Positions 1-64,000 of a stretch of DNA of 64,000 nt are shown piece by piece. Under the pieces are notes generated by a model. That model ran no database searches, was not told the DNA's origin, and saw nothing but the letters and a program-made list of their open reading frames with translations. Within the stretch, counting starts at the first letter, position 1. Each line of letters starts with the position of its first letter. The translations under genes and the position numbers were made by a program. Origin of the DNA: Armigeres subalbatus (lineage: Eukaryota > Arthropoda > Insecta > Diptera > Culicidae); NCBI RefSeq assembly GCF_024139115.2, contig NC_085139.1, positions 104,881,935-104,945,934 on the forward strand. The letters are read 5' to 3'.

Positions 1-282
1 ACCTTTTTTGGATATTTTTCCATGGGACCATTGCTTTATTCAAACCGAAGGCCACAATCGACAAAAATTTAACGACCTGACTGTGTTCAAACCAAGTTAT
101 TTAAAGTATTGCAGTGGTTAGAATATTTTGCTAGGCTATAAGTGCTGCAAAGATTTATGTGAGTTTGTAAAGATTACATTCATGATTATCTGGAAGATTG
201 TAAGCAGTCCTTAACTATTTTTAGAAATCCATAAACTCCACAGAGAGTGAATAAGAATAGGTAATATTAGGTATTTACTTCG

Positions 283-716
283 GGGGGGTCTCGTAGCGTA
301 GTTGGCTACACGTTCGCCTCATAAGCGAATGGTCATGGGTTCGATTCGTAGCCCCTCCACCAAACCCTTGTCAGTCGCCAGAAGCGCAGTCCATACGGTG
401 GCGTTTTGGGGAACGCGCCTCACCGACACGGCTTCCTGATGACGACTGACAGACCTGTTCTTCTCGGAGGCATTCCTCCAACGTTCTTCGATTAATGGCA
501 ACCGAACAAAGCAACGATCACTGGATTCACCACATGGACAAATGAACACAATGGACTCACGATGATATGGACTGGCAACGACAACAATAACGATTTATGG
601 ACATCTAAAAATAGATTCTGTGTGGACTCTGTACAGCAGAGTACCACAGTAGATCCGGGCACAGTAGCGGTTAAGAACACAGAGTACCTGCCAAATAAAT
701 ATACGAATAAAAAAAA
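283..716 (+). mobile_element. tRNA-derived SINE, complete copy
   Basis: The 5' part is tRNA-like. It has an A box at 294-305 (TAGCGTAGTTGG), an anticodon arm with stem TTCGC/GCGAA at 313-329 around a loop carrying CAT, and a B box at 338-348 (GGTTCGATTCG). An unrelated ~360-bp body follows and ends in an A-rich tail (AATAAAAAAAA) at about 716. The copy is flanked by a 13-bp target duplication differing at one base: GGTATTTACTTCG at 270-282 and GGTATTTATTTCG at 717-729. This shows LINE-assisted retroposition of a Pol III transcript. The T stem and acceptor stem pair poorly, so it is not a working tRNA gene. Confidence 0.85.
294..348 (+). promoter_or_regulatory. Internal Pol III promoter (A and B boxes) of the SINE
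   Basis: The A box lies at 294-305 and the B box at 338-348. Their spacing and sequence match tRNA-type intragenic Pol III promoters. Activity is inferred. Confidence 0.7.
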
Positions 717-729
717 GGTATTTATTTCG

Positions 730-1359
730 TAAGTATACTTGAGAGCCATGGAGGTTTCTCGATGTTCACCTAATCCGTAAGATTTTTTAACGGCATTAGA
801 AAGATTTCTAAAAGCTTTCACGATGGTTTGGAAAAATCAAAAGTCGTGTCAAAAGATACAAGATTTCACACAAATTTCCAGAAAGATAATGAAAACGATT
901 TGAAGAAGTCCGTCAGTAGTATTGGAGGTCTGTTACGACACCATGGAGTCCGTGAGAATTCCCAATGGTGGAAAACTTATAACATTAATTGGAGATAATT
1001 TTGGAAAGATGTTAATTATGAAAAAAATTCAAGAGTTCTGCGCATTAACTTGAATCTTTATGAATGACCAGAATTGCCTACGATATTCTCCAAATCCTCA
1101 ATGTTCTGTTTCTAGAGGTGATTAGGCTTCCAGTAGTTCAGGAACTCATAATGGACTTCAAGGGCTTATACATGCAGAGATTTTCATGCGCTTCTAGGAA
1201 TATTTTTCATTCCTGGAATTTTTTGAGGAATGGCATAAATAAATCGCATAAATAGGGTATCTGCTCCTATATCGATAACATCATTTTGTTGCTATTCTGC
1301 GTGCTTACGACTGAAAAAAATCGATTTTTTTTATATGAGAACATGTTATGAATAGAAAA
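730..1359. other. No recognisable gene
   Basis: AT-rich spacer between the SINE and the Helitron. Short open frames occur but have no recognisable domain. Confidence 0.5.
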
Positions 1360-1610
1360 TCTATATACATAAAAATGAATTTCTGTCTGTCTGAACCTTA
1401 AAGACTCGAAAACTACTGAACCGATCGGCGTGAAAATTTGCAAGCAGAGATTTTTGGGGCCAGGGAAGGTTCTTAAGACGGTTTGAGACCCCTTCTCGCT
1501 TTGGAAAGGGGGGCTTCCATACAAATGAAACTGAAATTTCTGCATAAACTCGAGAAATAATCAGAGAATAAATCAATTTTAGGCGGAACGAAGTTCGTCG
1601 GGTCTGCTAG
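1360..1610 (+). mobile_element. Non-autonomous Helitron, copy 1
   Basis: The element starts with TC (1360) and ends with CTAG (1607-1610), inserted between A (1359) and T (1611). A 3' hairpin, ACGAA-G-TTCGT, lies at 1588-1598, about 10 bases before the end. There are no terminal inverted repeats and no target duplication, which is the standard Helitron signature. The start resembles a short Helitron family common in insects that contains ATGAATTTCTGTCTG. No Rep/helicase is encoded, so it depends on enzymes from elsewhere. Copies 2 and 3 lie at 40613-40854 and 44166-44407. Confidence 0.8.
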
Positions 1611-2439
1611 TTTTCTAATAAAATCTGCTAATGGGATAATTTTAGAGTCAGTTCCTCGAACAGGGACAAAACCAGGAATCTGAAAACTGTTTCTAAATGG
1701 ACACCCTGGTTAAAAGTGAATCGAATATATTTTGGTAATCCGTCTGCATTGAGCCAAGGGCGCCAGTGCGACCTGACAATTGAGATCATCGATATGTAGG
1801 GTTACTGCTTCTGGACTTCGTCTCATATCGGAGCTCACGAAAAACTAAGTGATGAAAAGGAATTTTGTTTGTTTTTTTTTTTTTTTTTTTGTGATTTTTT
1901 TTTCAGCAGTGAGAGCACGCCTGTTAGCAAGTAGAAGCGTCGAAATTGGTGCTGTATTTTTTTTTGTGATGAGATGAACAGCTATGTTCAGGGAGATGGA
2001 AAATGGAACAGTTCCCTACTTGTATATACAAGATAGGTAATTTCAAGAAAGAATCTGTTGATTCTTTATGTAAAAATAGCAGATCTGGTAATAACTTTAA
2101 AACACTTAAAATCGAGGCTGCATATTTGAAATGAATTATGAGATTTACTCGAATCATGCATCTACAAGCTGCTTCGATTACATTGAGTTTCTTTAATGAC
2201 TTTCTAATAGGTTTTTTGTCAATATTTACTTAGCTTTTCTAATAGGTCTTCTATCGATATATAATAAAGGTTCATCGCTATTTGAAATTTCTACCTATTT
2301 TCAAGTGTTTGTTCAAACTTTAAGAAAGTCGTAGGAGCGTTAAATAGTTTTCTTGATCTTCATCAGCAATCCTTACTGCTTTCACGAATTCATATGATTT
2401 TAAAGATTCCTACAGACTTGTGAACATCATAAAAATATG
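1611..2439. other. No recognisable gene; includes a T-rich tract
   Basis: AT-rich spacer with a near-pure T run around 1866-1903. No coding or repeat family was recognised. Confidence 0.5.
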
Positions 2440-2690
2440 TATTGCTTAATTGCGGGCCGGGGGATACGGACTGGCGAAAGGGTTTTGGTCTTAGTGGGTC
2501 GGGTTATTCTATCAAAACATAAAAACAACACAGGGACAGATAGACATATATTCAGCTCGACGAGCTGAGTCGATTGGTATATATATAACATCATGGGTCT
2601 CCGAGACTTCTATAAAAAGTTCTATTTTTGAGTGAAATGATAGCCTTTCGGTACTTTTTTTTGTACGAGAAAGGCAAAAAATGACAGTTC
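2440..2690 (+). repeat. Dispersed repeat ending in an AGAAAGGC-type motif
   Basis: The segment contains CTCCGAGACTTCTATAAAAAG and finishes with a CCTTTCGGTAC/GTACGAGAAAGGC inverted motif. A related copy in the opposite orientation lies at about 40905-41165 and shares the GCCTTTCTCGTA start and the ACGAACTTTTTATAGGAGGC block. I cannot assign a superfamily. Confidence 0.5.
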
Positions 2691-2981
2691 AGTTGATGAA
2701 TGTACGCCTAAGAAAGATTTGCCAAAAGTGCTGGAAAAATATAAGATCAATAGAGTACAGAACAGTAAGGACCCTTTTTAGAAAACAGGTCCATACTTCC
2801 TCTTTGACAGCAGAATACTGTTAGACACTGTACTGCAAAAGGTTGTGATCGTCATAAGACAGAAAGCAAAGCGCCTTTTTCTATGTCAGGCGACCAAATG
2901 AAAGAATCGTGGGTTCTTGATCAATTTCGCATGAACGGCAGTCATGAAAGGATGTTGCGCTTTATTTTAAAATTAAAATTT

Positions 2982-3252
2982 CTAAATTCAAGCTCTATCT
3001 GGAGTAAGGGCGAATGTCGCAGGAGAGGATTCTCTTCGCCGACTTCCCCTCTTTTTAATGAAAATGACAAGCAGTGGATTTCTTAGTGTTTATCACCTCA
3101 GCACGATAGAAATCAATGCGAACTTGCATTCACAAGTGATAAACTGCAAAGAAACCCTCTGCTTGTCATTTTTAATTAAAAGAGGGGAAGTCGACGAAGA
3201 GAATTCTCTCTTGCGACATTCGCCCTTTTACCAGATAGAGCTTGAATTATTT
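2982..3252. mobile_element. Foldback MITE-like inverted repeat
   Basis: Two arms of about 115 bp are inverted copies of each other. The left arm has AATTCAAGCTCTATCTGG, AGGGCGAATGTCGC and GACTTCCCCTCTTTT in order, and the right arm holds the complements in reverse order, ending near 3252. The loop is short, around 3095-3140. No transposase is present. A diverged fragment of one arm occurs at about 54035-54100. Short open frames across this segment come from the palindrome and are not genes. Confidence 0.65.
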
Positions 3253-5844
3253 GTATAGATATATGCAAAGAGTACTGACTAGTCGATAAATTAATCATAT
3301 TCCTTCTATTATATTCCTTCTATATTTGCCGATTGTATCGAGTCGTATTATCTTTTATGTCGTTCGAAATTATTGGGTTTACGGGCGGCTTATTGGGCCA
3401 GCGCAAACCTCCTGTCTCGTCGGAAAGCCATCGTGTGAGGTCTGTTTAGTCACTTAGGCTTCAGTTCGATTCGCGAATTGAAATCATATTGAACTTAGAA
3501 AGTGACGGTTTGGATGTTATGAAATCTTCCGGTCATAAGAATAGCTGGTGCGACCCATTAAGACAAACAAAACCTCGATAGAAAATGATTCAATATCTGT
3601 CAAAAGTAACCTTGTTCTGCGAGCAGGGTTATTTGGAAATTTTTGAACTGTCACTTTTAAGTTTAATTCGAATTCACGATTCAGATCAAAGCATTAAGGT
3701 CCTGCCTAACACCAGGGCCTGAGTGCCACACGGCCGCTTTGGCGGAGCCTGCTTGCGGATACAAGCAGCTTTTTATAGAAGTTTAACAGGGTCCACTATC
3801 ATCTTTTAGAGATTGTGCTAACGTAATAACTATATCACATACACCACAGAGTCCTCTATCAAACCCCTAAACATCCTAGGCAGGCACCTCAATTCACAGT
3901 TGACCTGGGGAGGGAAGTCAAGCCAAACTTCTCCAAATTGACTCATTTTACACAAGGATAATCATTTTCTAAAATTATTGTCCCCAATACTACAAACGTT
4001 AGTGTAGTTCGCCCTCGCATGCCTTTCTTTCGTCTTTGTTGTTTTGTTTCCCCACTCGAACGGTGCCTATGAAGAGCAAAAAAAATGGTCCACCACAGGC
4101 GCTTCTGTTCTCTTTTCGGTGCTATCCGCGCTGCTGGCTGATGCTGAGTCATCCACACGTGACTCTCTAACCGTGCACTCTCGATACGAAAGCTTGTTTA
4201 GGGGAAGCGCTTCAAAGTGAGCAATAATTGAAGAGTGCACCGCACATTTAACGGGCATTGGAGAACCTCATCCGGAAAACCGGTCCGCTTATCGGTCGAT
4301 TACCAATCATCTTAGTTTAGAGAGGGCTTGGACGTGTCCGTATCTAACCCACCAGGATGGTAGCGGTGTAGCGAACTGAATTTGGCTTGGTCTTATTCGT
4401 TCGGCAGACCAGGTCGACGACGATTATCCCGTTGATCGGATTATGGCCGGGGCTTAGCCTTTCTTTACCAATTGAACGAAAGTGAAAGACAGTGTTTAGC
4501 GCGTTTTTATTTGCCACGCACTGGTAGCCGCTGTAGAGTTTATTTCACTTTCTGTGGCGTAAATCATCTAGTCATAGTTGTTAACACAGCTCGGTGCAGT
4601 GGCTATCAAGACCCCTCCAGACCAAGAGTCACTTTCATTTTCCATAAATCGTAAAACCAACAAAAGCTGATTGTCTTCACCAATTGGCACTATCAATGCA
4701 TACAGATCGAATAGATCTTTTCCCCAATTTTGATATTTCCACTCCATGAATCACTTTCATAGTGTTATCAACTGCGGGGTTCATAAACCCAGTTTTGGCA
4801 TTGGTATAATGTGTCTTGAAGGCAGGAAGTCTATCTTCATGTATTAAAACGCAGTTATCTTCATCATTAGAAACTAGAAAGCATAAGCTCAGAAATAGCA
4901 TTCAGAATAAAATAATAACACTCACCACTTTAAAGTGTTCAGAAATTGAGAAACCCTGTTATAAAAACGAACCAAGTTTATGAACCTTCGTCGTGTTGTT
5001 TTACATAGCGTCCACGATTAGTGAGGCATGTTTGAGCAGAGTAACTCCACCGAGCGTTAGTATGGAGCAAGGTAGTAATTTGCTAATTAGGCCCATAAAT
5101 TTCGCTTTTTCTATTACTTTCGATTTTGTTCCGTTCCTTTCTGCGCTGCTGCTGCGCTACGGACTGTCGCCATGCTGTGAACTTGGCTGATGGTGATGAA
5201 GCCGAGTCGACTAAACATGTGCTGCACGTGTAGGCAAATTTTTAACGTTTTTCTTAATATTCCTCCGATGTTGCCCTTTTTTCGAACCTCTGCAATCGGT
5301 TGCTCCCGTTTCTTCAAACATTTTGCTATGCGATGCCTCTGGTATGCGTTTTCTTCCGCTGTTTACTTGTGTACAATTGGATTGGCATAGTTTTTTGTAT
5401 GCGGTGCATACTACCTTCATGCTGCAGATTGGTTGGTCTCGGTACATACGTAAGTACTGTAATACGCCTTCTTCCATTACGTCATGGTTGATGGCTCAGT
5501 CAACATTTGCGTGTATTTATGTTGACTTTACACTGCTCGAATGGGATTGGAGTTCATCGTACCTTAGAGTGCGTGTTAGTCCATGACACAATTTTATGCA
5601 CAACCGTTGCATTCAGTGAACTTTTTTTGCTGCTTTATATGTATGTCAAAGCCTTAGAAGTCATCTGGCAATCATAAAATGGGAGAAGGTAAATTTCCTC
5701 GTGTTGAAACCATGTAAACCGTTGCAATGAAACTACCAGAAGCGGTAATTTATATTGTTATAATTTTCAATTTATTGATTTTTAGGAGACTGTTTACATT
5801 CTAGAAATACGTATAATGTCCAAGCGTAACAGTCAGGAATAATT
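3253..5844. other. 2.6 kb without a recognisable gene
   Basis: Mixed-composition DNA. Open frames up to 88 codons occur at 5114-5586 on both strands, but none has a recognisable domain or clear start context. I see no RNA gene and no transposon ends. Confidence 0.45.
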
Positions 5845-6420
5845 GGCCCATTCCGTATTTATTTGAAAATTCTATTGAAAATTCCTTCATAAATTTCTGT
5901 AAGAATTCCTTCGGGAATAACATTAGCAATTCCTTTAGAAATTTCTTTAAAAAATCTTTCCGAAAATTCCGGTTTTGCTTTTGAAATCTGTTCCACAATA
6001 CATTTTGAAAATTTTACAAGAATTTCTTTGATAATTTCTATTGAAAATCCTTCAGAAATTCTTTCCACTCTAGGAACTCCCTCCAGGTATTCCTTCTGAA
6101 AATCCTCTGAAGAGGCCAATGTAAACTCATTCGGTTATTCCTTCGGAACTTCCTCTTGTTTTTAGTAAAAACCATACCAAATTGCTGCAGGAATTATTCC
6201 GAAAATTTTGTTATCGGAAATTTATTAAAGAATGAAATAGAAAATCCTAAAGGAATTTTCAAAAAGATTTCTATAGAAATGTCAATGGAATTTCCAAATG
6301 AAATTTCCGACGGAACTCTGGAAGTAATTTCTGAATGATTCCTAAAAGAATGTCTGAATGAATTTCCAATTTCCAAAAGAATTTCTAAAGGAATATCCGA
6401 AAGCCTTAAGGAATTAAATG
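5845..6420. repeat. GAATTTC-type degenerate array 1
   Basis: The stretch consists largely of words such as GGAATTTC, AGAATTCC and their complements, spaced 12-24 bases apart. It keeps short frames open on both strands (for example 5859-6119 minus and 6156-6338 plus) with K/E/F/I-rich periodic peptides. These frames are by-products of the repeat. The same repeat style recurs at 34.8-36.9, 39.3-39.6, 48.6-50.0, 54.8-55.2 and 55.8-56.0 kb. Confidence 0.6.
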
Positions 6421-7039
6421 ATCAAGTGCTCATAATTTAGCTTGGATGAGTGAAGAACTAATGACAGAGGTTAACTTTTGTTTTGTGAATTAAAATCAAT
6501 AATCGGTTGATCATTCATCATGATATATTTTCTTTTCATTCATCTTCATCTATGAATTTGTATAAAAATTGTATCAACAAAAATCTTTATTGGGAACTAA
6601 TGATGTACTTTGGGGTCGTTCAGGGGAGGAGTGGGTCTAAGATAGTGTGACAGTACATATACCAGGTATACAAAAAAGCTTTTCTTGGCTTTTATAGCAA
6701 ATGTTTCTTAAAGAAATGGTTAAAGTAGTTCTAGAAGTAATAAAAACAATGTGTCATATTGTTTGATACTGCATTTGTTCTTTTATTTAATCTTTTCAGA
6801 ATTCAAGAGTTCCATTTTTCAAATTTTGAGCGCTTCCTAATATTGGATCCAAAACCCAAAAAAAATACTAGTGTCTGAGATCATCTCGGACAAACGGTAG
6901 ATGAAATCAACTTTTCACAAACGGAAATTTGGTGAGAGAATTCCATTATTTATCCTAATGGTTCATATTAAAATTATATGTATTATATGTATTATAAGTA
7001 TAATGAATGGTATAATCAATTAAATTAAATGCGCGCTGG
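6421..7039. other. No recognisable gene
   Basis: AT-rich spacer without recognisable coding or element ends. Confidence 0.5.
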
Positions 7040-7088
7040 ATTTCAAATATATAATATATATATAAATTATATATATATTTTAAATCCG
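7040..7088. repeat. AT-rich palindrome
   Basis: GGATTTCAAATATATA is answered by TATATATATTTTAAATCC, giving a ~49-bp imperfect inverted repeat made mostly of TA dinucleotides. It may extrude as a cruciform. No function is shown. Confidence 0.6.
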
Positions 7089-7315
7089 GAAGTTTGATTA
7101 TGATACCTTTATCCATTTGATAAACGGTAGCATAACCAGGCGGGGCTTACTGTTAGTGATAGTGACCTCGGAGTGGACATGAAATACCAGGCACTCTGAA
7201 ATGGGTCACTGGAGCTGCAGTAGAGCTAGCACTTCCTAACTCCCGGAATAAATCTGGCTGTATAAACAGACAGCTATCTTCAATAACATCACTGCCAGAC
7301 AGTGGGGGTTAGTTT

Positions 7316-7316
<1 letters not shown>

Positions 7317-7384
<68 letters not shown>
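7317..7384. repeat. (CA)34 microsatellite
   Basis: An uninterrupted run of 34 CA units, directly readable. Cysteine/valine-repeat open frames on the minus strand across it are artefacts. Likely polymorphic in length. Confidence 0.97.
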
Positions 7385-7385
<1 letters not shown>

Positions 7386-7548
7386 CTTGAAGCGCGATCC
7401 AGTGTTATCAACGTTCAAATATTAAAAATGTTAATTCTTTTTAAACCCGGTAGAAAATTCAGAATTAATTAATCCCATTCATGCATCCCTAACACGGGAA
7501 CCAGATTGATGTAAGGTACTGGACTTATGGCCCACTGCTTCGTTTTCC

Positions 7549-7554
7549 CTGTGA
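7549..7554. repeat. Left 6-bp target duplication (CTGTGA)
   Basis: CTGTGA lies directly before the CAGGCCTGGTAGCG terminus and recurs directly after the opposite CCTG terminus at 23686-23691. Confidence 0.65.
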
Positions 7555-7738
7555 CAGGCCTGGTAGCGGGTCACTTTTTAGTGACTTAGTCACTTTTTTC
7601 GGGTGAGTCACTAAAAAGTCTCTTTTTTCGAGCTCAAGTCACTAAAGTCACTTTTTCTCGCAAACAGTCACTATTTTCAACTATTTTGAAACTATTGACT
7701 AAGATTTTTTTAAAACTTAAACTTAGTATGATGATGAT

Positions 7739-8540
7739 TGTTACGCAAAATGCATAAAGCGCCTCCGAGCCCATTGTGTTTCCACCGTCAGCATCGCAAG
7801 ATGCAGATAGTAAGGATTATACGAAAATGAAACAAATCAATACATATAGGTATATCGAGTCTATACTCGGTGCGTATAGCATAGATAAGAAACAAATATG
7901 TATGAGTAGCGAAAGAAGAGTTTGTTTACCAAGTTGAAGTTGATAAAGCCATAATTATTCTAAAATCCTAAAATCCTAGCTACTTAAAATCTAGTTTAGC
8001 AAGTGAACTTATTTAGATCGCATTGATATTTTGCCATAGACCTGATCACGGGGAAATAGTGCACCTACAAGGTGAATTGAACTTAAAAAGATCTTAAACA
8101 CTAGTAGTACGAATTTACTTAGCCTATTTTATCACAGATACAAATCACAGTTATTTCGTAGTCACAGCTAGTGCTAAACCACGGATTCAGATCTCTGCAG
8201 TTAGGAACACCTATCACAAAACAAGGTAATCATCATTATTATAATGCTGTAAAAAAGAACATGCCAATAACGCAAAACCGAACTATACAGATAGAGATCG
8301 CAGTAGCTACCGTACGAGACCGCTTACCGGACGTTACGATTAAAAGGCACACTAAACGTGAGTAAATGAATGATAGAATATGAGTTTAGGATCGATATCG
8401 TTTATTATAAAATTTCCAAATGTTTGCTACAAATTTCAGGAAAAATTTAACATACAAGTCTAATAAAATAAATACAACGTATTTTGGGCGCGTTTGTTTA
8501 AATTCTCGGAAACCGAGTCTTGTTGCCGTTAACGGGAACA
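7739..8540 (+). repeat. BEL/Pao 5' LTR (802 bp)
   Basis: Starts TGTTACGC and ends GGGAACA. Nearly identical to 14840-15639. The bases after the end read AATTAAATTTTCTG, where the other LTR is followed by AATGGTGACCCCGACGTGATT, so the 17-18-base primer binding site is absent here. LTRs of this family drive and terminate transcription; I did not identify individual promoter boxes. Confidence 0.93.
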
Positions 8541-8567
8541 AATTAAATTTTCTGTTTAACTTCCGGA

Positions 8568-10620
8568 ATGTCAAGCGGAAACGTAGCGGGTGCGGGAATG
8601 CGTTCCAATAACAAAAGTGAATCTCCTGGTGAGGGGGCGAGTTGCGGAGTGTGCCGTCGGATCGACTTAGACTGTACTAATGGTCGGATGGTACAATGCG
8701 ATGAGTGTGATGTGTGGTTCCATTACGATTGTGTGAATGTGAACGACAGTATTCGGGATTATGAATGGAGCTGTAACGGATGCGTGAGGACATCGCTGGA
8801 TAAGCAACAGCGTGCCTTGAGTGACCAGATGGGACTTCTTGAGCAGCAGCAAAAGCAGTGGCAACAGGAGCAACAAAAACACCTAGAGCAGTCTGAGGAA
8901 CAGCGTAAGAAGCTTGAGCAGTGGCAGAAACAACAAGAGCTGCAGCAGCGAGAGCAGGAGCAGTTAAATCAGTTGCAGATGGGTAAGTTGCAGTTGCAGC
9001 AGCAGAAGTTGCAGTTGGAAGCGGGTACATCTGGACTCAAAGTGACCCAGCAATCGAACAGTGGTCCGAGGCAGACACATCGGGTTCAGATTGTGGAGAA
9101 GGTTGTTCCGGAGGCGCCAGCAGCAGATGGAGCGTGGAATATCGACCCGTTGCGAAAGGCAGTCGCCAATAATGGGAGACCTCTGGTAAAGCAACAAAGC
9201 ATCATCGAAGTCATCTAAGCGTTCTGCAAAACTTCGAGAACTACAAGCTCTGGAAGCAAGGCAGGTGTTGGAGAAAACACCTCGAAGAGCGACTAGCGCT
9301 GGAGCGTGAAATGTTGGAAGATAGTGACTCTGAGGCGGAAACGGACGCAAGTCTCGAGAAGATCAACGAATGGCTGGAGAAAACGGAGAATGCAGGCAAA
9401 GAAGCAGGGAACGCGATGGACGAAACACCCCTACCGGTTTACGACGAGCTTCTGCGAAAAACGGTTGTGCCGTCCGGTTTAGTTCCAATGGTGTCAGCAA
9501 ATTTTCAACAATCTACCGGATATTCTGCTACGATTCAGCCTCAGCTTCAGTCATGTGCCGCTCAGCAACTTGGCGGGAGTTATGCTCCTGGGGCCAGGTA
9601 TATGCAGCATTTGCGACCCGCCGGGAGCATCCCGGCATTTCTGCCGAGCTACCAACCACCAGTTTGTGGATATCCAGCCGTAATATCCAATTCGCCATCG
9701 ATGCCGGTATACACCGTAGCGTCTCAGCAGCCGATCAGGATGTCAACGTATCCGACGGTAAATTACCAGCATCAGTTCACCCAGAATCTCCCATTTTCCG
9801 GGGCTATGCCTGAGAACGTCGACCAACCACAGATAACGACGTCAACTCCACGACAGAATTTGGCCACATTACGGCAGCAATATCAGCCACCGCTGAATAG
9901 CAACCCTATGCCGCTGAATAGTGGCCACCTAGCTGCAAGACAGACGGTAAATAAAAGATCTCTCGAAGTTCGATGGGGATCCTGAGGACTAGCCACGTTT
10001 CATTGCAGCATACGAGCGAACTTCTAGAATGTGTGGTTTTAGGAACGATGAGCTGCTCGATCGTCTCGAGAGAAGTCTACATGACAAGGCATTGAACGCC
10101 GTTAAAGCCTTCTTCTACACCCCGACAACGTTCCAGTGATCATGAGCCGATTGAAAACTCTCTTTGGTAATCCAGAATCCATCGTGGAGACTATGGTCCG
10201 GAGAATTCGGATGATGCCGCCACCGAAGGCGGAGAAGATGGAGACCATTGTTGACTTCGGCGTCGCAGTTCAGAACCTTTGCGCGACTATACAAGTGTGT
10301 CAGTTGGACGAACGATTGTACAACGTGGCATTGCTACAGGAGCTTGAGGATAGCCTGCCATCGGCATTGAAAATGAAGTGGGCATTCCATCGAATGGAGA
10401 TTGGAGCTGCTACGTTATTGCATTTCAACGATTGGCTTGGGGAAATGGTTGTGGCATTAAATCAGGTGATTAGACCTGCTGTATGGACCAAACCGCAGAA
10501 ACCGGAAACCAGGATAGAGAAGAAAGTCCGGAAGGATGAGGTCTACGTCCATGCGCATTCCGTCCATCAGCAGGAAAAAGTCGATCGTAAAAAGTGTCTG
10601 GCATGCGGCAATATGTGATA
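8568..10620 (+). pseudogene. gag: BEL/Pao gag, frameshifted, with PHD finger
   Basis: Gag packages the element RNA into particles. The start at 8568 opens a 216-codon frame. Residues ~25-72 form a PHD-like zinc finger (CGVCRRID...CDECDVWFHYDCV...CNGC), a module seen in some BEL Gags, followed by a Q/E-rich coiled coil. The frame then breaks repeatedly: near 9190-9215, near 9275, and near 9955; a TAG near 9991 sits where a Trp would fit; another shift is near 10120; the last is near 10600, inside the CLACGN zinc-knuckle region. Segments 9311-9985 and 10136-10618 carry the displaced parts. So many lesions beside almost identical LTRs is odd. They may be sequencing indels, or the copy may have been mobilised by Gag supplied from other elements. 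Confidence 0.85.
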
Positions 10621-13600
10621 GCCTTGAAAAGTGCAGCAGTTTCCTGAAAATGTCGCCGAATGCTCGATGGGCGTTAGTGAACGAGAAGAAACTCTGTCGA
10701 AAGTGTTTGAAGAAGCACTTCAAAACATGTGAGATGAAAGTTCCATGCAATCAGGGAGGATGCATCTTTCTACACCACCGGTTGCTGCACGACGACAGCA
10801 AACACAACAAGCCGTCACCAAGCGCCCCAGCACAGAACGCGTCTGTAAATGCGCATCACAGCTCGTTGCCAAATGTGCTGCTGAAGTATGTGCGTGTTAC
10901 GCTGCACGGCAAAGGAAGATCGATTACTACATACGCCTTCCTGGATGCAGGATCGACAACAACACTGGTGGAACACAGTTTGTGGAAGGAACTCAATCTC
11001 AACGGCGAGAAGTCTCCGCTGTGCATTTCGTGGACAGGAGGGCAAGGAAGATATGAGCAAGATTCGGTTATATTCTCAGCAGACATTTCCAGTGCTTCAA
11101 AATCAGGACAGCGCTTCCACCTTCCGGAGGTGCATACCGTACGTAGCCTAGATCTTCCTGAACAGTCAATGTCAGCGACCGAGCTAGCGAAGCATTTCGA
11201 GTATTTAACAGATCTACCAATTGACTCTTATGTTGTAGCAAAACCCCGAATCCTGTTGGGAGTTGACAGCTCCAGATTGGAGTATCCACTCGATTCCAGG
11301 GAAGGAAGTGAGAACCAGCCGACGGCTGTACTAACTCGGCTAGGCTGGGTGGTCTACGGTCCGTGCTCCTTTCTGCCAGGACAAACGGATGCGAAAAACG
11401 ATGTTTCGTATAGCTACCACATCTGCCAATGCGAAGGACTGCATTCAGCAGTCAAGAGTTATTTCTCCCTCGATAGTCTCGGAGTACAACTCAATGGAAC
11501 ACCGTTGATGTCGAAAGACGACGAACGAGCGATGAAACTGTTACAAGAAAACACGGTTTTGCATAATAAACGATACGAGACCTGTCTGCTATGGCGATAC
11601 GATGATGTTCGACTACCGTCGAGCAAATCCATGGCCCTGAAAAGGCAAAACTGCTTGAGCAAGCGCATGGCTAGGGAACCAGTGTTGGCCAAGGCTCTTC
11701 AGGAAAAAATCTTAGACTACCAAGCGAAAGGATATATTCGCAAACTTTCAGCCCAGGAGGAAGCCACGTACTCTGGACGTTCGTGGTATCTGCCGATCTT
11801 TCCCGTGGTGAATCCCAATAAACCGAATAAACTTCGAATCGTCTGGGATGCTGCCGCTAAAGTGGGAAACCTTTCTCTCAATTCGTTTCTGCTAAAGGGA
11901 CCAGATCAGGTTACACCGCTTCAGCAAGTTCTCCAAAGGTTTCGTGAATACCGCACAGCGGTCTCAGGAGATATCCGTGAAATGTTTCACCAGGTTCGGA
12001 TCAATCCTACCGATCAGCATTGTCAACGATTCCTGTGGGATGATGGCGTCCTCGGAGGAGGTCCTTCGACTTACGTGATGGAGGTGATGACGTTCGGTGC
12101 AAGCTGCTCTCCAAGTAGTGCACAGTACGTCAAGAACTTGAACGCAGCTCGGTTCAAAGACCAGTATCCAGAAGCAGTAGCGGCGATATGCAAAGGAACG
12201 TACGTGGACGATATGCTCGACAGTGTCGAATCCGAAGCAGAAGCCGTGAAACTCGTGCGGGATATTTGTTATATACACGCAGAGGGTGGATTCGAGATCC
12301 GAGGATGGCTGTCGAACTCCAAAAAGGTTCTTGATTCTATGGGCGAGCAGAGGACACCACAAAAGTATCTGAACATGGATGGAGACTTGGCGACCGAAAA
12401 GGTCCTTGGAATGTGGTGGGACACTATCGGTGACACATTTACTTTCAAGATTCCAAAACGGTGCCAACAGAAGCTGTTATCCGGAGAGCAAGTCCCCACG
12501 AAGCGGGAAGTTCTACGGGTTTTAATGTCAGTCTACGACCCGCTCGGCTTCCTGGCGCATGTACTAATGTACTTAAAGGTTCTGCTCCAAGAAATTTGGC
12601 GTTCAAAAATTAATTGGGATGAACAGATAGGCGATCAGCTACTGGAGAAATGGAGAATTTGGCTTAACGTACTGCTTGAAGTTGAGACAGTTTGCATTCC
12701 TCGATGCTACCGTAAGATGACCTCATCGTCAACCGTGACTAACGAAGTTCAGCTGCATGTCTTTGTCGATGCCAGCGAGAAAGGTTACGCAGCAGTCGCC
12801 TATCTCCGGTTCGAAGAAGACCGCTCTGTGGAGTGTGCATTCGTTATGGCTAAAACCCGAGTCGCGCCACTGAAGTACGTCTCAATTCCACGACTGGAAC
12901 TCCAGGGTGCAGTGATTGGAACCCGTCTTGCGAAGTCTATAGGAGAAACCCATCGTATACCTGTGCAAAAAAGGTTCTTCTGGACCGATTCAAGGGACGT
13001 TCTCTGCTGGATACGTGCAGATCACAGACGATACAGCAAGTTTGTTGCTGCCAGGGTTGGAGAAATTTTAGAAGATACCGAGCTATCAGAGTGGCTGTGG
13101 GTTCCAACAAAAACGAACGTGGCCGACGAAGGTACAAAATGGCAGAAAATACCTGATCTCTCGCCATCCAGCAGATGGTTTAGAGGACCGGAATTCATGT
13201 GGCAGCAGAAGAGTGCCTGGCCAGTTCAACCGTCCGTTCATGGTGAAACTACCACTGAAATGGTAGCTACGATCAACGTCCATACCATTCGTGAACCAAT
13301 TCTCAATTTCACCAATTATTCTAACTGGCGCAGGCTTCTCCGGATTATCGCATATGTACTCCGATTCATGAGAAACCTGCGAGCAAGATTACAGCAGAGA
13401 ACACGATTTACCGGAATCCTCCAACAGACAGAGTTGATCGAAGCAGAACGATACATTTACCGTCAAGTTCAGCTGGATGCGTATAGCGAGGAAGTAGCTT
13501 TGCTGCGAAAGTCTAAGGAATCTGGAGGTAAGAAGACGGCTACAATTCCCAGAAGTAGTTCTCTTTACAAGCTCTCGCCGTATCTTGATGACCACGGAGT

Positions 13601-14858
13601 GCTTCGCATGCAAGGACGAGCAGCTGGTTGCCAGTTCGTCGATCACGACGCTGTCCACACCATTATTCTGCCAAGGGAACATCCGATAACCTCGCTAATC
13701 ATACGGTTCACCCACGAACGCTATCACCACCTCAACCATGAAACGATTGTCAACGAACTACGTCAGATATATCGGATCCCGAAACTACGAAGTTTATGCA
13801 ACAAAGTACGAAGACTGTGCCAATACTGCAAAAACATTCGAGCTCAACCGCAACCACCCGCAATGGCTGATCTTCCGCTGGCTCGTCTTGCAGCTTATTC
13901 TCGTCCATTCTCTTACGTTGGAATCGATTACTTCGGTCCAATTCAAGTCGTTGTGGGTAGGCGGATCGAGAAAAGGTGGGGCGTATTGATAACTTGCCTG
14001 GTGGTACGTGCCATTCACATTGAAATTGCACACTCCCTCACCACAAGTTCGTGTATCATGGCTCTGCGGAACTTTATGTGCAGGCGAGGAACACCCTTAG
14101 AACTGTTTAGTGACAGGGGAACGAACTTCATCGGTGCGAATCGCGAGCTGACTGAAGCGCTACAATCTCTTGATCAAGATTTACTGATGCAGGAGTTCAT
14201 CACTACGCATACGAAGTGGACCTTCCTACCGCCGAGTAGTCCGCACATGGGTGGTAGTTGGGAGAGACTGGTGCAATCCGTAAAAAAAATCCTGAAAAAC
14301 ATGCAGCTACCGAGAAAACCAACCGACGAAGTCCTTCGAAACAGCCTTCTAGAGGTGGAAAATATTATAAACTCGCGCCCCCTCACCTACATTCCCATTG
14401 ACGATGCCGAAAACGAAGCACTAACACCCAATCATTTTTTGTTGGGTTCTTCCGGTGGCTCAAAGCCATTAGTCGCCTACGATGGTAGCCCCGCTACGCT
14501 GGTAAACAACTGGAGATCTTCGCAAATCTATGCCAACATCTTCTGGAGACGTTGGTTACGGGAATACTTGCCATCTATCAATCGTCGAACAAAGTGGTAC
14601 TACCCAACAAAACCGATCGAAATCGGTGACGTAGTGGTCATCGCTGATCCAGACCTTCCTAGGAATTCGTGGCCAAAAGGTCGCGTGGTGAACGTGAGCT
14701 GTAAAGATGGACAAGTTCGTAGCGCAACTGTGAGGACACCCACTAACATCTATGTACGCCCAGCAGTAAAGCTTGCGGTCCTGGACGTCGGCGCAACCAA
14801 GAGTACACAAGAATCTGGACCTTGTGTACTGGGGGGGACTGTTACGCAAAATGCATAA
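10536..14858 (+). CDS. pol: BEL/Pao Pol polyprotein (PR-RT-RH-IN), intact
   Basis: A 1440-codon uninterrupted frame. The nominal ATG is probably not a real start: authentic sequence begins at about residue 27 (CDSLEKC), where the gag frame should continue. Domains in order: cysteine-rich Gag end (~27-77); aspartic protease with DAGST, Asp at 137; reverse transcriptase with YVDD at 556-559; RNase H region with FVDAS (~750) and FFWTDS (~810); integrase with an HH...C..C zinc finger and the triad D1131, D1193, E1243 (GIDYFG, SDRGTNF, GSWERLV); and a C-terminal BEL domain with YYPTKP. All catalytic residues I looked for are present, so Pol may be functional. Translation would depend on readthrough from the damaged gag. 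Confidence 0.93.
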   Translation: MRSTSMRIPSISRKKSIVKSVWHAAICDSLEKCSSFLKMSPNARWALVNEKKLCRKCLKKHFKTCEMKVPCNQGGCIFLHHRLLHDDSKHNKPSPSAPAQNASVNAHHSSLPNVLLKYVRVTLHGKGRSITTYAFLDAGSTTTLVEHSLWKELNLNGEKSPLCISWTGGQGRYEQDSVIFSADISSASKSGQRFHLPEVHTVRSLDLPEQSMSATELAKHFEYLTDLPIDSYVVAKPRILLGVDSSRLEYPLDSREGSENQPTAVLTRLGWVVYGPCSFLPGQTDAKNDVSYSYHICQCEGLHSAVKSYFSLDSLGVQLNGTPLMSKDDERAMKLLQENTVLHNKRYETCLLWRYDDVRLPSSKSMALKRQNCLSKRMAREPVLAKALQEKILDYQAKGYIRKLSAQEEATYSGRSWYLPIFPVVNPNKPNKLRIVWDAAAKVGNLSLNSFLLKGPDQVTPLQQVLQRFREYRTAVSGDIREMFHQVRINPTDQHCQRFLWDDGVLGGGPSTYVMEVMTFGASCSPSSAQYVKNLNAARFKDQYPEAVAAICKGTYVDDMLDSVESEAEAVKLVRDICYIHAEGGFEIRGWLSNSKKVLDSMGEQRTPQKYLNMDGDLATEKVLGMWWDTIGDTFTFKIPKRCQQKLLSGEQVPTKREVLRVLMSVYDPLGFLAHVLMYLKVLLQEIWRSKINWDEQIGDQLLEKWRIWLNVLLEVETVCIPRCYRKMTSSSTVTNEVQLHVFVDASEKGYAAVAYLRFEEDRSVECAFVMAKTRVAPLKYVSIPRLELQGAVIGTRLAKSIGETHRIPVQKRFFWTDSRDVLCWIRADHRRYSKFVAARVGEILEDTELSEWLWVPTKTNVADEGTKWQKIPDLSPSSRWFRGPEFMWQQKSAWPVQPSVHGETTTEMVATINVHTIREPILNFTNYSNWRRLLRIIAYVLRFMRNLRARLQQRTRFTGILQQTELIEAERYIYRQVQLDAYSEEVALLRKSKESGGKKTATIPRSSSLYKLSPYLDDHGVLRMQGRAAGCQFVDHDAVHTIILPREHPITSLIIRFTHERYHHLNHETIVNELRQIYRIPKLRSLCNKVRRLCQYCKNIRAQPQPPAMADLPLARLAAYSRPFSYVGIDYFGPIQVVVGRRIEKRWGVLITCLVVRAIHIEIAHSLTTSSCIMALRNFMCRRGTPLELFSDRGTNFIGANRELTEALQSLDQDLLMQEFITTHTKWTFLPPSSPHMGGSWERLVQSVKKILKNMQLPRKPTDEVLRNSLLEVENIINSRPLTYIPIDDAENEALTPNHFLLGSSGGSKPLVAYDGSPATLVNNWRSSQIYANIFWRRWLREYLPSINRRTKWYYPTKPIEIGDVVVIADPDLPRNSWPKGRVVNVSCKDGQVRSATVRTPTNIYVRPAVKLAVLDVGATKSTQESGPCVLGGTVTQNA
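14831..14839 (+). other. Polypurine tract of the BEL element
   Basis: GGGGGGGAC directly precedes the second LTR (TGTTACGC). It sits where plus-strand DNA synthesis is primed in LTR elements and is embedded in the last codons of pol. Confidence 0.7.
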
Positions 14859-15639
14859 AGCGCCTCCGAGCCCATTGTGTTTCCACCGTCAGCATCGCAA
14901 GATGCAGATAGTAAGGATTATACGAAAATGAAACAAATCAATACATATAGGTATATCGAGTCTATACTCGGTGCGTATAGCATAGATAAGAAACAAATAT
15001 GTATGAGTAGCGAAAGAAGAGTTTGTTTACCAAGTTGAAGTTGATAAAGCCATAATTATTCTAAAATCCTAAAATCCTAGCTACTTAAAATCTAGTTTAG
15101 CAAGTGAACTTATTTAGATCGCATTGATATTTTGCCATAGACCTGATCACGGGGAAATAGTGCATCTACAAGGTGAATTGAACTTAAAAGATCTTAAACA
15201 CTAGTAGTACGAATTTACTTAGCCTATTTTATCACAGATACAAATCACAGTTATTTCGTAGTCACAGCTAGTGCTAAACCACGGATTCAGATCTCTGCAG
15301 TTAGGAACACCTATCACAAAACAAGGTAATCATCATTATTATAATGCTGTAAAAAGAACATGCCAATAACGCAAAACCGAACTATACAGATAGAGATCGC
15401 AGTAGCTACCGTACGAGACCGCTTACCGGACGTTACGATTAAAAGGCACACTAAACGTGAGTAAATGAATGATAGAATATGAGTTTAGGATCGATATCGT
15501 TTATTATAAAATTTCCAAATGTTTGCTACAAATTTCAGGAAAAATTTAACATACAAGTCTAATAAAATAAATACAACGTATTTTGGGCGCGTTTGTTTAA
15601 ATTCTCGGAAACCGAGTCTTGTTGCCGTTAACGGGAACA
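14840..15639 (+). repeat. BEL/Pao second LTR (800 bp)
   Basis: Near-identical to 7739-8540. Instead of ending at a target-site duplication it is followed by AA and a complete primer binding site, the arrangement normally seen only after a 5' LTR. Confidence 0.93.
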
Positions 15640-17681
15640 AATGGTGACCCCGACGTGATTCCTCGCACCTTGGAACCACCCTTGCCCATAACGATGCGGT
15701 GATGGCGAGCCGGAATGATGCACTCGATCGTAACCATCTGCTCCAATTCCTCGACGATCTCCTGAATGCGAGCCTTAGCGGCCTCAATGCACTCCTTGGC
15801 ACCCTTGAGCGTCACCCGGTCACTGTCCACACCCGAGCGGGGGAAAGAAATCATCACGCCACCATATTCCTCCGAAATACGGTGCAGCACCTCGCCACGG
15901 CGAGCCACGAAATGCTTGTGGTGCCTCTGCTCCACGTTAATCTCATCCTCAACAATGTTGTCGATATTTTTGATGATCGACTCCAGCTGGGCCTTGGCCT
16001 CATCAACACCCTCCTTTTTCCCGATGATGGTGATGGCCTCCTTATCCTCGTCGTTGGGACCCGGGAAGATGATGCGAGCACCTGTTTGATCGCGGATCTT
16101 CTTGATGGAAGCGCCGTTCTTGCCAATGAGGAACTTGTGGTGCTGCGGTTTGGCACGAACCTCGGCAGTGTAGGAAGAGAGTTCCTTCTCGTTGGTCAGC
16201 TCGACCAGCTGAAGTTTAGCCCGTTCGACATCCTCCTTAGGACCACGGATGGCCACCTTATCGCTCTTCGATTCCGGACTGGGGAACTTGATTGAAACTC
16301 CACCGCATTCCTCCATGATGGAAGAAATCAGTTTGCCACCGGATCCGATCAACGAATTATAGTACTTGGGTGGGATCTGGATCTCCTCGGTGATGATGTT
16401 CGCTAGTTCTTCCTGAATCTTCTGAATACGATCGCGAGCTTCCTTAACGTTTTCCTTCTTGCCAGTGATGACAATCACTTCGTTCTTGTCACCCTCTGCT
16501 GGAAGATCGATTTTCGTTTGGGTTTCATCACGAATCTTCTTGATGTTGGCTCCACCCTTGCCAATGATGTACTTATGGAATTGCTTGAAGATAGGGACTT
16601 CCATCACGAAGGAGTTCTTCTGCAGTTCCTTAACGTACTTGGTCAGATACTTGTGGCACCTGTCAACATCTTCACGTGGGCCACGGATCTTAACAATATC
16701 CGACTTGTCGGTTGCTCCGGGGAAGATAATCTGCACCTGGTTATGCTTGTCACGGATTTCCCGAATCGTTTCGCCTTTCGCACCGATGATCGTCTTGAAC
16801 AGACGATGATCGATAACGATCGACTCTTCCTTTTCATTTTCCAGTTTCGCTATCTTTTCAAGCAGCTCCTGCTTAGCCTTTTCAACACCGACGGCCGGTC
16901 CTTCGATGCGGATCGGTTTCAAGTCCTTCTCGTCAATGTTGATCAAGACCTCGTATTCCTCCTTCATACGGTTGATGTTGGCTCCGTTCTTACCGATGAT
17001 GTGCTTGCAGTAGATCGGATCAACCACCATTTCGGTAAAGGTTAGACGCCCAGTGTAATCCTTGACCATTTTCTCCAGCGCTTCCGAAGAAGCTTCCACC
17101 TGATCCGGCGGGCCTTCGATCTTGATCCTGTCTTCGTTGAACTCCACATGTACGTTGGGATACTGCGCAGTGAATTCCTTAATATGGCCACCCTCGCGTC
17201 CAATAATATACTTGTGAATCCACTGGGGACACTCAAGCGTAGTTGTACGCACGGAGTTCGCTTTCTGGTACACAACGCTCAAAGCATTTCCGAGCTTGTC
17301 CTGGGGGCCGCGCAGAGTGATGGTATCGTTGGGAGAGTCACTAGCCGGCATCTCAACAGATACGCCGGTCATCGCCAAGATTTCCTGAATGGTGGAGCCC
17401 TTCGGACCAACGATGTACTTGTGCTGGGCCCGAGGAACCTCAACGCCTACACTGGTACACTTCTTTTCCATCTCCTTACAGATGGCTTCGATGCGTGTCT
17501 TCGCTTGGAGTACTCCTTCCTTCTCGCCGGTGATGATGATCTCATCCTTCTGAACCGACGGCGGCGGAATGTTGATCTTCGATCCGGTTTCCTCCATCAT
17601 CTTGCTGACATTTTCGTTGTGGGCTCCCATAATAAACGGATGGTGACGTCGGATGATGCTTTGTTCATGGCGGAAATGAAA
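15597..17681 (-). pseudogene. Vigilin (multi-KH RNA-binding protein) partial retrocopy
   Basis: Vigilin is a cytoplasmic multi-KH protein that binds mRNA/tRNA and ribosomes; the fly homologue is Dp1. The open frame runs from after a TAA at 17682-17684 to a stop at 15597, with its first ATG at 17630 (677 codons). Ten KH units repeat every ~70 residues. GxxG loops sit at residues 2, 75, 144, 213, 283, 357, 429, 503 and 649; the ninth unit has ARRG at 576-579, as vigilin does at this position. Full vigilin has ~14 KH domains and ~1200+ residues, so both ends are missing. The 2 kb has no introns, suggesting a cDNA origin. Residues from ~658 on come from the PBS and LTR (the ending spells ...NKTRFPRI). 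The lack of any stop implies a young copy or selection. Expression is unknown. Confidence 0.85.
15642..15659 (+). other. Primer binding site complementary to tRNA-Trp
   Basis: TGGTGACCCCGACGTGAT is the perfect complement of the 3' 18 bases of a typical tRNA-Trp including CCA. The family identity comes from memory of tRNA-Trp, whose acceptor GACC... and T-arm ATCACGTCGGGGTC fit. Read on the minus strand, bases 15650-15659 are also the vigilin codons for Ile-Thr-Ser. Confidence 0.8.
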
Positions 17682-17684
17682 TTA

Positions 17685-17930
17685 CGGTCCCGCTATTTAG
17701 ACCCTTCACAGAGAGCAATCTCATTGAAGGCGCGCCTTTTATCAAATCTTTCCTTGAGAAAACAGAACAGTAATGCTGTTAATTGGCCATGCATATCACC
17801 GGTAAAGCTACAACCCCGGGATTTAGCTCTATCTACAAGACCATTTCAATCTAGAGAAGTTATTCAGTATCAAGAAGTTCCGCGTGTTCCTCGAACTACC
17901 ATTGTTTACCAGTTCACGAAGAGTTAGTAC
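17685..17930 (+). other. Open frame of unknown origin beside vigilin
   Basis: Beyond the vigilin similarity (which ends somewhere in 17655-17690) the plus strand stays open to a TAG at about 17925-17927. The peptide ends ...REVIQYQEVPRVPRTTIVYQ. It has a balanced, exon-like composition unlike the surrounding AT-rich DNA, but I do not recognise it. The same frame continues upstream antisense to vigilin, so its true start is unknown. It could be a second captured transcript, part of the disrupted target, or chance. Confidence 0.3.
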
Positions 17931-18938
17931 ATCCATAGAACCCTAACTCGAACTTTTACCAGCAGTTAGTTCAGCCTAGGTCGATGGGCCCTGGTTTTAT
18001 AACTAATTGCTAGAAAATCGGTTTCCGCTGCACACATTTTAGCCTCAAACGAGAGGAATTTGAGTCTGAGGGTAAATTTTTTTGCAATTGGTAGAGAGGA
18101 CTAAATACGATAAATCCTTGAAACACCACAACTTATTGCTCTAGCTTGAAAAATGGATTAAGCTAGGGCTCGGTTTGGTAGATCTTACACCGTAAAACAC
18201 TACGTAAAAGTGATCTACCAGCTTTACGGGGGGAAGCCACCCATTTAACTAGCTGCTCTTATTGGCATTTCGTCAGTAGCTAATTGAAGGTATTCTACGT
18301 CACAAATTTTGTAATTGGTATACAGTCATGCAAGCAGGAGACTTGCCGATAAAAACTCAAACTTTATAGTAAGGGAAGGTAGGGAGATTGACCCCTGGGA
18401 GATTTGATACTCCCCACCTTTACCGAAAACTAAAGTAGTATTGTTATAGCGTATTTAGATCCTCTAGACCTAGAGTATAGAGTCTAGACAAATGATCATT
18501 ATGTGGCGAGCTATTTTTTTATTGACAACCTTATTTATTCTATTATTTACTGTGTTTTGTCCCTCCTAAAGATGTTTTTAGTGGCCACGCAAAATTTGAA
18601 CAACTTCTTCCAATAATGACCAAATGCTATCATTTTTTTCACAGCACAAAGCCATAAATATGCTAAATGATCTTCACTGATAAAAATGCCAACATTCCAC
18701 CCCAATTTCAGGAAATTTGGATGTTGAGTTGTTGCCTCAATATGAGGAGACTTGATTCCGTCATCCATACAATAAAAAATCTCAAGCGGCTATTTTTTTT
18801 TGTAAATTTGACAGATGTAATGACGAACTTGCTCTGAAAAAAAAAAACTATTGAGTAAGTATAGAAAGAAGATCAAGTATCCCCAATTTTGAAGATTGCA
18901 TGCGCTGTTGAATTCCAACTAAAGATTATACTTCCGTG
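17931..18938. other. No recognisable gene
   Basis: About 1 kb of spacer. It contains a short inverted motif around 18177-18225 (GGTAGATC...GATCTACC). The right boundary of the LTR-vigilin insertion must lie here or slightly further right, but I see no third LTR. Confidence 0.4.
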
Positions 18939-19120
18939 AAAAGATATTTTAGTTACCAGATTGTCGCTTCGGTTCCCTTTGTTCTGCTGTCCGAAACATG
19001 TGTGGTACTGAACTGTCAAATCGTATGTATTTTTCCTTCATTGACATTTAGATCCCTTATCCTCGCCAGCAAAAGATGTTCCGGATAACGACGAAAGCGA
19101 CAGTAACTAAAATATCTTTT
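18939..19120. mobile_element. MITE with 8-bp target duplication
   Basis: The 182-bp element has inverted termini AAAAGATATTTTAGTTAC / GTAACTAAAATATCTTTT and an inner inverted TGTCGCTT/AAGCGACA block. It is flanked by a perfect 8-bp duplication, CTTCCGTG, at 18931-18938 and 19121-19128. The 8-bp duplication suggests hAT-type mobilisation. No coding capacity. Confidence 0.85.
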
Positions 19121-19274
19121 CTTCCGTGGCACCTATGACACCTATGACCTCTGCATCTTTCTTAAGTAGGTGTTCAGCTAATCCAGTGATTGTAATTTTC
19201 ACTCATTCTCTTTCACGCAGATTTTCGCCGAGAAATCATTTTTTGGGGAAGAAAAACAGGTCTTATAAGTATTA

Positions 19275-19395
19275 GGGGAAACCGCCAAATGTTGAACGGC
19301 TAATTTTGTCGCCTATTGTTGAACTCCCATAAGAAATGCACGTGCGTACAACAATAGGCGAAGAAATTTGCCGTTCAACATTTGGCGAATTACCC
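19275..19395. mobile_element. Short palindromic MITE with TA duplication
   Basis: A 121-bp element of two ~50-bp arms: GGGGAAACCGCCAAATG... and ...CATTTGGCGAATTACCC. The arms share GTTGAACGGC and CGCCTATTGTTG blocks in inverted order. It is flanked by TA at 19273-19274 and 19396-19397, consistent with Tc1/mariner-type mobilisation. The RNA would fold into a long hairpin. Confidence 0.75.
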
Positions 19396-19677
19396 TAACC
19401 ATGTTTCGCTCACTTCCAGTGACGTTAAAAATTGATTTGCTCGCAAGACTACTCATAGTTTTGAGTAGTTCTGCTTTTGACTGATATTGAGTAAAATTTA
19501 TGTGGGATTAAAAGAGAGGGCAATACAATTTTACTTAGTCACTGAGTAGATAAAAGTTAGCGTGTACGATAACGCCAATAACGCTTGATTTCGTCTCATC
19601 GAAGTTGCAACTGAAACAGATAGGAGGCATTCCACGGGGGCATGTCAGTCGATCCTGAGCGACCATTTCGAAAATAT

Positions 19678-20215
19678 TTGAAACTCTGCACAGTTTTTCA
19701 ATTTCATCTAAATCGTCATTTTTCGATATCAAATCTTCATATTGAGTCACGACTAACTTTTCAAAAGGGTGTATGTGAAAATGGTTCAAAAATATTTAAA
19801 AAGCTGCACAGCAAAAACGGAATGTTCGATTGTTATGATTTTTTCAGCAAAGTTAGACAACTAAATGGTGATTATTAAGAAAATGTGCACAGTAAAAACA
19901 AATTTTTTTTGCCTTTAAAATATCATTTTTGTCACAAAAACTCAAATATCTCAAAACCCTATCTTTTTTCGAACGTAATTTTTTAGGGAAAACGGTCCAT
20001 TATATTAGCTATCTACCATAAAAATTTGGTGATGGTAAACTAATAAACAAAAAAGTTATGACATTTCAAACATTTCACAATTTTCACATTTAGTAAAAAA
20101 AATGTTTTTTCTGTGTAAGTTATTTCGAGAATTGCAGTTTGATGCAGATTTTATTGTTAAGGGACGTGATTTAAACAAGTTGTTTCCATGATATTTTGAT
20201 TTAATTATTCATAGC
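19678..20215. repeat. Left long inverted arm of the DNA transposon
   Basis: About 0.5 kb that matches the reverse complement of 22965-23515 nearly base for base, for example GCACAGTTTTTCAATTTC, AACGGTCCATTATATTAGC and GTTGATGC-type blocks. It brackets the transposase remnant. Confidence 0.85.
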
Positions 20216-20663
20216 ATCTATAAGAAACTTAGACACGATCCAGTGTTGTGATCAAAAGTATTGATAGTGTCATAATTTTCATTGCACGTGACTGGCGAAA
20301 AATTCTTTTAATAGTGTTGAAACCTGTTGATAATAACGTTGATAGAAACATATCAGAAATGTTATTTTTAAGACAAAAGCTGCAAAATCAAAAATTTATA
20401 TACACGTGTACGTCTATAGTTTACCTGCAAAAAATATACCTCTTAGAGAATAGACTTTATGATCGGGAGGAAACGGGTATCTTCAACAACAACAAATGCA
20501 TGATAGGTACATACCATGACAATGCTCACGAAAAGCAAAAAATTACTACTACTAAGGTTGTTAAAGATCTTATAGTATTTTTTTTCTTCAGTCAAGCAAA
20601 TGACACCAAACTAGTCAGGAAAAACTTAAAAGTGATTTGGTTTATTGAAATACTACGAACAAC

Positions 20664-22765
20664 ATGAGAAGCCGCTTTCTCAACTGTTGTAGGCCGTTTG
20701 ATGGAAAAAGTGTTCAAAAGAGTTACGAAATCTCACCGAAAGCACCATAGATAAACTGAAAGCGACTGGTTATGCTCCAATGTCCACATTGAATACAAAT
20801 TTACGCATTTGCACGTCCTGCCGTCTAAACGTTGACAAAAGAGCAATCTGTATATCATCGGTTGAGCAGAGCGCAGGAAGTTCGAGAACGACAGCAACTG
20901 AGGAATTGCCAGATGTATCGACAACAACTGAGGAATTACCAGAAGTATTAAGTGCTGAGAGCCTTGCCACCGTACCATCAGCGAAATCTGTTTCAACAAA
21001 TCAATCGGAAGATGAGTGTATCCAAAAGGTCAACATCGAACGCTTTAACGAGGGCATAGCTGGGATAAAAGTGACTCCGATTAAATGGAGTAAGATGGAC
21101 TACGTTTATTACCCGGAGAAAAATACCGTGAAATAAACGAAGCTGTACGAAGAAACCTCTTCAAATTAGGACCTGATGATGTGGAAAATACAGACTACGA
21201 TGAGGTAATTATAAATATGAAGGAAAGGTTCTCGAATGCAGCCACGACAAGGAAAGAAAAATATTGATTTTGTCGATGCTGCCAAGTTCGTGGTCTATTC
21301 AGGATGCCATTGATGAGTTCAAAACCAATAGAAATACAGTAAAAGAGGCAAAACAATTGAAGAATAACTGTCTTTCAACCAAAAATACTAGGTCTAGTAC
21401 TGCATTAACAGATGAGACAAAAGAAATAGTAGTTCAATATTTTGAAGACGATGAAGTAAGTCGAGCTATGCCTGGTCAAAAGATTATGTATCAGTAAAAA
21501 GATGGAAAGCGTCAAGCAATCCAAAAACGATTAATGATGACGACTTTGAAAGAAGCGTACACACGCTTCAAGGAAATTCACGATAATATTAAAATAGGTT
21601 TTCCTCATTTGCAAGCCTTCGGCCAAGGCAATGTAAGCTTCTTTCCAATTCAGGAACACATAATGTGTGTGTGTGCACAACCCATGAGAATATTAATCTT
21701 ATTTTACATAGTTTGAAAAGAATCAATTTAACAAAGGATATTAAAATGTTAACTGGTAGTCTTTTGTGTGAAAATACAACATCAAATTGCTATCTACGAT
21801 CTTGTTCGGATTGTCCAGATTCTTCATCATTGGAAAATACTTTATTCGCTGAGTTTAAAGAAAAATATATTGATCAGTTATCATTTGAGCAATGGGTGAC
21901 CACGGATAGGTGTGACATAGAAACTATTGTAAAACCTGTAGATGAGTTTGTGTCATATTTTTGCTTGAAATTAGAAAGTTTAATCCTCACGACTTCATTA
22001 AAACAGAACAATCCAGCTTTTTAAAAATACGAAAAATACATTACAAAATGGTGAATTTTTAGTCATTTGTGATTTTTCTGAAAATTACAGCTTTGTATTG
22101 CAAGATGAAGTGCAGTCCCATCACTGGAACGTACAACAAGCTACAATTCATCCATTCGTTATTTATTTTAATGGAAGTACGCAAATTGAACACTTAAGTT
22201 TTATTATAATTTCCGAAGATTTAAGACACGATTCAGTATCCGTAAACTTGTTCATTGAAAAAATGATTAACTTTTTACGCGTTGATAAGCATAAAGAAGT
22301 CAAAAAGATATATTTCATGTCTGATGGAGCAGCGTCGCAGTACAAAAATCGTAAGAATTTTTCGAGCCTATGTCAATTTAAATCAATGTACGGAATTGAT
22401 GCAGAATGGCATTTTTGCTACATCACATGGCAAAGGTCCTTGTGATGCTATTGGAGGAACAATAAAGCGCATGGCCACAAGAGCAAGTTTAGCCAAAGAA
22501 CGTGAGCATCCAATTAAAACTGCGAAAGAACTTTTGATTGGGCAAATCGTAGAAAAGAAAAAGATTTAACCAAATTATCATTTTGGTTTACTACTACTGC
22601 AGAGTACGAAATAACGGCTTCAGAGCTCAGCGAGCAATTTAATAACGCGAAAACGATCCCAGGAACCCAAAATTTCACTGTTTCATTCCATTGTCGGAAA
22701 ATAAAATTAAAGCAAAACTATACTCAAACTGTGCTGATAATAATTCAAAAGTGTTCGATATTTAA
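20664..22765 (+). pseudogene. Transposase of the long-arm DNA transposon, frameshifted
   Basis: The start at 20664 gives a Cys-rich N terminus (NCCRPFDGK), later continued by RICTSCR at ~20805, probably a zinc-binding region. Downstream pieces in three frames read in the expected order: IKWSKMDYVYYPEK; a helix-turn-helix-like NRNTVKEAKQLK; MPGQK/DYVSVKRWK; GTHNVCVCTTHENI; LRHDSVSVNLF; SDGAASQYKNRKNF; FATSHGKGPCDAIGGTIKR; and a C-terminal KLYSNCADN ending at TAA 22763-22765. This matches a widespread family of metazoan transposase-like proteins that I know by its HGKGPCD...GG signature; I cannot name its superfamily with certainty. At least five frameshifts or stops (near 20740, 21135, 21250, 21490, 22030, 22430) make it inactive. 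The acidic residues of SDGA and KGPCD are candidate catalytic positions. Confidence 0.75.
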
Positions 22766-22964
22766 AAAATTTGAATAAAAATAAATAAAAATAAGTATTA
22801 ATAAACTGTTTTCATGATATCATAACCCATACCAAAATTCAAACCCAAAACTCTTAGAGTTTCTATAACAACATTGTGTAACTGCCACATTTAATTTAAT
22901 ACTTAGGATAATATTAATTCATTTCTATTTATTTATACATATAATATTTATACATATAATATAC

Positions 22965-23515
22965 ATAATATCGATGAATACATAAATATGGAATATCATA
23001 AAAACAACTTGTTTAACTCACGCAAGGCCCTTAACAATAAAATCAGCATCAAACTGCGATTCTTGAAAAAAAAATACACGGAATTTTTTTTTGTTTACTA
23101 TGTGTGAAAATTGTGAAATGTTTGAAATGTCATAACTTTCTTATCAGTTTACCATCACCAAATTTTTATGGTAGATAGCTAATATAATGGACCGTTTTCC
23201 CTAAAAAATTACGTTCGAAAAAGATAGGGTTTTGAGATATTTGAGTTTTTGTGACAAAATGATATTTTTAAAGGCAAAAAATTTTTTTTACTGTGCACAT
23301 TTTCTTAAGAATCACCATTTAGTTGTCTAACTTTGCTGAAAAATCATAACAATCGAACATTCCGTTTTTGCTGTGCAGCTTTTAATTATTTTTGAACCAT
23401 TTTCACATACACCCTTTTGAAAAGTTAGTCGTGACTCAATATGAAGATTTGATATCGAAAAATGACGATTTAGATGAAATTGAAAAACTGTGCAAAGTTT
23501 CAACTCAATAGAAAA
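22965..23515. repeat. Right long inverted arm of the DNA transposon
   Basis: Inverted copy of 19678-20215. Outside it come GTGAC-rich words and the CCTG terminus at 23685. Confidence 0.85.
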
Positions 23516-23685
23516 TCATGAATTAAAAATTTTCTTAAATTTTGATGCTGTTGCTTGGAATCGCTCATAGTCATAGTGATATTGGTCACTTTTTCTGTAA
23601 CTGAAAGTCACTATTTGGTCCCTTTTTTGTCATCTTTGGTCACTAAGGTCACTATTTTGAGCGGCATCGGTCGCTAACAGCCCTG

Positions 23686-23691
23686 CTGTGA
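23686..23691. repeat. Right 6-bp target duplication (CTGTGA)
   Basis: Copy of 7549-7554, immediately outside the terminal ...CGCTAACAGCCCTG. Confidence 0.65.
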
Positions 23692-25755
23692 ATAAAAAGC
23701 CCGTGTTTCGCGTGCTAGAGTGATTTTCATTCAGGATTTCACGGAGAGCGGACCAGGGCGTCCAGAAGCGGTCCCAACGACAACGGCTGTGATTCTGAGT
23801 TTTGAGTGATTCAAAAGGCGTACTGTTGAGTATCAAGAGAAAGTTGATTTTATTCGAACTTTCTGCATATGTATAAAAAATCATACTCCTTTGGCATCGG
23901 TAGCGGAATCATAGCGTCAATGTCGATCCGAGCATCGGCTGACAGCAGGTGGTCGATGGTCAGATGGTCAGCGTCTGCAACGATTTGGATGTCGTAGACA
24001 CAGAGGGAAATTTTTAGCGACTCTAAGTTTGGTTCTGTTTGGTTCTGTTAGTGATTGAAATTTTAATCGGTTCCGAAATTACTTCCATTCAAAATGCAAA
24101 ACACAATCGATTGGCAACGGCACAAAGTTACCGAAGGTAGTAGAATCCCAAGCATGTGTCGAAGGATGTGATGCAATAAATTTCATCGCATTATAATTGA
24201 AGAAAATTCTATGGTGTCAGTATTGTCTTTTCTTGCCTATTCTCCTGCCGTTAAGGTATATTTATTGATTAGTAGCACACCGACAGAGATGTGCTCAGCA
24301 TTACTTCCGACGGACCAGCACGACAAACGACCCTTGTAACAGTTGGTCACAAATTTGTCACTTTGTGGCTCCTCCACAACTTTCCTTCTCAAACGTCACC
24401 CTGCCAGTGAGAACCTAATTCCATGGTCCACCATATTAATTCAAACTGACAGCCTCACTGGTGGCTGCATCCGTAGTTGTCAGAAAAAAAGACGCAGAGC
24501 CGTCCATTTAGGGTAAGAATGTATAATGAGCCCCAGCTGGCCAGAACGCCTCCCTTTGATTTCTAGAAAACTATAACTAAGAAAGGTAAAAATTAGGTGG
24601 TACCTTCAAATATTTATAAAACCATCATACTATGTGAATGTGAAAATATTTTGTATTACATAATGAAAATAATAGCAACATACAAAAAGATACAGTTTTG
24701 ATGTAACTTTCGATGTTTGTTTGCTCAACATTCTGTAGCGACTCTAGCATACTGTCCGCAAAACTTGCACTGGAACACTCAGTTCGGCAACAAAATAACT
24801 TTTCTCAGTGATTAATATGACATAAAATTGCTTCCATCTACAAAAATGTATCGATTTTCAAAAACATGTTTCACTGGTCAAATCTCCCCAGTTTAGGCAG
24901 GGTGATATGCACTTACCAACTGGACACAAGCGCAGCGAGCCTGCAGCAGTTGCTTCCAAATTGTATGGAAAATATTGAAATTTAATTCATACCTGCTTGA
25001 ATGGACCTATGTTGGTTTTAATGTCAAGCGCATGAGAATTTGTAGCCTTTTTATTATGGGATCGATAAAATACTAATGAAGGGCTATGAAACGTTTTTGG
25101 TTGAGGTGGGGCGTATTGCCCAGGCACTTTTTAAAATTCATTTTTCTACGACTTTTCAAAAAAGCTTTATTACGGGTTATCTGTAATATTTTTATATGAT
25201 TGCTCACGGGCAATGCATTTGCGACTTCTTGGACTACCAAATAACACAAAGTTTGTATAAATTTCGTTGAAAAGTAAAAAGTTATCAAGGAGTTGCCTTA
25301 GGGGGGGCATATTATACTTTGAATAAATATTGCATTCGTGCAGCGGTATGGGTTACGGCAACGTTAAACTTTAAGCCGAAGGATTGACTAGTTGTCAAAT
25401 TTCGTGTTGGAGGTTTTTTTCCATCTACCGAATATAAATAATCACGATTTTTGGAGCGAGCTTTCTTTCTGTCCGCAGCTACTGATGGTGAAAGTGCGCG
25501 TCTTGACTCGAGTCGAGTCAAGTACGAGACACTGAAGACGACCTTACTGTTGAGGTCGAAAAACGTATTTGTCAAGGTACAATTAACCCTTTGTTTGTGC
25601 TTTGAGGTCAATATGACCCCAGGCCACTTTGAGTGGCTGCCATTCTTTTAGTTTTCAACCGATTCTCCTAATTTTTGCTAGTTTGGTAAAACTCGCCGAG
25701 ATCTGTCTCCTAGGTGCAAAAAATCTTGAACATAGACGCTACAGTTTACTTTTTT
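23692..25755. other. 2 kb without a recognisable gene
   Basis: AT-rich. The part at 23860-24120 shares scattered blocks (GTCGATCCGAGC; TTAGTGATTGAAA) with 29580-29750, so it is probably a diverged copy of the same unnamed repeat. No coding region was recognised. Confidence 0.4.
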
Positions 25756-27230
25756 CAAAAAACTTACGTTGTAAGTGCTCTGGGGTCAAATTGACCCCAA
25801 ATTGAAACTGCTATAACTTTTTTAATGTTTGACCAATAATGGATTTTTGGGGCTGTTTCGAAAGTTAATTTAATCATCTTTCATCGTTACCAAAGATTGA
25901 CTATAGGTGGATGGGAACATCGCGGGGAGGGGTTTTCGTAAAAAACGGTACAAAAACCGTGATTTTTCATGCTTATTTTACTTATATCTGAATATCCTAC
26001 CCATTTTGAACTGCACCTTTTCAAAAAGGTTAGGCAGGAAGGCGTGTGCTTTGACATGAGGCATTGATTAATTTAGAGCTTGATCGCTAGGTGGTGGTAT
26101 ATTTGAATTCTTTATTTTAGACTACTCAAGTAATTCCGATATATGGAATTTTCCTCATTGTAAATATTCTTATCGCACAAATTTGAAATTTTTAAAGATG
26201 ACGTCTTTAACAAAGTTCGTCTGGTAGGAATGGACTGTCATGGGACGGAATAAATAATTAGGAAATTTACAAATAGGCGGCGCTAGTGTACTTGCAAGTT
26301 TCTTGCATGTTTGTAATATTGCTTTAGCTTGAGATCCCTCATACCTACACCCAAGTTGTATTCGGCAACATTGTTCAGGATGTCCAGGACTACAAAACGG
26401 TGCTCAATATAATGAGCACTTCTTCCAAGATGCGGCGCTAGTGAGCTGTTATATTTGAGTATATTGTTCCATGTGAGATCTGATGTATTTTGGTTTGTAG
26501 CATTTTTGACAAACATGAATGTTGTGGTAGAGTCCATCAAAAGTTTTCTTTGTATTCAACATTCCAGCGATGCTGGAATAATATAATGTGTTCACAGAAT
26601 ATGTTTTAGGTCATCCAAGAAAACCCTGGAATTAAGGCCTTTGGGTCTACATGCATACCAAAGATCTACATGTAACCAAAGATCAGCCAATTTTCCGCCT
26701 ATTAGTAAAATTCCCAATTATTACCTCCGTCACAAGACAGTCCATTCCCACTAGACGACCTTTGATCAAGACGTCATTTTAACGAATTTTAAATTGTGCG
26801 ATAAGAATATTTACACTGAGGAGAATTCTATATATCGGAATATCTTGAGTAGTCTAAAATAATGAATTCAAATATACCACCACCTGTCGGCCAATTTCTA
26901 AACTTATCAACGCCTCATGCCGAAGCACACGCCTTCCTGCATAACATTTTTTTAAAAATGTGCAGTTCAAAATGGGTATGATTTTCGAATATAACTAAAA
27001 TATTCATGAAAAATCACTGTTTTTGTACCCTTGTTCACCAAAACCCCTCCCAGCGATGTACCCGCCCACGAATCTTCAATTCGTCAATTTTTGATAATGA
27101 TCTGAAAGATGATTAAATTATCTTTCGAAACAGCCCCAAAAATCCAAAACCGGCCGGATATTAAAAAAGTTATAGCAATTTCAATTTGGGGTCAATATGA
27201 CCCCAGAGCACAGACAACGTAAGTTTTTTT
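25756..27230. mobile_element. Large foldback element
   Basis: Arms of ~525 bp (25756-26281 and 26694-27230) are inverted copies at roughly 85% by eye. The outer ends read ACTTACGTTG...GTGCTCTGGGGTCA and its complement. The loop (26282-26693) holds a minus-strand 85-codon frame without recognisable domains. A related GGTCAATATGACCCC motif sits just outside at 25608-25622, so the true left end may be further left. No target duplication was identified. Confidence 0.75.
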
Positions 27231-27985
27231 GAGCACAGGCAGAAGGTTGAGTGGTGGAATTAAATGGGATTGTACAAAACAAACTCTTCTTATGACAAGC
27301 TTATTTGAAGACTCACTTCCATGTATGATATACACTTTTAACTACATATTTTGCGATTTTCGTACCTTAAACGAGGGATCCAGAGCTTAAGCTATCTTGT
27401 CCGCTGTAAGAACATAAGTTCTACCTTGATCGTGTCCACTTTGGTTGCTGAAACTCAGAACTCGAAAGTGACAACTGAGTGGCGAAGGAGTGTTGCAAGG
27501 GGTTGTGACGCTGCAACTCAAAATAAGCGACCCCGTGCTCAAGGTTCCCAAACCACAATTTTCCAATTGAGCAGCCAGGGGTTTACCCCCTTTGTAAGGC
27601 CACCATCCTCAGAGTCATTGTTCAGCCGATTACATTCACCGGTACGCGATTAACATCACTTCAAATGGCTTCATGCCAACAGAATTAAACGGCCCTTTTT
27701 TGCTAGAAGAAAGAATGTGTTCGGAGGTGTAGTACGTTTTCTCATATACCATCATATATTGTTTGAGTGGAGTTCTCAAAATCCTGCACTCGTCAATTCA
27801 ACTCAGAATCTTGCAAGAAAATTAAACTTTTCACGGACCCCAGCCAAACCGATGAAGACGCCACCATGATGAAATATTCCGTCTGCGAACACTTTTATTG
27901 CAGCGTATCTCTCCGACAAACTGAGCATTTTAAATCACTAACAGCAACAAAATCAAAGTCAGGAATTTGTAAGAAAATGTTATTT
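27231..27985. other. No recognisable gene
   Basis: Mixed spacer. Open frames of 100-111 codons at 27351-27653 and 27767-28102 lack recognisable domains, and the second runs into a dispersed repeat. Confidence 0.4.
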
Positions 27986-28146
27986 TCAAAAACGACAGCC
28001 AACTATTATATTCGGAAGAAAGTAAAAGGGCTGTACTGTAACTTTAGCAAATTCATGGCATACAGTGAAATTTTCTTTGTGACTGAAATCAATACTTTGT
28101 GACTGAAATTTGATGGCGTCAGTATCAGTCCGAGCGACGGTCATCG
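27986..28146 (+). repeat. Direct repeat, copy 1
   Basis: About 150 bp sharing AACGACAGCCAACTATTATA, AAAAGGGCTGTACTG and TTTGATGGCGTCAGTATC with 29469-29620. Copy 1 has a small internal duplication (TTTGTGACTGAAAT twice). Confidence 0.85.
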
Positions 28147-29090
28147 ACAAGTCCTCGTCAAGGCTGGGGCAGGCGTAGGCACCGCGTCGGCAAGTCCCTC
28201 TCTGTGGTTAGCGAATAGGTCCTATCGCAGAGAGATCAATTTGGGGTGCACGCGGCATAATCATTCTTGATACCAGCCGTGCAGAGGGAAGCAGGTGCGA
28301 AGTCGACCCTTCCCACCTTCCGAGGACATAGGGCATGATAGGCCACCTGGAAAGCCGGCAATGCGCTGGCACGATACCATGGTGTTCTTTTAAAAAAGCG
28401 AGTCACGATGTTCGGTGCTGCAAGGACACGCAGCTAACCTCGAGGGTGCGTTGTGCACTGGCCCCCCTTTGAAGCATTACTTTCTGGTTGTACCGAAGGG
28501 ACTATAGGCTTGGCGGCAATGGAAACGTTTTAGCGGGTCGGGGATGTAGTCCTGCCTCCCTCCCTCCCTCGTTTGCTGTTGGAGGTGGTCCCTAACTCCG
28601 CACTTCCTGGACAACCCAGGATGTCTGTTGAGCAGATTCCCCCTCCATTGCTTAGGAAGAAAAAAAAAGAGCATGTAGGGTGTGTTAGAGGGTGCGATAG
28701 AGCGAGCACCCAAGTAAGACTCGCGTGGGACGGGTCCCTGTGTGAGCGAGAATGAGCGAGTACGTTAAGTACTGCCATCCCCTAGAAGTAGTACTGGGAG
28801 GTAGTTCCTGGGGGAAACGATGACCCAAGGGAGTTTAGTCGGTATTACCGGTACGCTCGAGTCCGACACTCCAGCACACTTCCGTGTGGTAGTTTGGCAA
28901 CTACAATGCAGGCGTGCTGGGTTAGTGTGTAAATGCATTCTCCCTTGTAAAAAAAAAGAGAACCCGAAAGAGGTTATTGGCTTCGTGGAAGGCCGCGTAC
29001 AATATTACTTTTTGCAGTTGAAGAGGACCTGAGGGCACTCAAGAAGCGATTGGCCCAGGATCGAGTAAAGTGGAGAAGGTTACTCCATTC
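28147..29090 (+). mobile_element. GC-richer fragment, probably non-LTR untranslated sequence
   Basis: The block stands out by composition and contains CTAGAAGTAGTACTGGGAGG and GTCCGACACTCCAGCACAC. It resembles, from general experience only, the untranslated leaders of mosquito non-LTR elements. No open frame has a recognisable domain. It lies between the two direct repeats. Confidence 0.35.
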
Positions 29091-29290
29091 GGCGTAGTTT
29101 TATCGAAAAGCCCATCAAGTATCAAATCATATCTTTTGATTAGTATAGCCATGATGGGATGCTAACGGTTTATCCAGATGTAGATGACTGCCAACGGTAT
29201 AAACTCCAGAACAATTTGGAGTGCCTGAAACATTTGCGCAGGGCAAAACTTTCCTTCCAGTTTCACAGTAGCTGGGCAACCAGTGGAGAA

Positions 29291-29468
29291 TGTTGAAAGC
29301 TTCTAATATCTTGGTAGCCAAATGGCGTCAGACGACGGTACCAAGATCGACATAAGCGCACGGATCAAGAAAGCAAGGGCTGCCTTTGCGAGTTTAAGAA
29401 ATATCTGGAAAAACAGGCAGATAAGTGAAAGCACCAAAATACGAATTTTCAACTCTAACGTGAAATCT
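29291..29468 (+). pseudogene. Non-LTR reverse transcriptase fragment (C-terminal)
   Basis: The frame reads VESF-stop-YLGSQMASDDGTKIDISARI...KARAAFASLRNIWKNR...TKIRIFNSNVKS. This is the conserved stretch after the reverse transcriptase domain of CR1/RTE-like elements. It has one stop and is cut off abruptly at 29468 by the second direct-repeat copy. Inactive. Confidence 0.75.
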
Positions 29469-29620
29469 TCGAAAACGACAGCCAACTATTATATTCGGAA
29501 GAAAGTAAAAGGGCTGTACTGCTACTGTAGCAAATTCATGGCATACAGTGAAATTTTCTCGAAATACTTTGTGACTGAAATTTGATGGCGTCAGTATCGA
29601 TCCGAGCGGCGGCCGTCGGT
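29469..29620 (+). repeat. Direct repeat, copy 2
   Basis: Partner of 27986-28146. It joins the reverse transcriptase fragment directly at its left end. Confidence 0.85.
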
Positions 29621-32600
29621 AAGTGGATGACAAGAATTAAATATGATTGCGTCGAAAAGTGAAATTTGCCCGCAAGATTCTGACTTTGGTTTTGTTGCCA
29701 TTAGTGATTGGAAATGCGTATTATTGAAAATAAATTGGACTATTGAAAATAATTGGTTGGTAACAGGATTTTATACATGAGAGAGTTGATCCGAGATGAA
29801 TTCTTTTCCAAATACAAAACAAAATCGCTTGTCGATGGTAAAGTCTGTAGCTTTTCAGAACCTAATATTTACATGACGCTACAATTATCATTCAACCAAA
29901 AGGTTTTTCGTAGTTTACGTCGGGCGGTCCTGTCTTGTATACAACCCTTCTGATTTTTTGTGTGCATAAAAGATACAAGCGCATATCAAACCCTCTAATA
30001 TACAGGTATATGCGTCACTTTTGAGTTGATCAAGAGGTACCAGGGGTGTCCGGCGAACCAGAAGCAATCGTTACCCAATGGGCAGCATGCTTATGATGAC
30101 GCAGTCAAAGGCAGATGGACCCACGAAAAGACTCCAAATGCGTCCAGTTAGATCAACAGGACGACGTTAAGTAAATTTCTTCCTGACACAGGTGTTGTCT
30201 GAACATGGATGTTTCAAAACATATTTGAAAAAATTCAAGTTTAGGGTCTCCGGACTGTCGGGATAACATAGGCGTCGAATGATATTTGGTAACATCATTA
30301 TTTATGAATTAAATTTGGGCAGCTTATGTGCAACGAACGAAGAAATATTTCTTTTGCATTTCTTCCACGAAACTTTTCCTTCGATTTTTGCACAATAGAT
30401 CCATATGTTGTATTCATATATTAGATTTGTCATTTCAAAATACATCTTCGACTATTGGGTCATCCTCAGCACTATATAAAGAATGATATCTGATTGAGTT
30501 TCTCGGATTCAACCCACATTTCGTCAGCAACAGTCGCAGTCGGTCTGACTGTAATGGCCAATGTGTAAATGCAGACAGACAAACATACTGCAGAAGCAAC
30601 AATTATCGCGAGCGCAACGGAAGAAAAGTTGAATGCAGTCCTTCTCTGTCATAGACAGCAGGTTCATTTATGCACAGTTCCAAATAAAGTATATCCGTCC
30701 CCGACCTTGATTACCCAATTAAACGGTTTGGTTATGTGTTAATTACTAGAATTTTTCAAACACTAACCTTAAAGTAAAAATCAAATATATCGGCTAAGTA
30801 ACAAAGCTCGAGGTTGGCAATAGGTATGTTGTCCAAATGGATCTTCTCCGTATGTACACAGAGAACATGATTTCCACTTATTCATCCGAACATTGCCTCT
30901 TCATCCAGACATGAGGGTGGAATTCAATAGAGATCTGCTGGGCGTATTGTATAGGTTCGCATACGACATGTGTGTGACATTGTCTGACGGTCTGGGATTA
31001 GACATGTGGCCATCTAATAATTTTCAACAGCAAACGTATATAACAGCAGTTTATAATAGGATAATACGATGAGAGTATTGCGAATTATTCCAACGTCTGT
31101 TAAATCGAATTCAACATTTGAAAATGTCGCATTGTAATCTTAGTTTATCACTTACTAGCAGTGGATCCTAGAATAGCACTTACTAGAATATTATATTGTT
31201 ATTTAATAGGTTTAATTTTATGACAAGTAAGTAATTATTTGAAATATTTAAGTTGCTTTGAAAACATAACGCGACCATGATTGTAGTTACATTAGTGGAA
31301 GAGAGAGTAAAAAATCCCTTACAAATGTTTATCTTAATAAACTTCATTGATTTACCAGATTCCACCAAATGTATGTATGTAATAGTTTCAAATAATCACC
31401 GACACCATCTCACTCCGTTGGTTTTCTCATAGTTTACGATTTGTCAAACAAGTTTCCGACTTTCTGTCGCCCCTCCACTGATCGTCAGATATTAATTAAT
31501 CCACCACCATCTAGTCTTTTACAACCCATGACTGCACAGTGCTTGCTGTTGCTATATTGTTATTACTTATTATTATTATGACCGCGAATCGTTTGATAAT
31601 AGTCTTGCACGCTCGCTCCTCAATTCCACTGCGCACGCAGTTAATAATATTCGGTTGAGTTGGGTCCGGGGAAACACAGCAAACTGTGTGCCGAATCCAG
31701 ACGGTTTATGTTCGAAGCGAAATGCGTACGCCGATTAATAAATATACTGTCTCGGTTATTGTAGCTGTCTGACTCTGGCGGACAGCAACAACGATGCTGC
31801 ATGGTAATTAATCTACGTTAAAGGGTTCTGTGCGTGGAGCACGGCCTGGGCGCTGGTTACTGTGCCTCCAATATTTATGCCTATATCTATCTGAGAAAAC
31901 TGATTCGTTTGCATGGCGTGAAACAATAAAACAGTGAACCAGTTTGGAACTACGAGGGCTCCATTCCATTCAGTTGTAAGTAGATATGATGTAAAAATGT
32001 TGTCAATGCAATTTGTAGAAACAGATTTTGTATTATGGGAAATGATACAGTTCTCATCTAACACTCCCTTATTTATGAACTAATCAGACAAAACTCTCGT
32101 TGATGAAAAATGAAAAAAAAAATCATTATTCTTTTTTGCAATTTGATCATCACGGGATATGCTCTCTTATAGTCGGTTGTGGTTTCAAGACTGTTTAGAA
32201 GGTGGAAGGTAAAAGACCTATACCAGTTTTATTGGTAAACGCTTTACTAAGCCGCGTATATTTGACCCTATTTCAATTATGGACATATTTAGACGTTCAG
32301 TGGTCATTGGTAGGAAAGTTGAAGAAATTGTGCAAAAACATGCATACCAGAAATAATGGCTTCGCTTGTCAAGAGGCTACTTAGTGGTATCATTATGGCT
32401 GTATAATGCTAACTCTTATTGTTTGTGCTTTCGATGATGACTTTCGATTTCAGTCCTAAGTAGCCACTCAATTTACTTGCACAATGTCGACCACCGTTGG
32501 GGTGAATAAGGGTGAGATAGATGTCATGAAGAATGGACAATTTGAGTGTTGAAATGGAAGTGCGTTAAAGAAATTAAAATGAATGAAATAGATTTTTAAT

Positions 32601-33470
32601 CAAAGAAAATGTAAAAACTGAATTTAATCAAAACAGTATCGTGATACTGTGATTCGTCGACTTTTGATCATTTGTCCGTCTTACGCTTACCTCCCCTATT
32701 CCTGGCGTACTCAGGTCGATAGTATGCATTGCTCAATTACTCAATGCAAACGTTGATCGTTGTTATCCCTCGGTAGCTGACCAAAACAAGATTAGTGAAA
32801 TTTTACACACAATTACGGCACACGCGGATGCGTTCGCTGGCCAATAATGGCCAGTCTTCACTGCCATTTCGCGAACCCCCCTTTTGTTCGCCCATCGAGG
32901 GAAGTGTGTTTTACGTCGGTACGTGCGTGTAGCACTCGACTCGTGTAAGAAGTGATTATCCAGCCTAGCCTCTCTAAAACCCGACTGAAGTAACCGTTTG
33001 ATCACGACGACGGTGAAACGACCCCGGTTGCACCGATTTCACTTTCATCGCGCGTAACTAATCAGCCAGCCTTAGCGAAACAGGAAGGCGATGTACCGAC
33101 TGCCGAGCCTCCGAGGGTAGACCCTGAGTAAATCTTTGTTTGTCTGTTTTGCCGTCCATCGAATGGAGATGGGAGTTGTCTTACACTTCCAGTTGATTTA
33201 CTAGTTTATCGGTGACGGACGGTGGCGATGGTGTAATTTCCGCTGCAAGACATCATCACATCATTATCGTCGGCATATGTAATGTGAGCTGATATATTGG
33301 GATGGCCAACGACGATCGATGTTGTCATCTCAGTCTTTGACTTTAGTAATAGTTCTACGTTAACTCGATTTTCGTTAACCTTTTTTTCCAATACATATAA
33401 CTGTTTCGGTGTGCTTGGATTCTCCGGCGTTTATGGAAACAACAATTTAGCTAATTTTCTGGACTGTTGT
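29621..33470. other. 3.8 kb without a recognisable gene
   Basis: AT-rich, mostly non-repetitive to the eye. All open frames are below ~85 codons and lack recognisable domains. The part at 31560-31810 is less AT-rich. It may be intron or intergenic DNA. Confidence 0.45.
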
Positions 33471-33758
33471 AAAACTCATAAAATCAGAACAGTCATGATT
33501 GTTTCTCCAATATATTACCGACGTCGGGGGTGACAATGGGTCTCTGTTTCAACTACTTAGAATGCTTGTAGAATGGATTGAATGTATCTGAGGGCAAGCA
33601 GACTAAATTATAAGAGACTTTTTTGAACGATTTTGCTCTACGACCTCCAGGCTGTCGGTGAGAACGATGACTCATTCTCACCCCCCAGACCCATTGTCAC
33701 CCCCGACGACGGTAATATATTGGAGAAACAATCATGTCTGTTCTGATTTTGTGAGTTT
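33471..33758. mobile_element. MITE-like inverted repeat
   Basis: Arms of ~70 bp at 33471-33540 and 33690-33758 are near-perfect inverted copies (AAAACTCATAAAATCAGAAC...GGGGGTGACAATGGGTCT and complement). The ~150-bp centre is unrelated. No transposase. No clear target duplication. Confidence 0.75.
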
Positions 33759-33807
33759 TTTTTTAAAGTTCTGTTTTTTCTTCAACTGTCAAAAACTGTA
33801 ACCAACT

Positions 33808-34392
33808 GACGGTGGTGACAAAATCGAGGTGGTAGAAGAGTTTGTATACTTGGGCTCACTGGTGACTGCCGAAAATGATACCAGCAGAGAAATTTGGAGA
33901 CGCATAGTGGCTGGAAATCGTACGTACTTTGGACTCCGCAAAAATAGAGTTCGCTGCCGTACCAAACTGACTATCTACAAAACGCTCATTAGACCGGTAG
34001 TCATCTACGGACTCGTGGAGGACCAACACGCACTTGGAGTATTCGAAAGGAAAATGCTGCGTATCATGGTAGGGTGCCGATGGCGGACGATACATGGAGG
34101 AGGCGAATGAACCACGAAATGCATTACCTGCTTGGAGAACCATCCATAGTTCACAGCGCGGAAATCGGCCGACTGCGTAGCTAAAATGTCGAACAGTAAT
34201 TCGGTGTAAATGGTTCTAAACAACGATCCGACGACGGGCAGAAAAAAGGTGAGGTGCCCAGCGGGCAAGGTGGATCGATTATGTAGAAGATGACTTCCGG
34301 ACCCTCCGCAGGCTGCGTGGTTGGCAACGTGCAGCCATAGACCGAGCCGAATGGAGAAGACTCTTATGTACTGCACAGGCCACTAAATAAAT
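33808..34392 (+). pseudogene. RTE-like non-LTR element, 3' end
   Basis: The frame 33829-34110 encodes VEEFVYLGSLVTAENDTS...NRTYFGLRKNRVRCRTKLTIYKTLIRPVVIYG. This is the region after the catalytic core in RTE/BovB-like reverse transcriptases (those often annotated as craniofacial development protein 2-like). Downstream codons in other frames continue the C terminus (LLGEPSIV, RLRGWQRAAID). The copy finishes in an (AAAT)n-type tail at about 34392. It is 5'-truncated and frameshifted, as expected for a dead LINE insertion. Confidence 0.8.
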
Positions 34393-34844
34393 ACATTTGT
34401 ACTTTTAAGGTTTTTGTTACTTTGTTTAGAGTTATCTGCTTAATGAGTAATATTTGTGATTTCCATAATGGAAGTTGAATAAAACTTTAAGTAATTTAAA
34501 ACTGTTCACTAATGTTTATTTTTTTAATCTAATTTCAGGTATGTTTAAATCGCCATTCTTGTGAAATCTGATTGGAAAATGTTAAACAATAATGGTAAGA
34601 TATAAAACTCACAAATTTATTCATTTAATGCCTTTCTCGATTATTGATATCCCAAGATTCCGGCAAAACACGGCAGTCGCCCTGGCAATTTGAAATGGAA
34701 CCTTGATCCCTTTAAGATTATTCAAAATCTCATTCCGAGAACCAGAAAGCTTGGCAACAGATACCATAATTTACGGAATCCTTTGATTTTTCGCATGAAT
34801 CGAATCACCTGGGCTAGAGGTAGATTCAATTTGCTCAATTGTCA

Positions 34845-35065
34845 TTCAGGAATTTCTCTTTATATTCTTCATGAATATCTCTGAATATTTCTTCAGGAAT
34901 TCAACCGGATATTAATTCAGGAATTCATCCGGATTCCGGATATATAATATATAATTCCTTCAGGAATTCATCCAAATAATTCCTCGGCAATTTCGCCAGG
35001 AATTTTTCCGGATATTTATCCAAGATATCCTCCGGATGTTCCTCCAGGAATTCCTACAGATATTC
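34845..35065. repeat. GAATTCCT-type array 2a
   Basis: Repeats of CAGGAATTCATCCGGATATT-like words with ~12/24-base spacing. Together with 36411-36930 it was one array before the hAT element inserted at 35074. Confidence 0.75.
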
Positions 35066-35073
35066 CTCTAGGA

Positions 35074-36402
35074 CAGCGGTTCTCAACCTTTTTATTGAGA
35101 GGTACCCCTTCATGTTTTGTATTCATTGAGGTACCCCCTATTTTAATAACCGTAACTCATAAGATTATCTTGAAAGAATGCTTTCGAACCTATTGAAAAG
35201 AGACTTTTGAGCATCTTGAAATGAAGTTTCTTTTCCATTTGAAAGTAGGCTTCCAAGCCTTTTGAAAGAATAATTCAGAGCCCCTCAAAAGGGAGTTTCC
35301 GAGGCTTCCAAAAAAAGGCTTCCAAGCCACAATAAAGGGGTCATTCGAGCCTCTTGAAAGGAGGCTTTGAGGATCTTGAAATGATGTTGCTGAGCCGTTT
35401 GAAAGTTGACTTCTTGAAAGAAGAATTCCGAGCCACTCGAAAGTAAAATTCCGAGCCACTTGGAAGGGGGCTTCTGAGCATCTTGAAATCGGGCTTCCGA
35501 CCCCTTTGAAAAGCGGCTTCCGAACCGACTCGTGATGGTTGGCTGAAAAGATTTCGAGCCCCTCGAATGGAGGATTCTGAGTCCCTTAAAAGGGGGCTTC
35601 CGAGCCTCACGAAAAAGGGTCTTTAAAGCCTCTTGAAATGAGGCTTTAAAGACCCTTAGGCATCCAAGCTTCTCCAAGGAAGAATTCCGAGCCCCTCGAA
35701 AGGAAGTTTCCGAACCACTTGAAAGGAGGTTTCCGAGTCTCTTGAAAGTGGGCTTCTGAGCCCCTTGAAAAGCGGGCTTCCGAGCTTCCTGAAACTAGGT
35801 TCCCGACCATTTTGAAAATCGGCTTCCGAACCACTTGTGGTGATTGACTGAAAGAATTTGGAGCCACTCTAAAGGAGGTTTCCAAGCCTCTTGAAGGGGT
35901 CTTGGAATGAGGATTTTGAACCGCGTAGAAAAAGGCTTCCAACATTTTTTTTTTTGATAAAAGCCTTTATCCTAATCTTCAAATTTAATATTTCAATTAT
36001 TTTGCTTGGAAGGATGCTTTCAAACCGCGTAGAAGAAGGCTACCAAGAGTTTTTTCTTGAAAAAAAAGGCTTATGTCTCATGTCTTATGCTTCTGAACCT
36101 TAAAATTTAATATTATAGTCAAGAAGTATATTCTATACATTTTTCATAATTTTGTTTCGATTAAGTAGATTGTTTTTGAAGATTTCTTTGATCTTTTGTC
36201 CCACAGCCCTGCATATACTGTGTTGGCTCTATTGTGTTCAATTCAAATTCTTGGAATATAAATTTATACAATTATTAAAACTTTACCAATACTTTTTTAA
36301 ATTAGAATTGTAATACGCCATTACGCAATTTCGACCGAGGTACCTCCTGGGGTCAGCGAAGGTACCCCCGGAGGTACATGTACCCCAGGTTGAGAACCGC
36401 TG
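35074..36402. mobile_element. Non-autonomous hAT element
   Basis: Inverted termini CAGCGGTTCTCAACCT / AGGTTGAGAACCGCTG with GGTACCCC subterminal words. A perfect 8-bp duplication, CTCTAGGA, lies at 35066-35073 and 36403-36410. Both features are typical of hAT transposons. The 1329-bp interior holds a minisatellite (35165-35935) and AT-rich DNA. No transposase frame was recognised. A second, disrupted copy of the same family lies at 47181-52283. Confidence 0.9.
35165..35935. repeat. Minisatellite inside the hAT element
   Basis: About twenty imperfect units of ~30-40 bp built from GCTTCCGAGCCTCTTGAAAG and GGGCTTCCGAGCC. It produces long minus-strand frames (up to 130 codons) that are repeat artefacts. 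Confidence 0.8.
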
Positions 36403-36410
36403 CTCTAGGA

Positions 36411-36930
36411 CTTCCTCCAGATAGTCCTCCAGAAATTCCTCCGGATATTCTACCAGGAATTCCTTTGGATATTCCTCCAGGATTTCTGGAGAATGTCCAC
36501 TGGAATTCCGGAAGGAATATCCGGATGAAATTCTGAAGGAATATGTGGGGGAATTTCTGATGATATAAACGAAGAGTTTCTGGAGGAATGTCCAGAGGTA
36601 TTCCAGGAGGAATATCCGGAGGAATTTTTCGCTAAATACCCGGAGGCATTTCTGGACAAATGTCTGGAGGAATTCTTGGACGAATATCCGGAGGAATTCT
36701 TTGACGAAAATCTGGAAGAATTCCTGGAGGAATATCCGGACGAATTTCTGGAAGAATTCCTGTTGGAATTTCCGGAAGAATTTCTGGAAAATATCCGATG
36801 GAATTCCTGGTAGAATATCCGAAAAATTCCTGGAGGAATTCCTCGAGGAATATCCGGAGAAATTTCTGGAGGAATGTACAATGGAATACCTGGAAGATTA
36901 TCTGAAAAGGGTTGTATGACATTCGCCAGA
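36411..36930. repeat. GAATTCCT-type array 2b
   Basis: Continuation of the array at 34845-35065. Units such as GGAATTCCTGGAGGAATATC repeat with 12- and 24-base periodicity and keep frames open on both strands. Confidence 0.8.
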
Positions 36931-37199
36931 AAGTCATTTGCTAGAATGCTTTTTGCCAGAATGGACCATTCCCCAGAAAGCCGTTTGCCAGAATGCACCA
37001 TTCCCCAGAACTGGTCATCTTCTATTTTCCATGCACGCGTTGGACCAATTTGCGCAATAATTTATAACGCCATGAACTTTTGGCATAACTGTGAACAGCG
37101 TTAAAAGGGGGGCAACGGACATTTTCCATATTTTTTGTTGTTGTTTTCTAGTGAGGAATAAAACACCACACCGGTCTATAATAGAATTGAAAAGACGTT

Positions 37200-37960
37200 A
37201 TTCTTTCGAAGAAAGCATATATAAGCCGGGAATAGCCGCTTGTCCGAACTAAGGCAATGGCGGTTGTGATCCTTTCTTTCAAATAGGTGTTTGCCCAGAT
37301 TAAGGCAATGGCGAATTTCATCCCTTTTTTCAAAAAAATAGGCGCTTGCCCGGATTAAAGTAATGGTGGATATGATCCCTTCTTCAAAAGAAGGCGCTTT
37401 CCCGGCTAAAGGCAATGGTGGATGTAATTCCTTCTTTAAAAGTAGGTGCTTGCCCGGATTAAGACAATGGTGGATGTGATCCCTTCTTTAAAAATAGACG
37501 TTTGCCACAAATGAAGCAATGGTGGATGTGATCCCTTCTTTAAAAGTAGGCACTTACCCGGATTAAGACGATGGTGGATGTAATTCATTCTTTAAAAGGA
37601 TGTACTTGCCCGGATTAAGGCAATGGTGGTGTGTGATCCCATCTTTAAAAGAAGACGCTTGCCCTGATTAAGGCAATGGTGAATGAGATCACTTCTTTAA
37701 AAGCAGGCGCTTGCACAGATTAAGGCAATGGTGGATGGGATCCCTTCTTTAAAAGTAGGCGCATGCCGGGAATCAAGTAATGGTGGATATGATTCAAAAG
37801 ATGGCGCTTGCCCGTATTAACACTATGGTGGATGTAATTCATTTTTTTAAAGGAGGCGCTTGCCCGGATTAAGGCAATGGTGGATGTGATCCCTTCTTTG
37901 AAAATAGGCGTTTGCCAGAAATGAAGCAATGGTGAATATGATCCATTTTTTAAGACGGTA
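37200..37960. repeat. 52-bp minisatellite, about 14 copies
   Basis: The core GCAATGGTGGATGTGATCCC recurs near 37253, 37303, 37356, 37410, 37465, 37516, 37568, 37620, 37673, 37724, 37776, 37822, 37875 and 37926, a period of about 52 bp. The unit also contains CGCTTGCCCGGATTAAG and CTTCTTTAAAAG. Copies differ by a few bases each. Confidence 0.9.
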
Positions 37961-38020
37961 AATTCTTCTCCGATATCACGAACGTACGCACTTACCGCAG
38001 TGCGAATCCGACCACTACCT

Positions 38021-39255
38021 CGTTGCAGTATGTATGCGCTCAAAACTCTCGACGGTGTAAAACACGCGTCGGAGTCGTCCGTCATGCGCTAAACATTGGG
38101 CGGCTACAAGACGGTAGACTAGCCCAAGACTACGCGCAGCAGCTGGAAGTGGCACTCCCAACGGAACAGAAGCTAGGCGCAGCATTTCTTGAAGTTGGCT
38201 GGAGAGATATTCGACCCGCCATTGGAAGCACCGCAGCCGCTGCATTATGAACGGTGGCTCCGGAGGAGAAGAACGCAGCATGGGCGAGATTGCTGACAAG
38301 CCCCCAAGGGCGAAAGAGGCACAATACAAACGGGCGCGGAACAGACAAAACTCGATTTTTCAGAGGAAAAGTGCCAGCAGGAAGATCGAGACCGTGAAGA
38401 GACTGTACCGCGCTAATAACACACGAAAGTTCTATGAGAAATTTAACCGGTCACGTAAGAGCCACGTGCCACAGCCCGATATGTGTAAGGACATAAACGG
38501 GAACCTTCTTGCAAACGAGCGTTAGATGATCCAAAGGTGGCGGCAGCAACACGAAGAGCACCTGAATGGCGATATGGCAGACAACGGTGGCGGTATGGTA
38601 ATGAACCTAGGAGCACGCGCGTAGGACATGCGACTTACCAAGGTAAGTTACCAAGGTTTGGGAGGATGAGGTTCTGCCGCAGGAGTGGATGGGAGGTGTC
38701 GTGTGTCCCATCTACAAAAAGGGCGATAAGCTGGATTGTAGCAACCACCGCGCAATCACATTGCTGAACCCCGCCTACAAGGTACTCTCCCAAATTTTAT
38801 GCCGCCAACTAACACCAATTGCAAGACGTGGGGCAGTACCAGGCTGGATTTATGGGTGAACGCTCTACCACAGACTAGGGGCATTCTCGAGTCCCTTCGA
38901 AACGCGTAGAGAGGGTTACGGCAAAGTGATGGTCTTTCGTGTCTTCTATTCAACATCGCTTTGGAAGGAGTAATATGAAAGGCAGGGATTGACACGAGTG
39001 GTACGATTTTCACGAAGTTCGTCCAGTTATTTGGTTTCGCCGACGACACTGATAGCATTACTTTGAGAGGATGGAGGAAGCCTACATCAGACTGAAAAGC
39101 GAAGCTAAACGGATTGGACTAGTCATCAACATGTCGAAAACCAAGTACATGAAAGGAAGAGGCTCAAGAGAGGTCAATGTAAGCCACACACCACGAGTTT
39201 CTATCGGTGGTGACTAAATCGAGGTGGATGCTGAATTCGTGTACTTGGGCTCACT
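38021..39255 (+). pseudogene. RTE-like non-LTR retrotransposon remnant
   Basis: Broken frames run in order: the end of the endonuclease/linker region (KTRVGVVRHALNIGRLQD; ARNRQNSIFQRKSASRKIET; LYRANNTRKFYEKFNRSRKS; DMCKDINGNLL), then the reverse transcriptase (near 38690: VCPIYKKGDKLDCSNH and LLNPAYKVLSQIL; near 39030: FGFADDT-like), then at 39210-39250 the VYLGSL motif, where it is cut off by a GAATTCC array. Several internal deletions and frameshifts. Same family style as 33808-34392. Confidence 0.75.
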
Positions 39256-39610
39256 GGAATTCCGAAGGAATTCTTGGACGAATATCCTGGCGAATTCCTT
39301 GACGAATATCCGAGGAATTTCTGAAAGAATATCCAGTGGAGTTCTTTGTTGAATATCCAGGGGAATTCTTGGAGGAATATCCTGAAGAATTTCTGGAGGA
39401 ATATCCGGAAGAGTTCCTGAAGGAATATCCGGAGAAATTTCTAGAAGAATATCCGAAGGATTTCTTGAACGAATTTTTGGACGAATTCCTGGAGGAATAT
39501 TTAGAGTCATATTCGGAGGAATTCCGAGAGAAGTATCCGTAGTAACTTCTAGAGGAATATCCGAAGGAATTCCTGGACAAACATCCGGCTATAGCTGCAG
39601 GAATATCAGG
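39256..39610. repeat. GAATTCCT-type array 3 with 24-base periodicity
   Basis: The clearest array: on the plus strand 39336-39542 spells an 8-residue repeat (EEYPEEFL-like) and the other strand a Y/S/R/N-rich repeat. The 24-base unit is GAATATCCGGAAGAGTTCCT-like. The open frames follow from the periodicity, and I do not consider them genes. Confidence 0.8.
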
Positions 39611-40612
39611 AAATATTTATTCGGTTTGTCTCATTTGTTTTATTTGTCTCGTCCCATTCCTATATTTGAATTAAATTAATATATTTGGTAACTTCGTGTT
39701 TGCAAATGTGAATTCGCTATATTCTAGTTTAACGCTAATTGATCGCTCTCATCGCTCCTTACCTGCCGTGTGCCACGAGAAAATATGATGTTGGCTGCTC
39801 GGCCAAAATGGATTTTTTTGTATGGAATTTGGTAGACAACCAAGTAGTAAAAAGACTTTCGTTTAATATTTTATGCAGTAACATATACTTTTTATTACAC
39901 CAAAATAATCGTTGGAAAATTTCAAAACTTTTGTCAGTTGAATTTTGCAAAATTCGGTTCCTTTATGCCTTAAATCATTGAAGAGAGGTACTGAGAAGCA
40001 AACATTTCAGTTGTACAATAGTTCAGTATTTAGAGCTTAATGCAAATTTGGGAAATAGTAGGTCCACGAAATTTCAACATTCCTTGATAGATTTCTAAGA
40101 GATTGTCAGCTGGGATAAACGAAATTCAGTTACAGACATTTCAGTTTGAAAATAGCACTCTACCACGAGTGAGCTACCCTCAGACGCAGACCTTAAATTT
40201 TCTCATAGATAAAATTTAATGGAGTGGATTATAAAACGCAATTCAATCATCCGGATCTACTAAAAACTTTGACAGATTTGTGCTTTGTGTAAAGGTAAGG
40301 TACCGTAATGCCAAACGCAAGGAAAATCTCCAAACAGAACTCATAAAAAGAAACGAAAATATGTTCGGAGTGGCCACTGAATCGAGTAAACCGGGAATTT
40401 GGTAGAACCGAAAAAAACTCGAAAGCATAATGTATCTTAATGCCAATTTTCTTTGATATTACGTCGTTCTGTATGCAGCCACTTTTAAAGTGAGTGAAAC
40501 TCGCCTTCGATTTCACTCGGCTAACGGTCACGACTGTCAATTTCAGAATATCGTTCAGTTTTGTAGGTCGAACGTTAGAACATATCTATGCGTTAGACGC
40601 TGGAAACGATCA
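39611..40612. other. No recognisable gene
   Basis: AT-rich spacer. A GAGTGGCCACTGAATCGAG / AACCGGGAATTTGG block at about 40367-40410 is related to 60058-60120 (GAGTGGTCACTGAACCGAG...), so both are probably fragments of one unnamed repeat. Confidence 0.4.
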
Positions 40613-40854
40613 TCTATATACATAAAAATGAATTTCTGTCTGTCTGAACCTCATAGACTCGGAAACTACTGAACCAATCAGCGTGAAAATTGGTATGCAG
40701 AGATTTTTGGAAGGTTCTTAAGATGGTTCGAGACCTCTCCCCGCTTTGGAAAGGAGGGCTACCATACAAATGAAACACTAATTTATTCATAACTCGAGAT
40801 CTAATCAGAGAATAAATCAATTTTAGGCGGAACGAAGTTCGTCGGGTCTGCTAG
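40613..40854 (+). mobile_element. Non-autonomous Helitron, copy 2
   Basis: Starts TC after A (40612), ends CTAG at 40851-40854 before T, with the same ACGAA-G-TTCGT 3' hairpin as copy 1. About 90% similar to copy 1 by eye. Confidence 0.8.
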
Positions 40855-40904
40855 TTTTAGAGTAAAAATAAGTATCAGTATCAGATTAAGTATCGGGCAA
40901 TTTT

Positions 40905-41165
40905 TGATGCCTTTCTCGTATACAAAATACGTATACCTATATGTAAAGGCTATATGTTCGCTCCAAAAACGAACTTTTTATAGGAGGCCCGAAGACCCAA
41001 AGTATTATACACCGATCGGCTCAGCTCAACGAATTGAGGTGATGTCTGTGTGTGTATGTCTGTGGACTTATCCTCAACCGATTTCCTCGCAACAAGTTGC
41101 ATCCGACGCAGAATCCTGTCTTATTGTTTTCTATTGGAAATTGGCTAGATCGTATTATGGGCATG
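40905..41165 (-). repeat. Dispersed repeat, inverted relative to 2440-2690
   Basis: Starts GCCTTTCTCGTATACAAAAT and shares the ACGAACTTTTTATAGGAGGC-like block with 2440-2690 in reverse orientation. Family unknown. Confidence 0.45.
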
Positions 41166-41209
41166 GAATGGTCATTAGGCCGAATGGCCATTAGACCGAA
41201 TGAGAACTG

Positions 41210-41712
41210 GGGAGTGAGAAGCGAGTAGTGCGAAGAGAAGAAGAAGCAGAATGGAAGAAGAAAAACAGGAAGAAGAGGGAGAAATTAGAAGGAAGAAGGA
41301 AGATGGAAGACGGAAGAATGAAGAAGGATGAAGGAAGAAAGAAGAAGGAAAAAAGAAGGAAGAAAAAAGAAAGAAGAAGGAAGAAGAAATGAAGAATAAG
41401 GAATAAGGAAGAAGGGAGAAAAAAGCGAAGAAGGAAAAATGAAGAAGAAAGAAGGAATAATTGAGAAAGAAGAAGAAAAAAGAAAGAAAAAAGAGAAAAA
41501 AAAAGGAGCAACAGAAAGAAAGAAAAGAACGAAGGATAAACTAAAAGGGGAGAAGGAAGAAAAAAAGAAGAAGAAGAAAGTAGAATGAAGAAAAAAGGGA
41601 AAAGAAGAAAAAAGAAAGAAGGAAAAAAGAAGGAAAAGGAACAAGGAAAAGGAAGAAGGAAGGAGAATGCAGAAAGAAGAAGGAAGAAGGGAGAAAGGGG
41701 AAGGAATAAGTA
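41210..41712 (+). repeat. Polypurine (GAA/GGAAGAA) tract, ~500 bp
   Basis: Almost uninterrupted A/G on the plus strand, with units such as GAAGAAGGAAGAA. The complementary strand gives long F/L/S frames (up to 182 codons) that are artefacts. Long purine mirror tracts like this can form triplex DNA; that is general knowledge and was not tested here. Confidence 0.95.
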
Positions 41713-44165
41713 ACAACGAAGCTCAAAAGTTATGGCCAAAATACTATTTTTATAACACGAAAAAGCTCCATCACCGCTAGGTGGATTTATCTGTTTTCTT
41801 TTTAATCTAACGATCTATATGAAAATCATCATGCTCATTATTTATTTCATCGTTTCATCGCAGTGTCAGAAGACACTAAACGCACCATTTATGCTTCGAT
41901 GTGAAAGTAATTACCATAATAATGGTATAGTCATACGGATACATAGACCTAGCAATTTTGAGGCTCGTGCTCTTGAAAACCACCCACGGGCTGCCTAGAC
42001 CCCGAAAACACGAAACCGTCTTCCATCCAACTGCAAGAGTCTTTTCCGAAGGCACTTCTACTCACTGCTACCAGATAGATAGATGTGGCAATCGAGTGGC
42101 CGTGAATTAGGTTCGCTTGCATGTTCGTCAAAGTGGCGCGGCGGCCCGAATGATGGTGTGTCTTCTGAGTGGTGAGACCCCCGGCACATTGGGACCTACT
42201 ATCAGACAAAATTGATCGAAACCCATTGTGTTAGATGTAGCGATGGTAAAATGATATTTGAAAATTAGTCATCAATAGACTGGGTCCGATTAAAACACAT
42301 CGGAAATCTTCAAATCCTCTCAAAAATTTGTTTGCTTAAATAGGATACTTAAAGCTAATTCCAGCCGAGTGTAACACAGAATCTGCTTTTAATATCTGAG
42401 GTTAGTCTCAAAATCTATATTACAAATATCTAATTTAAATGCGCTGTTGATGGTAAAATATTCGTAATAATGGAGACCTAGTGCATCAAGATTTTAAAAC
42501 GTTATTACACAGCCATATTTTGTCCATTTGGTCTCAATATGCGACGCTGGTGCACTACACTACGATTGCGCTCCATTTTGTTTGCCTGCTCTCGTTATTC
42601 AGTTTCGTTGGTTAGTTCGCGTGATACCAATGTTTATAAAGTGCATCCGTTTTAAACGGTGAGTTAACCTTGAGAGATGAGTCGTATACCTTGTCCACGG
42701 AAAAGGCTACACGAGAAGAAGTAGAGGGTGTCAGTGGTTGTTTGCTGTAGCTCTAATCAGTGCCAGCCAGCAAGAACCAACATCGCGCGCGCATCCACCA
42801 TGAAACTAGGTCAGACTTTTCTCGGTTGTTGGCGTCGCTTGGTTGTTGACCAGGTCGATTCAATTGCCATGGGCTCACATAGCAATGCATACATGCAAGC
42901 GAGTACCCTGAAATTCGGTTCCACTTGGTCGGTGGCTGGGTGTTCCGTAGCCCTCCTATCTGTGTGTAAACATCTTCCTGCTTCACTCTGCATTTGCAAA
43001 TCCTCACGGCCGTTGCTCTGACTGGTCGCTACTTTCGAGAGTTTACTTTGCAGGTCAATGTCAGTTTCTCTCATGTGCAAAGATTTTCTGAATAAATCTT
43101 AAAAATAATCTATAGGTATATACCAAGCTATGTAGTCAGCGACGTGGCAAAATTGTCAATTACAGTTGCTAATTAAAAAGGTTTGAATTTATATTTAGTA
43201 TTTTTTTATCATAAAAGGGTCATATTTGACACATCGCACGAACGCGTTCGAACGGATCAATTTATGTGATCAACAGATTCTTTCAGTAATCAGTACCAGC
43301 AGTTGAAACAGAAATCATTTTTTAATGCATTGTACCGAAAAAATATCATTTAAAATTATGAATATTAATGAAGGACTTTTGGTCCGTCGATGGTGTTGAA
43401 TCGAATTGACGATTAATTGAACCGACGGTCACTAACAGCAGTGATGCAGTAAACAGAGGACTTGTATGGTCTGCTACAGCACTGCTCGCATAAACATTCG
43501 ATCATATTTTTCAGATGTCCTCAATTTCTACGTCACGCGATAATTTTATTTATAAAAACAATATTCACTCACCATATCCAAAAACAACCTCGGAAAAATT
43601 GACAACATCTGTTTTAGTATAATTTTATGCTGATTGCTTGTCGAGACTTGCACAACAAAGGATGGAAAATGTAATGACCAGTCTGTTACCTTGCGTCCAT
43701 CATCACCAACATCACCGCGCAGTGATTGGTCACGCTCGGTCACGGACGGAATGCCATCGAAAACCAAAACCGAAAACCGTTTCCGCTAAATGATGAGCAG
43801 CAGATCGGAAATACAAGGCAAAGAACAACCGACTCGGTCTCGGTGAGTCAGCGCAGCGGCAATCGAGCGCGAGTGGCTGCCGGTTGAACGATTATCGTTT
43901 ATTATTAATGCTATCACTTTTCAAGCAATTTGCTCTCATCTGTTCCGATAGAAATTCGGACAACATGAGACGAGGGTCTATTTGATGTATATTATTTTTT
44001 GTAAACAAACACCGCCACCGTTAAAGAATTGAGCTCTGTTGCTTGCATCATATTTAATCGATGGAATTACGAGCTGAAACTGTTCCCAAGGCATTTCGAC
44101 ATTTTGTTAGTAATAAGTCAGACAATGTAGAGAATTTGACTGAGGTTTAGTTATTTTTTAAAATA
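41713..44165. other. 2.4 kb without transposon signatures
   Basis: Less repetitive than its surroundings, with less AT-rich pockets at 41940-42200, 42540-43060 and 43680-43880. Open frames up to 97 codons have no recognisable domains. It could be regulatory or 5' untranslated host DNA, because it contains a promoter-like motif and GTGAGT donors (42659, about 43840). Confidence 0.35.
42599..42664 (+). promoter_or_regulatory. Candidate initiator plus first-exon splice donor
   Basis: TCAGTT at 42599-42604 matches an arthropod initiator. About 15-20 bases downstream is GTTCGCGTG, and a strong donor, ACG|GTGAGT, follows at 42658/42659, which would give a ~59-base non-coding exon. This is a motif match only. 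Confidence 0.25.
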
Positions 44166-44407
44166 CTAGCAGACCCGACGAACTTCGTTTCGCCTAAAAC
44201 TGATTTATTCTCTGATTAGTTTTCGAGTTAGTTAGTTTCATTTGCATGGGAGCACCCCTTTCCAAAGCGGGGACAGGTCTCGAATCGAACCATCTTAAGA
44301 ACCTTCCTCGGCTCCAAAAACCTCTGCATACAAATTTTCATGCCGATCGGTTCAGTAGTTTTCGATTCTATAAGGTTCAGACAGACAGAAACGTTACTCT
44401 ATAGTGA
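44166..44407 (-). mobile_element. Non-autonomous Helitron, copy 3
   Basis: On the minus strand the 3' end reads ACGAAGTTCGTCGGGTCTGC then TAG, ending at 44166-44169 (CTAG). The other end, near 44402-44407, is degenerate after CAGACAGACAGAAA. Inverted relative to copies 1 and 2. Confidence 0.7.
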
Positions 44408-44769
44408 ATGTGTGGGCTGAGGTTCATAGGTAGGAATATACGAAACGGAAGGTCAGCAACATGTGTTTTTGGATTGATCCACAGCGCGGAACGGGCGAAA
44501 CACAGAAGGGGTTTAATACATTTTGGCAGGTTATGCAATTATGATGAGACCGGTAATTGGGTCAGTGTGCCCAGTGCCCAATGAACATTTACTACCATTT
44601 CAGTAGCCCGCACAGCGCTGTTATTTTGATTTTGGAACCTATTTTTACATACAGTGTTGGCGGTTGGCCTACACTTTGCGCAAAAAATCTGTTCTTTGAT
44701 TTTACACCATCTAAACGTTTATTTACTCTTTATTCAGTGTAGGTGCTAACTAATAGAAGGTTATTAGAA
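44408..44769. other. No recognisable gene
   Basis: Short spacer between the Helitron and the reverse transcriptase remnants. No recognisable coding or repeat signal. Confidence 0.5.
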
Positions 44770-45860
44770 TTTTCAAAATATCATGTCAAACTGTCGAAAA
44801 AATGTACGCAAGAAGACCAACTCGAGCGCGCGTCCTGATAATGCACTCCAGTGTATTTTCAGTGCGTGCGATCTTGTGATTTTCATGGTCCAGAAAGTTT
44901 TTTTTGAGTCAACGAATACCAAATAGAGGGAAACTTGGAATTTGTTGATCTGCTCAAGGATGATACGTGACAATATTATTCACACCTGATCTTCCTGTGC
45001 GAAATCCTGCCAGCTGCCGTCGGAGGGTCGTGCCTGTTATCTCATGTATCCGATTTAGGATAACTTTGCACAGAAGTCAGATCCCCCGTTTCAGGACCTT
45101 CACTAAGTCGGCCGAAAAAGTCGCGTATCTCTGCTGAAATCGACTCCGAGAGCCTTGTTGCTTTTCATGCTTCGGATGGCTGCCTCAATCTTGAGGATGG
45201 AGAGATGCGGCCTCGTCAAATTGTTGATTCAGTGTTATCTGTTTAGATGTAAACTAAATAAATGAAATGAAATGGCTGCTTTAATCTCTTGCAATGATAA
45301 TGCTTCGAAGTTGACGCGAGTAATGCATCGCACCCTTGAAGGCTTTTGTCAAGATGTTGATGGTTGGTCGGACGTCGAAACTTGAAGATGTTGTTTGAAG
45401 TGCGGTCGCGTCTTTCACCGATTCGGATTCATTCTTGCATATATATCGTAGAGGCGGCGAATATCGCTAGTTGTTGCAGCATTCTCCACTTAGCCGTCCA
45501 AGGAGTCCATCCACGCTTGTTTTTTTTTCGTCTGCAAAGCGTTTAACTTCCTTCTCTATGACCGAATACCGTTGACGGGACTCGTACTTGGCTGCTCTGG
45601 TTCTTGTCCGATCGTGCACTGGTCGTTGGACAACCGATCCTCCAATTCTACCCATATATGATGGTCGTACATTTCGTGTTGTCCTGAGCAAAACCGAATG
45701 TAATGTATTGTTCCATGTCGCTCGTTCGTGGGCTGCCGCTCCTGCACGCCAACCGCACGCGCATCTTCCTCTATTGCACGCAGACATCGAGTGTAGATGT
45801 ACCCCGGAGCCGACGTCCTCTTCCAGGTTCTCTGCTAAACATGACTTTTTCTGGTCTCTT
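44770..45860 (-). pseudogene. Non-LTR reverse transcriptase remnants
   Basis: On the minus strand 44773-44973 encodes RIILEQINKFQVSLYLVFVDSKKTF, which resembles the reverse transcriptase segment around the first catalytic Asp (FVDFxKAF). Upstream on the same strand are degenerate pieces such as RYSVIEKEVKRFADEKK (45467-45787), typical of the linker before the reverse transcriptase. Many stops. The order is consistent with one decayed element; its clade is not assigned. Confidence 0.5.
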
Positions 45861-47180
45861 TTACTGCATACGCACTACATGTCCAGCCCACTGTAATATG
45901 CCGTATTTTATCAACCTGCCAGTGTCTGCATTTCGGTTCTCCAATCACCATGTCGTTATTGCCACAGAATTCTGCAAACAGCTCACCGTTTTCCCTAATT
46001 TCTCTAAGTCAATGATACACTCATAGTCCATGTTTTTTTTTCATATATGAAACGCATTGCATATGGTCTTCCCATGGTGAACATGCATACTGTTTTCAGT
46101 ATTTTGTCATTAAAAATACAAAACACAATGGCTTGACGACGGCAAATAGATCAATAGCAACGATGGCACTACGTTATCCAACGTCTACCTTGCAGTTGTG
46201 TCTTCTACACATCCCTACTGAATTTTTATTGGCATTACATTCCCCACTGTGATTTTTTGTACGAAACAAAGGACACGAATTGGAACATAGAATGTTTTAA
46301 CGTTAGCTCAGCAAGATAAGCTGGCACAACTCATCTGCGGGCCACAACAACGCATTAAGCTAAGACGCTTAATAGGACTGAGCAAAGCTTATTGACTAAA
46401 CTCTGGAGAACACTACCGTCCGGACAGGTATGGTTATACTACAGTTTTCGGGGAAACAACGCTTTCTGGCACCGAGAAGTTGGTTTCCTGCTTAGTGCAA
46501 AGACACAGGCGGCGCTCAGCAAGTTCAATTAAATCAATTATGGAAGAATAATCATTGCCAGCTACAGGACACGGGTAAGGAAGTAAACTAAAGGTCTGAA
46601 TTATGCACAGCGCGTCGTATATCGAACACAAGAAGCGAAAGCGTTGGAGCTTGTTTGCAACATCTTGCGGCTACAATGAAAATAAAAACAACAAAAACAA
46701 GTAGAAATCAAACTATAACTATAATCGTCACACCACCAATTCATGTTGGAGGTTCTGCCTACCTACTCCAATTCTTTTTGGAGGTTCTGCCTACAAGTGT
46801 ACTACATAAACAACATGCAGGAGACTGGTAAAATCTTCCCAAATCGATAGAATCGCTTTCCGTGAAATCTCGTACAAAAAGACGCGTGATAGTATCTTTG
46901 TTGTAACTAATGATGTAACACAATTTGCCCCGCCCCTTTGGTAAATGTTATGGGTGCACATTTTGATTATGTATTTCCACATTTCCCTATTAGGGCGGGG
47001 TTTTACATTGGATACAAAAAAACTGCTATCTCGTGCCGGTAGTGATTCAAAAGCCATGGTATTAAGACGAGTAACAACAGAGAGCTGATCCGTGACGAAC
47101 TTTCTTTAAAGCACAAAATGAGCGGAATGATCGGCATCCGTCGGTGGGTGATTATGTATAGTTCTATGAAAGAATAGGAA
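45861..47180. other. No recognisable gene
   Basis: AT-rich spacer. A GAGAGCTGATCCGTGACGAA block near 47080 resembles GAGAGTTGATCCGAGATGAA near 29780, so it is another fragment of an unnamed dispersed repeat. Confidence 0.4.
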
Positions 47181-48439
47181 CTGCGGTTCACAATCTTTTT
47201 CTTGAGAAGTACCCCCTTCAAACTTTTGGAGGCTTCCAAGCCTACCCGAGCAGGAGAAATTTGCTCAATAATACCTAATTCTGTTATTGATACCATACTC
47301 CGTTAGGAACTAGCCCTAGGTAAAATGGTATAGTGTAATAGTGGGCGGGCTGGTAATCAAGTGTCGGTCTTTCACCGTCATTAGTCGTCTGAGTACACGT
47401 AAGGCAATCAAACTCATCAAATGCTTTAGCCAAGCAAGCCTTTGGCACAGCAGAGTGCGATTGATTCGCATTCTATACCAGCCCGCCCAGCCCGTTGTTG
47501 GGAGGCATGGAGTGCGATCCTCTCGTTTAATAAACAATGTGCACTCGCTTGACTGTGGATATACAACAGTAGAGCACATGTGGAGATTGGACAAATCAAG
47601 CATCCGAAAGATATTCAATTTGCAAAAAAGAGAGCTAACCGCGGTGGAGGTTGATACTCGGATTCTGATGGCTTTTCCGCAAACGTGTCTGTCACACAGC
47701 CCTGCATATACTGTGCTCGTTTTGGAGGGCAAGATTCAATAGGCTTTGATTTACTGATCGCTATACATTTTATGTATAAGACAAAGTTTTGAAATAAAGA
47801 AATTATACAATTACCAAAACTTTTGATTGGAATTGTAATACATCCGCTATTACGCGTTCTTATCCGAGGTACCTCCTGGGGCCAGCGAAGGTATCCCCAG
47901 GAGCAGTGGCGCCGGGAGTGGGTGGGACAAGTAGGACATGTACTACGCATGAATTTTTCTGGGTGAGACAGTCAAAGCATTGTCCTACCCATGATTATGG
48001 TAAGAACATATAAAGTCATTAGCTGGTAAGAATCTGTGTGTTATCAAAAGGTGATTATTTTTTAATAAAAGACAGGAACACCGTCTTCGACCCGAAGACA
48101 CATAACACCCATCATGAAAAGTCTAGACGATTGACGCCGCTAACCGCACGGCCCACTTAAAAGCCCATTTTAAAGTTAATCAGAATTTTAAAGTTTTTAG
48201 TATAATCATAGAGGTTGCTGGGATTGATTGATTGTTCTTTAGGACTTTGGGCACTTTATTATCCCGAAAGCGCTGAAGATGTCTGAAGCAAGGATGGTTT
48301 AGATCATTCAGTAATTTGGGTTCGATCATTTAGTAGTTTGTCGATATGTATTTCCTCATTACAGAAGCTGAATTTCAAAATGTGTAGTATGGTGGACTGC
48401 TTATCTGGAATAGAGGTGTGCGCCGGTCCGAAAATCGAC

Positions 48440-48535
48440 GGCGGCGGCGTTTGTCAGAATTTTAGTCGGCGGCGGCGGCGTTTTCGGCGTCACGCCGAAA
48501 GCCATTTTAACCGGCGGCGGCGTGAATCGGCGTAG
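48440..48535. repeat. CGG-rich subterminal repeat, left
   Basis: GTCGGCGGCGGCGGCGTTTTC and related words, mirrored by 51140-51250. A strong GC island in very AT-rich DNA. Confidence 0.8.
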
Positions 48536-48599
48536 TGATTTTTTTATAACGTTCTCGAAGATTTTTTTATTTTTTTTTTTCGGGATATTTTCAAGACAT

Positions 48600-50035
48600 C
48601 AACGGGAACATCTTTTCCAAAATATTCATTATTGGAAATTATTTTCAAATTTTCCACAGGAACTACTTTGCAGCTCTTTGTCATTCCCAAGGAAAATTGT
48701 TTGGAATTTCAGGGGAAAACAATTCAAAATTTGCATGAGAAACTTTTCAGAATTTTGTACTCCAGAATACTCAACAAAATATTTTGTCAAATTTACACTG
48801 AACATTTTTCGGAACATCCACGGGAGACTCTAAGGAGTTTTTACGGGAAACTCGCTGGAGTTTTCACCAGAAATTTTCAGCGGGAAATTTTTCAAAATGA
48901 GAAAAAAAAATCGATTTCAATGGAAATTGTTAGGAGTTTTCATAGGAAATTTATTCTAATTGGCACGCGATTTTTTTTAAATTGCCATGGAAAGTTCTTC
49001 GAAATTTTTCAGAATTTCCACTGGAAAACCTGAAAAAATGCTGGAATTATCAGAGAATTTCTGACACAACCAGGGAACTTTCAAACATGAAAAAATAACA
49101 AATTTAAGAATTGAACACGTATGGATCGTTGTTCCGATCTATGGACAAGAAAACGTTTATCCAGCTTCAAAGGAATTTCTGAATAATTCTCGAAGCAATA
49201 CCTAAAGAGAGCTAAGCATTTATTCGGGAATCAAGTAGTTTTTGCTTGTAAAATCTTCTGAGAATTCGCAAGAAAATTCTTCATGAATGTATTAAAAAAT
49301 ATATAATAATTAAGGATTTCAAGGCAGTTCCTGGAAGAACTTTCGAAGAAATTTCTGGATCAATTTTCAAAAGAATTTTCGGATGGTTTTACAAAGGAAT
49401 CACGTGTCCTAGGAATTATAAGCGTAATTTTCTAAATTATTTCTGGGGGAATTTCCAAGATGAGCCCCGAATGAATTCCTGGAGGAATTTCTAAAGGTAA
49501 TTCAGGAGGAATTTCCGAAAGGATTCTTTAAAGAATTCCCGCGGAAGAACATAAAGAGATTTTCAAGAAAAAAAATCTAAAGGATATTGTGAAGGATTTC
49601 TGCTAAAGGAATTTTCGATGGAATATCGAATGGATTTTCCAAGGAATTCCCAGAAGAATTTTCAAAAAATTTCTAAAGGTATTCTCGAACTAATTCTCAA
49701 AAAAAAATCAAAGAATTCCTCAGAAGGATTCCTAAATGAATTTATGAATAGATTCCCGAAGGAATTTCAAAATCAATTTCTATGGAAATTTTAAGAGAAT
49801 TTCCGAATGTTCAAAGGAATTTGTAGAAGAGAAACTCTCTAGAAATGACCGAAAAAATTCCGGAGAAGTTACTCGAGGAATACTTCAAAACTAATAGCGA
49901 AAATAATCTCCTCTAGGAATTCTAGAAATAATTTCCAAAGAAATTCCTGAAGGAATTTATTAAAATTTCCAAAGAAATTTATAAAGGATTTCAAAAAAAT
50001 CCAAAGCATTTTCCGAATGTATTCCCAGTAGAGCA
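48600..50035. repeat. GAATTTCC-type array 4
   Basis: Irregular repeats of GGAATTTC, GGAAAATT and relatives through most of element C. It yields short F/K/N/I-rich frames with no protein character. Confidence 0.65.
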
Positions 50036-50225
50036 TAAGTACTAAAACGCTAGTGGCGCTGTAACCATTAAAATTATTTTGCCATTTAAAATTATTTGGC
50101 TTCAATAAGCTTAACTTGGCATATGCTGTCTATCATGTTGTAGTGTATGATTGGTTGCATCAAAAACATCGGTTTGACACTTATACTACCGGTTTTTTGG
50201 CTGCTATGTTTGAGCACAATACTGC
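50036..50225 (+). repeat. 190-bp unit following array 4
   Basis: Shares AACGCTAGTGGCGCTGTAAC, CCATTAAAATTATTTTG and ATCATGTTGTAGT with 55205-55390. Both copies directly follow a GAATTTCC array, so array and unit move or diverged together. Confidence 0.8.
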
Positions 50226-51139
50226 CCCCACTCGCATAACAGTCCCATTTAACTTTTCGTCACTTTTGAGTTAACCCAATGAATAGGGTTAATTTCTTAT
50301 ATACATCCATAAATCATAATAAAAACTGCGATTTTGTATGCCCATGAGTGAAAAAAATACCAAGTCATAGTCCCATATTGAAAGTACCCGCATAACAGAC
50401 CCACTAAGAATTTACATGAACTAATTGCTCAAAACTAAACAATGTTTCCATCGAACTAAATCGCTCTACGGTAATCCAGCGAATGATGAACAACTTAGCA
50501 AAATAAGATGCGGTTTGGAACTTCAATAGCTATTATCTCAGTATGCGAAAAAAAAAACGTTATGGGACTAATATGTGAGTGGGGCAAAATAGGTGTTGGT
50601 CACATGAACTGGAGCGACATTAGCAGTTTTATACTTTTTCATCTGTATTTCTGAACTAAATTCTAAAGGAGTTCCTTAAAACATTTCCGAGGAATCTGAT
50701 ATGAGCCAGCCGTGGGCTGAAAATCTCATTAATAAAGACATTAAAATTTTTGAGGAATGTGCTAAAAGGACTCGTAAAAGAATTTACAAAGGAATCGTCA
50801 AATTATTTTCTGATGGACTTAGGTCAAATAATGTGCTTGGTCAAATTACATATTCGGCCTAACAACTTTCGGCCTTGTGGCTTCCGGCCAAATTACTTTC
50901 TGCCAAACGACAAAATTTCTATTTAAGCGAGAAATTAATCGGAATTTCCACTCACAGTTTTTCTTAGTTTTTACGGAGAGGTTATCGAAATTTTAATGGT
51001 AATTCTCAAGGAAATCATTGGTATTTTCACGAAAAATTCTCTGGGGTTCCAACGTGATGATCATTCGGGAAATTCTCGGAAATTCGTCTGAATCTTCGAA
51101 AATTCCACGAAATTCTGCGGACTTCTTCAAATTTGAATC

Positions 51140-51250
51140 GGCGTGGAAAAATATAGATCAGCGGCGTGACAAAATTTTAAACGGCGGCGCGCCGATGCAA
51201 AAATGCCGGCGGCGGCGGCGAGCCAAAAACTGTCGGCGGCGGCGGCGCAC
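51140..51250. repeat. CGG-rich subterminal repeat, right
   Basis: Counterpart of 48440-48535, with GCCGGCGGCGGCGGCGAGCC and similar words. Confidence 0.8.
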
Positions 51251-51257
51251 ACCTCTA

Positions 51258-51837
51258 TCTGGAGATTTTTCAGCAACTGTGCATAAAAAATTGTTGGTTG
51301 AATTTCATTAATAACAGAGGTAGTAACTTATAATAAATGATAACAAAATATCAATCATTCAGTTTTAGTTACTGCAACTAGTGCTTTAATTCCGTCATTA
51401 GCAGAATTCAAATAAAGAACTTTTGGGCAGAGTTATAGAAAAGCCTTCGCACTAGAAGTCCACCATACTAAACATTTTGGAAGTCAGCCTCTAGAATGAT
51501 TTATTGACGAACTACTAAATGATCGAAACCAGATTAATTGAACCCTAAATGATCAAAAATATCCTGAGTCTAAAAGTTTTCCAAAGATTAAAAAGTTGTT
51601 GAAATCACAAAGCCCACTTGAAATCTAGTCGGTAAGAAATTCTGAGCTCCCAAAAAATTCTTTGACAATCATACGATTCCTTAGAAGTTTGCTTATCGCT
51701 AGATAACCCTCATAGCAGTAATTGATTGAAACCATTGAAGATTTTCACAAATTTCTGTGATCCATATGAGTGCTGCTGGAAGCTTGTAAAAATGTTCGAT
51801 AATCGTAAGAGTTTAAATATGTATGCCATGCTTCTTA
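51258..51837. other. Interior of element B, no recognisable gene
   Basis: AT-rich remainder of element B. Near 48260-48420 and 51400-51560 the two flanks of element C share a few inverted words (for example TTTAGTAGTT / AACTACTAAA), as expected for subterminal B sequence. Confidence 0.4.
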
Positions 51838-52135
51838 ACTCGATGATCTAGTGGCTACCGCTTCTGCTTATAAGCAGGAGGTCATGGTTTTGATCGCATG
51901 CTCGTTCCTTTCCTATGCTGCATGTCTTAGTTCTTGCTGTGTTTCACGATCTAACGAAACGATTCCTATTACTATACCTTCCATTCCACACTAACAGCTC
52001 CTAAACATTATGTGGCACCTATGAGAGGACGTAGAATTCCCTACACCTCTGTGGTATCTGATGTATACCTCCGTGGCAACGGGTGGAAGTGATGCTACTC
52101 TTTTACTATAGTCTAGGCTTGTAATGTAACACCCA
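51838..52135 (+). mobile_element. Diverged tRNA-derived SINE
   Basis: A box-like TGATCTAGTGG at 51844-51854, an anticodon-arm-like inverted pair TTCTGC/GCAGGA, and B box-like GGTTTTGATCG at 51886-51896, followed by ~230 bp of unrelated body. Not a functional tRNA. The 3' end is approximate. Confidence 0.55.
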
Positions 52136-52851
52136 CATTTTTTTGTGAATCTTTTAAAGCCAATGTAAATACCAGAACTGCAGCCCACTGAAGCACTGAA
52201 ATTTCCTATTTGTCCAACCCATGACTCGCGACGTGGATGCGCCTCTGCCCAGGGGTACATGTAGCCAAGGTTGAGAACCGCTAGAATCAACCTTCTCTTG
52301 TTGCTCTTCTCAACAATACGCAATTATAAAATACTCACTAAAGGAACTCAGAACCACGTTAAAAAAAAATACTGGACCCAAAAAAAATGCCAGTCAATAG
52401 CAGGTGGCACTATGAAAAAAACCCTCTCAACTTAACTTTCTTCAAAATATAATAGTTCTCCTGAAAAGAACCGATTTGCAGAGGCGTCGCGTCCGCATGT
52501 GCAACCTGTGCACTGCACAGGTAGCAATTTTGTCCCTAACATTTAAACTCCCAATAGATTTCTTGTCATTCTTATACAAATACTTGGATCATGTGCATTT
52601 ATCATATGTTTAGTACAAATTTAACTATTGAGTATAAATACATAATCGTAAAATAGGCACGGAATTTTTACAGGCGACATATGATATGAGGCAACCGAAA
52701 TGCTACGATGGGGGCGGGTTATATTTTACTCCACGATACCGAAACGACGACGCACCGCCACATGTTGTCCAACTCGTGCACTTTCAGCAGAGAACGGTTT
52801 GCCATGCATCATACACGCATTATTTTGTATGTGTAGGTCATCCGCTTCAAC

Positions 52852-53188
52852 TAGAGATGTCGCAAATTAATCGATTACTTCGATTAATCGATTCATCGTT
52901 GTGATAATCGATTAATTTTGAATCGATTATTACCCAACGATTAATCGATTCAATAATCGAGAGGAATCGTGAGTAATCGATTAGTTACTAATCGATTAAT
53001 CAGAATTTTACGACATCATAAGGATGTCGAAAATTAATTGATTATTTCGATTAATCGATTCATCGTTGTGATAATCGATTAATTTTGAATCGATTACTAT
53101 ACAATGATTAATCGATTCAATAATCGACAAGAATCAAGAGTAATCGATTAGTAACTAATCGATTAATCGGGATTTTACGACATCTCTA
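52852..53188. mobile_element. MITE of ATCGATTAAT repeats, nested in D
   Basis: Inverted termini TAGAGATGTCG / CGACATCTCTA with a perfect 8-bp duplication, GCTTCAAC, at 52844-52851 and 53189-53196. The interior is two tandem copies of a ~165-bp unit made of ATCGATTAATCGATT words, itself largely self-complementary. No coding capacity. Confidence 0.9.
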
Positions 53189-54718
53189 GCTTCAACCGCA
53201 ATCGGCGATGTATAGGTAGCCAAAGCGTTCATCGTTTGCAGTGCATGGTTTGGTACCGATGCAGAAAAGCACATCGGTTTGGTGCCTACCGCTTCAGCGC
53301 GTTTGATTGAAGAGCGCGCAATCAGAACAAAATAGAAAAAGAAAAGAGGCGGTGATTAAATGAATTTTCTGCTCTCTCAAAGCGTTCCATGGCGAAAGTT
53401 CGATTTTGAAACAGCACATTGGATCACAAGCGTTTTAACATTTCATATTGATTGGGATTATGGCTTATGATGAATTTTTTCGTCAAATCCAATATCCAAA
53501 AGTTATTCGTATACCATGTGGACAACTTGGCGGGTAGAGGGGTAGAAAAAATGTTAATGGTTTTTTTTTGTTTGTGTTGTCTGTCATAGAAGTGACAGAC
53601 GGCTAAGACCGTTCACGGTCCATCTCGCCATAAATGTTAATGGTTAACACAAATTAATGAAAAATTGTATGATCAGATGTGTACGTTGATGGAGGGAAGT
53701 ACACATCTAAAAATGTTCGACAACTGTCCACGTGGTATGAAAACAGCCCCTCGGGGAAAAAATCATCTAAGAAATAAACTAAAATAGAATAATTAATAAT
53801 TGAGTAACGTTTAGATTACAGATATGTTCCGATTTTATCACGTTTCGATTTTATCACGGTCCGATTTTATCACGCTCCGATTTCGTCCACAAAATTGTTC
53901 CGTTTTTGTCAAGAAGAAAATTCAATCATTTTTTTAGAGATTTAGCCTTTAAAATAAAATAACTTGGGTTAGTTTTTGGTTAAATGTTGTATTTATAATA
54001 TTTCAAACACTAACGGTAGTAAGACCGTAACTAACAAGAGAGGATTCTTTTCACCGACTACCCCTCATCAAAATAAAATTGATAAGATGCGGGTTTGTTT
54101 GCCATTTATTACTTCAGGACGAAGGATTACATTGTTATGTAGCGTTCTGATATAACTGAAAAATCGCTGAAATACTTTTTCGGATGCTCTAGGCCGTCCA
54201 AACTATTCTGGAGTACATATCCTCGAATGCATCAAGAAAAATGTCTACAAAAAAAATTGTCCTAAGCTGAGATATATGCCCAAAAATATTTATGTGATCA
54301 TAAGACATAAATAAATCGCCTCCTTTGAGCGTGTTTACAGCGCACACATGGAGTTAACTTTCTCAAATTAGTATGCCGAAAGGCTTATACCGATTTTGTC
54401 ACTGTTCCGATTTTATCAACTGAAACTCGCGAAACATATGGGAAACACGGTTGAAGATAGATCGTTCATATTGGATGTGTCATTTCATTTTTTTTTTTCA
54501 AAATATTTATGATACGGGAAGCACGAACAATTAGCAATTCGTCAAAAGTTACATTATTGCATGCTTAACTTTTTTCTCCAACAAATATAATTAAAAAAAG
54601 TATCACCGGCGCGTGCTTACTCGTAATTTTAATGCTGATACATTAACAGCTACATCAAACAACTGAAAATCGAAATGCACGGTGCACAGGTTGAAGAATT
54701 GACCACGCGACGCCTCTG
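53189..54718. other. Right interior of element D
   Basis: AT-rich. Contains CGATTTTATCACG repeats near 53830-53880 (four similar words) and no recognisable open frame. Confidence 0.5.
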
Positions 54719-54799
54719 CCGATTTGTATTAAATTATGTTCCTCACTAACGTCTTTCACTTTTTTTTTCATACCGAGTATATGCACTGTCACAAAATCC

Positions 54800-55200
54800 A
54801 CAATATTTTGTTGAATAAATTTCTGAAAAGATTCCCGAAAGAATTTCGAAACAATTTCTGTGGTAATTCTAAACGAAATTTCTGAAGGAATTCCTAAAGG
54901 AATAATAGGTTCGAAGGAATTTCTGGAAGAGTTTCTCTTGGAATGTTCGAAAGAATTTCCATACAAGTTACTAGAGGAATTTTCGAAGAAATACCTGGAA
55001 GAATTTCCTTCAGGAATTCCAGAAATAACAAATCGCGAAGGAATTTATTAAAATCTCTAAAGGAATTTTCGTAGGAATATCCGGATCAATTTCTCAAGGC
55101 GTTTTCAAAAGTTTTCCTAGAGAAATTTTCAAATGAATTTCTTTAAAAAAAATCCAAGGAATTTCAAAAGAATTTCTGAGGCATTTTTCGAAGGTATTTT
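54800..55200. repeat. GAATTTC-type array 5
   Basis: Repeats of GAAGGAATTTCTGGAAGAG-like words. Directly followed by a copy of the 190-bp unit. Confidence 0.7.
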
Positions 55201-55204
55201 CAGT

Positions 55205-55390
55205 AGAAGCATAAATACTAGAACGCTAGTAGCGCTGTAACCATTAAAATTATTTTGTCAAAAAAATTCTTCAAAAAGCTAAACTTGGCCGTTTGACGTC
55301 CATCATGTTGTAGTACCTACATGTTTGGTTTCATCACCAGCATCGGTTTGAAACTTAAAGTACCTGTACTTTGGCTGCTGTAGCTCCTGT
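55205..55390 (+). repeat. 190-bp unit, second copy
   Basis: Matches 50036-50225 with scattered differences (AACGCTAGTAGCGCTGTAAC; TCATGTTGTAGTACC). Confidence 0.8.
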
Positions 55391-56135
55391 AGTTGGCTCC
55401 AAGCAAACTAGATGTTGCCAAAGGAATCTCTGAAGGAATTTCCGGAACACTTCCTTGAGGTGTTTTTTAAAGTTTTTGTAATGGAATTACAAACATACAA
55501 ATGAAATCTTGGAGGAAGATTCTGTGGAGAATACGATGATAGTTTATGCAGGGGCAAATATATTCATGTTAAAACATCTACATCACATGTAAAGTGCGCT
55601 GCAAGACATGCTTCTATAGTAATAATCCTGTTTTCTAGTACCTATGTGAAAAATCGCAGTACGCTATGTTTAACTGGATGAAGTTTATTCAGTTTTGTGA
55701 ATATTTTTTGAGCGAATAGATGCAAAATCCAAATAGCTCAAGATGTCAGAAATTGGAAGCATTATATCGGTCACCACAGATTCCTGACGGAAAAGCCGAA
55801 GCAATAGTTAGAAGGCCCTCTTTGAAGGAATTTCATAATTAATTTCCAGAGAATTTTCCGAAGAAATCAATGGAGGAATTTTCGAAGGAAAACCGGAAGG
55901 AAATTCTGATGGATTTCCTGAAATTTTTTTTGATGAAATGGCTGGAGCAATTTATTGATGAACTTGCGACAGAATTGCTGGAGGTATTTCCGAGCGTGTT
56001 TCCTAATATTTACTTGTTTGAATTGATTATTTAGCTGCTGAAATCAATTTATTACGCGTTCGTTTTTACCTGAAACTAAATGTAAAGCACCTGAAAAAAA
56101 AAACTGAATAAGGAAATTTTGTTTTTTCAAATCTT
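55391..56135. other. Spacer with a short GAATTTCC-type stretch
   Basis: Array-like words recur at 55425-55470 and 55820-56000. No gene was recognised. Confidence 0.5.
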
Positions 56136-56261
56136 GACCAACATTTGAAAAGGGCGTAACAGCCAAAATGTATTCCTTCTGATTCTTCGTCTACGTATAT
56201 CTGCAGACGAGGAATCAGAAGGAATTAATTTTGGCTGTTACGCCCTTTTCAAATGTTGGTC
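56136..56261. mobile_element. Near-perfect hairpin MITE
   Basis: Arms of ~55 bp: GACCAACATTTGAAAAGGGC, then GTAACAGCCAAAAT, and their exact complements ending ...AATGTTGGTC at 56261, around a ~15-bp centre. Only a few mismatches. The transcript would fold into one long stem. The flanks show no clear duplication. Confidence 0.75.
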
Positions 56262-59200
56262 TAGAAATGAACTCATTGATGCGCTCCTACTCCCGAGCTA
56301 CTCAATGGGGTGTTGGTGTATCAGGTTACGATAAACTAGTTTTCACGAGTCATGGCTTGTTAAGCTTGATAGATGTTTATGCCTCCTGTTTATCCTTGTT
56401 TATTATCAGTTTACAACAAATTCTGCAATTCTTGACTTTGAGCAAAAAATTGTATGTATTTTAACCCTTAAATGCGCAATGTTGTTTTAAAACAACAAAC
56501 CGAAAATACGTTTAATGTTAATAATTTCAATAATTATTTACGTTAAAAATATTTCCGACGATTTCTAAAAAAAATCGCCTTGTGCCTTTAAGGGTTAAAT
56601 AAAATTTTGGAAATCGTTTACTGAATGCTTGAGCTATTAGTACCCTGATTGTCATAATAACAAATATTTGATAGCCATGTCGATTTCTAACCGTTTTGTT
56701 AGATGTCCGGATAAACTTGACAAATATTTGTCATTACGACAAACAGTGGACTGATGAAGTGCTTAAGATTCCTGTGCTTTAAATCAAACAGTAACGACAA
56801 GCCAGTACTAGTCTAAGAAACTCTCCAAAAATATGCATAGGTATTATTCTATCTGTCCAATTTCGAAAGGAAATAACATTTTCTAACAGCGCCACGCCAC
56901 ACCGCCACTCTGGCACGTGTTCTTCTGTTGTTTGTTACGACTTTCTGTTGAACATTATTTTTTGATTATTATTTTCGTGAATGACGCGCCCCAACGATGG
57001 TTGTGGGAGCTAGTCACGCATACTCGCACGACTGTTGGCGCCGGTCTCACCTCAACGAAATAGGGGATAGTTGTCATGTCGCTTATTTGTTCAGACGTAG
57101 CAAATGATTGAAAAGTAAAAAATCAGATTCTTCAATATCAGTGCATTTAAACAAATCTTTCCTAATGTGATCCATAGCCTGATTGTAGTGTACCTAAAAA
57201 AATAATAAGGAGACTGTCCATTTTAAACATATATTCATCTCATCGCGAAAGCAAGTACAGTACCAGTCTCGTCGCTTGTTTTTACTATATGCGTACTGAT
57301 GCAATGCTGATAAAAATGCTAAAATAAGCAAAACATCAAATTTCTTTTAAATGCTTTGTATTTCATGGGACGAAAATAGAAGCGATAGAATGAAGTCCAG
57401 AAGCAGTTTTTTTTTGGGTAGTTTCTAAAGCGTAACAAAATAATCCCATTTTTGACTACACCCACAATTCCATCGAAAAAAAACCATGCACGTACATAGA
57501 CTATTGATGGATAGTGCATCCCATTCATCCAACACCAAATTTATATGCCTAAGTGGGGAAACGTCGAAGAAATGGAGGTGACTTATGGGTGGCAAGAACG
57601 TGCGATGATGATGATAGAAACAGACACTCTTGGGTGGGTAGAAGCCGGACGTAGATCCCATAAGTCGGAAGCACGATTTCCTCCCCTTTCGGTTTGTTGG
57701 GTTGGCTCGCTGGTTGGTGTTTAATCGAAACGACGTAGCACTATGGGCCGCTTCGTTATAAGCTGACGATCAAAATACTTTTTGTACGGCAATTTGATTC
57801 TATGGTTTACTGTTAACCAAATGCAAGTCTTAAAACTGTGGATCATTTTGCCATAAGAAGTATCAAATTTTTTATAGGATAAAAAAATAGAAACTAAATA
57901 TCTTAATTTATTGTCCACCCAATGTGCCACAGTGGCATACGCCAGTCGTAACCATCATCAACAACAACATTTATCGCGTCTCGACTCGAGCGATGATGGC
58001 GTGGTGACGAAGACGATGGCGCGTTTTCGTGCGTTCTAAAGGGGGGTTTCGTTTGTTTTGCCGCAAAAGCCGGCCACATTCAATCGGACGACGACGGCAA
58101 CGGTAGCAGTGGGCGTGGGGTGAGTGGTGAGTGTAAATTAAAGCTCTTTCCAGGAAGAAAGACACTTGACTGATAATATTTGACCGTTTTTGGATGAATA
58201 ATTTTTATTGATTGAATGACAATGTTTCAAATTTCTTTTTTCGTTAATCTTTTTTTAAACAGCCAATTTGATGCAAATTGAAGGTCTACGCAGGAAAACA
58301 GGGAATGAAGAATATAGTGCCACTGGTAAGTGCGCCAATAATAGAAAAATCGCCTTTCTGAATTCGGCGTACAAAATTTCATCTGGCAACCTGAATGAGA
58401 CTTCCAAAGTGGAGAAGTCCTTTGTCTGCGACTATCAGCTCAACGTCTGTTGCTTTTTGCGATGAACATCACGTATGATTTATAGGGAGATGACATGTTT
58501 TAAGTTGAATCAAGTTCGAATCCGATTTATAAACTACATTAAGCTTTCAGGGCCACATAACTCCAAAACCAAACGATTTTGCTCAGCCTTTGCTTGCTCA
58601 GTTTCAGCATGCACAAAAAATGTTTTTCAGATTGGTTAATCGCCTGAAAATCGTCATTGGTGCCGCCAAAAACGCGAGGTGATGGATAGGACGGCCATTG
58701 TGGTAGCCATTTTTGGACTTCGTCGTGATTGTCCTTAAACTAGCACGTGATTTTGAGATTTTGATTTTTTTCCCTCTGGATGTGGCAGATAATGTCTAAA
58801 CATGGTTTTCCGGCGAAACTAATACGTGCAACGCCTACTAGCTTTAAATGACACACTCGGCTAACAGACGAAGTGTTAATCTGATATGTAACATTAGAAG
58901 AAGATAGCTTCGAGGGAAGATCTGGCCTCATTACAATCGATTGCAGGGTAGTATCAGTACCAGTGGCTTTTGTCAGATAAAAGTGGGGAAATGGCGAGAA
59001 TAGGTTTAACCAATTACAAAGACGACGCACTTGATTGCTGGTACAGCTTGATTTCGATGCGGTTTTTACACCGTCGAAAGTGCGTTTATCATATGAAATG
59101 CAAATAGCGAGCCTGTTTCTTCCACGCATAGTTGAGATTTACAGTGCCGATCGCTGCAATAGATTTCTTCACCGGAACAAAATGATTGCAACGCCAGTAA

Positions 59201-60040
59201 TTAGAAAAGACAAATGCGATATGTAAAGTAAGCCCGCCCCGAGATTTTCCTGCTCATCAGTAAAAGTAAATCACTTGTCATCGCTTCTTCGTCCATAGGA
59301 CACCCCTTCGCAGAGTACTTCAACATAGCGTAGAAAACGAAACCCGGTCAGTACCAACCAGTCGGTTGTTCGAACAATCCTGCTCGACGAACAACCAGGG
59401 AGACAAACCAGATGAATGGTCTTGCGTGACTCAAGCGAGCCGCACCGATTCCGTTTGCGATGCTTACACCGAGGAGGTGCTGGCGCGCCGCGACGACGTT
59501 CACATTCCATATGGTATGGATGTTTTATTTTCGTTATTTTGCTTTTATCGTGGCACAAATTACAGTGAATCTTTCGAGCGCACTGCTTGAATTAGGCACG
59601 CAAAGCATTCCCCAGCGCCAGTGCCTACTCCGGAGCGTTCGTTCACTACTATAATGAACGTGCAAATCGGTTGGGTTTTATGGGGTATTGGCGGCGTAAA
59701 TGTGTGGATAAATATGTAAAAAAGTGCGAAATTTTTCACTCGAAATTATCGGTTATCTTGGGGAATTAGATACTCTAATTAATGGCAATTAAGATTTCTT
59801 TTCAGGCATGGATAGATTGATCATGATAATTGCCATTGTGTAAATTTTAGTGTCCATTAACCTTATGAAAAGTTTGATATGAATATTAATCAAAAATACG
59901 ATTCGCGCAGTGTGACGTCTCACAACAGCGGTATTGGACAGATCGTTGAATAATAATTGTTATTCCTGTTGATAGGTTTGTCGCGTCGCGTGATCGCGTC
60001 TACTTTTATAGTCAATATACACTTCCCTCAGTATACCATA
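56262..60040. other. 3.8 kb without a recognisable gene
   Basis: Mixed spacer. GC-richer pockets at 57960-58130 and 59220-59660 contain open frames of 64-129 codons with no recognisable domain. A short TTAAGGGTTAAA-type inverted pair flanks 56463-56597 (AACCCTTAAATGCG ... TTTAAGGGTTAA), possibly another small MITE. Confidence 0.4.
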
Positions 60041-60244
60041 CTGGACACTGATGACCAGAGTGGTCACTGAACCGAGAAAACCGGGAAACCCGGAGACTTG
60101 ATAGAACCGGGAAATTTGGTCTTAGATTGTATTTTAATAAATAAGGGTCTTCAGTAGCCTTGCGAGCAGAGGTGTAGGAATGCCAATCCGGAGATGGTGA
60201 GGGAGAGGGGAGTGCTGTGCTCATGTACTTCTTCTAAAATTCCG

Positions 60245-60505
60245 GCTCTAGGTCTAGCGACGGGATGTCGTGCCCTCCGATGGTAATCTGCATACGCTGG
60301 ATTACTTTGCAGTTGCTGACCAGCATCACTTCCGTTTTGTGGTGAGCCAGCTGCAGCTTGACTCCATTCATCCAGTTTCTACTGCATCGACATCCGCCAT
60401 CAGCAGCATTTCCACCTCCTCATGTGACTCACCGATTATCGTTAGGACAACATCATCCGCGAATCCGTACATCTTTACACCTTTGGGCAACTTCAGCGTC
60501 AACAC
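60245..60505 (-). pseudogene. R1/LOA-like reverse transcriptase shard 3
   Basis: Minus-strand codons read YNGVLTLKLPKGVKMYGFADDVVLTIIGE, carrying the FADD catalytic motif, then a stop and KTEVMLVSNCK-like sequence. It begins directly after the zinc-finger end of shard 2. Confidence 0.75.
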
Positions 60506-61228
60506 CCCGTTGTACATCACAATCGAATTCCACGTGTTCTGGAGTCTCTTCAACATTCTCACACTCTGGACATAATGGTGAGCTAGTATGTCCAAACCGA
60601 TGTAAGTACTTCCGGAAGCATCCGTAACCCGACAGAAACTGCGTCAGGTGAAAGTTTACTTACTTTACCTCCATCCGCTAGATCGCTTTGCAATTGCTGA
60701 TTAATAGCACCTCCGTTAACTTGACATCGTTCATCCAGCGCTCAATCACGGCTACCGTCTCCGTTACTAACACCTTCACTTCTTCAAGTGTCTCGCCCAT
60801 CACCGCTAGTGACACGTCGTCCACAAAACCCACGATTTTCACTTTCCTGGGTATCTGCAAAGTCAACACTCTGTCATGCATCCCGTTCCAAAGAGTTGGA
60901 CCGAGTATGGAGCCCTGGGGAACACCCGCTGTAACGCGCATCGATTTATGTCCTTCGTTCGTGTCGTACATCAGAAACAACTTTTTAGGATATTGCACAG
61001 GTAGTTGGGGAACTGCATTCTGTGCAGCGCCGCCGAGATGGCGTCAAAGCTGGCGCTGTTGAACGCGTTCTTCACGTCTATCGTGACCACTGCGCAGTAC
61101 CGATCTCCTCGTCTCTTCTGCTTGGAGGACTTCTCCGCACTCTCGAGCACTGTTCGAATTGCACCCACCGTCGATACTGCTTTACGGAATCTAAACTGCA
61201 TATTCGACAATCCGCGTTCTTCCGAACT
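60505..61228 (-). pseudogene. R1/LOA-like reverse transcriptase shard 2
   Basis: Starts within the reverse transcriptase (GLSNMQFRFRKAVSTVGAI; IDVKNAFNSASFDAI), shifts frame near 61000, continues through RVTAGVPQGSILGPTLWN and GFVDDVSL (FVDD), then after an internal deletion near 60670 reaches the C-terminal zinc motif HRFGHTSSPLCPEC...HVEFDC (60510-60600). Frameshifted and deleted. Confidence 0.8.
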
Positions 61229-63047
61229 TCTGACCGGCATCGGTCTCGTGTAGCAGCACACGGTTCTGGAAGTAGCTTTCCAAGATCCGGTACAGTCCCA
61301 CCGGCAGGCTAAGCCGGTGTAACGAGAGCGCGATGGCATCCCAGCTTGCGCTATTGAATGCGTTCTTCACGTCCAGTGTCACCAATGCACAGTATCGAAT
61401 TCCTCGGCTTTTCCGTTGGATCGCTACCTCTGCAGTCCTTAGCACTGAGTTGATAGCGTCCACCGTGGACTTACCCTTCCGAAAACCAAATTGGTTACTC
61501 GACAAGCCATCCGTACCCTCTGCGTACGGGGTGAGCCTGTTGAGGATGATCCTCTCGAGCAGTTTACCCGTCGTGTCGATCAGGCAAATTGGTCTGTACG
61601 CCAATGGGTCGCCCGGAGGCTTCCCGGCCGTCGGCAGCAGTACCAACTTCTGTCTTTTCCATCTCTCAGAGAAACGACACTCATCCAGGCATATCTGCAT
61701 AGCTAGCGGGTTCGCTATGATCGCTGCCTAGAGTGCACTGTTTGGAACTCCATCGGGGCCTGGAGCTTTGTTCATCGCAAGGGTATTAGCCTCTGCGAGT
61801 AACTCTTCGTTCGTCACCGGAGCCACCATTTCGGCCACACTCCCAGCGCCTTGCAGCGCAGGAGGAGGCCAGGAACTTGTGGCTCGGGACGGGAAGAGTA
61901 CTTCGATAATCCTCGCCAACCGGTCCGGTGACCGTTCGGGGGGTGAAGAGCCCCCTTTGGTCTTGGCCATCACGATCCTATAGGCGTCACCCCACGGATT
62001 CGCGTTGGCACCCTCGCACAGATTGTAGAAGCACGCTCTATTGCTGCTCTTAATGGCCTTGTTAAGGGCCAGTCTCGCAGCTCGAAACACTTCCCGGCGG
62101 ACCGCTCTTGCCTCCTCGGTGCGGGCTCGTTGCGTCCTACGTCTGGCCTTGAAGCAGGCTGATCGTAGGGCTGCAATTTCGGCACTTCACCAGTATGCCG
62201 GGCGTCTGCCATTTCTTGGCAGGGCTTTCCTCGGCATAGTAGCATCGCACGTGCGTGATAGGACAGCTACCAGCGCATCCCCGCTTAGACTGTCGGTGTT
62301 GGCCTCCAGTCCCAGGGCCGCGGTGAAAACTTCGCTGTCGAAGTGATTGGACTTCCACCCACGGACCTGACAGGGATCACCCGCCCTCGTACGCTGCACA
62401 CCATAGTTGATCGTGAAGCGAATTGCTAGGTGATTACTATGGGTGTAGCCCTCGTCTACCCTCCAGTCCAGGTCAGAGACCAGACCGGGGCTGACAAACA
62501 TTACATCTATCCACGACTCGGCCCTATTCCTACGGAATGTGCTACTGGCTCCGTCATTGACAAGCACTGCGTCGAGTTTTGCAAGTGCCTCGAGTAACGC
62601 TTGTCCCCTCTGATTGGTGCAGTGGCTGCCCCATTTCACTGCCCAAGCATTAAAATCTCCCGCTATAACGAACGGGCTCCGACCTACTAGGTCGGACGAT
62701 AGCCTGTCGATCATCTGGTTGAACTGTTACATTGGCCACCTTGGTTAGGCGTAGCAGCTACAATAGAACGCCCCATTGATCTTGGCTATCGCGACACCCT
62801 CCGCGGAGGAGTGTACAACCTCTTGAACCGGGTACCTTCCCGTTGTGCAGATTGCCACCGACCTAGACCCGTCCGCCACCCAGTTGCCGTTGTCGGCAGG
62901 GACGTTGAACGGGTCGGACAGGAGGGCGACATCGGTCCTCGACTCCGAGACCGCCTGCCACAGCAGTTGCTGGGCAGGTGCACAGTGGTTCAGATTCAGC
63001 TGTGTTACTTGCACGGCTTTTTCCGATTGGCTTCTCCGAAAGGACAC
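61228..63047 (-). pseudogene. R1/LOA-like ORF2: endonuclease and start of reverse transcriptase
   Basis: ORF2 supplies the nicking endonuclease and reverse transcriptase for target-primed insertion. It reads in one frame from ATG 63047, overlapping the end of the gag frame. Endonuclease signs: QLNLNHCAPAQQLL, GDFNAWAVKWGS and SNHLAIRF. Reverse transcriptase signs: NKAPGPDGVPN, YRPICLIDTTGKLLERI, QFGFRKGKSTVDAI and DVKNAFNSASWDAI. In-frame stops lie at 62745, ~62730, 62187 and 61728, with no frameshift over 1.8 kb, so decay is by point substitution. The sequence stops at ETDAGQK, just before the FxDD motif, and jumps to shard 2. Confidence 0.85.
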
Positions 63048-64000
63048 GCAGGCCCGCTCATAGCATGGTTCCGGGCATGCTTCTTACTGGCGCAGATAAG
63101 GCACCTAGGTGCCTTGTCGCATTCCTGCGCCTTGTGTCCCTCCTCGCCGCAGCGACGGCACATCTTGCTTCGGTCTGGGCCCTTGCAGTCATAAGACTTG
63201 TGCCCGGACTCAAGGCATCGGTAGCACTTCAGTGGACAGGTGGTGGCTGGAGCACGCTTACTAGGCATACTGACCAGCCGATCTTCAGCTTTTCTTTCTC
63301 AGTGACCTTTTTGGCGTCAGCCACTGGTAGTCTGAGATAGGCTACCTGCGTACCAAAGAACCCCCCTCTTAGACGTACAGAGGACCGCTCAACCTCTGTG
63401 CCGCACTCTTTGACGGCAGAGACGACGTCTTCCGCGGTCGTGATCTCGTCCAGTTGCTTACACTGGAGGGTCACTTCCGCACCCAACGACCTGACCTGAG
63501 CGCCGTCACCCAAGACCTCCTGGGCAAGCTTTTTGTACGCTACACCGCTGGATTGCGCGCCCCGCTTCAGTATCAAGATCATTTCACCGTTCTTGGTACG
63601 TATGACGCTGCGCACATCCTGACCCAGGACCGATAGGTCATCGGCCGCTCGCAGCGATTTGAGGACATCGGTTTTCACCAGCAAGGCCTCGTCTATGTCT
63701 CTCACCTTCTTCGCAGGTCGAGGGGTGTTCTACTTCCGTACCCTACCGACCAGCTGCCAAGGATTTGCTTCCCCTTCGGCTGGTACCACTGGCTGGCTGA
63801 GGCCAGACGTTTGTCTTTTTCTTTTGTCGACGTTTTGCCTTAATGGTAGCGCGTTTGGGTCGCTTCGAGTTTGGCGTTTTCTTGCCCTCAGTGGTCGTAA
63901 TGGCGTAGTCGGTCGCCTCTTTCGCCGCTGTAACACCGCTAGGGGAGGAGAGGACCTTGGTCTGGATACGTTTGGCTACCTTCTCTGCTGCCGCCACACG
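63005..64000 (-). pseudogene. R1/LOA-like ORF1 (Gag-like), partial at window edge
   Basis: The nucleic-acid-binding protein of the element. From the edge inward: a basic K/R-rich N-terminal part (63743-63997); a central region (63229-63705: MRDIDEALLVKTDVLKSL, RTKNGEMILILKRG); and three CCHC zinc knuckles (CYRCLESGHKSYDC, CRRCGEEGHKAQEC, CLICASKKHARNHAMSGPAC) ending in a stop at 63005. At least two frame changes (near 63720 and 63265) separate the pieces. The ORF1 end overlaps the ORF2 start by ~40 bases, as usual in this clade. Confidence 0.85.

What the first reader, a model, noticed from the sequence alone, without database searches (positions are those of the whole stretch)
15600..15680. 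LTR-PBS-vigilin junction: a frozen reverse-transcription template switch
Seen: the second BEL LTR is followed by a perfect tRNA-Trp primer binding site, and the last ~9-10 bases of that site (CGACGTGAT, 15651-15659) are at the same time the antisense of vigilin codons Ile-Thr-Ser; vigilin continues without a gap. Known: LTR plus-strand strong-stop DNA ends in a PBS copied from the tRNA and must anneal to a complementary template; retrocopies joined to LTR sequence at short homologies have been described in animals. Inference: the 3' end of LTR-PBS DNA annealed to the ATCACGTCG stretch of vigilin RNA instead of its own minus strand, and the reverse transcriptase copied vigilin. This would be an LTR-mediated gene capture primed by a tRNA-derived tail.
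Basis: partly seen in the sequence, partly recalled or inferred. Interest (0 to 1): 0.88.

Follow-up and report, generated by a model that had tools for sequence, protein, structure and literature searches.

The report
tRNA-tailed retrotransposon joined to vigilin copy
In a mosquito genome, a mobile element's DNA ends in an 18-base copy of the tip of a transfer RNA and runs straight on into a spliced copy of a housekeeping gene's message, which looks like a fossil of the copying enzyme hopping from one RNA to the next.

Summary
The junction is in the assembly and was found once in its genome. The unit is 5'LTR - BEL internal region - 3'LTR - AA - TGGTGACCCCGACGTGAT (exact complement of the 18 3' bases of mature tRNA-Trp, CCA included; tRNA recalled) - antisense vigilin 15660-17644. 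It sits inside one copy of a dispersed repeat. The same genome's native vigilin gene (another chromosome) has a 63-bp GT-AG intron that is exactly absent here, so the template was spliced mRNA. The copy starts and stops inside exons. Native mRNA reads AUUACGUCGG at the joint: ten pairs with the tail's 3' end, one of them G.U.

None of 17 other LTR ends found (one is this element's own 5' LTR) carries that tRNA site, so the tail is not the family's primer-binding site; it looks newly copied from tRNA-Trp. The family's site appears self-complementary instead: 10-12 nt after the LTR pair with a site near the likely mRNA start (9 of 12 hand-picked diverged BEL elements), as in yeast Tf1. The BEL/Pao profile I read states tRNA priming.

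Best reading: reverse transcriptase ran off the BEL cDNA end, copied tRNA-Trp for 18 nt, and used that tail to prime on vigilin mRNA. The order of steps is inference.

The parts
7555..7738 (.). left flank: part of a dispersed repeat, the insertion target; similarity runs to about 7719, the last 19 bases differ from the repeat
   Evidence: similar to repeat copies L015-L017, where it lies next to the right flank
7739..8540 (+). 5' LTR of BEL element, 802 bp, TG..CA
   Evidence: direct repeat with 14840-15639; 1 substitution + 2 one-base homopolymer indels
8440..8450 (+). putative self-primer site in 5' LTR (GAAAAATTTAA), near the likely mRNA start
   Evidence: complementary to the post-LTR site of family members
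8543..8553 (+). putative self-priming binding site after 5' LTR; no tRNA complement here; this copy pairs over 9 nt only
8541..14839 (+). BEL internal region; gag region (PHD finger) falls into three ORFs, pol ORF 10536-14858 with A17 peptidase, RT, DUF5641
14830..14839 (+). polypurine tract TGGGGGGGAC
   Evidence: same bases before the 3' LTR in L028 and L030
14840..15639 (+). 3' LTR, 800 bp
15640..15641 (+). AA, the two bases after the LTR that also follow the 5' LTR
15642..15659 (+). 18-nt tail: exact complement of mature tRNA-Trp positions 59-76 (CCA included; numbering and tRNA recalled)
15650..15659 (+). ten bases that pair with native vigilin mRNA AUUACGUCGG (one G.U)
15660..17644 (-). 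spliced, partial vigilin retrocopy (sense on minus strand), 5 substitutions + 1 homopolymer indel from native
16060..16061 (-). exon-exon joint: native 63-bp GT-AG intron absent
17647..18918 (.). right flank: other side of the same dispersed repeat

Best explanation
A BEL/Pao element was being reverse transcribed, probably in a virus-like particle. Its plus strand reached the end of the minus strand (LTR + AA). Reverse transcriptase then moved onto the 3' CCA end of a mature tRNA-Trp (or its 18-nt 3' fragment), copied 18 nt and stopped at position 59, just before the usually methylated A58 (recalled). The 3' end of that tail annealed over ten base pairs to spliced vigilin mRNA and primed about 1,985 nt of antisense cDNA, which stopped inside an exon. 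The composite entered a dispersed repeat with an intact left LTR end; the right, non-LTR end was joined without a clean 5-bp target duplication. Shown: anatomy, single occurrence, spliced template, pairing at the joint, absence of the tRNA site from the other LTR ends found, one target repeat. Inferred: the enzyme, the order of steps, the particle, tRNA versus fragment, how the ends were joined.
For: Tail exact to recalled tRNA-Trp 59-76 with CCA. LTR+tail only in the window; 17 of 17 other LTR ends found lack it. Spliced: 63-bp GT-AG intron removed exactly. Window keeps the tail's G at 15657 where native has A, as expected if the tail strand was the primer (or an allele). Duplex -17.2 kcal/mol by RNA parameters, paired through the tail's last base. 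Vigilin ends inside an exon. Both flanks belong to one repeat; 24 of 24 copies inspected run through the site. Two copies with both LTRs, and one diverged LTR, have perfect 5-bp duplications while this unit has none. Self-priming complementarity.
Against: Single event; reads not available. The reference allele matches only 7 contiguous exact bases; the ten-pair count needs a G.U or another allele. The base at 15657 is synonymous, like four other differences, so it may be allelic. An end-to-end jump and an odd tRNA priming event leave the same sequence. The 18-nt length fits an A58 stop, but base 19 (T) would also match the tRNA, so the switch could lie one base later. The left flank's last 19 bases differ from the repeat, so integrase action is not proven. 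The tRNA sequence is recalled, not taken from this genome.
Confidence: 0.57

Rival explanations
1. One reading: tRNA-Trp primed the minus strand in this round, the tail is the ordinary tRNA-copied end of plus-strand strong-stop DNA, and that end primed on vigilin mRNA.
For: Boundary AA|TGG lies exactly where a primer-DNA junction would be; tRNA-Trp looks like the primer of other LTR families here (31 copies of the 18-mer; 15 of the 29 others read lie one or two bases after ACA).
Against: 0 of 17 other LTR ends found has a tRNA-Trp site; the leader hardly pairs with tRNA-Trp (by eye); the family looks self-primed.
Confidence: 0.2
2. Nuclear end joining: an LTR-tail DNA end was joined at microhomology to a separately made vigilin cDNA.
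For: Short homology at the joint; irregular right end and altered left flank.
Against: Needs an independent spliced vigilin cDNA; pairing reaches the tail's 3' terminus, as a primer requires.
Confidence: 0.12
3. LTR-LTR recombination: a solo LTR-tail-vigilin insertion recombined with a full BEL copy, so the two halves are of different origin.
For: Two LTRs with one substitution would allow it; would explain a vigilin copy outside the element.
Against: Extra step; both flanks are two sides of one repeat, as for a single insertion.
Confidence: 0.08
4. A vigilin mRNA fragment replaced the primer at the PBS and was later copied into the plus strand.
For: Gives the same order of parts.
Against: No LTR end found has a tRNA-Trp PBS to pair with; would leave native A at 15657, window has G, unless the allele differed.
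Confidence: 0.02
5. Assembly join or library chimera.
For: Assembly shows a homopolymer indel in native vigilin; no reads seen.
Against: A genomic assembly has no obvious source of spliced vigilin or of tRNA with CCA; both sides lie in one contig and in the same repeat.
Confidence: 0.04

Closest known systems
LTR-mediated retroposition in metazoans (Tan et al. 2016; paper not held; seen through passages of review PMC5408686)
   Same: LTR retroelement enzyme, spliced cellular mRNA, joint at short similarity, partial copy; the review says it occurs in mosquito
   Different: There (by the review) template switching puts the mRNA into the element's cDNA with LTRs at both ends; here it hangs outside the 3' LTR behind a tRNA copy
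PBS remnants at retroviral 2-LTR circle junctions (FIV, PMC3292463, passages)
   Same: DNA end carrying primer-site bases after U5
   Different: There 6 PBS bases in 4 of 8 clones of a virus; here 18 nt of a tRNA that the family's own DNA does not match, followed by a cellular mRNA
Dead-end plus-strand strong-stop DNA of Ty3, and the Ty1/Ty3 model (PMC5371799, passages)
   Same: Plus strand extends into tRNA and is not used for transfer
   Different: Ty1/Ty3 are tRNA-primed; here the end primed on mRNA and was inserted
tRNA dimer next to the LTR of Culex cqgypsy_1 (PMC3286476, passages)
   Same: tRNA with CCA incorporated at the LTR/PBS border of a mosquito element
   Different: Two whole tRNAs head to head by the 5' LTR, no mRNA
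Nodavirus RNA captured by a Bel/Pao element (PMC5177903, passages)
   Same: BEL/Pao reverse transcription joined to foreign RNA
   Different: Foreign part lies between the LTRs; no tRNA tail described in the passages seen
Tf1-type self-priming (named in passages of PMC6317226; details recalled)
   Same: about 11 nt after the LTR pair with a site that would be the mRNA 5' end
   Different: In those passages in Ty3/gypsy and some Ty1/copia groups; here in BEL/Pao, and the mRNA start is not mapped

Membership tests
LTR-mediated retrocopy | copy lacks introns of the native gene | tested here: met
   63-bp GT-AG intron absent
LTR-mediated retrocopy | joint to LTR-element sequence at short similarity | tested here: met
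   ten pairs incl. one G.U at the joint
LTR-mediated retrocopy | retrocopy lies between two LTRs of one element | tested here: not met
   vigilin is outside the 3' LTR; in 17600-64000 only one 24-bp match to the element (E 0.007) and two weak translated ones (E 0.03, 0.08)
LTR-mediated retrocopy | target site duplication of element length | tested here: not met
   left ATGAT, right GACGT; two other copies have CCTGT and CCTTC on both sides
BEL/Pao | Pao-type A17 peptidase and RT in pol | tested here: met
   PF05380 1.1e-52; PF00078 6.2e-07, just above its cut-off
BEL/Pao as in the ICTV 2021 profile | 18-nt PBS complementary to a tRNA after the 5' LTR | tested here: not met
   no TGG in the 60 bases after the 5' LTR in 4 of 4 copies (L024, L025, L026, L035); profile text
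Tf1-type self-priming | about 11 nt after the LTR complementary to a site in the LTR, kept by covariation | tested here: met
   9 of 12 hand-picked diverged elements, 7 of 13 leader-matched loci exact; permutation 0 of 2000, with a selection bias told in the report
Tf1-type self-priming | the LTR site is the 5' end of the mRNA and is the actual primer | not tested
   only TATAAAA ~34 nt upstream and a preceding AG, read by eye; needs 5' RACE and cDNA-end mapping

The most novel reading that the evidence does not exclude
BEL/Pao elements of this mosquito are self-primed from their own mRNA start (like Tf1), so the tRNA copy here was not a primer: the enzyme hopped end-to-end from its finished cDNA onto the CCA end of tRNA-Trp and then used that tail as a ready adaptor to prime on a cellular mRNA. 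tRNA 3' ends would then be a general route by which such elements pick up host or viral RNAs.
Probability: 0.45. Interest if true: 0.85.

Novelty: new variant of a known kind. Interest (0 to 1): 0.7.

Why it matters
Capture of cellular or viral RNA by LTR elements is usually inferred from loose microsimilarity. Here one young-looking insertion preserves each step: cDNA end, tRNA copy of 18 nt, ten-pair priming, spliced mRNA. The test also exposed what looks like self-priming across diverged BEL/Pao elements, whereas the ICTV 2021 profile states tRNA priming; if right, that changes how a group of animal retroelements is thought to start replication, and gives a simple rule (pair the bases after the LTR with bases about 80-112 nt upstream) to test in any genome.

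Tried and rejected
Native-locus insertion: rejected; native vigilin is on another chromosome without an LTR at this point, and tblastn of six vigilin relatives finds no other vigilin exon in the window. Exon-end explanation of the right boundary: rejected, native continues in the same exon; the flank beyond scores no better against vigilin than shuffles (339 of 500 reach it). The 95-aa ORF at 17640-17924 as a second captured RNA: no homologue; it lies in the dispersed repeat. A second element to the right: none found. An exact PBS deletion in the 5' leader of this copy: rejected once other copies showed a like leader. Viral and prokaryote collections: no match in viral contigs; the nine matches are in prokaryote records, about what chance gives (my arithmetic, ~7.5). 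A clean target duplication: not found.

Full report
WHERE. The window is C1:104881935-104945934 of a 1.34-Gb assembly (2,076 contigs; C1-C3 are 319, 465 and 430 Mb). The vigilin copy is closest to culicine mosquitoes: 93.9% to P0123 (unnamed source), 92.2% to Sabethes, 91.8% to Culex tarsalis. Species is inference: an Aedes-like mosquito.

ANATOMY. A BEL/Pao element has LTRs at 7739-8540 and 14840-15639 that differ by one substitution and two one-base homopolymer indels. Its pol ORF carries PF05380, DUF5641 and a weak RVT_1 match; a PHD finger lies in the first of three ORFs of the gag region. After the 3' LTR come AA, then TGGTGACCCCGACGTGAT (15642-15659), then antisense vigilin. A tRNA-Trp sequence typed from recall folds as tRNA-Trp(CCA), and its last 18 bases are the exact complement; its next base, A58, would give T, which the window also has. 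The 5' LTR is not followed by this site.

NATIVE GENE. Searching the same genome with 15600-17700 found native vigilin at C2:46873636-46875695, minus strand, in two pieces. The gap is a 63-bp intron beginning GTGAGT and ending ATTTTAG on the sense strand; the window joins the exons exactly at 16060/16061. Weaker, indirect support: of the 120 relatives listed, 32 stop matching the copy before codon 676. 26 of these 32 proteins end within 47 residues of the stop, as a gene model running into an intron would: 10 at codon 672, 2 at 673, 7 at 617, 2 at 578, one each at 541, 607, 627, 628 and 644. The other 6 go on for more than 250 residues and say nothing about introns. The one at 541 (P0041, 82%) sits at the native intron. 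Between 15660 and 17644 the copy differs from native by five substitutions, four of them synonymous, and one homopolymer indel. At two of the four synonymous sites a second vigilin copy (C849) has the window's base, at two the native base, so some look allelic. The one amino-acid change (Q to R, 15664) is five bases from the tail.

THE JOINT. Native antisense reads ...AACTCCGACGTAATTCCTTGC; the window reads ...AATGGTGACCCCGACGTGATTCCTCGC. The tail shares CCGACGT, then has G where native has A, then AT. Against mRNA AUUACGUCGG this is ten consecutive pairs with one G.U, reaching the last base of the tail, plus three pairs beyond one mismatch, -17.2 kcal/mol with RNA parameters. The window keeps the tail's base at 15657. 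That is expected if the tail strand was the primer, though an allele with ATC would also explain it, since that change is synonymous too. Against chance: 22 of 29 printed relatives have ITS here, five VTA, one VTS, one ITA. Codon frequencies in the copy give 0.67 x 0.21 x 0.31, about 4%, for ATC ACG TCG given ITS. Elsewhere in the copy the longest match to the tail is 6 nt.

THE TAIL IS NOT THE ELEMENT'S PBS. A search with 15560-15720 scored 19 of 19 candidates (its first look is heuristic, so counts are lower bounds): the window, native vigilin, and 17 other LTR ends, one of them the window's own 5' LTR. None of the 17 continues into the tail: 6 stop three bases after the LTR end, 1 one base after, 8 at the end, 1 one base before, 1 ten bases before. 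Two copies with both LTRs about 7 kb apart have 5-bp target duplications (CCTGT, CCTTC) and the leader AATTAAATTTTTCGTTTA right after the 5' LTR; a diverged LTR (79.6%) has GGGCG on both sides. The 18-mer occurs 31 times in the genome against 0 for the reversed control. I read 30 of the 31, the window among them: in 15 of the 29 others it lies one or two bases after ACA, as a PBS would, and none of the 29 has this LTR or vigilin in the ~3 kb held. Whether these are PBSs was not tested further. So tRNA-Trp is probably a primer in this genome, but not of this family.

SELF-PRIMING. The leader site TTAAATTTTTC is complementary over 11 nt to GAAAAATTTAA in the LTR, 101 nt before its end; 4 of 300 shuffled LTRs reach 11, so one family alone proves little. 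This LTR site follows TCAG and lies about 34 nt after TATAAAA (read by eye). The window's own 5' leader pairs over 9 nt only. Set A: a pattern search for the leader gave 13 loci; the pattern fixes the leader, so only the LTR partner is informative. 7 of 13 have an exact 11-nt partner, 2 a shorter one at the same place (8 and 9 nt), 4 none. In the seven, C-type leaders pair with GG-type and T-type with GA-type sites; L066 (T-type leader, GG-type site) breaks the rule with one G.U. Set B: from 150 gag matches I hand-picked 12 diverged ones, mostly with long frames, and fetched 531 nt before each. 9 of 12 have a perfect 10-12-nt partner; 3 (L132, L133, L137) have none of 9 or more in the 330 nt searched. 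Length alone is not decisive: the longest match in 100 shuffles per locus was 9-13, and in L127, L129 and L135 it equalled or exceeded the real one. Position and covariation are the stronger evidence. In all nine the LTR partner follows AG and the leader site ends in C before GTTT, and the pairs differ in sequence, for example GACAATTATAA/TTATAATTGTC and GAAAATAATAA/TTATTATTTTC. A permutation test used 22 loci (10 of the 13 of set A; L063, L073 and L074 dropped; and the 12 of set B). 19 gave a site, making 12 distinct pairs, among them two the script anchored badly (L066, L069) and one without a partner (L070). Mean pairing was 9.67 of 11 against 7.59 for permuted partners; 0 of 2000 permutations reached it. 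The script took the best-pairing AG site per locus, which leans toward the observed pairing. I take this as good evidence for Tf1-like self-priming; the mRNA start itself is not mapped.

TARGET. Both flanks belong to one dispersed repeat. 24 of 24 copies inspected (chosen from the right-flank matches) run on through the site as [A/T]AACTTAGCTTTATGTATC[C/T]GTC[A/T]GATGATGC. The window has ..AAACTTAGTATGATGATGAT before the LTR and GACGTCGGATGATGC after vigilin. There is no clean 5-bp duplication; vigilin's last bases ATGGT differ from the left ATGAT by one. No further LTR was found to the right.

MECHANISM. The simplest order is: plus strand ends at LTR-AA (perhaps plus T); end-to-end switch to tRNA-Trp; 18 nt copied; tail primes on vigilin mRNA; about 1,985 nt copied; insertion. 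An 18-nt 3' tRNA fragment would serve as well as whole tRNA. Whether tRNA-Trp was instead an abnormal primer cannot be told from the sequence.

LITERATURE. Seen as passages: PMC5408686, PMC5177903, PMC3292463, PMC5371799, PMC7472051, PMC3630058, PMC3212995, PMC5497376, PMC3286476, PMC10886601, PMC6317226, PMC3601003, PMC5445492. Whole text: PMC8742986, which gives BEL/Pao an 18-nt PBS for tRNA-Arg or tRNA-Gly and tRNA-primed replication. In the Anopheles gambiae survey a Pao-Bel cluster had a program-predicted PBS for asparagine (59). PMC3118150 holds none of the five terms asked (primer binding, tRNA, self-prim, PBS, PHD) in its main text (134). Tan et al. 2016 is not held. In ten searches I saw listings only, at most 20 papers each (20 of 2,018); no title or abstract start listed reports self-priming in BEL/Pao or a tRNA-tailed mRNA capture. 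They cover open-licence papers only.

VERDICT. Observation confirmed; interpretation right about RNA capture primed by a tRNA-derived tail, wrong about the tail being the element's PBS.

Noticed in passing
8440-8450 with 8543-8553; loci L064-L075, L126-L136: Self-complementary site after the LTR with covariation across diverged BEL elements, pointing to Tf1-like self-priming in BEL/Pao.
   Followed up: yes
L019 (C849:29000-33600): A second, partial vigilin copy, 99.1% to native over 1,884 bp, ending abruptly in other sequence; haplotig or another duplication, not resolved.
   Followed up: partly
L096-L125: 31 genome copies of the tRNA-Trp 18-mer (30 read), about half placed like primer sites of other LTR families.
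   Followed up: partly
15664: The only amino-acid change in the vigilin copy lies five bases beyond the tail, possibly a copying error just after priming.
   Followed up: partly
L018 against window 16840-16870: Native vigilin in the assembly lacks one base in a T run present in the window copy, probably an assembly error.
   Followed up: no
36492-39530: Arrays of a 12-bp unit, and a 52-bp unit at 37331-38005.
   Followed up: no
19678-23503: Long inverted repeat whose arms are mostly 96-99% alike (one piece 79%) with about 3.1-3.6 kb between, as in a fold-back element.
   Followed up: no
17640-17924: A 95-aa open stretch starting at the vigilin/repeat border without homologues found; lies in the dispersed repeat.
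   Followed up: yes
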